A stretch of DNA of 64,000 nucleotides from Eremothecium cymbalariae DBVPG#7215 (taxonomy: Eukaryota; Ascomycota; Saccharomycetes; Saccharomycetales; Saccharomycetaceae). Where the stretch lies: the NCBI RefSeq assembly GCF_000235365.1, contig NC_016455.1, forward strand, positions 620,001 to 684,000, given 5' to 3'. The translations under genes were made by a program, and so were the position numbers. The notes beneath the pieces are model-generated. The model searched no databases. It saw only the letters and a program-made list of their open reading frames with translations, and was not told where the DNA came from. Positions 1 to 64,000 of the stretch are shown piece by piece; position 1 is the stretch's first letter, and the number at the start of each line of letters is the position of its first letter.

Positions 1-362
1 TCCACCACCTCCTTTTGTTTCACGTCTACTTCATGCCCATCTCCCCCCCGCTTCAAAGGCAACGAATACTTTGACCATTTATCCGCAACCTTCGACGTTT
101 CGGTTATCTGTGGCTTTTTCTGATTCTTTGCAGCAGCCTCTTTCTCCGTTCCTGACTCCTTAACAAATTTGAACGACCATGCAGACGGAAGTGACACTTT
201 ATCAAAAGACGTATTCCCACTCCCCTTTAACTGAGTTTGCAAAAACCTCCTGGAATTGTTTAAAACCCCATATCCATATTGTAAACGAACAGTTTGAAAA
301 TACGATTTATGGAACGTCTCCGAAACTGCACGAATACGAGCAAGCAGTATCAGTTGTCCCAT
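1..362 (-). CDS. ISA1: ISA1, mitochondrial Fe-S assembly protein, 5' fragment (gene continues beyond left edge)
   Basis: On the minus strand an ATG at 362 opens a frame of 120 codons that stays open to base 1, so only the N-terminal part of the gene is in the window. The first 40 or so residues look like a mitochondrial presequence: many Arg, Ser, Leu and Phe and almost no acidic residues. Further on, an FKF segment and a Lys-rich stretch ending in KWSKYSLPLKR resemble the linker before the A-type carrier domain of yeast Isa1 (FKF ... KWSSYAFPSR). The catalytic domain with its CxC motif is outside the window. Isa1 works with Isa2 and Iba57 in the mitochondrial matrix to mature [4Fe-4S] proteins. 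In S. cerevisiae ISA1 (YLL027W) lies just downstream of FRA1 (YLL029W) on the same strand, and the order and strand are the same here, without TPO1 between them. The call rests on weak N-terminal similarity plus synteny. Confidence 0.7.
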   Translation of the reverse strand, partial: MGQLILLARIRAVSETFHKSYFQTVRLQYGYGVLNNSRRFLQTQLKGSGNTSFDKVSLPSAWSFKFVKESGTEKEAAAKNQKKPQITETSKVADKWSKYSLPLKRGGDGHEVDVKQKEVV

Positions 363-1141
363 TCTGGCTAGCCTTAACTTTAACAACTAATTGATACCTT
401 CACTGTGAACCACTAAAACAATCGTGTTAACATGAACTTACAGTCTTTATTGTACTATTTATCTTAATGTGTTTGGCTCTTCACATGCGTATAAGGTCCT
501 TGGGGAATGTGCTAGCATATAAATTTATTATATTTATATGATAGAAGAAATCTTACACGGGCCGACTTCGGATATCACTGTTCACGTTATATCACGTGAC
601 TAACAGCCAATAAGAAGAGTCTTAGTCACCAACACATAGTTAAGAATATTATACTACATACGGTCTATCGGCCAAATATATTAGATATATTAGATATATG
701 GTCACCCATTTTTTTATTATATCGCTTATATTGACCAAACAGGGCAGGTTTGACGTAAATCCTAACGACAAGCTTTCGGAGCAGTGAGCTCATACATCTA
801 AAATTTACAAACGGCAAAATGAAGAATGAGATGATTGATGTAAATGCTTTCTAAGAATAAAATAATAATATCATTAGAGATGTGTGTAGAGAGTAAATAG
901 TAGATTTTTGCTAATGGAATGACTGTGGTTATCATGTACGAAATTGTATGAGCTTTCTTAAAATACCAGGGATCATCATCAATTCATAGATCGATGGCAA
1001 CTTTAACAGACTCTTCTCTCTAGACAGAGATTTTTATGTTGGGGACTAACAACGAGAGTTCACCCTTCCCTATTCGTCCTCTCTCCCCCCCAAAAATAAA
1101 TATCCGGTTTTATTGGTGCTCCCATGTGTTTGCTTGTCAGT
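363..1141. other. Intergenic: ISA1 promoter / FRA1 3' flank
   Basis: AT-rich, with no supported gene. It carries a TCACGTGA box (CACGTG at 593-598) about 230 bp upstream of the ISA1 start, a good Cbf1-type site. A short direct repeat of TATATTAGA units lies near 675-700. TPO1, which sits between these genes in S. cerevisiae, is not present. Confidence 0.6.
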
Positions 1142-3316
1142 TCACAAAGGTGCGGTCTCTCTCTTCAACCACTTGAAGGCGATACCCTGTGGTTGAATTA
1201 ATGGAGCAACAGTGGACCATATGCGGGAGTAATATTCGTTGATTTGTGATTTTTCTTCTGCAGTCAAAAGTTTGATGCTGATAAGTTTTCTGCAGTATGG
1301 AACCAAAGTAATATTTTCGAACTTCAAGAATTTTTTTTTGCCAAACTTTAAGTGATCGGCGTCCACCACTAGCATGTCATTTTCAATTCTGATTCCGTAT
1401 TCTCCATCTTTGTAGTATCCCGGTTCATTTGTAACTATGTTACCCTTCTCGAAAGGCTGAAAAGAGTCCAGACGAGACGAGATGCCAATGCCAATTGGAC
1501 CCTCATGGACATTTAAAAAGGAGCCGACACCATGGCCAGTACCATGTCTATAATCCAACCCCTGTTGCCATAGAAACTGTCTTGCCATAACATCTATGTG
1601 GCATCCACGAATTCCTTCCGGGAAAACCATTCTCTCCAAGGCCAAACAACCCTTTAGAACTAGTGTATAGTTGTCACACTCCTCTTGACTTGGGGAGCTA
1701 AAATACAACGTACGTGTGATATCTGTAGTACCCTCCAAAAACTGTGAACCAGCATCACACAAGTAGATCTTGTAAGGGCATATCATGGTCGATCCCTCTG
1801 AGGGAGGTGAATAATGTATGACTGAGGCATTAGCTCCCGTGGCCGAAATAGTGGAGAACGAGTTGCCCTTGAAGTTTTTCTGCGTTTTTCTTATCTCTAA
1901 TAGTTTTTGGGCTGCCTTATATTCATCTATTAGTTTTTCCTTTCGAACCACTTCCTCCTCCAACCAGGAAAAGTATTGGATCAAACATACCGCCTCTTTC
2001 AGCTGAGCGTGACGCGCGTTTTTAATCTCTATTTCATTCTTCACAGCTTTAAGTATCTGGATAGGAGATTGTGCCCTAACGTAACGCGCTGATTCCAAAT
2101 TGCGAATTACTTCCCACGAGGAAAAGGATGATACCAAAAGTGACCTAGAGTTTTCTGCATACACGGCAGCGGTATTTTTTAAAGAATTCCAAACTTCACC
2201 GTATGGCTTCACAGTTAGACCATTATCTTTGAGGTAGGCTGATATTTCGGCACTGAGAGGATTATCTGTAAATAGCGTGGTCGAATTTCCATCTAATAAT
2301 AGGTAAGAATAAAAGACCGGATTGTATTCTATATCCATTCCACGCAAATTCAACAACCAACATATCTCATCTAACGCAACCACGCAAAGGGCTTCGCATT
2401 CGGGATAGCTTTGCTTCATGTATTTCATTAGCTCCTCCCGTTTCTCTTTGTAGGATTTACCACTGAAGGCGTATTCCAAAAATAATAAGGGTTTTAAATC
2501 CCGCTCCGGTTTCTTCTCAAAGCTGTCCCAAATGACGTCCACCAAGTTAACCACAAGCGGAACAAGCTCCACAGATACACCGCTACAGCCCTTTAACTTG
2601 TTATCAATCTGCTTCCGAAAGGATGTCACCTTGCTGTACGAAATCAACCTTGGATCAACACCAATACGAACTGTTTTGCCGCCCAAACTTAACGACATGT
2701 CATATGCTTCATTGACACACCACTGAGACCAGTCCAACGAATCTTCACCCTCCCTGATCAAGGACCAATTCTGGTCCAGCTCCTGCGCAGCCTGATTGAA
2801 ATAACGCCCGTCCGTACTCAACACCGCCTTGCCATCGGGTGCATCTTCATTAAAGTTCAACATATTCCGAGTAACGCACGCAACCCCAGTACTACCAGTA
2901 AAGCCTGAAACGAAACCCCGACGCTTATCACTGTCAGCAACATATTCAGACTGATGCTCATCCTCCGAAGGAATAACATAGCAACCCAAATCGTGCTTCG
3001 CCATCTCCTTTCTCAAAGCAACTAACCGCTCCGTGGTACTAATACTCCGAGACTGACTGATACTATCGCTCGAGTACACTGATTCGTTCGACCCCCCTCT
3101 TGATCCACTCACCCCCGACGCCCTCCTGCTGTTCGAAATCTGCTTCAAAAACTGCGAAGTCCTCCTCCCCTGTCTCCACAACTGCCCAGGAGTACAGTTA
3201 CAATTAGCACATGGCTTAAACGGCTTCACCTCGCCCTGCGTCACAGCTGTACCCATCGCAGACACCGCCTTCATGGACCCCATGGAAGGTTTGATATTCA
3301 ACGACCTCGTAGTCAT
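1142..3316 (-). CDS. FRA1: Fra1, aminopeptidase P-like M24 protein, repressor of the iron regulon
   Basis: 724 aa, near the roughly 749 of S. cerevisiae Fra1 (YLL029W), and similar along the whole length, including the Cys-containing N-terminal extension (PCANCNCTPG) and the closing KWLKRETAPL. The order is a creatinase-like N domain, a middle domain, then a C-terminal M24 'pita-bread' metallopeptidase fold. The five metal-ligand positions are all present: D521 (LCDAG), D532 (TTDIT), H595 (HGTGHG), E631 (NEPGYY) and E645 (GIRIEND). Fra1 is cytosolic and, with Fra2 and Grx3/4, relays the mitochondrial Fe-S signal that restrains Aft1/Aft2. The ATG at 3316 gives the best N-terminal agreement. 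A coding run of nine A (GKKKF) is in frame, which matters for the frameshifts discussed elsewhere in the window. Confidence 0.97.
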   Translation of the reverse strand: MTTRSLNIKPSMGSMKAVSAMGTAVTQGEVKPFKPCANCNCTPGQLWRQGRRTSQFLKQISNSRRASGVSGSRGGSNESVYSSDSISQSRSISTTERLVALRKEMAKHDLGCYVIPSEDEHQSEYVADSDKRRGFVSGFTGSTGVACVTRNMLNFNEDAPDGKAVLSTDGRYFNQAAQELDQNWSLIREGEDSLDWSQWCVNEAYDMSLSLGGKTVRIGVDPRLISYSKVTSFRKQIDNKLKGCSGVSVELVPLVVNLVDVIWDSFEKKPERDLKPLLFLEYAFSGKSYKEKREELMKYMKQSYPECEALCVVALDEICWLLNLRGMDIEYNPVFYSYLLLDGNSTTLFTDNPLSAEISAYLKDNGLTVKPYGEVWNSLKNTAAVYAENSRSLLVSSFSSWEVIRNLESARYVRAQSPIQILKAVKNEIEIKNARHAQLKEAVCLIQYFSWLEEEVVRKEKLIDEYKAAQKLLEIRKTQKNFKGNSFSTISATGANASVIHYSPPSEGSTMICPYKIYLCDAGSQFLEGTTDITRTLYFSSPSQEECDNYTLVLKGCLALERMVFPEGIRGCHIDVMARQFLWQQGLDYRHGTGHGVGSFLNVHEGPIGIGISSRLDSFQPFEKGNIVTNEPGYYKDGEYGIRIENDMLVVDADHLKFGKKKFLKFENITLVPYCRKLISIKLLTAEEKSQINEYYSRIWSTVAPLIQPQGIAFKWLKRETAPL

Positions 3317-4661
3317 CTAGCAAACCTTAAACCAGTCCTTACCTGTTTCTAGCTATCTCAAGCTGCGTTGGTGAATCAACTAAACTTTTTGTTTCTTTAA
3401 AAAATCCAAAATATTACCTGCAAATTTGTGCTACTGCTACTAATCCACACAACCACCGTCTGTATTATCAGTATCAACAACTAAAAGAATATTCTCCTAC
3501 TTCTAAAACTAGTAAACGCCTTGATTCCAAATATATGTATCAAAGCTAACAACACGTACTAAACAAACAGTTACCAAACTAACAAACCAACTAAAAAGGT
3601 TCCCACTTCAATACCTAATGTCGTCGTCTTACTCTCCGAGATGGTTGATCCAATAGAAACTAAAGAAGTTCTTACAAATAAAATGTATTCATAGTGTTTT
3701 TGGTGACCAGAGGGAGGCAAAATTTCTGGACTTCAATTTTTCTGTTTCTTTTTTCTGTTTCGGTTTTTGTTTTCCCCGTCGGATTATGTAATTGGAAATG
3801 TCGATCATATGAAATGCACAGGATTAATATTATTCCTCGTGCAGGAAAGAGCGAAGCTGAGGCCACGAGCCAAGTCCAAATGGGCCAAGAGCAGCCAGGT
3901 GCCGGAGCCATGGTGGTTTTTCTATGGTGGCTGGTTTTATGAGACGAGTTTAAGATGGTTATGCATGTCGCAGTGTCAGTAGGAATAGATACATAACCAA
4001 CAAGAAACTATGTGCCACGGATGTGTGTGGCTGTTTTTCTGTATATTGTGGGCATATTTAGAGGTTGCTATGGTTACTGGAGATGGTTCGGTTTGCCATG
4101 CGACTGGTGGTAGGCAATCTGTAGAGTTGAGCAACAGACAATCTTGCTTGGAGGCAGAACAATGGCGTCATTAGGACTATTTGAAGTTCGCGGCAGGCGG
4201 GCGGGGAGGGTTCGAGAAAGTGTTCTTTGTGGGCTTGGTGTTATTTCTGGGTCGTTGCTAGAATTGGTTTTCTGCAATGTGTTTGCAGCGCCATATATCC
4301 GCAGTGCTGGTTATCGATCGCTCTTTTTAAGTAGGTTTTTCTCAGAAGTTCGTAGTCGGTCTGGGAGAGTTGTGCGATGGAGGCTGCCGCAAGGTCACAA
4401 ACACAGAATGCCGAGGAAAGTTTTCGAGAGGGATGTTCAGCTTGTTGAAACTCAATGCATGTTCTTCTTCGTCTGTGTGTCTACGGTACGAGGCTGGTTT
4501 GGGTTATATAATTCGTATTCCTGCGCTCGGTGCGGTGTGGTGCGGTGCGCCCAACTATTTCTAGAGAAGGCTTACTACATCAAGATTTCCTTCCTGCTCC
4601 CTTTCAACATCCCAGCCGGCCTCATACATAAGAAGACTGCCACCCGAAGGAGCCAGCCATC
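3317..4661. other. Long intergenic region between divergent FRA1 and AIM7
   Basis: 1.3 kb with several short overlapping open frames on both strands (for example 3694-3942 and 4144-4704). None has recognisable similarity, and the longest runs into AIM7 in another frame, so I treat them as chance. A polypyrimidine/T-rich stretch lies near 3725-3785 and GTGCGGTGCGGTGCG-type short repeats near 4530-4550. No RNA gene was recognised. Confidence 0.55.
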
Positions 4662-5114
4662 ATGTCGACTCTTTACCAAATTGATGACAATGCACGTAGC
4701 GTGATTAGAAAATTTCGACTTTCGACCAGCAGGTCTGAAACATTGAAAAGCTTGGTGCTTACCATCAAGCCAAACCCTTACGAGGTAGTAATTGACCAGA
4801 ACACAACAGAAGAAGCCGCAGATGCAGTGACTACCCTAGATGAACTTAGAGATGTCCTTCCTGATAATCTACCAAGGTTTGTCCTGTTGGCTTACCCGAT
4901 CTTGACCAAAGACGGTAGGAAGCAGACCTTGCTAGTTATGTTGTACTGGAGACCGCCCACTATAGTCTCGCAGGAGTTGAAGATGGTTTATGCTGCTGTT
5001 GTAGAGTTAGTGAAGAGCGAATGCGCCCCCAACAGATACATAGAAGTTACTGGTGATTTAGAAGACGACGATGAGATCGCTGAACTAAAGCAGCAGATAG
5101 AAAGGGCGGACTAG
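4662..5114 (+). CDS. AIM7: Aim7/Gmf1, glia maturation factor homologue (ADF-H domain)
   Basis: 150 aa, matching the 149 aa of S. cerevisiae Aim7 (YDR063W). The whole protein is a single ADF/cofilin-homology domain of the GMF class. Landmarks are the LPDNLPRFVLLAYP core, the following TKDGRKQTLLVMLYWRP strand pair, the SQELKMVYA helix and an acidic C-terminus. GMF proteins bind the Arp2/3 complex rather than actin, promote debranching of actin networks and inhibit new branching at cortical patches. The ATG at 4662 aligns with the family start. RPS13 lies 310 bp downstream on the same strand, as YDR063W-YDR064W do in S. cerevisiae. Confidence 0.96.
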   Translation: MSTLYQIDDNARSVIRKFRLSTSRSETLKSLVLTIKPNPYEVVIDQNTTEEAADAVTTLDELRDVLPDNLPRFVLLAYPILTKDGRKQTLLVMLYWRPPTIVSQELKMVYAAVVELVKSECAPNRYIEVTGDLEDDDEIAELKQQIERAD

Positions 5115-5170
5115 GTCTTGGATTAAGAGAAGCCTGGTGGCTTTACATAAGCTGACTTCTGTGACTGCTT

Positions 5171-5203
5171 ACACCAGTACATCATAAAATAACACCCGTA
5201 CAT
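5171..5203 (+). promoter_or_regulatory. Tandem Rap1 sites upstream of RPS13
   Basis: ACACCCGTACAT at 5192-5203 is a full match to the Rap1 consensus. A variant, ACACCAGTACAT, sits 21 bp upstream at 5171-5182 in the same orientation. Paired, co-oriented Rap1 sites about 200-250 bp before the ATG are the usual design of yeast ribosomal-protein promoters, so this pair probably drives RPS13. Confidence 0.85.
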
Positions 5204-5423
5204 ATTTGATGTTAGATTATCACATGATTTGATGTTTCAAAAACGCTTTCTCCCGTAGCACGCACTCAGCGCGCGCTAGTGGTTGGCATTCTGCAGTGGG
5301 ATTTTTCATCATAGTTATAATTCTCTGTGAACGTAGGATAAACGTATAACTGTTGTTGGTGGTTTGTCTTAGTTGGTTGAGAAACTCGAAAAGTGCAGAT
5401 AGATAATAATATAAACAGCAAAG

Positions 5424-6299
5424 ATGGGTCGTATGCATTCTAAGGTATGTCTTTGAGCGCGGATGATGAAAGTCGCAAAACTTTCAAATGTGATATAATG
5501 TGTTGGTTGGTTATTTCATCGGATCACAAGTCGAAGCTTTTTCAATCTTCTACCGGTATATACCATTAAGCCATAATAGGCTGATGTAGTGCATGGAGCT
5601 TTTTCCATGCACGTAGTATATTGCTGGGTGATTCCAAGTTACCGTGTTATGCATGTTCGCTGGTTTTTTTGGAGTTGGGACAGGTTATATAATGCCTTCT
5701 TTCAATTCTGATAAAATAATGTTGCTATACACAGTTTCCCTTCTGATAGAAGGGGGTTCTGACTGTGTACTGTATACAGAGAAGATATCTTCCTTGAGGT
5801 TCGTAGAATAAGCAATGATTGCTTTTTTCTCAACGAATGTCATACTAACGGTTTTTTCCTACAGGGTAAGGGTATGTCTTCCTCTGCTATTCCATACAGC
5901 AGAAACGCACCAGCCTGGTTCAAGGGCTCTGCTAACTCTGTTGTTGAGCAAATTATCAAGTACGCCAGAAAGGGTTTGACACCATCTCAAATCGGTGTCT
6001 TGTTGAGAGATGCCCACGGTGTTACTCAGGCCAAGGTTGTCACTGGTAACAAGATTCTAAGAGTCTTGAAGTCCAACGGTTTGGGTCCAGAAATCCCAGA
6101 GGACTTGTACTACTTGATCAAGAAGGCTGTCGCTGTTAGAAAGCACTTGGAGAGAAACAGAAAGGACAAGGACGCCAAGTTTAGATTGATTTTGATCGAA
6201 TCTAGAATCCACAGATTGGCCAGGTACTACAGAACTGTCTCTGTCTTGCCACCAAACTGGAAGTACGAGTCTGCAACTGCTTCTGCCATGGTTAACTAG
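5424..6299 (+). CDS. RPS13: Ribosomal protein uS15 (Rps13), spliced
   Basis: Two exons: 5424-5444 (MGRMHSK) and 5865-6299, joined by a 420-nt intron, giving 151 aa, exactly the S. cerevisiae Rps13 (YDR064W) length. The N-terminus reads [20 protein letters not shown] and continues through the uS15 fold to a C-terminus with [14 protein letters not shown]. Codon use is strongly biased to TTG, AGA, GGT and AAG, unlike neighbouring low-expression genes. It is a 40S subunit protein that helps assemble the central domain and contacts 18S rRNA. Rap1 sites upstream indicate standard ribosomal-protein regulation. Confidence 0.99.
5445..5864 (+). other. RPS13 spliceosomal intron
   Basis: The 5' splice site is GTATGT (5445-5450), the branch site TACTAAC (5843-5849), and the 3' site CAG ends at 5864. 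All match the yeast consensus. The branch-to-acceptor distance is short (about 15 nt) and pyrimidine-rich. Removing 420 nt restores the uS15 frame exactly. I saw no obvious snoRNA inside. Confidence 0.98.
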
Positions 6300-6516
6300 A
6301 TTTGAGTTGATTTATATTTTCTTTTTAGTAGGATAGCAACCAACAACTTTAATTTAATCTCTAGTTAATTTTAAATTTTTTTTATACATATTTTTTGTTT
6401 TTTTTATTTAATTGATGGAATGCAGTTTGATGCTGGAAGGTTTCAGTAATGGGAGGTGGTACTCTTGACGACCGCATCCTTTGTCCACGTTGTGCTGGCA
6501 TATTGTGTCTATTAGG

Positions 6517-7602
6517 ATGGACTTCACGTCAGATACTTTCCCTAAGGATAGCAGTCATCGCAGTGCAGCAGGTGCTAGAGGCTCGTCGTCTTCAGACTCG
6601 TTAGCAGCGGACGTTAGCAGCAGCCAAAACATAGAAAACAATGAGGAACTGGAGATTGCAAGATTGCAAGAGACCAAGGACAGGTTGTTAGCACATAGAG
6701 AACACCTTCTAGGGCAGCTTTTGAAACGGCAGAAACAATTGGTTAAGCTTCAAAGAACGTCCAAGTATCAGACAGATGAACCAAATAGGGAAGACTCTTC
6801 CCGCATTCAATCTGTCTTCCCTCAAGACTCTGCCTCTTTGCTTCAATTATTTTCCAAAGTTATTCCAAAGGCAATTTCAGGTGCTCGACAAGATAGTTCT
6901 TCATTTAGAACACGTTCAAGCTGCAAAACTCCATCTCAGACTGAAAAGATCGATGGTAAATCTTCTTTGGAGGATGAACTTGCTTCCAAATATGATGCGC
7001 TTCCGTTGCTAAACCAACAGCTCCGCTTGGATACATTGAGGCGGTCGTGCCCATATATGATGGTCGAAGAGGTAAATCTACCGTATACTAGAATATCGTA
7101 TGAATTAGGGCCGAATAATTCATTTACGTTGGAATACGAATTACATGTGGATACGTCAACTGGGCAGTTGCAGTCTTTGAAGAATATCAGACTGCCTCCT
7201 AACATTCGGTCGAAAACCCACACTTTGGTAGAATATGCTGAAAGTACAATGAATATTGGATACTTGCTCTTTGGCTTGAGTGAGTTTTCTAGACTCTGCA
7301 ATCTACGAAAAGAGGTCCTCGCTAATATGGGACAAGCTGTGACAGGGGCTATCCTAAATATACTCATCGTAGAGCAAACAGAAGAAACAATTGTTTTTGA
7401 AAAGTTATTCTGGAAGTTCAAGATTGAGTATTCTGTGCATTTTGATAAGGACATGCTACCATTACCTTATTCTGTTGTATTGGTAACATTGTTTAAGAAT
7501 AGCGCTAAAACTAGAGACGTTCAGCCCATCGCAGACGCGCTTATCCAGGAATATGGAGTTGTTGAAGGGATAGTACAATTCATTAAATCATTGTATATAT
7601 AG
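6517..7602 (+). CDS. CTF19: Ctf19, inner kinetochore COMA complex subunit (CENP-P)
   Basis: 361 aa from the ATG at 6517. The frame is open 12 codons further upstream but with no ATG. The start MDFTSDTFP matches the S. cerevisiae Ctf19 (YPL018W, 369 aa) start MDFTSDT. An N-terminal coiled coil with LQETKDRLLAHREHLLGQL, the motif KYDALPLLNQQLRL and the C-terminal EYGVVEGI also match. The C-terminal half is the tandem RWD region that pairs with Mcm21. COMA (Ctf19-Okp1-Mcm21-Ame1) sits on the Cse4 nucleosome and recruits the Scc2/4 cohesin loader. The gene converges on IES1 with only 32 bp between stops. Confidence 0.93.
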   Translation: MDFTSDTFPKDSSHRSAAGARGSSSSDSLAADVSSSQNIENNEELEIARLQETKDRLLAHREHLLGQLLKRQKQLVKLQRTSKYQTDEPNREDSSRIQSVFPQDSASLLQLFSKVIPKAISGARQDSSSFRTRSSCKTPSQTEKIDGKSSLEDELASKYDALPLLNQQLRLDTLRRSCPYMMVEEVNLPYTRISYELGPNNSFTLEYELHVDTSTGQLQSLKNIRLPPNIRSKTHTLVEYAESTMNIGYLLFGLSEFSRLCNLRKEVLANMGQAVTGAILNILIVEQTEETIVFEKLFWKFKIEYSVHFDKDMLPLPYSVVLVTLFKNSAKTRDVQPIADALIQEYGVVEGIVQFIKSLYI

Positions 7603-7634
7603 AAAATAAAGATAATCTATATATGCAAGACTGA

Positions 7635-9596
7635 CTACAAACAGAAATTTTCTTTGAGCAGTGGCTCGTCTAGTTTCTTTAAGAACAATTTTTTCGCGGT
7701 GTTCATATAGTTCATATAATCTGTTTCATATCCTAACACACCGTCATTGAACTTCTTTCTTTTCTTACCACGCACACCAATAACGGTAGCTAGTGTGACA
7801 TCTTCGTACTCGTCAAACGCCTTCATCAAACCAAGCTCCTGTCGTTTTTTCCTAGCGATTTCTTGGGCTTTCAAAAGTAGAGCCTGGGCCTCTAAATGTG
7901 TCAAATTCGGAGTCACATTAAACTTTGATTCAATCTCAATCATCTCGTCAACTTCTTGTGCCCAAGTATTGGGATCCTCCTCCTGTGTTTGCTCGTGATG
8001 TACTGGTTCGCTATGAGAACCGCTGGATGCATCCTGCTGCGCCTCTTGATGAATAACTTTTACCCTGGTTCTAGGCCTCATCTTGGTACCCTTGGTGGAA
8101 GCTTTAGCGTTGGCCTTTGTAGTCATATCTGAATCAGCTTCTATTTCCTCATGAGCTGAAGCAGTCAGCGGCACACCGTCCTCTTCAATATCCCCATATT
8201 TATTATCCCTATCACCCTTCATATGCTGTTGTGGATCTTGCTGTTGCGAATTAGCTTGGGGCTGCTGGGACTGACCCTCCGCAACTGCTTTTCTGGGATG
8301 TTTCTTCAGAAACCTTAGCCGCCGCTGGTTCTGGTGCTCTCCGAATATAAGCTCCGGTTCGGTATCTTTATCATACTCCTCTGTGGCTATTCTCATAGGA
8401 AACTTTTCATCAACCCCAAACATCCTTAGAGACTGCTTGATCTCCGTAGATGTTAACCTTGTTTCCAAATGTATATACGCCAACCATAAAAAGAACGCCG
8501 CCCTATCTGTTGGCAGGAATTTAGGAGAATCAAAGATTTCAAATAAAGTTGTGTCTGCTGCCACATATGGAAACACCAGCCGTTCATTGACAATCTGCGG
8601 ATTATCACAAATTGTAAATAATAAATTCACGAGATTCACCTGGAATTGCCGTTCCGAAGACGAATACCACAAAGATAATTTCAACGGTTCCTGGCCGGTT
8701 GGAATGGTCTTTAAAATTGACTTGATACGTGGAGTATCCTGAAGAGATTTCGGATCCCTTGTTTGGTGCTGTAAACATGGAATTGAATGGAACGTCCGCA
8801 ATTGTGAAGTCATTTCAGGGAAAAAATTTACCGTCGTGTTAAGCCTTCCAAAGTTTACAAGTAACGACAGAACACAGGTAGAAAACGCAACTTGATGGTC
8901 AAAGAGTAACTTATCCCTTAGTATCTTAGAACACTTTTTCGATGATGCAATGGTTAACACGTAGAGTTGCGAAAAAGTCAACTTTTCATTGCCAATAAAA
9001 CTGCGAGCATTATAGTTGACATCAGTCACATTTAACAACCCTGTATTTCCCACACCTCCGCGCTGCTTTCGATCCTCCTCCGCCCGCTCCTGCTCCTGCT
9101 GCTGCGAAGATGCCGATGACGATGGTGATGCAGAAGATGATGACGGCGAAGATGACGACGATGATGACGACGTAGCACCACCACCTCCTCCCGCTACCGC
9201 CGTCGGAGAAATAGAAAATGTCCCTTGAAAAGTATTCTTAAAAATCTGTCGCTTATCAGAAAGCAAATCAAACAAAAATGCAAACTGTATGTCTTTCCTA
9301 GTAAACTGCTCCCCGTCATGCTTCTTCAAATGCCGCGTATATCTACTGGGCTCCTTGCCCTTCTTCTTTGTAGGCGTACTGAGAACAGGCTTCGACGAAA
9401 TACCACGATACCCTACAGGCTGCAGAAGCTCGTCCGATTGAGTAGACTCATCATCTTGCTCCCGCTCCCGCTCCACCCGCACCTGTTCAGGAGAACCCCC
9501 ACCCGACTGAGATAAAACTGGAGGAACCGACTCCTGTGGCCTCTGCACCTGAAACACATCATGTATGGGATCATAAACCCTACCGTTGGACATCAT
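7635..9596 (-). CDS. IES1: Ies1, INO80 chromatin-remodelling complex subunit
   Basis: 653 aa, compared with about 690 for S. cerevisiae Ies1 (YFL013C). The N-terminal VYDPIHDVFQ, the STPTKK ... SRYTRHLKK block and FTRKDIQFAFLFDLLSDKRQ are family hallmarks. A low-complexity Gly/Ser/Gln/Glu insertion follows (residues about 135-180), then a conserved helical middle, a Gln-rich linker, and a C-terminal section with EYEDVTLATVIGVRGKKRKKFNDGVLGYETDYMNYMN. Ies1 is a fungal-specific nuclear INO80 subunit, part of the module that contacts extranucleosomal DNA. Two adjacent ATGs (9596 and 9593) could start the protein. A Reb1 site lies 164 bp upstream. Confidence 0.9.
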   Translation of the reverse strand: MMSNGRVYDPIHDVFQVQRPQESVPPVLSQSGGGSPEQVRVEREREQDDESTQSDELLQPVGYRGISSKPVLSTPTKKKGKEPSRYTRHLKKHDGEQFTRKDIQFAFLFDLLSDKRQIFKNTFQGTFSISPTAVAGGGGGATSSSSSSSSPSSSSASPSSSASSQQQEQERAEEDRKQRGGVGNTGLLNVTDVNYNARSFIGNEKLTFSQLYVLTIASSKKCSKILRDKLLFDHQVAFSTCVLSLLVNFGRLNTTVNFFPEMTSQLRTFHSIPCLQHQTRDPKSLQDTPRIKSILKTIPTGQEPLKLSLWYSSSERQFQVNLVNLLFTICDNPQIVNERLVFPYVAADTTLFEIFDSPKFLPTDRAAFFLWLAYIHLETRLTSTEIKQSLRMFGVDEKFPMRIATEEYDKDTEPELIFGEHQNQRRLRFLKKHPRKAVAEGQSQQPQANSQQQDPQQHMKGDRDNKYGDIEEDGVPLTASAHEEIEADSDMTTKANAKASTKGTKMRPRTRVKVIHQEAQQDASSGSHSEPVHHEQTQEEDPNTWAQEVDEMIEIESKFNVTPNLTHLEAQALLLKAQEIARKKRQELGLMKAFDEYEDVTLATVIGVRGKKRKKFNDGVLGYETDYMNYMNTAKKLFLKKLDEPLLKENFCL

Positions 9597-10845
9597 CGAT
9601 CAACCAAAAACCCCTCTCTCGCTCGGTGCACAAACAAAACCACATCCAATAACCCAGAAGCACACCGCTTTCATGGCCTGGCTTGGTATGAACCACAATT
9701 TTTGACGTCCTGGCCTTCCACAGCCTTCCCGCTTTTCCCAAATCCTCGCAAAAATACCGTTACCCGGCCCACCATATAACACCTGTAAACCACGAAACAA
9801 AACACCGGAAGCCCCGAGGCCCTGACTCCAACAAACCTGCTGCTCCAAATATCCATATATTGGCTCCACTGCGATTAAGACTGCAATTGCCAATCCCACT
9901 GGATCCCCGGCCTGCTGCCCGGCTGCTGCCCGGCCTGCTGCTTACTTGTGACAACCCGTATAGTCCCATCCCATGTTCCCGCACCAGAAACCACACGTAC
10001 ACCACGGCCCCGTTGTTTCAAACCCCATCCCAATATACCCAACATATACGTATCTTGGAGACTCACGCTTCACCGCAATGTTGGTTCACGGGTCACCACA
10101 ATGGGGCCATACTGCTTGCGGGCCAAGAAAATATTTCTCCTTTGTACAGTGTTTAGTATACGCGAATGATCAATCCGTGTACGAAACCATAAAATATTAT
10201 GTAAGGATCAGACTGGTTCGCAGACCTCAGGTATCATCGAGAGCAAGACAGTCATGTTTTTCTCTGTTCCGCTTGTGCAAAAATAGACGCATGTCGCGGT
10301 GGGCGGGGATTTCTTGGCGTTTTGATGCTGTCTAATCGCTCAGAAGAAGAAAGGGCTACAGACGGGACAGGAGAGGAGGAGGGGGAGCGAGGGCGTGAGG
10401 GTCAAGGCAGTGGAGATTGAAACTTGGGTAGGGGTAGCGTTTATCTACATGAATACGAGGACGGGTCCGAGAACGAGTCCGAGGATGGACTTGACTTACT
10501 AAATGATTGGTGGGTTCCTGTGACTGGCAGTGTATATTGAGTTGCTTTTATTATATAATCAATTAGTGGGCCGAGAGTTTTAGAGGAATATGAGAATGAA
10601 AATTAAAAAAGAGCAGGTCTTTTTTGGATTTCGAATTGGTATATATATGTTTGCTGTGTAGGTGGATATATATCGTGGATCTGGGATTTTATAGTGTAGG
10701 TTGTGCTTTATGGGTGTGTGTATATTGCATACGGTAAAGAATTGTCTATTATTTAGTATTGTGTATTATCTTTTGTTGGTGACACACACAGACGCTGGCA
10801 CACGTAAGACGGGCGGATCAGGAAAAACGGACAAGAGATAGTAAT
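9597..10845. other. Intergenic: IES1 promoter and permease promoter, compositionally odd
   Basis: 1.25 kb. The part from about 9600 to 10100 is clearly C-rich on the plus strand, and 10340-10420 is purine-rich. Together they create many overlapping chance open frames in all phases. The sequence holds a CTGCTGCCCGG-type imperfect tandem repeat (9911-9940) and a TTACCCGG Reb1 site. The last 350 bp are T/G-rich and AT-rich, as expected for a promoter. No gene or RNA was recognised. Confidence 0.5.
9759..9767 (+). promoter_or_regulatory. Reb1 site upstream of IES1
   Basis: GTTACCCGG is an exact Reb1 recognition sequence about 165 bp before the IES1 start, where a general regulatory factor would set the nucleosome-free region. 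Confidence 0.6.
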
Positions 10846-12495
10846 ATGGATCTAAGTGGTAATAAGAGGGAAGAGCAGAGCTCGATTGACAAGTCCAAAG
10901 CGGTAGCGACGTATATTGAGGATGTTGTTCAGGTTCAGGAACCGGGATCTTCCAGTTTGCAATCTTTTGGATCAGATGAGCGGATGGGGGAGAAGATTGG
11001 GCCGCAGGAAGGGGTTGGTGTGGATGAGTTCGGCAGAACGTCTATTTTTGTAACTCGGCGCGACATTCCGGAATCCTTGGCGCATTTGACTTCGCAGGAG
11101 CTCGAGACGTTGTCGCTTAAGACAAAGCGCAGGCTTGATTTACGGATTTTAATCATGTTAACATGGATTTATATATGTAATCATTTGGATAGGACTAATA
11201 TTGCGTCTGCGAAGTTCGGAGGGCTTGAAGAAGATTTAGGGTTGAATTCTATCAAGTATCAGACGGTGGTGTCGGTGTTGTTCATTGGGTATACTACTTT
11301 TCAGATACCATCTAATATTGTATTGAATAGATGTGGGCGGCCTGCTATGTTTATTAGTGTTCTTATGAGTTGTTGGGGGATTGTTTCTACATGTTGTGGG
11401 GCTGTTCGGTCTTTTCCGGAGCTGGTTGTTGTGCGGATTCTTATAGGGTCAATTGAATCGGGGTTCTTTGTGTGTTGCTTATATTACTTATCTTGTTGGT
11501 ATACACGGAAGGAATTAGCAGCTAGAAATGCGATATTGTTCAGTGGGTCGTTGCTTAGTGGGGCATTTTCTGGGTTACTTTCTGCAGGGATCATTAAGGG
11601 CATGGATGATGTTTTAGGGTTGCGTGCTTGGAGATGGTGTTTTATTCTTGAAGGTCTGTTAACTGTTGTTACGGTGCCGCTTTCGTATATTATTTTGCCT
11701 GATAATCCTTCGAACACCAAGTTCTTGAGTCAGATGGAGAAGGACATGGTGATGTGGAAGTTGAAAATGGATGTCGGTGAGAGTGACAATGACAAGGAGG
11801 TTTTGAAGGAGCATAATTCTTATAAATTTGCAATTAAACTGGCGTTTTCGGACTTGAAAGTATGGGGGATCGCATTCACTGTGAGTTTATTGGTTGCAGC
11901 GTCAGGGGTTCAAAACTTCTTCCCATCTGTTGTTGGAACATTGAACTATGGAAGGATCACCACCTTGTGGTTGACTGCTCCCCCATTTTTCATTGCTGTG
12001 GTTAGTACATTTACGTGGGCATGGCACTCTGACAGGACTCAGGAAAGATTTTGGCATGCGCTGGCGCCAATACCAATTGCGATCCTGACTTTTGTTGTGG
12101 CTGCAGCTTCTACTAATACTGCAGCGCGGTATTTTGCAATGTGTTTAATGCCTGCTAGTATTTATTCAAGTTACATTATTGTGATATCGTGGATGTCGAT
12201 CATAGTACCTAGGCCGCCTTTGAAACGTGCTGTCGCGCTGGCTACGATGAACACCGTTGCTAATATAATGTTAATATGGAACGGTTACTTGTATCCACAC
12301 TCGTCGGCACCAAGATACCTCATGGCGATGACGTTTAATGTTGCTGCTGTATCAGGTGCTGCTGTTCTAGCGTGTCTGTTGCGTCTCCGCCTCATCTATC
12401 TGAATAAGGAAATCGCTAATGGAACGATGGATTGGTACAAGGAATTAGGAAATGATGGGTCTAACGTACATAAGGATTTCAGATTCATGCTTTAG
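10846..12495 (+). CDS. MFS permease of the Dal5 / anion:cation symporter family
   Basis: 549 aa with about 12 hydrophobic segments. A hydrophilic N-terminal tail of roughly 90 residues precedes the first TM. Family marks are LDRTNIASAKFGGL in the TM1 loop, YTTFQIPSNIVLNRCGRP between TM2 and TM3, RILIGSIESGFF, LRAWRWCFILEG before the central loop, PDNPSNTKFL after TM6, and a conserved IVPRPPLKRAVALATMNTVAN near TM10. This is the Dal5/Tna1/Vht1/Soa1 group of plasma-membrane H+ symporters for organic anions, vitamins or S-containing acids. The substrate cannot be read from the sequence. Tna1-like or Soa1-like are my best guesses. S. cerevisiae has a different transporter (HXT10) between IES1 and WWM1, so this locus varies. 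The ATG at 10846 is the first in frame. Confidence 0.85.
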   Translation: MDLSGNKREEQSSIDKSKAVATYIEDVVQVQEPGSSSLQSFGSDERMGEKIGPQEGVGVDEFGRTSIFVTRRDIPESLAHLTSQELETLSLKTKRRLDLRILIMLTWIYICNHLDRTNIASAKFGGLEEDLGLNSIKYQTVVSVLFIGYTTFQIPSNIVLNRCGRPAMFISVLMSCWGIVSTCCGAVRSFPELVVVRILIGSIESGFFVCCLYYLSCWYTRKELAARNAILFSGSLLSGAFSGLLSAGIIKGMDDVLGLRAWRWCFILEGLLTVVTVPLSYIILPDNPSNTKFLSQMEKDMVMWKLKMDVGESDNDKEVLKEHNSYKFAIKLAFSDLKVWGIAFTVSLLVAASGVQNFFPSVVGTLNYGRITTLWLTAPPFFIAVVSTFTWAWHSDRTQERFWHALAPIPIAILTFVVAAASTNTAARYFAMCLMPASIYSSYIIVISWMSIIVPRPPLKRAVALATMNTVANIMLIWNGYLYPHSSAPRYLMAMTFNVAAVSGAAVLACLLRLRLIYLNKEIANGTMDWYKELGNDGSNVHKDFRFML

Positions 12496-12665
12496 TTATT
12501 TATTATTAATAATACCTTTGCTCCCTATATGTCTTGTGTATTTAAGTGATTTACTTACCACACATGCGTATATTCATATATAGTATTAAGAATAATAAAA
12601 ATTGAACAATCGTTATACAATTAAAATTTAAAATCTGCAGCGTTAGTGAGTGGAGTTCGACATCC

Positions 12666-13325
12666 TTAAAAACCACCGAAATCACCACCGAAATCACCAC
12701 CGCCTCCAAAGCCACCACCTCCAACGTCACCACCGCCAACGTCACCACCTCCAACGTCACCACCTCTATCATGGTACCCTTGCTCATACCCGTCTATATA
12801 GGAGGAATCAGAATAACTGGGCATCATTGCGCTTGTCAACAATGATCCCGCAACCAAACCTGTACCTGCACCAATCATAGCACCCGCTGCCGTAGACCCC
12901 ATACCTGATTTACGCCCGGTTTGCTGCTGCTGCTGCATGTACATTGGTTGCTGTTGCTGTTGAGGATACATAGGCTGTTGACCATAAGACGGTTGAGCTC
13001 CATATACCGGCTGCCCACCCGCAATAGGCTGCTGAGCTCCAAACGTTTGCTGCTGAGGCACATAACCAATTCCCACAGGGCCTGCCGGCGCAGGTTGCTG
13101 CCCCCCTGGAGTCTGCGATACAACTTGCTCATATAAAGGAGGTGGATCATGCTCCTTGGATCTCTCTTGATTGTTTATTCCAGGCCATGTTGTCCCTGCG
13201 GGTGCTTCCCACTGTGAATTACGAGTCTTCAAGTCGACAAAGAACCATGTTTGATATTCTTCATCAAATACACCCTTCCATCCATCTGGAACATTAGGTA
13301 CTATGTTTCGAGATTGAGGCGGCAT
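12666..13325 (-). CDS. WWM1: Wwm1, WW-domain protein
   Basis: 219 aa (S. cerevisiae Wwm1, YFL010C, 211 aa). One WW domain occupies residues about 12-42 (VPDGWKGVFDEEYQTWFFVDLKT ... SQWEAP) with both signature Trp. A Pro/Gln/Tyr-rich middle follows, then a glycine-rich hydrophobic patch (GAMIGAGTGLVAGSLL) and a Gly/Asp tail made of GGDVGGGDV and GGFGG repeats. S. cerevisiae Wwm1 binds the metacaspase Mca1 and modulates cell death under stress. The Gln/Tyr middle and Gly tail are of the low-complexity type that expands and contracts between species. It converges with the permease gene (170 bp apart). Confidence 0.94.
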   Translation of the reverse strand: MPPQSRNIVPNVPDGWKGVFDEEYQTWFFVDLKTRNSQWEAPAGTTWPGINNQERSKEHDPPPLYEQVVSQTPGGQQPAPAGPVGIGYVPQQQTFGAQQPIAGGQPVYGAQPSYGQQPMYPQQQQQPMYMQQQQQTGRKSGMGSTAAGAMIGAGTGLVAGSLLTSAMMPSYSDSSYIDGYEQGYHDRGGDVGGGDVGGGDVGGGGFGGGGDFGGDFGGF

Positions 13326-14994
13326 TCAAAAATATCTCACCAAACTACACCTTGCTGAAATTTTATCGATCTAGATATAACCGCTCGTTGGCACTCCTCC
13401 TCGTAACAGCACCTCCAGGACAGATGTCCTTCGTTCTACTGTCTGCTTGCATCCTTATATATATCAGATTGTTATTACGTAATTTAATTTGGGGTTAGAT
13501 AGAGAGCTCGGGCGTTCAGTACTTTCCGTGGACACCCAGCACACACACTCAAAGCCCCCTCCCATATCATCTTTTGTTATCATTGTTAGTTAATACGATC
13601 GCTAGACTCCAGCTAAGATCTGAATTTACTTTACTAAGCCAGCGCAAATACCACTCTTGCCGGTGTCCTCGTGACAGAACTGCCTTGTGCTACAAAACTA
13701 TGGATCACGTGCTCAGAATGATCCAGGTAAACGAGTAACTGCCGGATTCTGAAAGTTCTCAACGTATATACTGTGGCCCCGTGTAATTTACATTGATCTG
13801 TGGATCCGCAGCCAATCAGTGTTACTGTGCAAGAATTTAATTAATCAAAGTTAGTAGTAGGTCATCAACGTCGAACCTTTGATAACAAAAAAATGCACTT
13901 CATTATGTAGCGTAGGTCAAGAAGAAGCATCATGATGGATGGCCTACTTCTTGGTGATTGGTAACCCTCCCAGAAGAAAGGGGGGGCGGTAATCTTTGGC
14001 TTGTGTGTCACTAGTCGGGAACTGCTGCATATGCATGCTGTCAGAACCGAAGACGCAAAATGTACCTGTGAAATATTCCCATATGGCAGAACAAATAAAA
14101 AACTAACTCTGCAAAAGTCGATTAAGGCCAGTAGAGAAGCTCGTATTTGTGTGGGTAGCCTTCGAAAAGAACCCACTATTCTGCGCAGATGATGTGGGCG
14201 TCAGTTTCTCAATCCAGCCGAACGTAAGTCACCTTAGCCATATATGTCTGCTGCTACAACAGCGAAATAACTACACACACATAGATATACACACATTCAA
14301 GGCACAATTTAGGCTGCAAATGTTGCCTGTGCTGTTGTGAGTCTTCTGCACAAGTGCTTTCGTCTTCAAAGGCTACATGCAGATCATGGCAAAGGGGTTG
14401 CCGCAATGCAATATTCTTATCCTGCTACAAGACGTGAACTTCTGCAAACCTTGAATACAAATCCTACCTATATAAATTAACACACAACTAGATGAAATAT
14501 AACGGGCCTAGGCATTAGCCTCGGTCTGGGATAGCTCTGAACTGTACTAAATGGCATCTTCAATCACGTGCTGATTTTTCAATCCTATAGCAGGTCTCCC
14601 TCTCTCGCTCTCTGTAAAAGTATAAACTAAATTTAGTAAGTCTGCCCAGTATAGCTGCAAACCAAAGATAGTAGTCCATCTCCCTCTACCCTCTCGTCCC
14701 AAACATTGGCGTCTAGAATCTAAGCTCTCACTTGAACAGGCTTGTCATCCAGTTTCAAAAGGCTCGTAAACCGCTTGAAGAAGGGCTCTTTACTTGTTTT
14801 GGCCCTCTGTTTTCACCGCTTGGGGCTTTTTGACTAACATTTAGTAGAAAAAACTCCAACACAAAGTTTACTTGTGAGGATTACTAAAAAGTACCCAGGC
14901 AGAGACATATATAACCCACACTGAAGAACGCTTCAAGTTCAAAAGCAAGGAGGGAATACAAATAACACGAGCAGAGTTACGGAAGGCCAAAAAT
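13326..14994. other. Long intergenic region between divergent WWM1 and CDC4
   Basis: 1.67 kb without a supported gene; the small open frames here (for example 13865-14176) are unconvincing. Two CACGTG boxes occur at 13706-13711 and 14565-14570, both in the context ATCACGTGCT. The final 200 bp before CDC4 are A-rich, as in a yeast 5' flank. A missing small RNA gene cannot be excluded, but I see no tRNA and no clear snoRNA boxes. Confidence 0.5.
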
Positions 14995-17349
14995 ATGGGA
15001 CAGACGAGTGAGAAGGAAAGCTCATCCGCTAGATATTCGGTATCAACTCCAGAGTACCCGCTAGCAACTGTGCCCGTTCCTTTCCAGTATAAGATAGAAA
15101 AGTCTCTGTCGAGAGATGAAGCAGCCTCATTTCTACTGAGTTCATTAAGCCAAGATCATGTACCCACTCTCAAAAGGAGACAAAGTTCAGAAGAGCCAGA
15201 TATGTGTGAGATTGGACCTCATAAGAGAAGTAAAACGGACGCTGAAGACTTGGCGCCTCATTCGGGTTTTGATTCGTTGCAGTATATAAAAAATTCATCA
15301 CCGTCAACAATATCTGGTACTACCGTGACTAATACAGTCGGTGCAGGTAGTTGTGGGGAGGCGGCATCGAGTAGTGTTGTGAAGCAAGATGGTGATGAAT
15401 TAGATGGTGATGAATTAGATGCTGTTGTGGCTGAAGTGTCGGAGAAAGAAATGGAATCGGAACTACATGCTGGGCAACATTCTATTGATGAGGATACCAC
15501 CGCAACTGCACCGCCTGCGTTAAACACAGCGATAGCACCTCAAGTTCCCGAAGAGGCTCTACCTATTTCGCCTTTGGCTTCTCCCGGATACACACCTCCG
15601 TTTACAGGTTTGGTCGCCAACAACCAGAATAATGCCGCAGCTGCATTGGTAGTTGGTTCAAGTAATGTGATAGGTGGTAATTGTGCAGCGTTGACGTTAC
15701 ATGAAACGATCAAAAATGTTGCAACAAATGCATTTCTTCAGCTTCCCCACTCAGCTTTTAAGAATTTAGTGTTTCAACTTGTCTCAAAGTTGAACCGCAG
15801 TGAGCTTTCCGATCTTTCTACATTACTAAAGGATCATCTAAAACGTGATTTCTTGCAATCTTTACCAATGGAGGTATCTATGAATATCTTGAATAATTTG
15901 GCATTTGAAGACATCTGCTCTTGTCTTCTGGTCAACAGCACATGGAATAATTTAATTAAAAACAGCCCGTATTTATGGAAACAAATGATGTTAAATGAAG
16001 GTTTTGTTACCGAAGATAGAATTGATTGGTACTGTGATCATGTACCTGAGAAATATCGTCATTTGTCTAACCCTGAGGATAGATTCCGTTTAGACTTTTT
16101 GGAAAATAGATGGATTTTAGAAAATTGGTATAACCCGTGTTATAGGCCTGGGAGGACCTGCCTAGACGGCCATATTACGAACGTCGTAACCTGCCTTCAA
16201 TTTGAAGGAAACTATATTATAACTGGTGCCGATGATAAAAGGATCAATGTCTACGATGCTGATAGAGAACAGTTTAAATTAGAATTAGTTGGGCATGAAG
16301 GTGGAGTTTGGGCTCTGAAGTATGTGGGCAATGAAATTCTTGTTAGCGGATCCACAGATCGGACTGTTAGGATTTGGAACGTAAAGGCTGGTAAGTGTAC
16401 ACACGTTTTCAAAGGACATACTTCAACAGTGAGATGCCTAGACGTTGTGGAATATGAAGGTGTGAAATATATTGTCACAGGGTCGCGGGACAACACTTTG
16501 CATGTTTGGAAGCTACCAGACCCAGCTGCATCAGACTATAATCCAAATGCAATGAGGCAGTTTATTAGTACAGATGATAATCCTTTTTTTGTGGGCGTTT
16601 TAAGAGGACATATGGCTTCCGTCCGTACAGTCTCAGGGCACGGTAACATTGTGGTTAGCGGGTCTTATGACAACAACCTAATGGTCTGGGACATTGCAAA
16701 AATGAAGCTTCTTTACGTATTAACGGGTCACACTAATAAAATATATTCAACCTTGTATGATCATAAGAGGAAGCGTTGCATATCAGCTAGTATGGATACA
16801 ACAATTAAGGTCTGGGACCTTGCTGATATCAACAACAATGGACCTGTTTCACAGGTCAACTCAACGAATGCGGTAAAGGTATCAGGTTCAGTGCGTACTT
16901 TATGTGAACACACAGCACTTGTTGGTCTTTTGGCACTATCGGATAAGTACCTAGTAAGTGCCGCTGCCGATGGCTCATTGCGTGTATGGGATTCCTCCTG
17001 TTACACCAAACAATTTGCATTCGATCATACCAACATGAGCCCGATAACTACTTTTTACATGTCAGATAACATCTTAGTTAGCGGCTCGGAGCACCAATTC
17101 AACATCTATGATTTGAGGACTGGGAGATTGGTTCATAGGCACTTGTTGAATGATGCCGATCAAATTTGGGGTGTTAAGTTCAATAATAGAAAATTGGTTG
17201 CTGCCGTGGAGTCAGAGGGCCATAGTTATGTAGAAATACTAGATTTTGGATCAAGGAATAAGCCAGTTAAGCATACATCCATGAGATCTCCCCCGTCCAC
17301 ATCAAATAGCTATTGGAACCAAACAGGTGATCCAACAGCAACTAGCTAG
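14995..17349 (+). CDS. CDC4: Cdc4, F-box/WD40 substrate receptor of SCF ubiquitin ligase
   Basis: 784 aa, close to the 779 of S. cerevisiae Cdc4 (YFL009W). Residues 1-235 are a poorly conserved Ser/Thr-rich tail. A dimerisation (D) helix region follows at about 240-280, and the F-box spans about 285-332 (LQSLPMEVSMNILNNLAFEDICSC). From about 385 there are eight WD40 blades, with repeated motifs such as VSGSTDRTVRIWN, VTGSRDNTLHVWK, VSGSYDNNLMVWD and SASMDTTIKVWD. In the SCF complex (Skp1, Cdc53, Hrt1, Cdc34) it binds phosphodegrons on Sic1, Far1, Cdc6 and Gcn4 and drives their destruction at G1/S. A short direct duplication (DGDELDGDELD) occurs near residues 132-142. The neighbours WWM1 and SMC1 match YFL010C and YFL008W. 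Confidence 0.98.
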   Translation: MGQTSEKESSSARYSVSTPEYPLATVPVPFQYKIEKSLSRDEAASFLLSSLSQDHVPTLKRRQSSEEPDMCEIGPHKRSKTDAEDLAPHSGFDSLQYIKNSSPSTISGTTVTNTVGAGSCGEAASSSVVKQDGDELDGDELDAVVAEVSEKEMESELHAGQHSIDEDTTATAPPALNTAIAPQVPEEALPISPLASPGYTPPFTGLVANNQNNAAAALVVGSSNVIGGNCAALTLHETIKNVATNAFLQLPHSAFKNLVFQLVSKLNRSELSDLSTLLKDHLKRDFLQSLPMEVSMNILNNLAFEDICSCLLVNSTWNNLIKNSPYLWKQMMLNEGFVTEDRIDWYCDHVPEKYRHLSNPEDRFRLDFLENRWILENWYNPCYRPGRTCLDGHITNVVTCLQFEGNYIITGADDKRINVYDADREQFKLELVGHEGGVWALKYVGNEILVSGSTDRTVRIWNVKAGKCTHVFKGHTSTVRCLDVVEYEGVKYIVTGSRDNTLHVWKLPDPAASDYNPNAMRQFISTDDNPFFVGVLRGHMASVRTVSGHGNIVVSGSYDNNLMVWDIAKMKLLYVLTGHTNKIYSTLYDHKRKRCISASMDTTIKVWDLADINNNGPVSQVNSTNAVKVSGSVRTLCEHTALVGLLALSDKYLVSAAADGSLRVWDSSCYTKQFAFDHTNMSPITTFYMSDNILVSGSEHQFNIYDLRTGRLVHRHLLNDADQIWGVKFNNRKLVAAVESEGHSYVEILDFGSRNKPVKHTSMRSPPSTSNSYWNQTGDPTATS

Positions 17350-17911
17350 ATAGAAAACTTATTTACTCCTTTAGTCTGCGCTATGTTTTAGAGAGCTCGT
17401 TAAAATAATATCCACTATGAATATGTTCTTATGACTACAATGGTACTGTTATACGTATTCCAGCGTCTCCTCACAATGGCCGATAATAGATTGAGCTGCT
17501 TCCGAATCAGATATGCAACAGACCCCTTAAAGGTATCATCAATTTACCTGTCTTATGCATGCTCGAAACTACAGACTCCGTTATTCTAGATTACTTAAAA
17601 AAGAAGGTAATTTTCCTTGTTTGGTTTCGAGCAATTTGAGGTGCACTTTCGATAATCCCAAATTTTTCAAACGTTGGTTCATTCAGATGTAGGGCTGCTT
17701 GATCGAACACATGTCTATATGTGTATACATATAGACACATACCAAGATATTTCCAACTGGTATACGTGCAACCCTCCCGTATATACGTAAGACTCTTTGA
17801 GACTTAGAGTTAATTTCACCATTTTCATTACTTTAATAGCCTCTGACCTAGCCTGCCACCATAAAGTCGTCCTGTTATAAGCTCAATTGCACTAAACAGC
17901 TGATTGGAACT
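17350..17911. other. Intergenic between CDC4 and the two-TM protein gene
   Basis: 562 bp with no gene. It contains a perfect inverted repeat at 17712-17737. The rest is ordinary AT-rich flank. Confidence 0.6.
17712..17737. repeat. Perfect 11-bp inverted repeat with 4-nt loop
   Basis: TGTCTATATGT and its exact reverse complement ACATATAGACA flank GTAT. There is no T-run directly after it and it is not next to a stop codon, so it is not a recognisable terminator. It could be a dyad protein-binding site upstream of the 17912 gene. Confidence 0.75.
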
Positions 17912-18340
17912 ATGCCATTACAAGAAGGATCATCGTCACAGACCCAATATAGACAATCATCGAGACTTCGTGAGTCAAACCGCGAGGAAATATTGTTTGG
18001 GCCCTCATTTGGGTCTGCAAAATCTAGAACTAGGCCTATATTATCCACCGTAAACCTATCATGGGGGGTGCTATTGAGCGCTGTTATCCTGGTTATCTCA
18101 TCGATTATCGTCTTTCTCCTTGGGGTTAACATCGTGATACTCTACAGGACTATGAATGTTCATAATATGATAAATGTACTATTGAAAACAGGACTCATTG
18201 TGATTAGCTTGCTGGCAATATACTTTGTGAATGCATTCAATGTATGGTTTTTTAGGAAGATGGTATCTCCATCTTCAGCAGGCAGATATTCAATACTGCG
18301 TGGTGGGGAATCCTTCGAGCTAGAAGAACGGGAGAGGTAG
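17912..18340 (+). CDS. Unrecognised small two-TM membrane protein
   Basis: 142 aa between CDC4 and SMC1, genes that are direct neighbours in S. cerevisiae. I do not recognise a family. The first 47 residues are polar and Ser/Arg-rich (SSRLRESNREEILFGPSFG). Two strong hydrophobic segments follow at about 49-75 and 86-113, with a short basic/polar loop (YRTMNVHNM) between them. The tail of about 25 residues ends in acidic and Arg residues (SFELEERER). Together this predicts a hairpin membrane protein with both ends on the same, probably cytosolic, side. The ATG at 17912 is the first in frame and the coding frame is uninterrupted. It is likely a real gene, given the coherent TM pattern and its place on the plus strand with adequate flanks. 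No function can be assigned. Confidence 0.6.
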   Translation: MPLQEGSSSQTQYRQSSRLRESNREEILFGPSFGSAKSRTRPILSTVNLSWGVLLSAVILVISSIIVFLLGVNIVILYRTMNVHNMINVLLKTGLIVISLLAIYFVNAFNVWFFRKMVSPSSAGRYSILRGGESFELEERER

Positions 18341-18718
18341 ATGGTGAACGTATATATGTTGTCTCCGGTTATGTTTCATCTTGTCGAGAAACTGTTGAAT
18401 TTACGGCATATTTATTCAATAGCTAAATGGCTCCTTTGGAACCTGTTGATCTGATATACATGCCTGATGGCTAGCCACCAGGCATATTCCTCTCCATCAT
18501 TAACTGTAGAGTAACGAAGCTTGATCAAATATTCGTTGAAGTTAATGTTGGTTATTTAATCATGTATTAGGTCTTTCGTTTATGATGATAATCGACGCGT
18601 TGAATTAGAAAACAAATTAGCATTGCTAAGTTAATAATAACGCGTTATTACATATTCATGTCGATTAGGAAGAAGACATACCTTAGCAGTCATATTTAGA
18701 TCCGTTCAGAATTAGGTC
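18341..18718. other. SMC1 promoter region
   Basis: 378 bp. It holds two MluI cell-cycle boxes (listed separately) and is otherwise AT-rich, with no gene. Confidence 0.65.
18595..18650 (+). promoter_or_regulatory. Two MCB elements (ACGCGT) upstream of SMC1
   Basis: ACGCGT occurs at 18595-18600 and 18640-18645, that is 124 and 79 bp before the ATG. The second is the centre of a perfect 16-bp palindrome TAATAACGCGTTATTA (18635-18650). MCB is the binding site of MBF (Mbp1-Swi6), which activates cohesion and replication genes at G1/S. Confidence 0.75.
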
Positions 18719-21700
18719 ATGGGTCAGTTAATTGGTCTAGAACTTAATAACTTCAAGTCTTACAAGGGTACGCATAATGTTGGGTTCGGTAACAAGCACT
18801 TTATTAGTATTGTTGGTCCCAACGGGTCCGGTAAATCCAATATGATGGATGCAATCTCATTTGTATTGGGAATTAGGAGTAACCATTTAAGATCAAACGC
18901 TCTTGTTGATTTGATATACAGGGGGAGAATGGACGATCGTTCGGATGAACATGTTGCTAGTCCTAAGTCAGCGTATGTGAAGGCGTTCTATTTGAAGGAT
19001 GATAATGGCGAACAAGGGACGAAGATTGAATTCATGCGTATTATCCAGAATACGGGAGATAGCGTCTATAGAATTGATGGTAAGACTGTTAGTTTCAAAC
19101 GTTATGTTGAATATTTGGAAGGGGAGAGCATTCTCGTGAAGGCTAGAAACTTTTTGGTATTTCAAGGTGACGTGGAACAAATTGCCTCTCAATCTGGTAT
19201 AGAGTTGACCAAGTTATTTGAGCAAGTTTCTGGGTCTGTTCAGTATCAACGAGAGTATGAGCGTTTGAAAGAAGAATACCAGAAAGCTACTGAAGAATAT
19301 GGCGATTCTCTCAAGTCAAAAAGGAAAATGCAAATAGATTTGAAGAGCTTCAAAGAGGGGGTACATAAGGAGCAACATTATAAAAATCTATTATCTGAGC
19401 GGACTAAATTAAACCGGCAATATGTATTATGGCAGCTATATCACCTTGAGGACAGGAGGAGCGGGTTAATATCATCGTTGAAAGACTCTAAATCTAAGTT
19501 GGCTCAGTTGAAGAGCAAACTAACAAACGAAGAACACATTTTGCATAAATCGAAATCTCAAGCGGCGAAGGACGAGATTGTCATTACCAGAAAGAAAGAA
19601 AAATTGTCTCAGCTGCAGCAAGAAAGGTCCAAACTGAACTCCGAATTGCTGCCTGTTGGTAGTTCGAGACAAAGTGCAAGTAAACGGATCAATCATATTG
19701 AAAAGAGGATTGATTCTCTGAAAAGAGATATTACAAGACAAGAGTCCTACGTTCAACAGTTTCAAAACCAACTGAAAGTTGTGACGAAAGCCAAAGACTC
19801 TTTAGAAATTGATATTAAAGCTTCGTCATCAGGAAAGTTTAACTTATCTAAGGAACAATTGAAAGAGTATGAATCGTTGAAGGAGACGTATTTGTGTTCT
19901 GGGGGTTCCGCTCTTGAAGAAAAGATGACCTTGCTGCAGAATAAACGGGAAGAGTTGTTAGAAGAAATTTCCTTGTATGAAAGACGTGCTAATATTTCCA
20001 AGTCAAGAATATCCGTTGAACTAAACGTAGAGCGTGAAAAGCTGGAACTTGAATTATCCGAGGTCACCAGAGTTCTGAACTCCAAGAACGCCTTGCATTC
20101 TGCTAAAGTAAAGGAATGGAAAGAAGTACAGTCAGCCATCGAATCTGCTAATAATAAGGAGTACGAATTAAATTATAAACTTAAAGAAGTTTTGGTTAAG
20201 TTGGATGATTTAACTGCCGACCAAAGAGAGAGTAACAAGGAAAGGAAGCTAAGAGAAAATGTGGCAACTTTGAAAAGGCTATTCCCTGGAGTAAAAGGTT
20301 TGGTTCATGACCTGTGTCGTCCAAAGAAAGATAAATATGCACTTGCAGTTTCGAGTATGTTAGGCAAGAATTTTGATTCCATCGTTGTGGATTCGGTATC
20401 AGTGGCTCAACAATGCATTTCTTACTTGAAGAAGCATCGTTCTGGTGCTGCATCATTTATTCCCTTGGATACAATTGACATTAACACTCCCACACTACCA
20501 GTTAGGAATCTAAAAGGGTGTATTCTAACTGTAAATGCTATCGAATACGACTCTGAGCTAGAAAAGGCGATGCAATATGTTTGTTCAGACTCTATCATCT
20601 GTGATACATTAGATATTGCGAAGAATTTAAAGTGGGATCGTGGGATAAAATCAAAGTTGGTAACTATCCAAGGAGCATTGATTCATAGAGCTGGCTTAAT
20701 GACTGGGGGTGTAGGTAGAAATAATACTAATAGATGGGACAAAGCAGAATATCAAAGTTTGCTGTTGTTGAAGGAAAAGGTTTCTGGACAAATTTCTGAA
20801 CTCGTTACTTCGATCCGTCAAAACTCTGTACTGTCTAGAGGATTCGAAAACGAATTGTCATTATTAAATTCAGAACTAGTTACCTTAAGGACTCAATTGG
20901 TTCAAATAAATAGACTCATCGAAGAAAAGAAGGTTGAGATAAACTACCATGAAGACCTAATTAATAGCGAGTACTCGCCTAAAATATCTGCTTTAAATAA
21001 CTCGATGAAGGAATTAGATGAACAATTGTCAAACATATCCAAGAACAAGGAAACTTTACAGGGATCTATTTATAAAGACTTCGCGAATAAGGTGGGATTC
21101 ACCATTGCTGAGTACGAAGAACATACTGGTGAAACTTTGAGAGAACATTCCCGCGAGCTGCAGCAATTACAAAAGCAGATAATGACAATTGAAAACAAGT
21201 TGGAATTTGAGACTGAAAGGTTACAAGGCACTAGAGTCCGCCATGAAAAAACCATTGGTGATTTAGAAAAGGTTAAGCAAGAAACGGAGTCTTTGGAAGA
21301 ACAAGAGTCTAAAATTCAATCCCAAATCGAACAAGTCGATTCCCAAATATCTCAGCACAATGAAGAGATTGAACACCTGCAAGAAGCCTCCAGGAAGAAA
21401 TACCAGAGCGTTAAGGCTCTTGAAGAGATAGCCAATGACCTTAATGAGATGGTTCAAACCTCCAAAAGAGAAGTTGACCAACTTAAAGACGATATTGAAA
21501 AGACAGGTATTGAGAGAGTTAACCTTTTTAAAAATTGTAAAATGACCAATGTAGAACTGCCAACAGACAAGTCGACTTTGGACGAATTGCCCATAGAACG
21601 GATAGATTCGGAGGCAATTGAGATGGCCAACAGCATTACAGTGGATTATTCCAGCCTTGACAACAAATACAAAGAAAGCGGCAGTAATTTGACTCGAGAA

Positions 21701-22387
21701 GAATTTGAAGATTCCATTAAGGATATTGAGAATACTTTGAGAGAGTTGCAGCCAAACTCTAAGGCTGTTGAGAGATTTGATGAGGCCAAAGAACAGTTCA
21801 GCGTCGCCATTGATGAAAGTGAAAAACTGAAGGAAATAGAAAGAGAGTCTAAAGAAAAGTATCTCAAAATTAAAGAGAAAAGGGTGAAAACCTTCTTATC
21901 CTGTTTCCAGCACGTGACTGACCATATCGACAGGATTTATAGGGAACTCACTAGAAACCCTGGTTCCACAGCTGAATTAGCCGGTGGTAGTGCTTCTTTA
22001 ACCCTAGAAGATGAAGACGAACCCTACTTGGCAGGTATTAGATACCATGCCACCCCACCCATGAAGAGATTTAAGGATATGGACTATCTATCCGGTGGAG
22101 AAAAAACCATGGCCGCCTTGGCCCTTTTGTTTGCTATTAATTCCTACCAACCAAGCCCGTTCTTCATCCTCGACGAAGTCGATGCTGCTCTTGACGTAAC
22201 AAACGTGGAAAGGATAGCTGCATACATCAAAAGGCACGCCAGTCCTAAATTTCAGTTCATTGTCATATCCTTGAAAAGCAACCTATTTGGAAAATCACAG
22301 TCCATGGCCGGCGTCTTTAGGAACCAACAAGCAAACTCGTCAATGGTTATCACTACAGACTTAACTCAATATGTAGACGATGTATGA
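18719..22387 (+). CDS. SMC1: Smc1, cohesin ATPase subunit
   Basis: 1222 aa (S. cerevisiae Smc1, YFL008W, 1225). The N-terminal ATPase half has Walker A GPNGSGKS at 33-40. Long coiled coils flank a hinge at about 515-670, with the conserved GVKGLVHDLCRPKKDKYALAVSSMLGKNFDSIVV and the glycine patch RAGLMTGGVG. The C-terminal head has the ABC signature LSGGE at 1124-1128 and Walker B FFILDEVDAALD (catalytic E1153). It pairs with Smc3 at the hinge and with the kleisin Mcd1 C-terminus at its head to form the cohesin ring, for sister-chromatid cohesion and loop extrusion. The MCB boxes upstream fit S-phase expression. No disruption was seen. Confidence 0.99.
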   Translation: MGQLIGLELNNFKSYKGTHNVGFGNKHFISIVGPNGSGKSNMMDAISFVLGIRSNHLRSNALVDLIYRGRMDDRSDEHVASPKSAYVKAFYLKDDNGEQGTKIEFMRIIQNTGDSVYRIDGKTVSFKRYVEYLEGESILVKARNFLVFQGDVEQIASQSGIELTKLFEQVSGSVQYQREYERLKEEYQKATEEYGDSLKSKRKMQIDLKSFKEGVHKEQHYKNLLSERTKLNRQYVLWQLYHLEDRRSGLISSLKDSKSKLAQLKSKLTNEEHILHKSKSQAAKDEIVITRKKEKLSQLQQERSKLNSELLPVGSSRQSASKRINHIEKRIDSLKRDITRQESYVQQFQNQLKVVTKAKDSLEIDIKASSSGKFNLSKEQLKEYESLKETYLCSGGSALEEKMTLLQNKREELLEEISLYERRANISKSRISVELNVEREKLELELSEVTRVLNSKNALHSAKVKEWKEVQSAIESANNKEYELNYKLKEVLVKLDDLTADQRESNKERKLRENVATLKRLFPGVKGLVHDLCRPKKDKYALAVSSMLGKNFDSIVVDSVSVAQQCISYLKKHRSGAASFIPLDTIDINTPTLPVRNLKGCILTVNAIEYDSELEKAMQYVCSDSIICDTLDIAKNLKWDRGIKSKLVTIQGALIHRAGLMTGGVGRNNTNRWDKAEYQSLLLLKEKVSGQISELVTSIRQNSVLSRGFENELSLLNSELVTLRTQLVQINRLIEEKKVEINYHEDLINSEYSPKISALNNSMKELDEQLSNISKNKETLQGSIYKDFANKVGFTIAEYEEHTGETLREHSRELQQLQKQIMTIENKLEFETERLQGTRVRHEKTIGDLEKVKQETESLEEQESKIQSQIEQVDSQISQHNEEIEHLQEASRKKYQSVKALEEIANDLNEMVQTSKREVDQLKDDIEKTGIERVNLFKNCKMTNVELPTDKSTLDELPIERIDSEAIEMANSITVDYSSLDNKYKESGSNLTREEFEDSIKDIENTLRELQPNSKAVERFDEAKEQFSVAIDESEKLKEIERESKEKYLKIKEKRVKTFLSCFQHVTDHIDRIYRELTRNPGSTAELAGGSASLTLEDEDEPYLAGIRYHATPPMKRFKDMDYLSGGEKTMAALALLFAINSYQPSPFFILDEVDAALDVTNVERIAAYIKRHASPKFQFIVISLKSNLFGKSQSMAGVFRNQQANSSMVITTDLTQYVDDV

Positions 22388-22972
22388 GTCTTTGGCTACC
22401 ACCACACACACTTATACAACTGGCCATTCCTCGGCCACTCCTACCAACCGTCACCCCCCCTCCCCCCTTTGCAAGCCGCAGAATAGAAAAACATTTCTAG
22501 CTATGTAATATACGAATACTGTTCCATTTCTGCCGTCCACTACATCCTCCCCTCCACGCACTTCCACATATACCTCTCTGGCTTCCACCACTAAGTAGAG
22601 TCTCGTGCTTAGTAATTAACCTTTCCATGGAGGACTCGACTTTAGGGGAGCCTGAGGGATTCAAAAAGCCTGGGGAGCGCAACGAGAGGAGGAGGGGGAC
22701 ACACATTTAGTAAGTCATAATATAAATAAATATTATTTGATGTTTTGTAGCAAGTACCAACCACAAATCACCGAGAGGTAACAGCCGTGAGCTTTAAACT
22801 TATCTGTGCTCTTGACATAAATACAGGTATCGATTGGCAAGCTCCTCCTCTTCAGTCGCCGGTTATTCGACTTTAAAACATAAAGACGAGTTACCCTGTT
22901 TTTGTTATCATAGAATAACGCTCAGAAAAAGCTTCATAGTACCAAAACGCCATTGACATTAACAGTAAGAAG
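22388..22972. other. Intergenic SMC1-BLM10
   Basis: 585 bp. A C/T-rich tract (CACCCCCCCTCCCCCC) lies at about 22452-22468, with further pyrimidine-rich stretches to 22570. No gene was seen. I did not find a clear PACE (Rpn4) element. Confidence 0.55.
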
Positions 22973-25900
22973 ATGGATGTTAATAAGTTAGAGGCTCCTA
23001 TACCGCTTAAAAATAGGAGGATAGCAGAGTTAGGAATATCCGAGATGAAATTAACGAGATCCAGCTCTAGCTCGGATAATCTATGTGCCAAAAGAGCTAA
23101 ATTGTTTAATAATTTAACTAGTGGTTTTGCCACTGGTGGCATGCAAAGACCTCGATCCGCCACCCCAGTTCATCATGAACCATTTAATACTATATCCGAA
23201 GATGTATTAGGAAAACGATTAGAACATTATAATCTAGACTACGTCTCTGATTATCAAGAGCATGAAAGGAATATTTACGATCCAGAATCTAAATGGTTCA
23301 GTAGGCAAGTAAAGCCGAAGCTTCCCTTTGAGGCTAATCTGCCGTACGTTACTGAGAGTCATAAAGAACAGGCAAAGTACTTATGTCATATCTTGGTGAA
23401 CTTATATATTGCGATCAGCTCTCTGGATATCCAAGGTTTGATTTCCATTACTAGTAAAGACCTAGCCGATTTCAAGAAGGATGTTGACGACTTAGCTCTG
23501 CATACGGATCTCTTCAGGTTGACAGCGGAAGAAGATGTCGAGCTGAATGACATAAGTAATTTTGACGAAGACGATGACGATGAAGAGGATGCTAGTCAGG
23601 ATGGGTATGATGGGCAGGATTATGATTTTTCTGGGCCAGATTTTGGCCCTTCTGGCCGAATCACTGCGAAGTCTTCTACTGTCATTAATGTTAACCATTG
23701 GACAAATGAATTAAAGAACTGCTTGCATTTCGATTTTCCTCTCAGCGTGCGCAAGTCTTTGGCAAATGTTTACTATCATTTGTCATTGGTTCAGGGGCAG
23801 AAGATTTATAGGCAAATGCATGTGAGCATGTTTGAAAGTTTGGTTTCGGAGGACGATTCCGGGACTAATTTCACAGATTTATTGCTGCAAAAGGGTTTGA
23901 AGTTAGATTATAATCCAATGTTGGAATTTCTTGCAGAATTCTTGCCTTGTACTGAATCAGATTATGTGAGATATGATATTTCATCAAAGACAGACCTTCA
24001 GTTGTTTAGATTATTACTAAAGTTAGCACATCAATCCAAGGTGTTCTACGATCAGGATGATAAAGAACTTTTACAAAATACAATGGACAGATTTATCATT
24101 AGCTTCAGCCCGCAGACTTTGTCTTGTGTGTTACCGATTATCACATCTTTCGTTCCCTATCATTATCAAGAAGATCGTAATGTGATTGATTACTTCCCAT
24201 TTATGTTTAATATATGGGCATCTACGTCTGCTACAATGGTATTTGATACTCATTTATACGATTTCGTCGGTTGTGTCGCACAAGATGCCCATTCTAAAAT
24301 GATTAAGGAAGAATCTGGAAGGATTGTGAGGGTTTCTGGAATCAACTTTGGGCAGCATGGTATCTTTACCGAGGATCAGTTCAACTTTATTTTGAACAGG
24401 ATACAGAACCACTTGAGAGATGATTACCAAATCCATTCCTACTCGAGAGTTGTTAGGCCTTTAATATATTCCATAAATGGTTCATATAGTGACCACTTTT
24501 TTAATAAGTTGGCCCCACTAGTTAAGAGTATAATGACCTTCGTTCACCCCTCTAACAATGGCCAGTGGACCAAAGTCATAGCAAAATTTGTGCATGGTGT
24601 GATTAAAATGTACCATGCAAGGTGGGTTAGTGAACAAAAGTTAACTAACGGATATAGGAAAAATATATGGCTAACAGAAAAATCGCATGCACAAATGGTA
24701 GACTTGTTTTTGGATATCTTAATCGTCGGATCCCAAAATAAAGACTCAGATATGGCTAACTACTATATTTCCAGTTTTGCATATCTTTTGGATGTTCGTC
24801 CCAGCAATTCATACAAAATTATCGATCGGGTACTAGTTGATTTCTACGACTCTATGACAGATCAATTTGTTCATTCAGTGCATCGTGGTATCACCTCGTT
24901 AAAACAACTAACTAGGATTGTTAGGTACATGGTTACTGATCGTTTGTACAGGGTTCACATAACCAATATACTTTCAATGCTAGTCTCCAAAATCAAGGCC
25001 AATGATATTAGTCTGACTAGCAATACCATTAATTCTATCGTTTCTATCTGTACCTTTATTCCTTTGGATAATTTTGTTGAAGAGGATGAATTTTTAGCTT
25101 TTGAATCCCATACCATCCCATTTATACAAGAACATATCTTCTTTTTAAAGGATGGAGGAAATTCTTCTGATTTCAAGTACAGTGAAGAAGTTTTGGAACA
25201 CGCGTTTAGAGCTTCAACGACTGAATATGAAAATATTCTTAAGATTTATATTGATAAGTTGTTTCAGATGGTTGACGCCGACTTGGAAGATGGTATAGTT
25301 ACAAAAATTAACCAAACTTCCATGATTATGATGGAATCCATGTCTGATAAAATATTTGCTTACTTTACGGAGCTTCTGTCGAGGACATTCTGGGGTAACG
25401 ATGCCTTTAAGGAGAGTAATCCTAATTATGAATTAATTACAATTCCTCTTGGTGCAGCGGTGAGAAGAAACCCTAACTTGAGCAAGAAGTGGTTTGCTGA
25501 ATTAGATTACAACATTAGAGACCAAGTCGAAAGAGGGGCTGGATCTGTAAGAAGTTCTTCAGAAATTCAACGGCGTGATGTCAAATTAGTTGCTTATTTG
25601 ACTGCACTTAATGACATTATCAGACAGGCTCATGAGGCTATGATTGAATACAAAATAGAATTGGTAGAACTTTTAAAATTTATGTTCAATAACATTTCCA
25701 ATCCTCCTTTGGATGTCATCAGCTCTATGGTACTTCATTGTTGCTTGAGTAGCTTAATCAATATAGAAATCACTGAGTGTAGGTTATTCCCAGAAAATAC
25801 ACAGATTCCAAAATCGGACAGGTGGGGTGGTTTACAATTTGATGATCGTAAATATGATCCGGAACATACCCAATTTAAGTGGCATGTTCCATCAAGTGAT

Positions 25901-28900
25901 GAGGTAGATTTTGCGATTTCTCTACTGGAAACTTTCAGCACTCAGTACATGTTGAAGGCAGAAAAAATGATGGAGGCCCCCATTCGCCATTCTTCATACA
26001 TTGATGAATTAAAAAAGTGTATATTGGTTATCACACATACATTATCAGGTGCCTCACTTTTATTCGATCCAGACTTTAACAAAGATAGAAGTGATCCGCA
26101 GATACTGGACCCTTATAAAAAGAAGTTTTTGCTTTTAAAACAGCTACGGGCAAAAAATTGCGATGATCATGAATTGGTGCTGGATATTGAACAAATTAGG
26201 GATGAAAGTCAACAGGATGAAATTGATATTGTTGTTAATGATGAACTTGATCAGGCGCTTGATGGGATTCAAATCAAAGATGATGATGCTACGGCTCATA
26301 TGGAGGACCTCGACCTTCCGAATGTTGGTGACGACTCTAGTGTTCCTTCCGGTGTTGCTACGCCTGCTCCGGGCGGACATTTAGATGATACAACATCTGC
26401 AATGAACTCTTCTATTGCGTTTAGAGATCTAGAGATATTCACATGTCGCTATTTCTTTGGAAATACGACTGAAGAAAAGTTGAAGGATGAAAGATATATT
26501 AAAGTTCACGCTATTAGATCTAATATTGGCAAGTTTTTCCATACCCTTTTCAAATTTTTGAGTAGTAATTTCAGCGATAATCCTGGAATTTTCCAAATTT
26601 TGTTGCACGGTATGAAAGTTTGGTTTACAGATGTTGGCCAGGAGACGATCTTCAAAGACGATCCCGATTCTTTCTTGGATCTAGAGTTTTTAGAAAATCT
26701 TCAAAGTTTGGCTCATTCTATTTCTGAACCTTATACAAGAACTTATTTTGCAGTTGATCTTCATTCTCACCATGATGCTAGAGTTCTGTTACGCTCAACA
26801 AACCGTGTTCCATCTAAATTGGAGACGACATTGATGAAGGATGTAATCGATTTAGCTCTCTCTGTCTATCCTGATATTCACAAGCCAGCTCAGGGATGCA
26901 TGGTTCACGCCATGAAACAATTGATAGGATCTTACTCCCTAACTATCAACAGGGTAATTAAAGAGTTTAAAAGTGCTCTGCAGACTGAGCACTATAGGAA
27001 GATTGAAGTTCTTTTGGAGGTGCTCTTCACAAGAAAGCTTCATAGGAAGCTAATGTCCGATTATAAGAATTTAGATGAAATAATTTCCCTTCTACTTCGT
27101 GCTTGCAAAATAAAACACTTAGAAGTTGCTGTGTTTGCTGATAAGTTGTTGAATTCAATTGCTTCATCTTTTAAAATACCATCTAGTGTTTGTGTGATTA
27201 ATGAGAAAGAAATGGAGGTTTTGAATCCTGGTGATATTTCTATTACGTTGCAAGTGGATGTTGTCAAAAAAGCAAAAGCTAATAAAAGGGATTACTACTT
27301 TTCTCTTATATCAAATTTGGAAGAGAAGTTGATAAAATATTTGAAAGAAGATTCAGATCCTGGTTGGAAAATACCAATATTTATCATTAAGTTCATTTCC
27401 AGAATTCAGTCATGTTTGGAATTCAAGGCAGATGTTAGAGTCCTAAAGGAAATCTTTTTGTTGACTAAAACAAAGCATCCAACTATCATTCATTTGGCAG
27501 TGAACAACTTTGTCAATATTTGCAATAAGATACAGTCAGTTGGCGATTATGATTATGATATTACTAAAGCCTATTTGCCAACGTTCAGACGGAGGTTCAT
27601 AGAAACTATAGATACCTCAGACCCAAAATTCGGTCATTCCTTTCGAAAGGAGATGTCCAACTTTGAAACTCCAAACTATTTCATCGATTCGGTTGGCTAT
27701 GTTGGTTGGATGGCATGGGGAATCCCGCTACAGGTAGTTAAGACTATAGATCAAATTAATATGAATTTGAACGCAGAAGATTTTCAGGTTTTAAAGGAGT
27801 TTGGTGAATTAATAAATATCACTTGGTTGCGTGAATTAACCACACTTCTAATCCAAGATAATGAAACCAAAGGGATGTTTAGCAATAGCAACGTTTCATT
27901 CTTCGCTTTAGTAAACTTGTTGATTTCGAACCACATTTGTGGGGTGTCATACGATGAACTGCTTGATTTGTGTCGAAAACTATATGACAAGAATGACAAG
28001 GCATCTATGATTATGTCCATTGAAATTTTTGCTGGGTTGTTAACTTCCACAAAGTATACAACAAAGGAAAATTTGAAAAAGCGTTCCAAGTTCCTTACAG
28101 AGTTTCTAAGCTTTTGTCTAGATAAGGAACTTAACCAAGACTCTGTCGATATTTGGAACATATTGTGTTGGTGGTTACCGACATATGTTGATGTTAGAAG
28201 ATTTCAGCCCCTATTCAACAAGTTGGTCACGGATGGTACTGCTTTAGATAAAGATTCCGATTCTTCAGCCGACCAGGCTTCAAAGCTTGTACTTCTAAGG
28301 AGCATTCTAACAGTTTTAGAATTCAGAGCACCCGATTTGGAAGATATGTTTACAAAGTTAGTGCTTGACCATCCATACGACCAGGTTCGCCAGGAAGTTG
28401 CCAAAATGTTGGGTACCTTGATCCAAACACGAATTAGCCCTTCAGCCAGTAGCGTTGATGAATTGTTAGTTCTAAGTAAAGGCCAACATTTGAAGAAGCT
28501 TCCTAAAGTGTTCCAGTCGCATATATGCACAATATATGAACTGATTGAAAATGAAAGAAACAAATTGGACGGTTTATCCCCTCAAGATATTTTGAAAACA
28601 AAGTACTATTATATGGCATCTACAATGTTGTATTGGATTGCACACACCATGAAGGGACCCAACCAGCTAATTTTAGTTCCTTATGTCAACAAATGCATCG
28701 CGCCGTTTTTGCTCAAGTTACAAAAGATGAGGGACATGTGCAAACTGGCTAACATTTCCCCAGCATCCTTCTACATCGCGCTTTCATATATCCCTTTAAA
28801 AAGGGATGAAGTACCTTGCTTCGTACAACTGCTAGACAAAACCGACTTCACTAGCTCTAATGAGATTCGAACCCAGCTATATTTTGCTGAAAATTTGTAT

Positions 28901-29427
28901 TCCCATCACATGTTACAGCTGTCTTCCGAAGACAGAGACAAAATTCTAAAATTTGTGGTCGACAATATCTACAACGAAAACTACGTGGAGGTCAGAATAC
29001 GTGCCTCTGAAGTCTTGTCTGGAATAGTCCACAACTTCAACGAAGACGAAAAACTCCTCTCATTGATTGATATGTTCACCCAACGCTTGGGAGCCTACTC
29101 CTCTGAAAAGGCAAGAACAAAAAAGACAAACGCTAGATCAAAAAAAACCCTTCAAACGATCTAGTTACCCACGGTTCCATCATTGGCCTCGGCGCAATCA
29201 TCTCCGCCTTCCCTTACGTCTTCCCCCTCCCCTCCTGGATACCCAAACAACTCAGTAACCTAGCATCCTGGACAAGATCTAGTGGTATCCCCGGCATTGC
29301 CGCTAAAGATATCATTAGCAACTTTAAAAAAGTTAGAGCGGATACCTGGCATCTGGACCGTGATGAATTCACCACAGAACAACTGGATGATCTTGAAGGC
29401 GTCCTCTGGAGAAGTTATTACGCCTGA
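22973..29427 (+). CDS. BLM10: Blm10, proteasome activator (PA200), with a -1 frame change near the 3' end
   Basis: The first frame codes for 2063 aa of HEAT-like repeat protein similar throughout to S. cerevisiae Blm10 (YFL007W, 2143 aa). An acidic patch (DEDDDDEEDASQDG) lies near residue 200 and a second acidic linker near 1130. The frame ends at a TAG at 29162-29164. The -1 frame then continues the family C-terminus without a gap: THGSIIGLGAIISAFPYVF, KKVRADTWHLD, and the final LWRSYYA before TGA at 29425-29427. One extra base in the A8 run at 29140-29147 gives 2151 aa. Blm10 caps the 20S core. Its last residues (Tyr-Tyr-Ala, an HbYX-type motif) insert between alpha subunits and open the gate, so the product of the first frame alone would lack this function. 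It could be a sequencing error, a real indel, or frameshifted expression (see findings). SEC4 follows as in YFL007W-YFL005W. Confidence 0.95.
29140..29147 (+). other. A8 run where the BLM10 reading frame shifts by -1
   Basis: In the incoming frame the codons are TCA AAA AAA ACC, so the run contains the slippery heptamer A_AAA_AAA. The -1 frame has a stop at 29134-29136 and the 0 frame a stop at 29162-29164. The change must therefore happen between them, and this run is the only homopolymer there. Confidence 0.9.
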
Positions 29428-30044
29428 TTCTACCTATGCTTTTAGGTCCGTTCTTTCTCTTCCCCTCCTCTCTATATAAACGTCCCATTCAGCACCACAC
29501 ACCTAATTTCTGTACATATATATCTATATATATATACACATATATATTCTTAAGTTCTACCCAAACCCTTTTTCAACCTGCCTACACTCCTCTCCAACTG
29601 CCCTGCCCCCCCGCAACCCTGATAACACCCTCTATCCCTCTATCGACACTACGTTCTGTCTTTCCTGAATGCTCATCTCCGGTACTCTGGTGGTCCTTTG
29701 AAGAAAAAGAAACTAAAGGCTTTTACTGCATCTACGACTGCACGCAATAAGGAAAAAACAGCACATAGAAACTTGGTGACTTAAATTGAAGTCTACCCCC
29801 CTCTTCCCTCCTCCAGACATCAGTCCTCCCTCTCCGTTCTGTTCTCAATATTGAGTTTGTACGAGTTAAAAGATAGTTTCTGAATCAGGAGTACCTTAAA
29901 GGAGAGATAGATAGTCGGAACTCATAAGGATTAGGTCTGGGCTATTCGCGTTGTTAAGTGTACCCTCCTGCTGGTGTGTTTCATAAAGTTTGATTTTATT
30001 ATTATTAAAAATATCACCATATAGCAAATCATAGAGCAAGGACA
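29428..30044. other. SEC4 promoter region
   Basis: 617 bp. A (TA)n-like microsatellite lies at about 29518-29548, then C-rich pyrimidine tracts to 29640, then AT-rich sequence up to the ATG. The short open frames here are not convincing. Confidence 0.55.
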
Positions 30045-30686
30045 ATGTCCACATTAAGAGGAACTCCGTCAACCACTCCTGGTGGGAAGGGTTATGATTC
30101 AATTATGAAGGTATTGCTAGTTGGAGATTCTGGCGTAGGCAAATCTTGTTTGCTAGTCCGTTTTGTGGAGGATAAATTTAGTCCATCGTTCATTACAACA
30201 ATTGGGATTGACTTCAAGATCAAGACTGTGGACATCGATGGTAAGAAGATAAAGCTTCAGCTATGGGACACCGCAGGCCAGGAGAGGTTTAGAACCATCA
30301 CGACTGCATATTACCGTGGAGCGATGGGTATTATCTTGGTGTACGATGTGACCGACGAAAGAACATTTGAGAATATAAGGCAGTGGTTCTCTACAGTGAA
30401 CCAACATGCTACGGAGGATGCGCAGATATTGTTGGTTGGTAACAAGAAGGACATGGACACAAGGGCGGTAACATATGAGCAAGGTGAGAGTTTGGCAAAG
30501 GAACTCGGAGTTCCGTTTATTGAAGCCAGTGCCAAAGACGACGAAAATGTCAGTGATATCTTTTTCACACTAGCAAAGATAATCCAAGAGAAGATTGACA
30601 ACGATAGGCTAGTGGGGAATTTTGGCAGAGAGGGAAATGTCAACATTTCCTCTTCTGGCAACCTTTCCTCCTCGAACTGCTGTTGA
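30045..30686 (+). CDS. SEC4: Sec4, Rab GTPase of the exocytic pathway
   Basis: 213 aa (S. cerevisiae Sec4, YFL005W, 215 aa). All G-boxes are intact: P-loop GDSGVGKS (27-34), switch I TTIGIDFK (51-58), DTAGQ (75-79), NKKD (133-136) and SAK (162-164). The protein ends in CC, the dual geranylgeranylation site of Rab proteins. Sec4 marks post-Golgi secretory vesicles, is activated by Sec2, and recruits the exocyst subunit Sec15 and Myo2 for polarised secretion. The start at 30045 aligns with the family. Confidence 0.98.
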
Positions 30687-31541
30687 ATCGTCTATTCTCA
30701 CATTCCCTCTCTCCTCCTCATCAACTTACATCTATTTTTACATAATTGCCCAACCACTCGTCTTCTTATATCATAAAGAACAAACTCCATCACCATCACC
30801 TACTTTTTATTTACAAAGGGAAGCGACCAAGAACCAACCAACCAACCAAAAAAAAATAAATAAATAAAGGAAATGTGAGAATATATTCCTGTATGAACAT
30901 ACATAATCTAAATCTGGATCTGAATCTCCCTCTGACCTTTTCTTTTCCGTTGAATGAAAAAATACGTTCGTTTTGCTGATCCAATGCGCTTTTGTGTAAT
31001 TGTGTTACCAAGGCACTTCTGTATTCTGTCAACCCATTTTTCGTCGATCATCTCCATTCCCTCTTTGTTAGGGAAGTAACTCCTTTTAAAAGCTTCCCAA
31101 ATTTATACATAAATCTATACTATATAATCTTACATAGCATATAAGTGTCATCATCATTATCATCATCACTATTCATTTGAGACCTCCACCGCCGCAAAAC
31201 GAAGTATGTAGCCGCATCCACGAAATCAAGAATCTTATTCTGTCACGTGATTTGTCCGGACTACACCCTTGTCCGTGATTCGGCCGGTGCAGCACGTGCA
31301 CGCACGTGTCGAAGTGCTAAAGCCTTCCAATTCTTTTGGAAGGGATGGCGCTACCAGTTGAAACACATTGCTTATAACAAACAAGCATAGCGGTTTGAGC
31401 AGTTAGTGGTTTAAGCATTTGGAAAGGTTGTTGGTTCTCTTTTAATTGAGTAAGCTAACAGTCAACTAAGTAAAGTTTGGTAACTTGTAGACGGTTGTCG
31501 ATATTCGAGACGGCAGAAATAAAGCAGCAGCAACAATAAGG
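30687..31541. other. Intergenic SEC4-VTC, carries the PHO-type promoter
   Basis: 855 bp. An A9 run and TAAA repeats lie just after SEC4 (30848-30868). A (CAT)n-like stretch occupies about 31148-31172, and three CACGTG boxes (listed separately) precede the VTC gene. No gene was seen. Confidence 0.6.
31244..31308 (+). promoter_or_regulatory. Three CACGTG boxes upstream of the VTC gene (Pho4/Cbf1 type)
   Basis: CACGTG at 31244-31249 (context GTCACGTGA, Cbf1-like), 31293-31298 (GCACGTGC) and 31303-31308 (GCACGTGT). The last two are exactly 10 bp apart, one helical turn. GCACGTG is the preferred Pho4 half-site context. They lie about 235-300 bp before the ATG of a gene family whose S. cerevisiae members are PHO-regulated. 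Confidence 0.8.
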
Positions 31542-34079
31542 ATGTTATTTGGAGTGAAGTTGGCTAATGAGGTTTATCCTCCATGGAAACAATGGTATAT
31601 TGATTATGATAAGTTGAAAAAGCTGTTGAAGGAATCAGTTTTGAGAGAGGCAGAGTTTAATGTTCGATACGGTAAACAAAAGGGAGATGATTGGAGTTGG
31701 AGTGATCGGGATGAGTCGGATTTTGTAGCAGCGTTGGATGAGGAGTTGGAGAAAGTTTATGGATTTCAAAGCCGCAAGTATAATGAGTTGATGGAGAGGT
31801 TAGATGAGCTTGAGGAGCGGGTTGCTAGTGATGAGACGCTGCGGGCGCTTGATTTTGGGCAGTTTCGGAATGAATTGGAGGAGGTTTTGAGTGAGACGCA
31901 AGAGCTAGAGAATTTTTCGAGGTTGAATTTCACAGGGTTTATTAAAATAGTGAAGAAACATGATCGGCTGCATGGGGAATATCCCTCGGTGAAGTCACTG
32001 CTGCAAGTGAGATTAAAGAAATTGCCCTTCCATTCGGAGGAATATTCTCCATTGCTATACAGGATCTCTTTGTTGTATGATATATTGCGAAACAACTCAA
32101 CTGTTTTGTCCAAGTCTTTGGTAAATTCATCAAAGCTTTCTAGTGTGACTAATGAGGAAGAGATGAGCTTCCAGTCGTTCAAGTTTTGGATTCATCCAGA
32201 CAATTTCATGGAGGTGAAGACTAGGATCTTAAGGCACTTGCCCATGTTAGTATATGCTTCTATGCCTAGTGGGGATGATGATTTTGATAAGTACAATAAA
32301 TTGGATCCTCTGAGTTTGGCTCGTGATGTTTCATCGACAACAGCCTCGAACTCTGCTACTGAAGCTGAATATCAACGGTCCTATCTCCCTGTAATAACCA
32401 CTTTGTACTTTGACAACGAAAACTTTGATTTGTATAACAACAAGTTGCTGAAAGTGAGTTTTTCTCCAACGGTGAGGTTGCGGTGGATTGGCAAACTGGT
32501 AAATAAGCCCGATATATTCCTAGAACAAAGGATGTTTGTGGAAGACAAGCATACTGGTACTACTGACTTTGAAGAAGTCAGGCTGAAGCTTAAGCAAAAA
32601 TTTATCAGTGGATTGATTTTCACAGGTCATTCGGAGTTCAAGGAGAGGACCTTGGCGGCTTTAAAAGAGCGAGGTTCGATGCCTTATGAGTTGACGAAGT
32701 TTGGTGACGATTGTGATTCCTTTCAAAAGTTTATTATTGAAAACGAACTACAACCTGTTCTCCGAACCATGTACACAAGAACCGCGTTCCAAATTCCAGG
32801 CGACGATAGGATTCGAATAACCATTGATTCTGACATATTCTATATTAAGGAAGATTCCTTTGATAAGGAGCATCCTATCAGGGATCCAAAGAGTTGGCAC
32901 AGGCCGGAACTGGACGCAGATGTGCCAAACCCGCTAGCCTGCTTGAAACCTGGTGAATCTGCAAAATTTCCTTACTGTGTAATGGAGATTAAAGTTAAAA
33001 ACCCCATTAGAACAGTCCCTGATGATCCTGGGATCATGTTAAACAGTGTATCCTTTCCCACAAAGCATAGCAAGTGGATTGAAGAGCTGACCAATTCCCA
33101 CTTGGTTAAGGAAGTGCCTAGGTTCTCCAAGTATATTCAAGGTGTCGCCTCGTTGTTCGGGGAAGATGACAAATTTGAAATGTTACCATTCTGGCTACCT
33201 GATTTGGAGTCCGACATCCGTATGAATCCTGGACAAGCGTACGAGCAAGAGAAGAGAAGATTGAAACAGCAAAGCGAGGTTCAGGCTAGGGCTGATAAAA
33301 TGCGGAGATTCTCTGTCTTGTCGCAACTAAACGGGAGTTCTACGTTTAGGGCTCGAGATTTGCAAAGTACGAATCAGTTAGAGGCTCGTCCTGGAAAGTC
33401 TACTGACGTTTCCAGAGAACCTGATTTGGAAGATAATGAGTCGTCAGATGATGACTTACCCAAAAATTTTAGGCATACGCGGAAACCTAAAATCAAAAAG
33501 GATCCTAATTTCTTCAGAATATTAACTGGGCGAGAAGCGAAACTCTCTGGGGTGGACTCTGAAGACGAAGAAATTGAGCTCCCAGCTGGTGTGAAAAGGC
33601 CCACAAGTTACATCAAAAATGCTGGACCATTGAAAATAGAAGCAAAAGTCTGGTTAGCAAATGAACGTACTTTCAATAAGTGGTTATCCATCACCACTAC
33701 CCTAAGTATTTTCACATTTGCCATTATCAACTCCTCTCAACGCGCTTTGTTACCAAACTTGGCTAACACTCTAGCTTACCTGTATTTCGGATTGACTTTA
33801 TTCACAGGTATCTGGGCATACATGACATATTCCAGAAGAATAAGTATTATCAAACAAAGGTCCGGCCAACATTTAGACGCCCCACTAGGTCTTCTGATTT
33901 TGTCGCTGAGTATAGCAGTCATACTATGTCTAAACTTTGTCCTCGCTTTTAAAGAGGTCGCACTTCTCAAACATTCAAAATCGCCTGATGGTTCCCTGTC
34001 CACATCCCGCGTGGACTATCTACCACCTACCCTCGAACCCATAGAACGATTCATTTTCAAATTGGTCGGTGTTCAATAA
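31542..34079 (+). CDS. Vacuolar transporter chaperone subunit, Vtc2/Vtc3 type (polyphosphate polymerase complex)
   Basis: 845 aa, similar along its length to S. cerevisiae Vtc2 (YFL004W, 828 aa) and Vtc3 (YPL019C, 835 aa). An N-terminal SPX domain (about 1-160) starts MLFGVKLANEVYPPWK and holds the FIKIVKKHDR basic helix that senses inositol pyrophosphates. A central VTC tunnel domain (about 200-560) with TLYFDNENFDLY, LRWIG and ELQPVLRTMYTRTAFQ follows, then an acidic linker (EDEEIELP). Three C-terminal TM segments (about 710-800, VTC1/DUF202 type) complete it. In S. cerevisiae the catalytic subunit is Vtc4, with Vtc2 or Vtc3 as alternative accessory subunits at the ER or vacuole. Flanking genes match both ohnolog regions, so this is the single unduplicated counterpart and I give no symbol. 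Confidence 0.95.
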   Translation: MLFGVKLANEVYPPWKQWYIDYDKLKKLLKESVLREAEFNVRYGKQKGDDWSWSDRDESDFVAALDEELEKVYGFQSRKYNELMERLDELEERVASDETLRALDFGQFRNELEEVLSETQELENFSRLNFTGFIKIVKKHDRLHGEYPSVKSLLQVRLKKLPFHSEEYSPLLYRISLLYDILRNNSTVLSKSLVNSSKLSSVTNEEEMSFQSFKFWIHPDNFMEVKTRILRHLPMLVYASMPSGDDDFDKYNKLDPLSLARDVSSTTASNSATEAEYQRSYLPVITTLYFDNENFDLYNNKLLKVSFSPTVRLRWIGKLVNKPDIFLEQRMFVEDKHTGTTDFEEVRLKLKQKFISGLIFTGHSEFKERTLAALKERGSMPYELTKFGDDCDSFQKFIIENELQPVLRTMYTRTAFQIPGDDRIRITIDSDIFYIKEDSFDKEHPIRDPKSWHRPELDADVPNPLACLKPGESAKFPYCVMEIKVKNPIRTVPDDPGIMLNSVSFPTKHSKWIEELTNSHLVKEVPRFSKYIQGVASLFGEDDKFEMLPFWLPDLESDIRMNPGQAYEQEKRRLKQQSEVQARADKMRRFSVLSQLNGSSTFRARDLQSTNQLEARPGKSTDVSREPDLEDNESSDDDLPKNFRHTRKPKIKKDPNFFRILTGREAKLSGVDSEDEEIELPAGVKRPTSYIKNAGPLKIEAKVWLANERTFNKWLSITTTLSIFTFAIINSSQRALLPNLANTLAYLYFGLTLFTGIWAYMTYSRRISIIKQRSGQHLDAPLGLLILSLSIAVILCLNFVLAFKEVALLKHSKSPDGSLSTSRVDYLPPTLEPIERFIFKLVGVQ

Positions 34080-34551
34080 TTCTCATTCATCTGATATTAG
34101 TTACCATATGCCAATTAGGTTGTAAAATGTTAATTACAACTGTGTTAAATTATCCATACAGCCTTCCCTCATGTGTCTCTCGGGTAAATTGTATTATAGT
34201 AACATCCGTTATACCCTCCACTGTACCGCGGGGTAGCCATGTATCAATATCTTGCCTACCAGAGGTTGTAATGTTATAAGATAATATAGTATAATATAGT
34301 ATATATAGTATAGTGAATGATCGACCGATCGTTTATGTTGTCGATATTATTAACTCTATCCGGGTAACCATAAAGTGCCTCTGGAAAAACAAATTTGAGT
34401 TTCCGTGAACATTCTCTTTGACTTTGATAATAAACAATAAATAACATACATATACACCATGTTCGTCATCATTTACACATTCTAAAAAGCTCTGGGACGG
34501 AATAATTTAAAGGGCGATAGTTGTGAGGGGTATAGATAGCAATTGATTTAC
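34080..34551. other. Intergenic VTC-ULP1 with two Reb1 sites and a TA-rich repeat
   Basis: 472 bp. CGGGTAA at 34181-34187 and CCGGGTAAC at 34360-34368 match Reb1 sites. A direct repeat of ATAATATAGT units runs 34281-34300 and continues imperfectly to about 34314. Reb1 here could both stop VTC read-through and open the ULP1 promoter. Confidence 0.6.
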
Positions 34552-36333
34552 ATGACTATTGTGTCTAGGAAGCGGAGATCGAGTTTTTGCTTCTCACCCT
34601 TGCATTCAGGTATTGCGGTAACCACTAATAATTACGATTACGCGCCAAAAGGAAATATGGCTTTCGGTGCTCGGAAGTTACAGCATAACAGGGGTTTTTT
34701 GAATGATCCAAATAATAATAGTCGTCAGTTGGAAAGGGATAGGTCAATGTTAAACGGTATTAAAAAGGTTTTGGATGACACCAGACGGTCATTCTGGTCG
34801 TGGTTATATTCAACAGCGGAATGCGAAAATGATTGTAAAGATGGATATAAGCGGGATTGTAGTGAAAGTGGCAAACTTGAAGGATATAGAAGATCAGAAT
34901 CAACTGGAAGTGTTGGTGATATGTCTAGTTTGCGGCCGTTGGTTGTGCGGAAACGGTTACGGCCGGATGAAATGATGGTATCAAATAAGAAGGTTAAGTC
35001 GGTGGAAGGCAAGGAGATATTCATTCAAACGATGCCCAAGAAACAATTTGAATCTAATGAATCTATTCTACAGGAGAAAATTAAGCATTCGATTACACCG
35101 GAAACTTCAAATTTGAACTTGGCTAAAGATCCTTTTAATTGGGATACAGGGAACAGTTCTCTCGCTGTATTGGAGACTTCTCCAAATAGGGTAATTCAAT
35201 ATGGTACTTCTTTCTATAGAAAGGGTAGACGGTTAAACGAAACATTGAGGAATGGTAGAAATCGTCACTTGGCTTTAAATAAAGCTGCTCCAGAAATATC
35301 TTATTTGAAGATGATATATAATGGAGAATATCCACCTCCTATGTTTGAAAAGGAGCGAGAGACGCAGCTGAAGTTGTTATATAAGGATAGTCAGAGTGAG
35401 AAAGGCCTCAGAAAGTCAATTATAAATCTAACTGAAAAGATCAGGGATGTTTTACTTGATAAGAAACCACAAGATAGTGAAGATAACGATATAGTAATCG
35501 TCAAGGAGGAGAGGGTAGATCCGCTGTATCTTAAGCGTAAAGAATTTTATAGTCAACAATTGAAATTCGATAGGTCTATTATGACTTTTGAAGAGGAATT
35601 CAAAAGCTATAAAAGGCTCATTGAGGAAAGAAGAAGGATACAAGTTGAAGTAAGAAAGAAGCAGGTAAGGAAACTTGTACCAGACTTGAGTGATGAAATA
35701 ATTAATGAAGTTAATGAAGCATTGTCGAAAAATGATAAAGGTATTTTGAGCGCTAAAAATAACTTTGAAATAACTGTACGAGATTTCAAAACTTTGGCAC
35801 CATGTAGATGGTTAAATGACACAATTATTGAATATTTTATGAAACAGCTTGAATCTCAAAACAAAAATATTGTTGCATTCAATTCATTTTTCTACTCTAC
35901 GTTATCGCAGCGAGGTTATCAGGGTGTTAGAAGATGGTTAAAGAAGAAGAAGGTAAAAATCACCGATCTAGATAAAGTTTTTGCACCTATCAACTTAAAC
36001 CAATCTCACTGGGTGCTAGGTGTTATTGATATTGCCCACAAGAAAATACTGTATGCAGATTCAATGTCCAGTGTTCCTAGTGAAATGAGTTTCGCTGTAA
36101 TGAAGGATCTACAAGCTTATTTACAGGAAGAGAGCGGGCACACAATGGGCTCTGACTTTGAATTGCAACATATTGTGTGCCCGCTGCAGCCAAACGGTTT
36201 CGACTGCGGCGTTTACGTATGCACAAATGCTCTTTACTTGAGCCAAGATCAAGAATTAACATTCGATCAAATTGATGTCGCAAGAATGAGGACTTATATT
36301 GGGCATATGATCCTCAGTAAAGGTAAAGTATAA
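34552..36333 (+). CDS. ULP1: Ulp1, SUMO-specific cysteine protease
   Basis: 593 aa from the ATG at 34552 (three upstream codons lack an ATG). S. cerevisiae Ulp1 (YPL020C) is 621 aa. The N-terminal 200 residues are the divergent Kap-binding, nuclear-pore-tethering region. A coiled, charged segment follows (YLKMIYNGEYPPP, SIINLTEKI), then the C48 catalytic domain from about 385 (ITVRDFKTLAPCRWLNDTIIEYFM). The catalytic set is complete: H486 (NQSHW), D503 (ADSMSS), Q546 and C552 (QPNGFDCGVYVC). Ulp1 matures the Smt3 precursor and strips SUMO from targets at the nuclear envelope, and is essential in S. cerevisiae. It follows the VTC gene as YPL020C neighbours YPL019C. It converges on MSH4 with 64 bp between stops. 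Confidence 0.97.
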   Translation: MTIVSRKRRSSFCFSPLHSGIAVTTNNYDYAPKGNMAFGARKLQHNRGFLNDPNNNSRQLERDRSMLNGIKKVLDDTRRSFWSWLYSTAECENDCKDGYKRDCSESGKLEGYRRSESTGSVGDMSSLRPLVVRKRLRPDEMMVSNKKVKSVEGKEIFIQTMPKKQFESNESILQEKIKHSITPETSNLNLAKDPFNWDTGNSSLAVLETSPNRVIQYGTSFYRKGRRLNETLRNGRNRHLALNKAAPEISYLKMIYNGEYPPPMFEKERETQLKLLYKDSQSEKGLRKSIINLTEKIRDVLLDKKPQDSEDNDIVIVKEERVDPLYLKRKEFYSQQLKFDRSIMTFEEEFKSYKRLIEERRRIQVEVRKKQVRKLVPDLSDEIINEVNEALSKNDKGILSAKNNFEITVRDFKTLAPCRWLNDTIIEYFMKQLESQNKNIVAFNSFFYSTLSQRGYQGVRRWLKKKKVKITDLDKVFAPINLNQSHWVLGVIDIAHKKILYADSMSSVPSEMSFAVMKDLQAYLQEESGHTMGSDFELQHIVCPLQPNGFDCGVYVCTNALYLSQDQELTFDQIDVARMRTYIGHMILSKGKV

Positions 36334-36397
36334 CGCATATTGTATATTAGGCAGATACTTGTTAAATAGTGATTTTGTGTTTTTGTTCGTTTAGCAT

Positions 36398-39028
36398 TTA
36401 AAAATTAAATCTTTTAACAAAGTTCTCCTGAATTGCTTTCAAGGAGTCTAATGAAAAGTCTTCTGATGATTTGATCTTCGATAGAAGAGCAACAAGATAG
36501 TGAATTTGTCTTACTTGAACCACCCTCCCCTGGTATTCCAAGGACTCTTCAGTAGTTAGAAGGCTATTTGTAGTTTTCTTACGAGCTGTAGAGATTGAAT
36601 TGGCGAGCTCACAGGCTTCCTTAATGATCTTCGGTGGGAATAATGATTTCACAACCCTTAAACCATAATTTTTAATGTGGTCAAACTCATTAGTTATCTT
36701 ATAAGTCATTTTTAAAGCATCGGTTTCATCGAGAGTTGTTGACATATGCAAATGAACAACAGTTGGCCTACTTGACATTATCTTAGCTATGTCATTAAAG
36801 TGTGTGGTGAGAAACACAGTGCAGTTTTTTTGCACCAAATGCTCCGTTATAGCTAACGATATGGCAAACCCATCGCCAATGCTTGAACCCCTACCTAACT
36901 CATCAATAATCATTAGCGTTTTATCATCAACATCATGCAAAAAGTAGGCCATTTCTTTCATTTCAGCTGCAAATGTTGAGGAATTCAATTCAAGCGGATC
37001 ATTACAAACACGAGCATGTATTTTGGTGTATAAAGGAAAACAAGCATACTCAGCCGGAATAGGGCAACCAATCTGTGCCATAATATTCAACAAGGCAACT
37101 TGCTTTATGTACACAGACTTACCGCTCATATTGCATCCCGTAATAATTTGTATTGATGAAGAACTCTTGGTACAAACAATATCATTAGGCACATAATCAT
37201 CAATTACAGTCGACAGGATAGGATGTCTAGCACCCTTAATGAGCAATGCATCAGAAAATTCAGGTACAATTGCATTCGTCTCTGAACCATACTGGGCAAA
37301 CGAACAAAGCAAGTCAAGGATTGAAACGGCTTCTGCAACCATAAATAATACAGCGATATGCTTGACGGTATCATTAAGTAAACGTTCAACCAACTGGTCA
37401 CTCATCAATAAGATTTCAGACATTACTTCATTTAAACGAGCGTTTAATTTTACCACATGCATTGTGGTAAATTCAATCATATTTTTCTTTTGGATCCTGT
37501 TGATGAAAGTTGGGTGTAGGTCAGAGGTAGATACTTCGGTTCGTTTAACTTTCATAAAGAAGCCTCTGGACGAATCGTAACCGTAATCTATATTCATATG
37601 ATGGTCCTCAGATAGCTTGGACACATACTCATAAACTTCATCAATAACCTTCTTATACAGCTGCCGTAGGACATCAAGCAAACCATTTGATCCGCTTCGT
37701 ACAGCATAAATCATTTGATTTTGATGTTCTAGATCAGTTGTAGCCAATGTACAATCTTCATTTATATGGTCGTTTATTAACTCTTGAAGATCGTTCAGCA
37801 CAGTTCCAAAAATATTTTCCTTTATCTCCTGCAATAAAGAAGCCTTCAATTGACTTTCCTCAAGTAGACTCTTAATTTTCTTGGAAGAAGCAAACGAATC
37901 CTTTAAAGATATGGCATAATTAATTCTATGTTTCTGTTTAATGGCACCATGATTAACGGATAATAGCATACAGTATAACACGTCCAAGTCCTGTACCGTT
38001 TTAAGTTCACTTCTAAGAGAACGTAGCAAGTCAGGGTTAGCTTGTAATTCAACGACTGCCTCAAAGCGCATTTTTATAGTATTAGCATTCGACAATGGTT
38101 GCAATATATTGTTTCTTAGCGCGCGTTGTCCTGGCTTAGTTACAGTTCTATTCAAATGTTTAAAGAATGACAATCCATTTTTTTCAATTAAATTTGAGAC
38201 TAACTCTAAGCCCCTAATAGTACGTGGGTCGATGAGCATTGTATTTTCAGTCCCCTCATAACGAATACGGAAGTTTCTAAATTTGTAATGGTGGCTTGTT
38301 TCATTGGAATACTGTGTTACGTAACGTGCAGCAGCAGATGTTGCACAGAGGCCAAACTTCTTGCCGGTAAACTCTTCAAGGCAGGAAACTTTTTCAGAGT
38401 GTGGAAAAAGACCATAATGTTCTACAGCTTTCAAACCGTCTTTAGCGTTAAAATATTTCACAGTGGCCTCACTCACTTTTACCGACTCGGGGATATTGAA
38501 TTTAATCAAAGTAGCTAATTTGGAAACTTTGGGTGATAAAGATACACTTGGAAGTATAATTTCAGTTGGCTGATGGATTTGAAGCTTATGTAAGGTTCGG
38601 ATGAAGATCTGAGAATCCATGAATTCTGATATAGTCATTTCACCAGTAGTGTAATTTATAATACACATCCCAACCCTGGTATCAGCATCCTTCGCCGATT
38701 CAAATATGCTACAGACAACTTTCTCCTGCGCCACAGGAGCACCAGGCGCAGTAGAAACAAACTTCCGACCTTTCGTACCCGTAGCAGCACTCCTTCTAGT
38801 ATTACCAGAAACTCTAGACAATACATTTGAAAACCTGGATTCAAGTAATTGAGCACTGGTTGCCACGGATCTACTACGATTCTGAGAAACTGAAGACTTA
38901 TGACTCAACTTCTGTTTACAAATCTTCCCATTGGCGTTGCCATCATTTGTGCTCAACGAACCCTGAGTAGTAGACGAATCAAAACACCACCCTCCAATAA
39001 AACTAGAGCTGTTATTACTGTTGCTCAT
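36398..39028 (-). CDS. MSH4: Msh4, meiotic MutS homologue
   Basis: 876 aa (S. cerevisiae Msh4, YFL003C, 878). It lacks the mismatch-recognition N-domain of Msh2/Msh6, as Msh4 does. Residues 1-110 are a Ser/Asn/Arg-rich tail, followed by connector, lever/clamp and ATPase domains. The ATPase has Walker A GCNMSGKS (631-638), Walker B LMIIDELGRGSS (D709, E710) and the TTHF switch. Msh4-Msh5 clamps Holliday-junction precursors and promotes class I crossovers in meiosis, so this yeast probably keeps a ZMM pathway. The first 14 bases overlap the end of HST2 on the same strand, so its promoter must lie inside HST2. Confidence 0.96.
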   Translation of the reverse strand: MSNSNNSSSFIGGWCFDSSTTQGSLSTNDGNANGKICKQKLSHKSSVSQNRSRSVATSAQLLESRFSNVLSRVSGNTRRSAATGTKGRKFVSTAPGAPVAQEKVVCSIFESAKDADTRVGMCIINYTTGEMTISEFMDSQIFIRTLHKLQIHQPTEIILPSVSLSPKVSKLATLIKFNIPESVKVSEATVKYFNAKDGLKAVEHYGLFPHSEKVSCLEEFTGKKFGLCATSAAARYVTQYSNETSHHYKFRNFRIRYEGTENTMLIDPRTIRGLELVSNLIEKNGLSFFKHLNRTVTKPGQRALRNNILQPLSNANTIKMRFEAVVELQANPDLLRSLRSELKTVQDLDVLYCMLLSVNHGAIKQKHRINYAISLKDSFASSKKIKSLLEESQLKASLLQEIKENIFGTVLNDLQELINDHINEDCTLATTDLEHQNQMIYAVRSGSNGLLDVLRQLYKKVIDEVYEYVSKLSEDHHMNIDYGYDSSRGFFMKVKRTEVSTSDLHPTFINRIQKKNMIEFTTMHVVKLNARLNEVMSEILLMSDQLVERLLNDTVKHIAVLFMVAEAVSILDLLCSFAQYGSETNAIVPEFSDALLIKGARHPILSTVIDDYVPNDIVCTKSSSSIQIITGCNMSGKSVYIKQVALLNIMAQIGCPIPAEYACFPLYTKIHARVCNDPLELNSSTFAAEMKEMAYFLHDVDDKTLMIIDELGRGSSIGDGFAISLAITEHLVQKNCTVFLTTHFNDIAKIMSSRPTVVHLHMSTTLDETDALKMTYKITNEFDHIKNYGLRVVKSLFPPKIIKEACELANSISTARKKTTNSLLTTEESLEYQGRVVQVRQIHYLVALLSKIKSSEDFSLDSLKAIQENFVKRFNF

Positions 39029-40046
39029 CCTTCTTATTTTCCTTATCCAAATCTAGATTACGAACTTTTTCCGTAATAGCAAAAAGTTCCTTATCCTCCT
39101 TGGTACTACACAAACCACCCTCGTCAATAACACTCTCTGTAGGCGTCTTGTTACTTTGGTTCTTACTTGTCTTTACACTGGTTGTCTTTTGTTTTGAATC
39201 CTGTTTGCCGCTGATCCTCATCAACTCATCAAACCAACCAAGATCACGTGCTATTTTTTCCGCGAATTCGTCCGCCGTACCTTCTAAGATTATGTCCGTC
39301 TCCCTTGGATTATTCAGAAAGTCACCAACAGGATCCATGTTGATAAGGGCGCGTGGTAAATGCTCTGGTACATCTTCTGGCAATGCAGCAAATGGATAAA
39401 CCATTAGCGAAGTCCCAGCAACAAAGACCAAGCACTGGTCTTCAGATTGCAATGCTTCTTTGTCTTTGTCCCAAGAATCGTAGAACTCATCAGGCAATCC
39501 TTCACCGAAGAATACAATCTTAGGCTTTATTAACCCCTTACAACTAGGACACTTGGCATATCCCTTATCCTCTTCCAAAACTTTTTTGAAAAGTTCCATG
39601 GGAAACTCCTTATTACAATCAATACAGTGATTTTTGCGGAAGGAGCCATGTGCCTCAATGATATACTCATCTTCGATACCAGTTGCACTTTCTAACGTGT
39701 CGATATTTTGGGTATAAACTCTCTTTAAACGTCCTTTCATATGAAACAATCTCATAAAGTAGTGAAATAGCGATGGTTTGAAGTTCCCAGGGTATAATCC
39801 CTTAGCCAAAGTATAGAATGGTTTTTGATTTTCTCTGAAGAAGTTAATTTCAAATATTGCTTCTGCAAAGGGCAAATTGAACTTTGAGACGTTATCATAT
39901 AAACCAACACCTGGGGTGCGGAAATCTGGAATCCCACAGGACGTAGATATACCAGCACCAACCATAAACATCACCTTACATTTGGGATGGTCATTCAAAT
40001 ACTTTACTATTCTCCCAATGTCCTGATATTCCTTCTTGCCAGACAT
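39015..40046 (-). CDS. HST2: Hst2, cytoplasmic sirtuin NAD-dependent deacetylase
   Basis: 343 aa from the ATG at 40046. The frame extends 11 codons upstream without an ATG. S. cerevisiae Hst2 (YPL015C) is 357 aa. The Rossmann-fold NAD site has GAGISTSCGIPDFR (30-43) and QNID (113-116). The catalytic base is H133 (EAHGSF). A Zn ribbon uses C141, C144, C166 and C169. The C-terminal tail of about 60 residues is Lys/Thr/Asp-rich and divergent, corresponding to the autoinhibitory region in the S. cerevisiae enzyme. It deacetylates histone H4K16 and other substrates and is exported from the nucleus. The stop overlaps the MSH4 start by 14 bp. Confidence 0.96.
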   Translation of the reverse strand: MSGKKEYQDIGRIVKYLNDHPKCKVMFMVGAGISTSCGIPDFRTPGVGLYDNVSKFNLPFAEAIFEINFFRENQKPFYTLAKGLYPGNFKPSLFHYFMRLFHMKGRLKRVYTQNIDTLESATGIEDEYIIEAHGSFRKNHCIDCNKEFPMELFKKVLEEDKGYAKCPSCKGLIKPKIVFFGEGLPDEFYDSWDKDKEALQSEDQCLVFVAGTSLMVYPFAALPEDVPEHLPRALINMDPVGDFLNNPRETDIILEGTADEFAEKIARDLGWFDELMRISGKQDSKQKTTSVKTSKNQSNKTPTESVIDEGGLCSTKEDKELFAITEKVRNLDLDKENKKDEQQ

Positions 40047-40079
40047 GTTAAAGGTTTTTTCTTTCGGATATGTTCTCAA

Positions 40080-40928
40080 ACACCACCATTAGCTGTTATA
40101 AACTGATCTAATGAATAATCTGATCTAATGAGTAAACTGGTTGCTTTAAATATTTTTCTAGTACATAGCAAATATAATTTTTCAAGATTGATAGATAAAA
40201 CTGTCGCACATATCTTTACAGCCAGAAATCTGAAAAATTAGCATTTTTCGGGAAAAACAACGACCTCGGTGAGGATTGAACTCACGATCTTGCGATTAAC
40301 AGTCGCACGCCTTAACCAGCTTGGCCACGAAGTCGGATACTGGCTTCAGTTAGTGTTCCGCAGCAACATGTTTAACAATAATAGTCACGTGGTCTTCTAT
40401 CACGTGTTTAATGAGATTTAATCAAAAGACGAATGATATATAGTATGTATATATGGTGGACTGCTTTGTGACAACAGAACATAATATAGAAAATAATATA
40501 GAATCATCTTGTTTTATTTAAGCTTAGCAACTTCGAGGGTAACAATTAGTTGCTTCACTATGACCATCTTGACCTTGTTTATTAATCAATACCGTTCCGG
40601 TATGTGAGGTTATTTTCTATTGTGGGTGTTGAAATTTAACTTTTAATGTTAACCCAATTGTTCAATTCCATCCAGATTTTGTACAAGTTAAGAATATGGA
40701 AGTTTGGAGCGGTATTCACCTGCTGCATCTCTCCGAATGTCATATCATGTAAAATATATATATCTCATAATATAAATATGAGCGACTTAAGCTTTTGTGT
40801 TTATTGTGAACAGTACTGCTCAGGATGAGGCCGGTCTTCTGATTATCAATATTTCAAAAAAACGCTTAGAGAAACTCTATCTTCAACTTCGTAGACATAT
40901 AATAAGGCTCGAGAAGCAGCAGCTAAAT
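40080..40928. other. Region between divergent HST2 and RQC2 holding a tRNA gene
   Basis: Contains tRNA-Asn (40261-40334) and two CACGTG boxes at 40386-40391 and 40401-40406, 15 bp apart. AT-rich sequence follows to the RQC2 start. This is also one border of the inverted TAE2-CIP1 block. I see no LTR or transposon remnant. Confidence 0.6.
40261..40334 (-). tRNA. tRNA-Asn (GTT)
   Basis: On the minus strand, 74 nt without an intron. The 7-bp acceptor stem pairs GACTTCG with CGAGGTC (one T-G) and a discriminator G. The D-arm carries the A-box-like GTGGCCAAGCTGG. The anticodon loop CTGTTAA gives anticodon GTT. The T-loop TTCAATC fits the B box. Nearly identical to S. cerevisiae tRNA-Asn(GTT). A run of five T on the minus strand (plus 40253-40257) a few bases after the 3' end is the Pol III terminator. 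Confidence 0.97.
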
Positions 40929-43900
40929 ATGAAGCAAAGATTCAGTTCATTAGACCTACAAATATTAGGTAGAGAGTTAAAGGAGGCCCTTGAAGGTAGC
41001 AGGTTGACCAATATCTATAATATTGCCGATTCAAACAGACAGTTTTTGTTGAAGTTTAGCGGTTCAGAATCGAAACTAAATGTAGTAATTGATTGTGGAT
41101 TAAAGATTCATATAACTGAATTTTCGAGGCCAATACCCCCCTCCCCTTCTCCATTTGTTTCAAAGTTGAGAAAGCATTTGAAATCAAAGAGATTAACAAC
41201 GGTGAAACAAATTGATAATGATAGAGTGCTAGTATTCAGCTTTTCTGAGGGTATGTATTACCTTGTGTTTGAGTTCTTTGCTGCTGGAAATGTTATTCTA
41301 TTAGATGAACACCGTAAGATTTTGTCACTACAACGAATTGTTAAGGACTATGACAATAAGGTGGGTGAGATGTATGAGATGTTTGATGATCATTTTTTAG
41401 AGCATACAGAATTCTGTGTCCCAGAGGTCCGGGTACACACCGCTGATGAAATTATGCAGTTGTTGAAGGTGGCTCGGGAAAAGGTTACCGCTGATGCTTC
41501 TGGATCAGCTGTAGTCAATGCTGCAGAGGGCAAACGAAAGGTGAAGGTCGCTTCTATTCACAAGCTATTGTTTACATCGATGCCATATTTATCTAGTGAT
41601 TTACTCTCAAAGAGTTTAAAGAGTAATGGGATTGATCCATCAAGTCCTTGTTTCGAAGTTGAGAGTAAAGTGGAAACTATTGTGGCGTTATTAAATGAAA
41701 CAGAACGAGAAGTTCACCATTTGTTGAGTAATCCTAGTCAACGTGGGTATATTGTTGGTCACATCAATCGGTTATACGATAAGGAGAAAGACACTGAGGA
41801 TATGAAACACTTATATGAGCAATTCCATCCTTTTTCTCCATTTATCTCCACAGCTTCAACCAAAGAGTTGGAAGTGTTTGAAATTGAAGGTAACTACAAC
41901 AAAACAGTAGATAAATATTTTTCAACTATTGAGTCAACAAGGTATGCTTTACGAATCCAGTACCAAGAAGACCAAGCAAGAAATAAGTTGGAAAAGGCTA
42001 AAACGGAAAATGAGAAAAAGATCCAGGCATTAGTTGATGTCCAACAAACCAATGAGCAGAAGGGACATTTAATAATTGCTAATGCAGACCTGGTAGAAGA
42101 AGTCAAACAGGCTGTGCAAGGATTAATTGATCAGCAAATGGATTGGACTACTATTGAAAAGCTAATCCAAAGCGAACAGACGCGAAAGAATAAAGTTGCA
42201 CAATATATCAAATTGCCATTGAAGTTGAAAGACAACAAAATTAGTTTGATGTTGCCACTTCCAAAAGATGATATTGGTAGTTCATATGAGAGCGATAGAA
42301 TTCAATCAGGTAGTGATTCTGAATTTACAGATAGTGATGAATCTATTTTTACTGACGTCTCTGAGTCTCAGTATGAAGAATCATACAATGAGACTCGAAA
42401 GAAAACAAAAAGCTCTCGAAAACCATCAGAAATGGCTGAAAAAAAACTGTTACAGTCACAATAGACCTTGCTTTATCAGCATATGCCAATGCATCCAATT
42501 ATTTTGATATTAAAAAGACAAGTGCTAAGAAGCAAATAGGTATGGAGCAGAATGCTCAACGTGCGATGAAAAATATTGAACATAAGATTGAAAAGGATCT
42601 AAAGAAGAAGCTAAAGGAACAACATGATGTACTTCAAGTGATTAGAACGCCTTTTTTCTTTGAAAAGTATTACTGGTTCATTTCTAGTGAAGGATTTCTT
42701 GTAATTATGGGTAAGAGCGGTTTGGAAACGGATCAAATCTTCAGCAAATACATTACAGATAATGATATATATGTTTCTAACAGTTTTGGATCTCAGTTAT
42801 GGATCAAAAACCCGGAAGGTACTGAAGTACCACCAAACACTTTGATGCAGGCGGGCATTTTTGTCAATTCAGCCTCAGAAGCCTGGACCAAAAAAATCGC
42901 AACGTCCCCTTGGTGGTGCTTTGCTAAATATTTGACCAAGTTCGCTGATATTGATGGATCACTTTTGCCATCCGGTGCATTTAGCTTACGAGATGAATCG
43001 AATAAGAACTTTTTGCCTCCTTCTCAATTAGTCATGGGTATAGCATGCATGTGGAAAGTGAAGACCGACGATGAGGATGTTCAAGATGAGGCTGAAGGTG
43101 TAGGTGAATACATTCACGAACCTCAAGATGAAAATAATTCAAAAAGTGATACTGAGGAAGAAAAGCCTGTAATGCTGCAACCCGATGCTCAAATTTCGAA
43201 CTCAGAAGCAGCAGCAGCTGAATTGAGTGCTACCAAAGTGTCCAAAGAAATAAAAAATAACACTGAGACCAGTGTTAGTACTGAAGATGCAGATGCAGCA
43301 AAGGCTAATTGTGATACAGATTCAATTGCGGTTTCTATTATTGAAAACATGAACAAGAAAGTCCGCGGCAAGAAGGGGAAATTAAAGAAAATGCAAAAGA
43401 AGTATGCTGATCAAGATGGGGAAGAAGTTATGTTAAGGCTCCAAGCTTTAGGTACTATCAAAGGTATTGTAAAACAACAAAAGCAAAAGGAGCTAGAAGT
43501 AACCAAGCAGCAGGAAAGAGAAATGAAAAAAAAAAGGAAACAGAAGCAGCAACAGCAGATGGCTTTAAAGTTTACAGAATATGAGAAAGTCAACGTTAAC
43601 TATGCCAAAATATTTAACGAATTAAAGCCCGTAATTAGCAATGAAGATGAGGTAGTAGCTGCAATTCCACTGTTTGCACCATGGCCCGCTTTGGCCAAGT
43701 ATAAATATAAGGTCAAAGTCCAGCCAGGCAGTTCAAAGAAAACCAAAAGCATAAATGAAGCGCTTCATTATTTCCAAAGAATTGTTGATGAAACTGGAGA
43801 AGACAAAGAAGCAGATTCGTCTATTGAACATGAACACATCAAAAGATTTAAACCGCAAGATTTCATTCCATTGATATCTGTTGATAAACTTAAAGTAACT

Positions 43901-43966
43901 ATTCCCGGATCTGCTGATTCAAAAGATTCCAAAAATAACTCAAAGAACAAAGGCAAAAGGAAATGA
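40929..43966 (+). CDS. RQC2: Rqc2/Tae2 (NEMF), ribosome quality control CAT-tailing factor, with a -1 frame change in the middle
   Basis: The ATG at 40929 gives MKQRFSSLDLQILGRELKEAL, matching the S. cerevisiae Rqc2 (YPL009C, 1038 aa) start. Order: NFACT-N (about 1-190; NIYNIADSNRQFLLKFSG), helix-hairpin/coiled-coil arm (to about 480), NFACT-R (RTPFFFEKYYWFISSEGFLVIMGKSGLETDQIFSKY), acidic linker and NFACT-C near the end. The first frame stops at TAG 42462-42464. From the A8 run at 42439-42446 the -1 frame continues the family sequence (VTIDLALSAYANASNYFDIKKTSAKKQ) to 43966. One extra base gives 1012 aa. Rqc2 binds split 60S subunits with stalled peptidyl-tRNA, recruits Ltn1 and directs Ala/Thr tail addition. 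A coding run of ten A near 43525 is in frame. Confidence 0.95.
42439..42446 (+). other. A8 run where the RQC2 reading frame shifts by -1
   Basis: The incoming codons are GAA AAA AAA CTG, again containing the heptamer A_AAA_AAA. The -1 frame has TGA at 42437-42439 and the 0 frame TAG at 42462-42464, so the change is confined to about 25 bases that begin with this run. Confidence 0.9.
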
Positions 43967-43975
43967 ATAGAAAGA

Positions 43976-44000
43976 CCTAACCTAACTTAACCTAGCCTAA
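43976..44000. repeat. Degenerate CCTAA pentamer repeat, five units
   Basis: CCTAA CCTAA CTTAA CCTAG CCTAA in tandem, 9 bp after the RQC2 stop. Three units are exact and two have one change each. Confidence 0.85.
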
Positions 44001-44205
44001 CGGTTTATGACGTGCTTTCCCATCTATTTGACTACGTATATAATAATCTGATTAAGATGGATAGACCATATTGAAAGCAATACGGACTATCGGCATTCCT
44101 GTATGTAAATTCTCTTTACGCAATTAATAAAAAAAGTACAGATACTCGTTATATTAAGTTGATTACAAACGCCTATACGCAAACACTTCAAATACAAAGA
44201 AAGTA

Positions 44206-44772
44206 TCACAAACCTTGCTGCAGCTTCTCAGCCAACTTACTCTTTGCAAACCCCCATGCACTCAGTAGACCCTTCTCTGAAAGATCGATAGAAACTGAAA
44301 CATCCTTAGTTGGAAGCTTTGTAACCCTTGAAGCAATGGTTTGAGGATCCGTCTCCAAAATTATCCCATCATCTATAGTTTCATCTACTACAAGACAAAC
44401 TATATCATAGTTTTCCTGGATATCCCTCTTGTCTATATCAGTATTCAGAACAAGCTTAATAGCTAGCCTGATCGCATTTAACGTATCATGTAGGACAATC
44501 TCGTTTTCCTGCAACGAACCTATCAAATATAATGAGACATCCGAACACTCCTCATACAGCACTAGGTGATCCTCGTATACCAATATGCTCGCATCCTGCT
44601 TGTGTGTTCTTTTAAATAGGCTAGTCTCAAACTCCTTCTGCTTTTTCACATTCGAGCAAATTGAATCCTCCTTAGGCTCATGAGGCGGATAATAATATTT
44701 AGTGTAAATTCTTTTCCCCTCATTGTCCAAGATTAGCACAGCTTGAACGGAATATAACGAAAGGTTAACCAT
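44206..44772 (-). CDS. RET3: Ret3, zeta subunit of the COPI coatomer
   Basis: 188 aa (S. cerevisiae Ret3, YPL010W, 189). It starts with the longin-type fold MVNLSLYSVQAVLILDNEGKRIYTKYY, includes EFETSLFKRTHK and VLYEECSDVSLYLIGSLQENEIVL, and ends with a helix LSAWGFAKSKLAEKL. Zeta-COP pairs with gamma-COP in the F-subcomplex that coats Golgi-to-ER retrograde vesicles. The gene converges with RQC2 (239 bp) and diverges from TAF3. Confidence 0.97.
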   Translation of the reverse strand: MVNLSLYSVQAVLILDNEGKRIYTKYYYPPHEPKEDSICSNVKKQKEFETSLFKRTHKQDASILVYEDHLVLYEECSDVSLYLIGSLQENEIVLHDTLNAIRLAIKLVLNTDIDKRDIQENYDIVCLVVDETIDDGIILETDPQTIASRVTKLPTKDVSVSIDLSEKGLLSAWGFAKSKLAEKLQQGL

Positions 44773-45243
44773 ATTCTTGACACTTATATATATGCTATTA
44801 TCTGATCAAACTCACCTGAATAATCCCAAACTCCGTAGACTCTGTTGAACTACCAACTTTTCTACCTTTAATCTTCTAGTATGGATGTAGTAATGCCCTT
44901 GTTTGGTTTAAATTCATCTTTTCACCTGGTCTTTGTTCGCCACTTGTCCTCATAACACCCAAACATTAAAGATCACGTGCACAATAAGACAACTTGTTGA
45001 TATCATTAAGCGAGCATTAATTGGGGACTACTCAGAACTCAGGAATGGTTAGTTAGTATCATAACAAGCACTTCTAGTCTGTGTTTTGGGATTTTTCCTT
45101 CTTTCGATTGTTCTATGTCTTTACGGAAAAAGAATTGAGTTTCCTGTCAAAGCAAAGACAAAACTGCTTGGAAGTTCAACCAATGACAAACTTAAGACGG
45201 TGAAAGCGGTATAACTCTTTTATTGTACTTCGATAGGTTCATT
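44773..45243. other. Divergent RET3/TAF3 promoter
   Basis: 471 bp with a CACGTG box at 44974-44979 (context GATCACGTGC). No gene was seen. Confidence 0.6.
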
Positions 45244-46329
45244 ATGACATCCGCTCAAGGTTTTCACTTTGGAATACTTCGTATTTCGATGATGCAGTTA
45301 TTAAAAGCGCATGGTTTTGACCGAGCTAAACCTTCTACGATTGATACATTTGCCGACTTGTACATTAAGTTCTTTTCTTTGCTGCTGCAAGAGGTTCAAA
45401 AGCTTGCTCTAGCACGGATGACGGCTGATGATTCGATATGTCTTCAGGATATAACGTTGGCATTGCAAAATTTGGGTTTAGTCAAGCCAGTGGATATATT
45501 AGATGTGTACGAGGCTAATCCAGAATTACCCAGTGATATAGGGTTCCGAAGGTTAAAGGATTGGTGTGTGAATAGCTCATCGGCGGTTGATGCCAGGTTG
45601 TATAATACGCCTATTCCAGAGCTTTTGAAGGTTAAAGAGGGGAGTAATAACAAGGCGACAAACAAGCCATTGTCGTTGATACCCGAATACATAAACCAGT
45701 TAAATAGTGGCAAGAAAAATGAGGAGGATGATAATGAGGAGACTGAGCTTGTAGATTCTATGATTAATAATGGTGACATGGATGATTGGATAAGGTTCAT
45801 GATTACGAGGCAAAAGGTAAGTGTATTCAAGAAGATTTCTGGGAAAATGCCCAAAGATATAGAAAGCTTACCTGCGATTCCAGGGTTAAAGAACTCTGTT
45901 CTAAGTAGGAATAAACCGGTAGCAAATGGAGAACATGTACCTGTTGTTTTATCAGATGAACTGAACCAAGAAAGTTCTAATAATATTGCAGCTCTCACTT
46001 CCAAGCTGCCGATGTCCAATATGGAAAACAGATTAGAAAATATTTCACTTTCATTTGAAAGAGACTCTGATATTGATATAGAAGATACATCAACATATCA
46101 TGCTCCTATAGAAGTTTATGATCCCGAATCTAGTCATTTTTCACAGCAGTTTGATCACCAGTATAGGGATTTCGATGAATTTGAAGCTACTACCGGTGAT
46201 GGTGGTTTAAACCTAGGTCAAACGCATAATACTGAATATCAAGAATTAGAAGATATGCAGAATACTTTCGAACGGAGAGAATCTCTGGTTTACGATGGTG
46301 ACACTTATGAATTTAATAACCTTAATTAA
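45244..46329 (+). CDS. TAF3: Taf3, TFIID subunit with histone fold
   Basis: 361 aa from the ATG at 45244 (seven earlier in-frame codons lack an ATG). S. cerevisiae Taf3 (YPL011C) is 353 aa. The N-terminal histone fold (about 5-80) reads FHFGILRISMMQLLKAHGFDRAKPS ... DITLALQNLGLVKP, which pairs with Taf10. Conserved downstream pieces include LVDSMINNGDMDDWIRFMITRQ, SVLSRNKP and ENRLENISLSFE, then an acidic C-terminus ending in a FERRESLVYDGD motif like the S. cerevisiae FQRRTSLDYGG. There is no PHD finger, as is normal for the yeast protein. It is part of TFIID in RNA polymerase II initiation. Confidence 0.95.
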   Translation: MTSAQGFHFGILRISMMQLLKAHGFDRAKPSTIDTFADLYIKFFSLLLQEVQKLALARMTADDSICLQDITLALQNLGLVKPVDILDVYEANPELPSDIGFRRLKDWCVNSSSAVDARLYNTPIPELLKVKEGSNNKATNKPLSLIPEYINQLNSGKKNEEDDNEETELVDSMINNGDMDDWIRFMITRQKVSVFKKISGKMPKDIESLPAIPGLKNSVLSRNKPVANGEHVPVVLSDELNQESSNNIAALTSKLPMSNMENRLENISLSFERDSDIDIEDTSTYHAPIEVYDPESSHFSQQFDHQYRDFDEFEATTGDGGLNLGQTHNTEYQELEDMQNTFERRESLVYDGDTYEFNNLN

Positions 46330-46421
46330 CATGTACAAGTCTAATTACAACTGGTGGTAAAATTACGTAGTTTATTAAAGTTGAAAGCATTATATAAACA
46401 AACTATATCCTGGAATCATAT

Positions 46422-49400
46422 TCAGAATTTTCTCTTGTTCTTATACATGCCTTTCTTTTTACCAACTTTATTGTGCTTTCTCGAATTTATGCTAGAGTTG
46501 GAAGGAATAGGTTCATCATCGTCACTGATCCCATCTGTTCCTTTGTTGTCCCGCTTGTACTTCAACCTTCCCTTCTGGCCCTTAATTGGACCACTCTTTA
46601 GAGCTTCTAAATAGGCATCGATACCACTGTTGATTGACTTTAGTGGATCTTCATCTTCTATTTCTTCCTTACCCTTAACTACCAACTTGCCCTCATTGTC
46701 GAAACTTAAGATCCCATTATTGGAAAACTTCTTGTTTTGGCCGTGATTAGAAATTTTCTTTGGCTTTTGGGAGGAAATATGGGCCAAAGTTTGAGAATCC
46801 AAAAGATCTAAAGGATCGCCGTTAGATTCTACAATGTATCGTTTGGTTCCCTTTTTCCCATTCTCCATGTCCTCTTCCTTTTCGTTTTCATCATCTTCAT
46901 CTGAAGAGTCGTAAAGAGCTTCATCAACTGCAGACATGAACCTAGAACTCTTCGTAGAAGGCATAGACATATTAGAAACTCCTTCCTCACCTTCTTCTTC
47001 TTCAGCCTTCCGCTTGTTTCTATTACGGATTTTTCTAATGTTAGCCAATAATCTCTTATCCTCTTCCGGGAAATTAGCCTCAATGAAATCATAACCAAAT
47101 CTTCTGATTAATCTTTCAATAATATGCTTAACTCTCGATTTGAAATGTCCAGTATGCTCATGTGACCAGCGTAACAACTTTGGAATTAGAGCAGGTATTT
47201 TTGGTCTCATGAACTCATCGGGAAGACTTAAACAACAAACCTTACAAAATCCAATTGTACTTTTGACAATTTCTCTGGAGTTGGAAGTCAAATACAACTC
47301 AATGGTATCATATATATCGGTCAAGACCTGGGGCTCTAGGTGATTTTTAAATTCAAAAACCAGACAAGAATACGCGGTAATTGTCGCGCTGACCATGTGC
47401 TGAGAGTTACCAATTAACCCTGCAGACATGATCTTAAAGAATTCAGTAACCGATGAAGGTTGGTCTGGACTGGAGGTGTCATAACCAGGGATTTGAGATA
47501 ACTTAACAATTCCTGTTGAATCTTGCATTTTTGTACACATTGTGATCAAAGTGCCAAATGCCGCCTCCCTAGACTTTTCATTAACATCTTTACAACATAG
47601 TATAACTTCTGCCACTAATTGAACAATGAAAGAAAGATGATCTGGTGGCAACAACGTTATCAATATTTTTATGGCTGCCAATCTACTAGCCTTAGATGCA
47701 GTTTGTACAGTTTGTGCTGATTCAATCATGACCTTTTCTATATCAGAAAGATATCCCAAGACGGCTTCAGAACCTCTTTCTAGTTGCGAGAGATTAGTTA
47801 TAATTCTGTATGCTCTTTTTTGAGTCAGAGAATCTGGTGAATTGACGATAGTGTTAAAAATAGAAAACAAAGCGCCATAAGAAGATTCTGGGATAAACTT
47901 AGTCATAACGACAATCAAATCCAATAACGTGGCACTCATTTTATTCTGATTCATATTTTTTTGGGCAACCGATTCTTTTTCCATTGCATCTTTAAGTAGA
48001 GCACAAACATTGTCAAAAGTCTTCGACAAGTCTCTAGGTGATGCAATTCTCAAATATGCTTCAATAGTTTCCAAAGTATAACTTCTAGAATTTGGTGTAG
48101 TTTGAGTGTAAATATTAAATAGCACAGCCAAAATATTTGAAGCTTTTGTGGATAAGTACTCCAAATTCTTCTCAGCTTCAGAGATTGGAAACTGCTGTTC
48201 CAGTAAAACATCTGGAGTAGTACCATCCCTAGCGTAAAGCATATTGCTTTCGACTAGTTGTTTTAACGAATTGCAAATTATGGTTCTCAGTTCAACTTTA
48301 GAATACATTGCAGAAGATAGATCAGCAGCAAATTGATCTGTAAACACCTCTCTTAAATCACTTGGCAAATCACAAAAATGTGGCAAAGTAGACCATAATT
48401 GGTGTACAATGGTTTGAAGTAATCTAAGTTGGACAGAAGCACTGTCAAGATTATCATATTTAGACTCGAAAAATTGAATTAATGGCATCAATTGTTTGGT
48501 AAAAACAGATAACTTAGACTTTCTAGTGTTATCTCTGATTATTGGCAGCAGCCAAGCTCTACCAGGTCTGCTGTCGGATTGGTTTTCTAAGTTTAATGGG
48601 ATGGCTCCCAAAACAACTTCAGGTCCCATACCTTGAATTGCACTACCAATAACTTGTTCTGCTTCATTCTTGAAATCTAGGGAATTTTCTTCATTAGTCC
48701 TCCAGTTACCAACAATTTCCAACGGTTTGATAAAATCTGGATTACATCTATGTTTAAATTTTTTAAAGGCCACCGAGAGTACATTTAGAACATCTTTGGA
48801 ACAGTGAGTGAAGTTAATAGATAGATAGCCTGTGAAAATTTCTGCCAACTTTGAGATAACTTCATCAACCGATTCATAAACCTCCGTAGTTACTGCCGGT
48901 GGGTATAACAATAATTCGTCTTTGACAGCATCTGTGAGAAGAGTAATTAAACATTGAGCAGTGTTGAAGTAAACTTCTGGGGTTTCACTGGATAAATAGA
49001 ATGTCATGATGTTGAATATTTCTGGAAGCTTGATCAGACACTTCATCGGTTGATGAAAAGCATACGTTGTGACACCTTTAGCTATAACTGCAATCCATGG
49101 AACAGCTAAATGTGAATCGGTATTTGACGGTTTCATAGAAAAGATGATATCTATGACCTTTAGAAACTTGTCTTCCGCCAATCCAGAGGAAACGCTAGAC
49201 TCTGCCATAGACTTAAAAAGGGATTCAAAGCAGTTAAAGGCATTTGATACCAAGTATTGATTGGAAGACCTAGACACTTCTAGTAATAAATCGCAAAGTT
49301 GTTCAGTCAACTGCGACGGCCATTGATTGGTAGAAGTGATAGTGTTTATCAATTTCAAAACGCGGATCACTCTTGAATTCAAATCTTCGGATCCACCCAT

Positions 49401-50081
49401 AGCTCTGAGCTTCTTGTTTGAAATATTTGAAGCCTCATCAAGAATACTTGCCAAAGCTTTCACTGCAAAATTAGCGATTATTGGAGCCGCTATATGTTCT
49501 GTTGAGGGCGATGGTGGGGGATTGGACAAAATTTTACTAATACCATCTTGCGCCCTCTTCCTGATTTTCGATCTTGCATCCAGAGATAACTCAAGTAGAC
49601 CACTTAAGCCTCTAACAGGGTTAACGGCCAACTGTTGTGTATTATTCCATGCCTGTGCGTCTTGCGCTATAAGCAACGACTCTAAGCAACCTATAGCTGA
49701 CCTAATTAACGGTGGAGTAGCTCGTTCATCAGTAATACATGGCGCTATTTTCATTAACAATTCAGAAAATTTAGATCTTAGTATTTTCTTTTGTGTGAAT
49801 TGGAATAGCAAGTCTAATAGATAAGTAGACGAGGAAGCCAACTGAACATCTTGAATTTGATTGGTAGTTGCGTCAATTGATTGATCTAACAAAGACATGA
49901 ACGAAATCAAGTAGCTAACAAAGTTTTTGTTAGTCGCCTGCTGCTCATCCATATTTTCCTCAACGGCGGATAAGATGATAGCGATGTGTTTCTGGTTATC
50001 CAACTTAGAATTACATTGTGATCGAATTCGGGATAGCCTTTCTTCCAGTTCTAGTGACTGGGTAACTTGCTCGGAGTCCAT
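46422..50081 (-). CDS. RRP12: Rrp12, HEAT-repeat ribosome biogenesis and export factor
   Basis: 1219 aa (S. cerevisiae Rrp12, YPL012W, 1228). Almost the whole length is HEAT/ARM helical repeat. The NUC173-type core lies in the N-terminal half. The C-terminal 180 residues switch to a highly charged, Lys-rich and disordered tail with nuclear-localisation-like clusters (RKIRNRNKRKAEEEEGEEG, final KVGKKKGMYKNKRKF). It binds pre-40S and pre-60S particles, Ran and FG nucleoporins and supports their export. The upstream region contains RRPE and a PAC-like core. It converges with TAF3 (92 bp). Confidence 0.97.
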   Translation of the reverse strand: MDSEQVTQSLELEERLSRIRSQCNSKLDNQKHIAIILSAVEENMDEQQATNKNFVSYLISFMSLLDQSIDATTNQIQDVQLASSSTYLLDLLFQFTQKKILRSKFSELLMKIAPCITDERATPPLIRSAIGCLESLLIAQDAQAWNNTQQLAVNPVRGLSGLLELSLDARSKIRKRAQDGISKILSNPPPSPSTEHIAAPIIANFAVKALASILDEASNISNKKLRAMGGSEDLNSRVIRVLKLINTITSTNQWPSQLTEQLCDLLLEVSRSSNQYLVSNAFNCFESLFKSMAESSVSSGLAEDKFLKVIDIIFSMKPSNTDSHLAVPWIAVIAKGVTTYAFHQPMKCLIKLPEIFNIMTFYLSSETPEVYFNTAQCLITLLTDAVKDELLLYPPAVTTEVYESVDEVISKLAEIFTGYLSINFTHCSKDVLNVLSVAFKKFKHRCNPDFIKPLEIVGNWRTNEENSLDFKNEAEQVIGSAIQGMGPEVVLGAIPLNLENQSDSRPGRAWLLPIIRDNTRKSKLSVFTKQLMPLIQFFESKYDNLDSASVQLRLLQTIVHQLWSTLPHFCDLPSDLREVFTDQFAADLSSAMYSKVELRTIICNSLKQLVESNMLYARDGTTPDVLLEQQFPISEAEKNLEYLSTKASNILAVLFNIYTQTTPNSRSYTLETIEAYLRIASPRDLSKTFDNVCALLKDAMEKESVAQKNMNQNKMSATLLDLIVVMTKFIPESSYGALFSIFNTIVNSPDSLTQKRAYRIITNLSQLERGSEAVLGYLSDIEKVMIESAQTVQTASKASRLAAIKILITLLPPDHLSFIVQLVAEVILCCKDVNEKSREAAFGTLITMCTKMQDSTGIVKLSQIPGYDTSSPDQPSSVTEFFKIMSAGLIGNSQHMVSATITAYSCLVFEFKNHLEPQVLTDIYDTIELYLTSNSREIVKSTIGFCKVCCLSLPDEFMRPKIPALIPKLLRWSHEHTGHFKSRVKHIIERLIRRFGYDFIEANFPEEDKRLLANIRKIRNRNKRKAEEEEGEEGVSNMSMPSTKSSRFMSAVDEALYDSSDEDDENEKEEDMENGKKGTKRYIVESNGDPLDLLDSQTLAHISSQKPKKISNHGQNKKFSNNGILSFDNEGKLVVKGKEEIEDEDPLKSINSGIDAYLEALKSGPIKGQKGRLKYKRDNKGTDGISDDDEPIPSNSSINSRKHNKVGKKKGMYKNKRKF

Positions 50082-50511
50082 GGTAATTCCGTCTCTATAC
50101 CTGATACCCCAGTTGCGATTTAGACCTTTTATTTAAAAGGTTAGTTACTGTTAACCTATATGAGATGAGCATCTTTTCTGATGATATTAAAATTTTTCAG
50201 ACGACTCTAGAATTTCTTTTTTAACGCATCTTCGACACTTCACGTGACCATAATATATCGATAATACGAACTACAGTAAATTCATATGAGGACAATTCAA
50301 ACCAATATAATCATCTTAATTGGTTTAGTAAGATCATTTTTACATTTCATTTATCTTCTAATGCCACTTAATCAAAATGTTTACTGGTTCTTGAAGAATC
50401 GGAATTCCTTGATGCGGATTCTAAAAATTTTCCATTTCTCACCATATGTTCAACTGCACATGTATATATTTGTAAAGGTGCGTCAATAAAGGAGTAATAT
50501 ATCAGTGGGTA
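50082..50511. other. Divergent RRP12/MRPS16 promoter
   Basis: 430 bp, AT-rich. It holds the Ribi motifs listed separately and a TTCACGTGA box (CACGTG 50241-50246). No gene was seen. Confidence 0.65.
50164..50199. promoter_or_regulatory. PAC-like and RRPE elements of the RRP12 promoter
   Basis: AAAATTTTTCA at 50189-50199 is the exact reverse complement of the RRPE TGAAAAATTTT. A GATGAG core (50164-50169, context GAGATGAGCA) resembles PAC (GCGATGAGAT). The two lie 83-118 bp before the RRP12 ATG, the usual distance and pairing for ribosome biogenesis genes bound by Stb3 and Dot6/Tod6. Confidence 0.7.
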
Positions 50512-50871
50512 ATGACTAAAGGGTTGGTGAGAATAAGATTAGCTAGGTTTGGTAGAAAGCATTCTCCAATTTACAACATTGTTGTAGCAAACTCGCATAA
50601 AGCCACTCATAGAAAACCAATAGAAGTGATCGGAACTTATAATCCAATTCCTAAACCGTTAACAAAGAAGGAAATTAGAGAAGGTGTGATGCCTGTGAAG
50701 GATATTGAATTGGATTTTCAGAGAACTAAGTATTGGATTGGTGTCGGGGCACAGCCTAGTGAAACCGTAACAAGATTGTTGAAGAAATGCGGAGTCTTGA
50801 GTCCTGAATGGGGAAAGCAATATGGTTCAAGCAGAGAGGTGGTTGCAGCTAGACAGGAAGTTATTGAATGA
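50512..50871 (+). CDS. MRPS16: Mitochondrial ribosomal protein bS16m
   Basis: 119 aa (S. cerevisiae Mrps16, YPL013C, 121). The start [44 protein letters not shown] is the bacterial S16 signature, and [24 protein letters not shown] closes the domain. It is a small-subunit protein of the mitoribosome. No separate presequence is evident; the basic N-terminus probably acts as the signal. Confidence 0.97.
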
Positions 50872-51550
50872 TTCACTGATTTAACTGTATTGTAGAAAGT
50901 TTAGCATATGTGGATCTTCGGTACTTAGATTCTTGATATTCACAGAACAAAGAAAATGGTCATTATTACCACCTGTGCCGTGTTCGTGTAAATAAACATG
51001 AACCCTCACTTCCCACTACTCTTAAAAATAGATCAAGCGAGTCCAAAGTGGAATACTATGGACTGAAGATAGATAGATCATCTTCACAGGCCCTTTGATG
51101 ATATTATACATATATTATAATACTCATGATGGCTATACATACCAGTGTATATTAACATGTAATTTAAATGTCTAAGTAATTATTACGTTGCTAGACTTCT
51201 GACTATAGCGAAGGATTGAATATCAATGTATGAACTTCTGGGAAGGAATGGAAGGAATGGGAAAGGAATAACAGCTATTAAGCATGTGTTCACATTCCTC
51301 AATAGTCTTTTTTTCTTTCGTTCTTTATGTTACCTTTTAAAAGGCCCTACAGCTACACTTCTTAGCATGTGTCCGCTAATTGCCTGCAATTGACCACTGT
51401 TTGTAATGTCCGAAGGAATGGCCCATAGGTGTGATCTTTCAACACCGCTCTAAATACAACTACATGGAGCGGGGGGAGGGTTCGACTTGTTTGAGACAAC
51501 AACATATCTGAGAAACTGGTGGTGACAGCCTAAAGCACAAACCGGTAGTG
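50872..51550. other. Intergenic 3' of MRPS16 and of the CIP1-position gene
   Basis: 679 bp between two gene ends, AT-rich, with a GGAAT-like short repeat at about 51240-51270. No gene or RNA was recognised. Confidence 0.55.
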
Positions 51551-52657
51551 TTAAAATGTGACCGAGATCTCTTGAGTACGGGCAGGGGTGAGCGGAGACA
51601 GTTTAGTATCAATTGTGCTGTCATTGCCGCTCTTGTCGTTGAAAACAGATGTTGCTGAACATTGGGGATCTGAAAGGTGAATTGAAGCGCTTCTGGATCT
51701 GCAGCGAGTTGTAACGGAACTATTACTTTTAAAGGATTCGTGCTCCATTGGTGACATAATGCTAAAAGGTGTTGCAGATTCTAACTGCCCCGTAAAAATA
51801 CATAATGGGTAACCTTGAAATGACTGATAATCAGCATGCAGATTAGGATAATCATATTGCAGCTGATCTAAAAAGAAACCGTTAATATCACTGGCGTTTT
51901 CGTCAAATTGGTATGGAGTGGATGGAAGTGACATTAGTGAACTATTTCTGGATAAATAAGCCTCTTTTCTAACTTCCTGCAAAATCCGTTTCCTGATTGC
52001 AGTCAAAAGCCACTTATCTCGGCCACAACCAATTTCTAAACCATCACGATCTGATATCTCGACGGCCAGTTTAGCGACTTTGTTTAAAATTCCTGAAGGA
52101 GGATTGTTATGATCAAACGGTGTGCCTGTCGAATCCGAACACGCCAAATAATATGTGTTTAAAAGCAGCCTAACGAAGTCAGGAGTGAAGTTAGGCTGTG
52201 GGCTCAAAGGTGTGCAATCTGAAAAATCGGAAACTGAACTGGCCAGAGATGTAACACTGTCATTGCATCTCTTGAAAAAGGGATCTAACCTGTTCACTGG
52301 TGTATGAACAGGTGTCAAATCCATCTGAGAAACGTCTTCCCGATAACCAGCGGAAATTTCCGTCCCATAATCCATGTTGTACATGCTGCTTGCAGCACTA
52401 TCAAAAACAGAACTACTACTGCCACCTAATTCACACCCCTCCTCAAAAGTAAACGGAATTTCAGGTCCATAATCAATAGGAACCAACGATGTGGCCAAAC
52501 TCGTGTTGACTTTCAATCTTGGACGCGACTCTTTACAATGGCTCGTCTTGGGGTACCCACAATGAGGATAAATCTCCTCCAGTAATATCGAATTTCCGTG
52601 TTTGCTACCAGAACTACCCACAAATTCTGGGTTAAATGACAAAGTACTCTCTCTCAT
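51551..52657 (-). CDS. Uncharacterised proline-directed phosphosite-rich protein, positional counterpart of CIP1 (YPL014W)
   Basis: 368 aa, no family recognised from sequence alone. It sits beside MRPS16 in the place and orientation that CIP1 (YPL014W, 381 aa, a Cln-Cdk1 inhibitor) has in S. cerevisiae, with similar length. Most of it is Ser/Thr-rich and probably disordered. A central section (about 157-240: FVRLLLNTYYLACS, ILNKVAKLAVEISDRDGLEIGCGRDKWLLTAIRKRILQEVRKEAY) looks like a folded helical core. There are eleven SP/TP sites (T115, T119, T149, S152, T158, T179, T247, T296, S302, S354, T357), several in pairs. This would suit a CDK target or regulator, but that is inference. A direct alignment with Cip1 is needed before naming it. 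Confidence 0.65.
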   Translation of the reverse strand: MRESTLSFNPEFVGSSGSKHGNSILLEEIYPHCGYPKTSHCKESRPRLKVNTSLATSLVPIDYGPEIPFTFEEGCELGGSSSSVFDSAASSMYNMDYGTEISAGYREDVSQMDLTPVHTPVNRLDPFFKRCNDSVTSLASSVSDFSDCTPLSPQPNFTPDFVRLLLNTYYLACSDSTGTPFDHNNPPSGILNKVAKLAVEISDRDGLEIGCGRDKWLLTAIRKRILQEVRKEAYLSRNSSLMSLPSTPYQFDENASDINGFFLDQLQYDYPNLHADYQSFQGYPLCIFTGQLESATPFSIMSPMEHESFKSNSSVTTRCRSRSASIHLSDPQCSATSVFNDKSGNDSTIDTKLSPLTPARTQEISVTF

Positions 52658-53868
52658 CTTTTAAATTAAACTACTAAATTCCAAAAACCACAAATCTCTT
52701 GATAATATACTAAACACCCAATGTAAACTACCACCAATTGCTTTTAATTAATTTACTTCTGCACTTTTCTTTCAAGTCCGGCTTGGTTTCTGTTAGCAAT
52801 TGATGTTACAATTAACACACCTATTATAAATTTCAGAAAAAATCGTGATTGCGATGATGTCTAACTCTAGATGGCTTCTCGAGATGGCTTTCAAGATTGC
52901 CAATCAAACACCACCTCCATTATATACAATAAAATCCTACATTATGTGTTTAAGTATCCATCAACCCCTTAGTCATCAACGTATGGAGAAGGAAATCTAT
53001 ATTCCCTCGGTCTACGGCAAGAACAACGGACGACAGTAGGATTTCACTACTTACAATCGTTGTCAAGTTCCTAAAAACTTTGAGAATGGCCGTGGCCAAG
53101 CCCGAAGAAAGTTGTGCGTTTATCTAAATTAAGGGTTAAAATTATTTAATTATTCACATCTTGACTATGCCCCATTTATACTATAGTCTTGTGGTCCTTC
53201 CATCTTACCTCCGTGAGTCGTACTTGTGTGTCCTTGCGCCAATTTACCTATACAGTACATTATTTCACTGGATGAAACTTTTAACGCACTATGGACGCAG
53301 TAAGCTCGAGATGACTTAAACCAATTACACAAGTGCTTAGGCAATATGCCCACTAGAAAACCGAATGCAAACGAACGTGCATATGGACAATGGGTTGGAG
53401 GAAGGGTTTTACGTTCAATCAATCCAGAATGTCCTGCTCTATCGCCCAATAAAATTTATGTAATACAATTTTGTAAAATAATTATATATCCATATTAGGC
53501 AAACCAAGGGTTGAAATGTTGAAAACAATTTCGTGTCCCTTACGATTACGTTTACTCAGATAGCCTATGTGGGAGGTTATCATTCGTAGATTGGTGCTGC
53601 TTGTGCTTGTTCTAAGGTTTTAGGATGTAGGAGAAATATGCACTGTGGGTTTCGTGAGTGTGCGGTGTGTTTGTTGGAAGATCTTTAATTCTAGCTTTAA
53701 ACACAAATCCATATTATGCACAAACATGCATGTCATTCATAGGCAGGCAGAAGGCCAAAGGAGTTTTCTTTTTCTGTTTTAGTTAATTACTTGTTGAATA
53801 TGTAAGTTAGAGCATGGATGAATGAACAACTGAATTTAAAGTACTTGAATTCATATGTTTATTCTATT
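52658..53868. other. Intergenic region at a rearrangement border
   Basis: 1.2 kb between the CIP1-position gene and the membrane-protein gene. It holds a 94-codon minus-strand open frame (53165-53449) that has no ATG near its start. The rest is AT-rich. No LTR, tRNA or other mobile trace was recognised. Confidence 0.5.
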
Positions 53869-53879
53869 CTATTCTATTT
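53860..53879. repeat. TATTC pentanucleotide repeat at the end of the membrane-protein gene
   Basis: Three exact TATTC units plus a fourth with one change. The minus-strand stop codon TAG of the 53869-54813 gene falls inside it, so a change in repeat number could extend or shorten the C-terminus. Confidence 0.8.
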
Positions 53880-54813
53880 TCTTACGCTGGTTGGTTTTCT
53901 CTTCTTGGACCCAAAGAACTTGCTCGGATACCCACCTGAACAGCTGCCTACTACCTAACGCAACATTTTCTGGCAGAGGGTCAGATACCTCATGTATCAA
54001 CTCTGCGACTGAAGAATACGCGATAAGCATTATCAGACTACTCAATGCCGGATATTTGATGATAAGGCTGTATATAATTGCACCGAAACCGTACAGAATA
54101 GAAAGTCTGGATTCGAACCATACGTCTCGTTCATCTTTAGAAAATGGGATACCGTTAAGATATGGTGTCAACAGCATCTTGATACATAGTTCAAGGGCCC
54201 ATAAATGACTTACAAGGTTGATATGCCAAGCCAAAGATGTCCTAAAACTGTAGAGGGACATCACTACTGTCGCAAGAAGTGCTATCTCTGGATCCGTCCG
54301 ATGCTGCAATTGACAAAATGACCAAAGGAATACCAAGGCCCTTGTCCACTTTGAAGGTACCCAGACCACTAGCAGAACTAAAGCTCCCTTTCTTAATAAG
54401 ATATACGACAAGGATAAAGGCGCTAGCAATCGGCTCCCAGCTTGCCTTGTTAGTATGGGTGATACTGAAGACAACTTATGCATGACTGCACGCTGCCGCC
54501 GCCGCGAATCTAGCTTCAGAAATGACTCCCAGAACATCTGGTCCAGGCCTGTGCCCATGACACATTCCATCAAACACACTATCACAAGCCCCACCCCACA
54601 TATCTCTCCCAAAACCTCTAAATAAATCTTAAACACCCGTATCACCATGTGAAGAATCATACATGCAACACTTACCTGCACCAACATCATTCTCTGTCCT
54701 GCGCTCAACTCCAGCAGACTGTTAACACTCCCCCGCACTGCAATCACCATCCCATGAACCACATATACATAATCTAAATTTCCTCGATTTGAAAGAAATA
54801 TTGGCGAGCTCAT
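53869..54813 (-). CDS. Unrecognised multi-pass membrane protein
   Basis: 314 aa, no family recognised with confidence. Hydrophobic segments lie at about 42-62, 66-88, 130-152, 183-203 and 243-275. Charged connecting loops include KLDSRRRQRAVMHKLSS and PFSKDERDVWFESRL. The C-terminal hydrophobic stretch ends in a motif AYSSVAELIHEVSDPLPEN, followed by a basic tail. It lies between the CIP1-position gene and CHL1, where S. cerevisiae has no gene (CHL1 adjoins TAE2 there), at the border of the inverted block. The ATG at 54813 is first in frame and the frame is intact. The coherent TM pattern over 945 bp makes a chance open frame unlikely. Codon use looks less biased than in its neighbours. Confidence 0.65.
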   Translation of the reverse strand: MSSPIFLSNRGNLDYVYVVHGMVIAVRGSVNSLLELSAGQRMMLVQVSVACMILHMVIRVFKIYLEVLGEICGVGLVIVCLMECVMGTGLDQMFWESFLKLDSRRRQRAVMHKLSSVSPILTRQAGSRLLAPLSLSYILLRKGALVLLVVWVPSKWTRALVFLWSFCQLQHRTDPEIALLATVVMSLYSFRTSLAWHINLVSHLWALELCIKMLLTPYLNGIPFSKDERDVWFESRLSILYGFGAIIYSLIIKYPALSSLIMLIAYSSVAELIHEVSDPLPENVALGSRQLFRWVSEQVLWVQEEKTNQRKKIE

Positions 54814-55734
54814 CTATTTAAAATCCACTCCAATTACACCAACTCCTCCTCCTTGTCGGTCTTCTGTGCTTCTTTAACCTTTGTATATTCTAATTTCCTG
54901 TGGCAATCCTTTGCTTCTACACGCACTCTTCTGGCTTAACAAATTGCTAGGTAGAAAATACTCTCATAATAGCCATAACAACGTGAAACCTGCTGCAACG
55001 TTATACCACACCAGCATAAAGGCAACTCATCCGATCCTGGGATTATCTTCCTTCTTTTTGTTGAGCGTATTTCCATTTTGATATAATTAATTAAATTTCT
55101 TATACTATCACCACCATTTAAGCGGCTTAACCAAACCATATGGGATGGGCTCCGAGAATTTTCTCGAAAAAGGAATATAAGTAAGTCACGTCATCTCAAA
55201 AGGATGTGGTGTGGGTTTAATGGGGCCAAAGGCCTAGTTATGCCCAGTCGCGACTGTTGTTTCCCATGAGAGGAACATAGGGCTAGCCAGATGGGCAATA
55301 CTTGGTTAGTTTCTAGATTTAGTGCTGGTTGCAAGCTTCGGGAAAGTACAACGCTGCAGTTGAAGAGGTGCGTTTGAGACCTCTTGTGGTTGTATATGGC
55401 TAGATTTGTGAGGGGAGAGCTGGAATGAAGATATCAGAGTAGAGGCACAGGGCACAGTGTGTGAACTGCGCCTTTCTGGAAGAGGTCAAAACTTGTTTCC
55501 TGTGAGAAGTACGGCACAGGACACGAGAGAACAGAGAGAGAGAGAGACTAGAGGAGTCTTTAAAGCAGCAGCAGCATGTTTTGGTCCACATGACGATGAC
55601 GAAAAGCTGTTAAGAACGCGTCATGTTATACGTTTGGTAATTGAACAAAGATGGGTAATAGTTGGTAGGTTTCATCACGTCTCGATATGAAAGGATGCGT
55701 CTGTTGAAGAGGTTTTATTTTGTAATATACACAT
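54814..55734. other. Divergent promoter between the membrane-protein gene and CHL1
   Basis: 921 bp. An ACGCGT MCB box lies at 55616-55621. A purine-rich GAGA tract lies at about 55525-55550. No gene was seen. Confidence 0.6.
55616..55621 (+). promoter_or_regulatory. MCB element (ACGCGT) upstream of CHL1
   Basis: AACGCGTC lies 114 bp before the CHL1 ATG and fits the MBF consensus. MBF control would be consistent with a cohesion-establishment helicase needed in S phase. Confidence 0.6.
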
Positions 55735-58223
55735 ATGGAGCTTTCCCGTGAGGTAGGCATGCAGTACCATGACTTCCATCATCCGTATACTCCGTACAGG
55801 ATTCAGCTTCAATTGATGCAGCAGATATATGATTTGCTGGAGAGCGACAAGAAGCTAGGGATATTTGAGAGTCCTACAGGGACGGGGAAGACACTGTCAT
55901 TGATATGTTCTACGGTCACTTGGTTAAGAGAACATAAGGCAGAATATTCTCGTTTGGAGGAAGGCGGCGGAGATAAGATAGGATATGGGGGTGGGTCGGA
56001 GGAGGAGGAGGAGGATGAGGAGCCTAGTTGGGTGAGAGCGTCATATGCGAAGTCGGTTCTTGGAGAGAAGGCAAGACAGTTTAAGGATTATGAAGAGTAC
56101 CTTGGCAAGTTGGATACGCAGCCGATTTTTATGGATAAAAGTTTGGAAAATGTAAAGAACGCGAAGAAGCGCAGGATTGGCCAGCCTCGATTGGAGGTGG
56201 CTCTCGATGAAGGTCAGGATGTTGAGTTTGTGCTCGACGCCTATCATTCAGATTCAGAGGATGCAGTTTCACGTTCTGGGTTAAGTATTGATGATAAAAG
56301 GTCAAAACTAGATTCTGAAATAAAGGCGTTGCTGCATAAGATAGAAGGCAAGGATGATGATGATCCAGTGAAGTCTATTGAGATAAACAACCCACTGAAG
56401 ATATATTTTACATCGCGGACTCATTCTCAGTTGATTCAGTTTGCGTCACAGATGAGATTGCCAAAGTTTCCACCATCTTTTAGCGAGCTGGAGGAGGAGC
56501 GGATTAAGTTTCTTCCCTTTGGATCTCGCAAGCAGCTCTGTATACATGAGAAGGTTTCTAAACTTAAATCAAACGTTATCAATGATGGATGCATGCATGC
56601 AGTGAATAAAAAAGAATGTGCACATTATCTTAATGCTAGGGATCCCCGGACGGCAAAACAATTTAGAGATTATACGTTTAGTGCCATTCATGATATCGAG
56701 GATTTACTTAATATAGGGAAGACTTTAAATGCATGCCCATACTATTCATCTAGAGAGTTTGTGTCTAGTTCAGAAGTTATCAGTCTTCCGTACCAGCATT
56801 TACTTCTGGAAGAAGCAAGGAATACATTGGGAATTGAGTTGAAGGATGCCATTATAATTATCGATGAGGCTCATAATCTTATAGATACTATAAATTCCCT
56901 ATACAGTGCATCTGTATCTCTTGTAGAATTAAAACAATGTCGTCTAGCCCTGAAGGCGTATTTAGCAAAGTTCAAAACCCGTCTGAATAGTGGTAATAGG
57001 GTGAATATTTTGAAGTTGAATAAAATGATTGATGTTTTAATTCAATATATCGAAAGCAACTATAAGAACGGGAAACAAATTGATGATCCAAATGAAATTT
57101 TTATGAATACCAACGCAGATATTATCAACATTCACAAATTGAATAAATATATGAAGGTATCCAAGATCGCATTTAAGGTTGACAGTTATATACAGGCAGC
57201 GACTCAAGAATCTGAAGATGGCAAAAATCCAAGACAGCCAATATTATTCAAGGTGGCAGCTTTTTTGAAAACTTTGACCAATCCATCTAAAGAGGGTCAG
57301 TTTTTTTTGAAAAGGGTCATATCTTAAAGTACATGTTATTGGAGCCTGGTGAAGTTTTCAAAAGTATAATCGCACCTGCAAAGTGTGTTATATTAGCTGG
57401 AGGTACCATGGAACCTCTATCTGAATTCTTCAATACTTTAGTTCCGCATATTTCCACTTCGGATATAGTCAAATTTTCGTGCGAGCATATAATTCCTGAT
57501 GACAATCTGAATACTTTCATCGTAGGGGGGAATTTTGAGTTTGTATTTGATAACAGGGAAGATAAATCCCTCATCCTTGAACTGTTCAATTTTGTTTATG
57601 AATTATCTCTTAGGGTAAGGTCTGGGATGGTTCTATTCTTTTCCAGTTATAAATATTTGGCATTTGTTCTCAGTATTTGGAAAGAAATGGGTTTATTCCA
57701 AAAACTAGCAAGTGTAAAAAGAATATTTTACGAAACTGTTAATAGTAATGATGTATTAGCTGAATATTCAGATACAATTCAGATACAGCAGAAAGGAGCA
57801 ATCCTGTTTGCTGTTGTAGGTGGTAGATTGTCTGAAGGCATTAACTTTGAAAATGATTTAGCAAGGGCAGTTATAATGGTGGGGCTTCCTTATCCAAACC
57901 TTTTCAGCGGTGAACTGATCGTCAAGCAGCGTCACATAAAACACAAAATAATGCTTAAAGGCGGCTCGCAGGAAGATTCCTTTGTAGCAACTCGAGAATT
58001 GTATGAAAATATATGCATGAAAGCTGTAAATCAATGTATTGGACGTGGGATTCGACATGCGAATGACTATGCAAATATCTACCTAATCGATAAAAGGTAT
58101 TCCACAGAACGTATTAAAAATAAACTCTCGAACTGGATTCGAAAGAGAATCCAACCAGATACCTCTATACCGTCAATTTTGACCAAAACAGCCGTTTTTT
58201 TTGATAAGAAGAGCAAATTATAG
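55735..58223 (+). CDS. CHL1: Chl1 (DDX11/FANCJ-type) Fe-S DNA helicase, with a -1 frame change in the middle
   Basis: The first frame (530 aa) and the second (from the T8 run to 58223) together cover S. cerevisiae Chl1 (YPL008W, 861 aa). One extra base gives 829 aa. Walker A is SPTGTGKT (46-53), the DEAH box is DEAH at 377-380, and the four Fe-S cysteines appear as KQLCI, GCMHA, ECAHY and NACPYY. The second part has the XPD-family motifs LAGGTMEPLSEF, GGRLSEGINF, VGLPYPN and QCIGRGIRHANDYA. The shift lies at 57301-57308, in the conserved EGQFFFEK ... KYMLLEP segment. Chl1 acts with Ctf4 and Eco1 in sister-chromatid cohesion. As read, the first frame would stop at 57325-57327 and lose helicase domain 2, so expression of active enzyme needs a frame change or a corrected sequence. 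Confidence 0.95.
57301..57308 (+). other. T8 run where the CHL1 reading frame shifts by -1
   Basis: The incoming codons are CAG TTT TTT TTG AAA. Re-reading one T gives TTT GAA AAG, which is the family sequence. The -1 frame has TAA at 57288-57290 and the 0 frame TAA at 57325-57327, confining the change to about 35 bases around this run. Confidence 0.9.
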
Positions 58224-58314
58224 CTGCATTTTATTGTTCTATATAGAGTTGAACATTTATTGGTTATTAATCCATTTACTTACCTTTTAGATATACAATT
58301 ATGCGCTAAAAGCA

Positions 58315-60042
58315 CTATATTGTTACCATTTTGGTGCCTGTGTAAATACTTTCATCATTAAACACCTCCAGTAGTGTTTTTGTAAACCAACCATAATCAT
58401 TAAACGGGTCTCTGTGAATATCTATAATACGTTGGCCACTTACAGGACAGAATTTTACCTTTGTAGTCAATAAAGGAAGGTATGTAATAGCACATCTTCT
58501 CCAGACATTTCCATCCTCAGATTGAACAGTTTCTGGGTGGTTATTTTTGTGGAAATCGAAATTCTCCGAGATGAATTCTCCTTTCATCTCGACCTTAGAA
58601 TCTGAAATACCAATATCTTGCTTTAGAATTTTTGCCAAGGATACAACGCAAGCTTTATCTAGCGGATTTACTATACGATCCAAATTTTTGACAGCGTAGG
58701 AAAATAAAATTGATTTATACCATTCATCAGACGGCGTTTCCGTAATTAGATTCTTAAATCTTAAACAATTTACCTCTTTGGAAGAGCGGAGCTGCTGTAA
58801 AAAGGATATAAAATCTAAACTGTTGTCAAAGAGAATATCTCCTGTTTCTTCTATGTTTTCTGGAACTTCAGAATTGTAGATATGATAGTTTTGATACCAT
58901 GCCAAACCTGATGAAGCAGAAGTTATTCTCCATACATCTGCTAATGGTATGAACATAATTCGGTATTGCAGTTCAGAAAGAATCCGGTACTTAAAACTCA
59001 CCCTTTCAATATCATAGAGGATAGCTAACGAATAGCCATCTGGAGAGGTAGATATACCATAAATGCTGAATGCTGTCTCATATTTTTTAAACTCATTAAA
59101 CACTGTGTTCCACCTTTTGAGTTTAGCTTCAACAAATGGTGAGATAATATCATCGTTTTCTAGCTTTAGTGCACCTTGAAGCTGAACTTTACAACTAGTT
59201 TTGTTGGATAACAGGACTATGGTTTTTTGGTTAGGTATTGGAACAATATAAAAATCACCATAAGGACCTAAAGCAAGGTTATCACATCTGCCTGAAGAAA
59301 TGTCAATTCTGTGAAAACTTCCCACACGGGTTACTAAGACATTATTTTCCATAATGCGTACATCTGATATATGATGCACAGATTCATTCAAAATCATTTG
59401 GGGCTTATAATTGGTAGTTGATATTGTAAAGATAGAACTTGTAGTAGTATAAGCCACAATAGTATATCTATCCCAACAAATACCAATAACCCATTCATCT
59501 TGATTATCCGTTAACTGGATAGTGCGCTCGTGTACCACCTTCGGTGATGATGTATCAATTCCATCAATAGTAAATATAATCAACTCAGAATTCTCATTTC
59601 CAATAGCAAGACGCTTACCGTCAGGACCCCAGCACATAGATCGGTATGATCGCTCATTGAAGCCCCTCATCTCCTCATCTATTTGGCTAATACATGTCTG
59701 ACCTTCAAATAGAATTACATTAGCATTATTGGTTAGCACCAATATATAACCGTTCGTGGGAGAAGGAATACAGCTTACAACACCTGGCTCAGGCTGTGAA
59801 TTGATTAACACATTCCGATCTGTCGATAGAAATTCAAATTTATTTTCAACCTTCATAGGATATTCCTTAACATGAAATAAGCTTTTAGCTTGCATGTTTA
59901 CCTGTCTCTTAAATAACGACTGACATATAGTAACCTCAGGAATCGTAGTAATATACAAAGTACCATCTCTAGCCCATGCTAGGCTATCCTCCCAGCACCT
60001 AAGTTCCTTCCTTGGGATCACAAGATCCCTCAAGTTTTTCAT
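58315..60042 (-). CDS. TFC8: Tfc8, tau-60 subunit of RNA polymerase III factor TFIIIC
   Basis: 575 aa if it starts at the ATG at 60042, where MKNLRDLVIPRKELRCWEDSLAWARDGTLY aligns with the S. cerevisiae Tfc8 (YPL007C, 588 aa) start MKLLKDLLVDRKEF. The frame is open 26 codons further to ATGs at 60120-60114 (601 aa), leaving only 58 bp to NCR1, so the shorter form is preferred. The N-terminal half is a degenerate WD40 propeller (SMCWGPDGKRLAIGNENSELIIF). The C-terminal part is the globular domain ending CPVSGQRIIDIHRDPFNDYGWF. Tau-60 links the A-box and B-box arms of TFIIIC and contacts TBP. It converges with CHL1 (91 bp). Confidence 0.94.
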   Translation of the reverse strand: MKNLRDLVIPRKELRCWEDSLAWARDGTLYITTIPEVTICQSLFKRQVNMQAKSLFHVKEYPMKVENKFEFLSTDRNVLINSQPEPGVVSCIPSPTNGYILVLTNNANVILFEGQTCISQIDEEMRGFNERSYRSMCWGPDGKRLAIGNENSELIIFTIDGIDTSSPKVVHERTIQLTDNQDEWVIGICWDRYTIVAYTTTSSIFTISTTNYKPQMILNESVHHISDVRIMENNVLVTRVGSFHRIDISSGRCDNLALGPYGDFYIVPIPNQKTIVLLSNKTSCKVQLQGALKLENDDIISPFVEAKLKRWNTVFNEFKKYETAFSIYGISTSPDGYSLAILYDIERVSFKYRILSELQYRIMFIPLADVWRITSASSGLAWYQNYHIYNSEVPENIEETGDILFDNSLDFISFLQQLRSSKEVNCLRFKNLITETPSDEWYKSILFSYAVKNLDRIVNPLDKACVVSLAKILKQDIGISDSKVEMKGEFISENFDFHKNNHPETVQSEDGNVWRRCAITYLPLLTTKVKFCPVSGQRIIDIHRDPFNDYGWFTKTLLEVFNDESIYTGTKMVTI

Positions 60043-60178
60043 CCTGTTTTGAAGATGCTGGAACTGATGTTTATCCAGGGTTCTGAAGTTTGTTATGAAT
60101 TTCGCGCGACGCATCATCATCTAATTTCATCTACTTACCCTTTATTATTAACGATATACTACGAGGAAATCCACACAG

Positions 60179-63100
60179 ATGATAAGGTCAACCATACTAT
60201 GGGGCATTTATATGCTTCTGAATCTAAGTGTTTGTTATGCCAAGCCAGAATGTGCAATTTATAGTAGTTGTGGAAAGAAGAGCCTTTTTGGCGCTTCCTT
60301 ACCATGCTCCGTTAGCAAGGAGTTTACCCCTGAACCGTTAAGCAAGAATGATGTCAAGCTGCTTGTTGAAGTCTGTGGTAAAGAGTGGGATGGAATGGAT
60401 CATCTGTGTTGTAATAGGGAACAAATTATAAGTTTAAAAAAGAACTTGAAGAAAGCCAACGGTATTATAGCATCCTGCCCCGCTTGTAAGAAGAACTTTC
60501 AGGATTTATTTTGTCATTTTACATGTTCACCAGACCAAAGGACTTTTATTAATGTTACTAAAACGCAGCAATCGCTTCAAAAGAAGGAAATAGTAACAGA
60601 ATTAAGCTTCTTTATGTCGACGGATTTTGCTTCAATGTTTTATGATTCTTGTAAAGATGTTAAATTTTCTGCTACAAACGGTTACGCTATGGACTTAATT
60701 GGTGGGGGTGCAACTGACTACGAGGGATTTTTGAAGTTTCTTGGAGATGAGAAGCCAATGCTCGGTGGGTCCCCTTTCCAGATTAATTTTGTTTATAATA
60801 GTTCCACTGATGTATACCAGGATTTCAACGAAACAGCTTATCTCTGTAATGACACTACCTATAAGTGTGCGTGCACTGATTGTCAGGGATCATGCCCTAA
60901 CTTGAAGGAGATAAAATCAGGGAGTTGCAAGGTAGCTGGTCTTCCGTGTTTCTCTTTTGGGACGTTAATAGCCTTCGCTGCTGTAACTGTCGCAATGGGT
61001 GTATTTCATGTCTACCTCTTCAACAAGAAAAATGTAAAGTCCATCTTGACAAACGACGATGGAGTATTAAACAACCTGCAGGATAGTGATACAAACGATG
61101 ACAGACTATTTCACCAGTATCCTACTACAAGGTATGGATTCAACGACAAAATTTCAGATACTATTAATATCGTAGCTGAGTTTTGTGTGGATAAACCCTA
61201 TTATGTCGTTATCGGAGTTGTTATAGTTGTGTCCGCCTTGGCGTCTCTCATTGTCTTGTTTGCTGAGTTAGAAACGGATCCTGTAAATTTATGGGTTGAT
61301 AAAAACTCAAAAGAGTACCAGCAAAAACAATATTTTGATGAAAATTTCGGTCCGTTTTACAGAATTGAACAAATATTTGTCGTGGATGAAACGGAGCCAG
61401 TTCTTTCCTATGATCTGTTAAAGTGGTGGTTTGAGGTGGAGGACCAAATAACCAAAAAATTTAAAAGTAGGGACAATATCAGCTATCAAGATATTTGTCT
61501 AAGGCCTACACCAGACTCGACGTGTGTTATCGAGTCTTTCACTCAATATTTCCACGGTGACCTCCCTTCGGAAACTGAATGGAAGGCACGTTTAAAGTCA
61601 TGCGCTGATTATCCTGTAAATTGTTTGCCAACATTCCAGCAGCCACTAAAAAGCAGTTCTTTGTTCAGTGATAAAAACGTGCTTGAAGCGAATGCTTTTG
61701 TCGTTACGTTACTTGTTGATAACCATGAGGATCTTGCGAAGAATTGGGAGAAGGAATTAGTGGCATATTTGTTAAATTTAAAGGTGCCTACCGGGAAAAG
61801 AATTAGTTTCAGTACCGAGTCATCTCTAAATAAGGAGCTTAAAGGAAATAGTGATGTCGCTATTGTGATAATGTCATATTTGCTAATGTTTTTATATGTT
61901 TCTTGGGCGTTAAAGAATAAGGCTGGGAAAAATAGGTTCCTTTTGGGTGTTGCTGGGATATTAATAGTATTTGGATCGGTATTATCTTCTGCTGGATTAC
62001 TTTCTGTGCTTGGTGTCAAATCGACGCTAATTATTGCAGAGGTTATACCTTTTCTAATTCTCGCAATTGGTGTTGACAACATTTTTTTAATTACTGCTGA
62101 GTATGATAGAATCACAGAAAATAATTATTCATTGGATGTTGCATCAAGAATTTTGATGGCTGTACGCAGAATATCTCCTTCGGTAGTTACGTCGGTATGC
62201 TCTCAAATTTTATGCTTCCTGTTAGCTTCAGTTGTACCTATGCCAGCGGTCCGTAATTTTGCTATTTACTCTGCTGTGGCACTGTTCTGTAACTTCATTC
62301 TACAGATTACAGGATATGTCTCAATATTGACATTATATGAAATCAAATTTGAGAAGTACCTTTCTTCTGGTAACACAAATCGGTATAAATCCACTAATCG
62401 ATTTTCTAAGAAGATTAAACAGTCCGTTAAGAAGAGAAAAAAGATTGTGGGCATATTTTCCTTATGGGTTATATTTTCAATGGTATTTTTACCATATGTT
62501 CCGATAGGATTAGATCAGAGAATGGCAATTCCTGAAAAATCATATCTTTCTGACTATTTCAGTGATTTATTTGAATATTTGAATGTGGGACCACCGGTGT
62601 ACTTCATATTAAGAAACTTTGACCTTACCAAGAGAACAAACCAACAAAAAATATGCGGTAAATTTACTTCTTGTGATGAATCGTCACTTGCAAATGTCCT
62701 AGAACAAGAAAGATTCCGGTCATCAATAAGTGAACCGTTAGCAAATTGGTTTGATGACTTTATGCTATTCTTAAACCCAGAACTCGATGAATGCTGTCGT
62801 TTTAAAAAGGGGACCCATGACATTTGTCCTCCCTTTTATTCGCGTATGAGGTGCGAAACTTGTCTGGCTCCTGGGACATGGGATTACGATATGTCAAACT
62901 TCCCGGAGGGTAAAACGTTTATGGAATATTTTAATATCTGGATTAACTCGCCAAGTGATTCTTGTCCCTTAGCTGGTAAGGCACCGTATTCAAAATCAAT
63001 AATATACAACGATACTGCTATCATATCATCAGTGTTTAGATCCCAACATCATCCTTTAAGATCACCAGATGACTACATTAAGGCAACTTTGGATGCGGAT

Positions 63101-63727
63101 AGAATTACAAATGAACTAGATGGCTTTGACCTATTTGCTTATTCTCCCTTCTATGTCTTTTTCTCTCAGTACCAAACGCTATTACCCCTGACAATAAAAC
63201 TACTTGGGCTGTCTTTTATCATTGTGTTCATGGTATCGTTGATTTTAGTTGGATCAATAGGTACCTCAATTGTATTGACAACAACCGTCTTTATGATACT
63301 AATAGATATTATGGCATGCATGGCTCTGTTTAATATACCATTGAATGCTGTGAGTTTGGTGAATCTAGTAATATGTGTTGGATTGGCCGTTGAAATCTGT
63401 ATTCACATTGCAAGGGCATTTACTATGGTCCCTGTAGGTGTGAAAAGTGATTCTATCTCCAGGTCGTCATATGCTATCAGCACAGTTGGTGAGTCTGTAT
63501 GGAAAGGTATCATAATGACCAAGCTAGTTGGTGTGAGTGTCTTGGGTCTAGCTAAATCAAAAATTTTCAAAGTATTCTACTTTAGAATGTGGTTAATTTT
63601 AATCTTGATTGCATCATTACATGCTTTGATATTTTTACCAGCGTTCTTGGCTATATTTGGAGGCAAAAGTTATGTCGACGGTGACAGTGAAATCAGATTG
63701 AATACTGATAATGATGATGAGGATTGA
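60179..63727 (+). CDS. NCR1: Ncr1, NPC1-type vacuolar sterol transporter
   Basis: 1182 aa (S. cerevisiae Ncr1, YPL006W, 1170). A signal peptide (about 1-21) is followed by the Cys-rich NPC N-domain (ECAIYSSCGKKSLFGASLPC, CCNREQI, CPACKKNFQDLFCHFTCSPDQ). A TM and linker follow, then the first luminal domain. The sterol-sensing domain lies at about 558-722 (VAIVIMSYLLMFLYV ... IPFLILAIGVDNIFLI). The second luminal domain has paired Cys (ECCRFKKG, CETCLAP). The last five TMs begin near 1000. It sits in the vacuole membrane and, with Npc2, integrates sterols and sphingolipids through the glycocalyx. It is divergent from TFC8. No disruption was seen. Confidence 0.98.
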   Translation: MIRSTILWGIYMLLNLSVCYAKPECAIYSSCGKKSLFGASLPCSVSKEFTPEPLSKNDVKLLVEVCGKEWDGMDHLCCNREQIISLKKNLKKANGIIASCPACKKNFQDLFCHFTCSPDQRTFINVTKTQQSLQKKEIVTELSFFMSTDFASMFYDSCKDVKFSATNGYAMDLIGGGATDYEGFLKFLGDEKPMLGGSPFQINFVYNSSTDVYQDFNETAYLCNDTTYKCACTDCQGSCPNLKEIKSGSCKVAGLPCFSFGTLIAFAAVTVAMGVFHVYLFNKKNVKSILTNDDGVLNNLQDSDTNDDRLFHQYPTTRYGFNDKISDTINIVAEFCVDKPYYVVIGVVIVVSALASLIVLFAELETDPVNLWVDKNSKEYQQKQYFDENFGPFYRIEQIFVVDETEPVLSYDLLKWWFEVEDQITKKFKSRDNISYQDICLRPTPDSTCVIESFTQYFHGDLPSETEWKARLKSCADYPVNCLPTFQQPLKSSSLFSDKNVLEANAFVVTLLVDNHEDLAKNWEKELVAYLLNLKVPTGKRISFSTESSLNKELKGNSDVAIVIMSYLLMFLYVSWALKNKAGKNRFLLGVAGILIVFGSVLSSAGLLSVLGVKSTLIIAEVIPFLILAIGVDNIFLITAEYDRITENNYSLDVASRILMAVRRISPSVVTSVCSQILCFLLASVVPMPAVRNFAIYSAVALFCNFILQITGYVSILTLYEIKFEKYLSSGNTNRYKSTNRFSKKIKQSVKKRKKIVGIFSLWVIFSMVFLPYVPIGLDQRMAIPEKSYLSDYFSDLFEYLNVGPPVYFILRNFDLTKRTNQQKICGKFTSCDESSLANVLEQERFRSSISEPLANWFDDFMLFLNPELDECCRFKKGTHDICPPFYSRMRCETCLAPGTWDYDMSNFPEGKTFMEYFNIWINSPSDSCPLAGKAPYSKSIIYNDTAIISSVFRSQHHPLRSPDDYIKATLDADRITNELDGFDLFAYSPFYVFFSQYQTLLPLTIKLLGLSFIIVFMVSLILVGSIGTSIVLTTTVFMILIDIMACMALFNIPLNAVSLVNLVICVGLAVEICIHIARAFTMVPVGVKSDSISRSSYAISTVGESVWKGIIMTKLVGVSVLGLAKSKIFKVFYFRMWLILILIASLHALIFLPAFLAIFGGKSYVDGDSEIRLNTDNDDED

Positions 63728-63925
63728 CTGATTTAGTGACATTTTCTATTTTCCGGGTTCTTGAGGTGTACCGGTGAATTTCCGGACACAATTTTATATA
63801 AAAATTAATATCTTCAATGTGTATATTATATCAGTCTTCAATGAACTGAAATTCAAATGTTCAAGATATTAAAGCATACAAGATTGGATGCGCGAGAATA
63901 TAGTTATTTCTGTTAAGCTTCTTTG

Positions 63926-64000
63926 ATGAATGGTATTTTGACAAAACTTGGAAAGGCTATCCAAGTTCCTTGGGTTGCGGATACCAGTTTATCAACGGTG
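63926..64000 (+). CDS. Probable 5' end of AEP3 (truncated by window edge)
   Basis: An ATG at 63926 opens 25 codons to the window edge (MNGILTKLGKAIQVPW...). In S. cerevisiae NCR1 (YPL006W) is followed on the same strand by AEP3 (YPL005W), a mitochondrial PPR-type protein that stabilises ATP6/8 mRNA, and its start MN-LR-L-A is only loosely like this. The identification is therefore mainly by position. The N-terminus is basic and lacks acidic residues at first, as in a mitochondrial presequence. Confidence 0.4.
   Translation, partial: MNGILTKLGKAIQVPWVADTSLSTV

Follow-up and report, generated by a model that had tools for sequence, protein, structure and literature searches.

Slippery heptamers of the form X_XXY_YYZ underlie programmed −1 ribosomal frameshifting, for example in the L-A virus of yeast. 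Chromosomal genes whose single protein is read from two frames are also known, among them EST3, ABP140 and OAZ1 and their A. gossypii orthologues, the +1 frameshifts of these three being common to S. cerevisiae and A. gossypii; in the part of the A. gossypii re-annotation that deals with such cases, eight genes are given as translated across frameshifts, seven of them by +1 and one by −1 (PMC3737163). Sliding on consecutive lysine AAA codons has been described in an E. coli system, in which, according to the part of the study drawn on here, little sliding occurs at A9 and A10, sliding is robust from A11 onward and two AAA codons are usually translated without sliding; the same text tabulates 4858 AAA-AAA pairs for S. 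cerevisiae (PMC4363877). In an earlier 454 study (GS 20), more than 97% of errors are reported at homopolymer runs, 79% of the homopolymer errors being insertions and more than 95% of the runs being of A/T (PMC1564139, in part). As far as its sequencing section is concerned, the genome of E. cymbalariae DBVPG 7215 was obtained from one million 454 GS FLX Titanium reads at 40x, with fosmid end reads, primer walking and PCR products used for scaffolding and gaps, and was published as eight chromosomes of 9.7 Mb with a mean identity of 60% (PMC3276169); a GC content of 40% is given elsewhere for this species (PMC3737163, in part).

The window analyzed here, a stretch of 64,000 nucleotides, sits on contig 7 of this genome. 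From the letters of the sequence, an RQC2/TAE2 gene had been predicted in it that is split by a −1 frame change at an A8 run, and the run, the TAG at 42462-42464 that closes the first frame and a −1-frame TGA at 42437-42439 all check out. At the run, the first frame reads GAA AAA AAA CTG. The −1 relation between the pieces holds as well: from 42440, the −1 frame stays open up to a stop ending at 43966, encodes 508 amino acids and contains VTIDLALSAYANASNYFDIKKTSAKKQ. Across the two pieces, NFACT-N, NFACT-R and NFACT-C all exceed the Pfam cut-offs, as is expected of the Rqc2/Tae2/NEMF family, and both the domains and the matches to the yeast protein support the proposed identity. Judged from these matches, the two pieces are a single gene cut in two, beyond chance, since the upstream piece matches Rqc2 from S. 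cerevisiae over residues 1-500 (E 9e-160) and its downstream counterpart does so over residues 503-1037 (E 1.1e-160). A profile search with PF05833 gave a single match in the genome (8 contigs, 9,669,424 bases) and a genome search with the downstream half also gave a single match, indicating that RQC2 is present as one copy. The coordinates of this gene and of the other genes discussed below are collected in Table 1.

Table 1. Split RQC2/TAE2 gene and other genes examined for frame breaks. Positions are those of the window unless a locus (L) or contig (C7) handle precedes them.
Feature	Position	Strand	Details
RQC2/TAE2 upstream piece, NFACT_N	40929..42464	+	first frame, ATG to TAG
A8 run, site of frame change	42439..42446	+	
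RQC2/TAE2 downstream piece, NFACT-R and NFACT-C	42440..43966	+	−1 frame, without internal stop
A10 run in RQC2 downstream piece	43526..43535	+	frame intact
BLM10	22940-29427	+	open frames 22940-29164 and 29137-29427; A8 at 29140..29147; −1
CHL1-like DNA helicase	55726-58223	+	open frames 55726-57327 and 57291-58223; T8 at 57301..57308; −1
RPT6, 26S proteasome ATPase	L019:2810-4041 (C7:592810-594041)	minus	overlap holds C8 (gene strand); −1
TTI1	L011:5026-8147 (C7:515026-518147)		overlap holds A6; −1
YFH7-like P-loop kinase	L017:4350-5422 (C7:574350-575422)	minus	overlap holds G6; −1
eIF4G-like gene	C7:588976-592388 (L018, L019)	minus	two apparent +1 breaks, one at A8 run
FMP27/Hobbit-family gene	L003:340-8239 (C7:430340-438239)		apparent +1 break near T5 run
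Sir2-family gene and MutS-family gene	36398-40088	minus	open frames overlap at 39015-39052

When the protein joined across the junction was aligned with its relatives, no residues were missing just before the conserved VTIDLxLSAYANAS strand. Identity to the A. aceri protein is 60% over residues 1-430, 32% over residues 431-506 and 65% over residues 507-1012, so that the junction falls within a poorly conserved linker (residues 431-506) and the downstream half, which has no further stop, is conserved as well as the upstream half. Conservation of the run was assessed at the protein level, as a proxy, with 67 aligned relatives (P0001-P0067) taken among the matches listed (120 of 193 found). By this proxy the A8 site is not conserved: KK was present at residues 505-506 in none of the 67 and anywhere within residues 499-513 in 21 of them. 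The four best-scoring relatives, three of which are named Ashbya or Eremothecium, carry VNKT, SNKS, GPDT and SLET in place of the EKKT of the window and therefore, by this alignment, do not share the two AAA codons. The joined protein is 58-60% identical to two Ashbya proteins. For this form, no near-identical database entry was present among the matches listed (best identity 60%), nor for the upstream piece among the 16 proteins found, and public annotation of RQC2 therefore gives no guidance.

Breaks of the same kind were sought across 264 kb of this chromosome (20 loci plus the window; GC 0.404) by scanning for long open frames with coding signal that continue directly in another frame of the same strand. 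The scan returned 41 rows, among which RQC2 ranks second by score. Nine rows, representing eight genes, were picked by eye from the 41 and accepted as splits after reading the proteins; among the 32 dropped rows, 31 were discarded on their position in the table alone and one, at 39015-39052 of the window, was inspected and rejected as a split gene, as it consists of two neighbours, a Sir2-family and a MutS-family gene. The names CHL1, YFH7 and eIF4G are those that we presume for the respective genes, the other names following Pfam or PDB labels. Six of the nine breaks, all of them −1, have homology on both sides: RQC2, the CHL1-like gene, BLM10, RPT6, TTI1 and the YFH7-like gene. In the CHL1-like helicase, DEAD_2 lies before the break and Helicase_C_2 after it (junction 57291-57327). 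In BLM10, a proteasome activator, BLM10_N and the middle HEAT region precede the junction (29137-29164), whereas PSME4_C and the C-terminus of yeast Blm10, that is, the last 96 residues ending in YYA, lie in the second frame. The RPT6 break separates the AAA core from the lid and the C-terminus of yeast Rpt6, and that of the YFH7-like kinase separates residues 1-112 from residues 126-353 of the yeast structure 2ga8. Genome searches with the downstream pieces revealed no second copy of RPT6, the next match being only 41% identical, and none of TTI1, for which a single match was obtained. As RPT6 and TTI1 are both essential in S. cerevisiae, their breaks are most simply explained as sequence errors. 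Less firmly supported are the two eIF4G-like breaks, which rest on coding scores and, for the middle piece, on a match to MIF4G (no homology match was found for the outer pieces), and the FMP27 break, for which only the downstream part has a Pfam match.

In confident coding pieces, runs of eight lie in a break in 5 of 17 cases, as against 0 of 39 runs of seven and 13 of 2833 runs of four to seven. Fisher tests yield p = 0.0016 for eight versus seven and p = 3e-8 for eight versus four to seven, values that, like the counts, hinge on the choice of the nine rows by eye, and 4 of the 12 unbroken runs of eight, being no more than about 21 bases away from where a coding piece ends, are possibly not truly internal. 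In 20,000 draws of random coding stretches of 27 bases, the size of the RQC2 overlap, a run of at least eight occurred at a frequency of 0.0027, and hence the coincidence of the RQC2 break with the A8 run is unlikely to be due to chance. Random coding stretches sized as the five junctions with runs of eight contain such a run at frequencies of 0.002 to 0.015. Ten further long runs were inspected by eye; those at the ends of coding pieces look like ordinary gene ends or a gene start, and in the remaining ones coding does not clearly continue.

Taken together, these data suggest, with a probability of roughly nine in ten, that the RQC2 split is an assembly artefact caused by an error in homopolymer length. 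The break coincides with a homopolymer, an A8 run inside a 27-base overlap, and similar breaks occur in five other genes; because homopolymers of all four bases are sites of such breaks in unrelated genes of the same assembly, and because 454 was the platform of the published genome, pyrosequencing may well have misjudged the length of the RQC2 run, the true length of which would then differ from the assembled one. The original prediction had already regarded a simple indel or sequencing error as the more economical explanation, and the breaks at runs in the five other genes lend it support. Some observations tell against the artefact reading. The FMP27 break and the first eIF4G break go in the +1 direction, with no run longer than five, and the break rate does not rise smoothly with run length (0 of 7 runs of nine or ten and 0 of 39 runs of seven lie in a break), although the numbers are small. 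Also, the likeness to the errors described for 454, namely that frame breaks concentrate at homopolymers in several unrelated genes, is incomplete: in the GS 20 data the errors are mostly insertions and the runs mostly A/T, whereas here each of the six well-supported breaks looks like a run whose length was under-called and two of them are at C/G runs, and this difference in error type argues against a simple transfer from that study, as far as its error section goes (PMC1564139).

The other explanations have to be weighed against this one. The main rival, a genuine slip by one base in the A8 run that broke RQC2 in this strain and left a truncated protein, appears improbable. Long A-runs do mutate readily, and a recent loss of this single-copy gene would be tolerable, given that RQC2 is dispensable in S. 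cerevisiae; however, neither half carries any other stop, both are conserved as expected, and RPT6 and TTI1 show the same class of break, which makes breaks in this assembly a poor sign of gene loss. A small intron across the junction that restores the frame is the least plausible of the alternatives: one YTRAC-like branch sequence is present at 42352, but GTATGT, GTAAGT, GTACGT, GTGAGT and TACTAAC are all absent from 42100-42560, with an acceptor upstream of 42440 translation would meet the −1-frame TGA, and the cross-junction protein aligns with its relatives with no residues missing beside the conserved strand.

Slippage of either the ribosome or RNA polymerase by −1 on A_AAA_AAA, whether programmed or tolerated, would yield the full-length protein and could include feedback by Rqc2 itself, yet this seems very unlikely. 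As in frameshifting of the L-A virus type, the heptamer stands in the right form and phase (GAA AAA AAA), and the first-frame stop lies nearby, 16 bases past the run. Joining the two pieces gives a seamless protein. RQC2 differs from that type in that it shows neither a predicted stimulatory structure nor conservation, a lysine pair in the corresponding position being absent from all 67 of the aligned relatives, and in that the same break pattern is found elsewhere at C, T and G runs. Folds of four stretches downstream of the A8 run, computed with a program that predicts no pseudoknots, were no better than shuffles (z-scores −0.27, −0.23, −0.04 and 0.34), and the same was true for one stretch upstream of it. 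Within RQC2 itself, an A10 run keeps the frame. In the sequence scanned, A_AAA_AAA is common, with 16 first-frame sites in 86 long open frames, a count that includes the RQC2 site and may count long runs more than once. Compared with sliding on AAA codons in the E. coli system, RQC2 shares consecutive lysine AAA codons but has only an A8 run with two of them, which in the part of that study used here is normally read without sliding, A11 being needed (PMC4363877). Like EST3, ABP140 and OAZ1, RQC2 would give one protein of a chromosomal gene from two frames; nevertheless, those frameshifts are shared between species and seven of the eight listed genes use +1, and AGL017W, which a protein search names as the A. 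gossypii orthologue of RQC2, is not among the eight frameshifted genes named in the re-annotation (PMC3737163). Among the literature titles listed on Rqc2 together with frameshifting, poly-lysine or autoregulation, on a programmed frameshift in TAE2 and on frameshifting in E. cymbalariae, none concerns this site.

The original prediction had further raised the idea that the slippery A-run might serve as an autoregulatory device of Rqc2. This idea finds no support, as unrelated neighbours break in the same way whichever of the four bases makes up the run, no RNA structure above shuffles was detected, the site is not conserved and the A8 run is shorter than the threshold for sliding in the E. 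coli system. That the A8 run is real and that E. cymbalariae makes full-length Rqc2 only through −1 slippage, as a species-specific quality-control feedback, is a most doubtful proposition, still less probable than slippage in general. If it were true, the output of Rqc2 would track the behaviour of ribosomes on A-runs, the protein sensing slippage on its own message; nothing found points to this. Most likely, the RQC2 split is an ordinary one and not a self-regulating frameshift, and under the preferred reading, an error in homopolymer length, the living organism would carry one continuous RQC2. For this assembly, it follows that resequencing is needed before a frame break at a homopolymer is taken as a programmed frameshift or a lost gene, because even the gene for a core proteasome ATPase, of which no second copy was found, looks broken.
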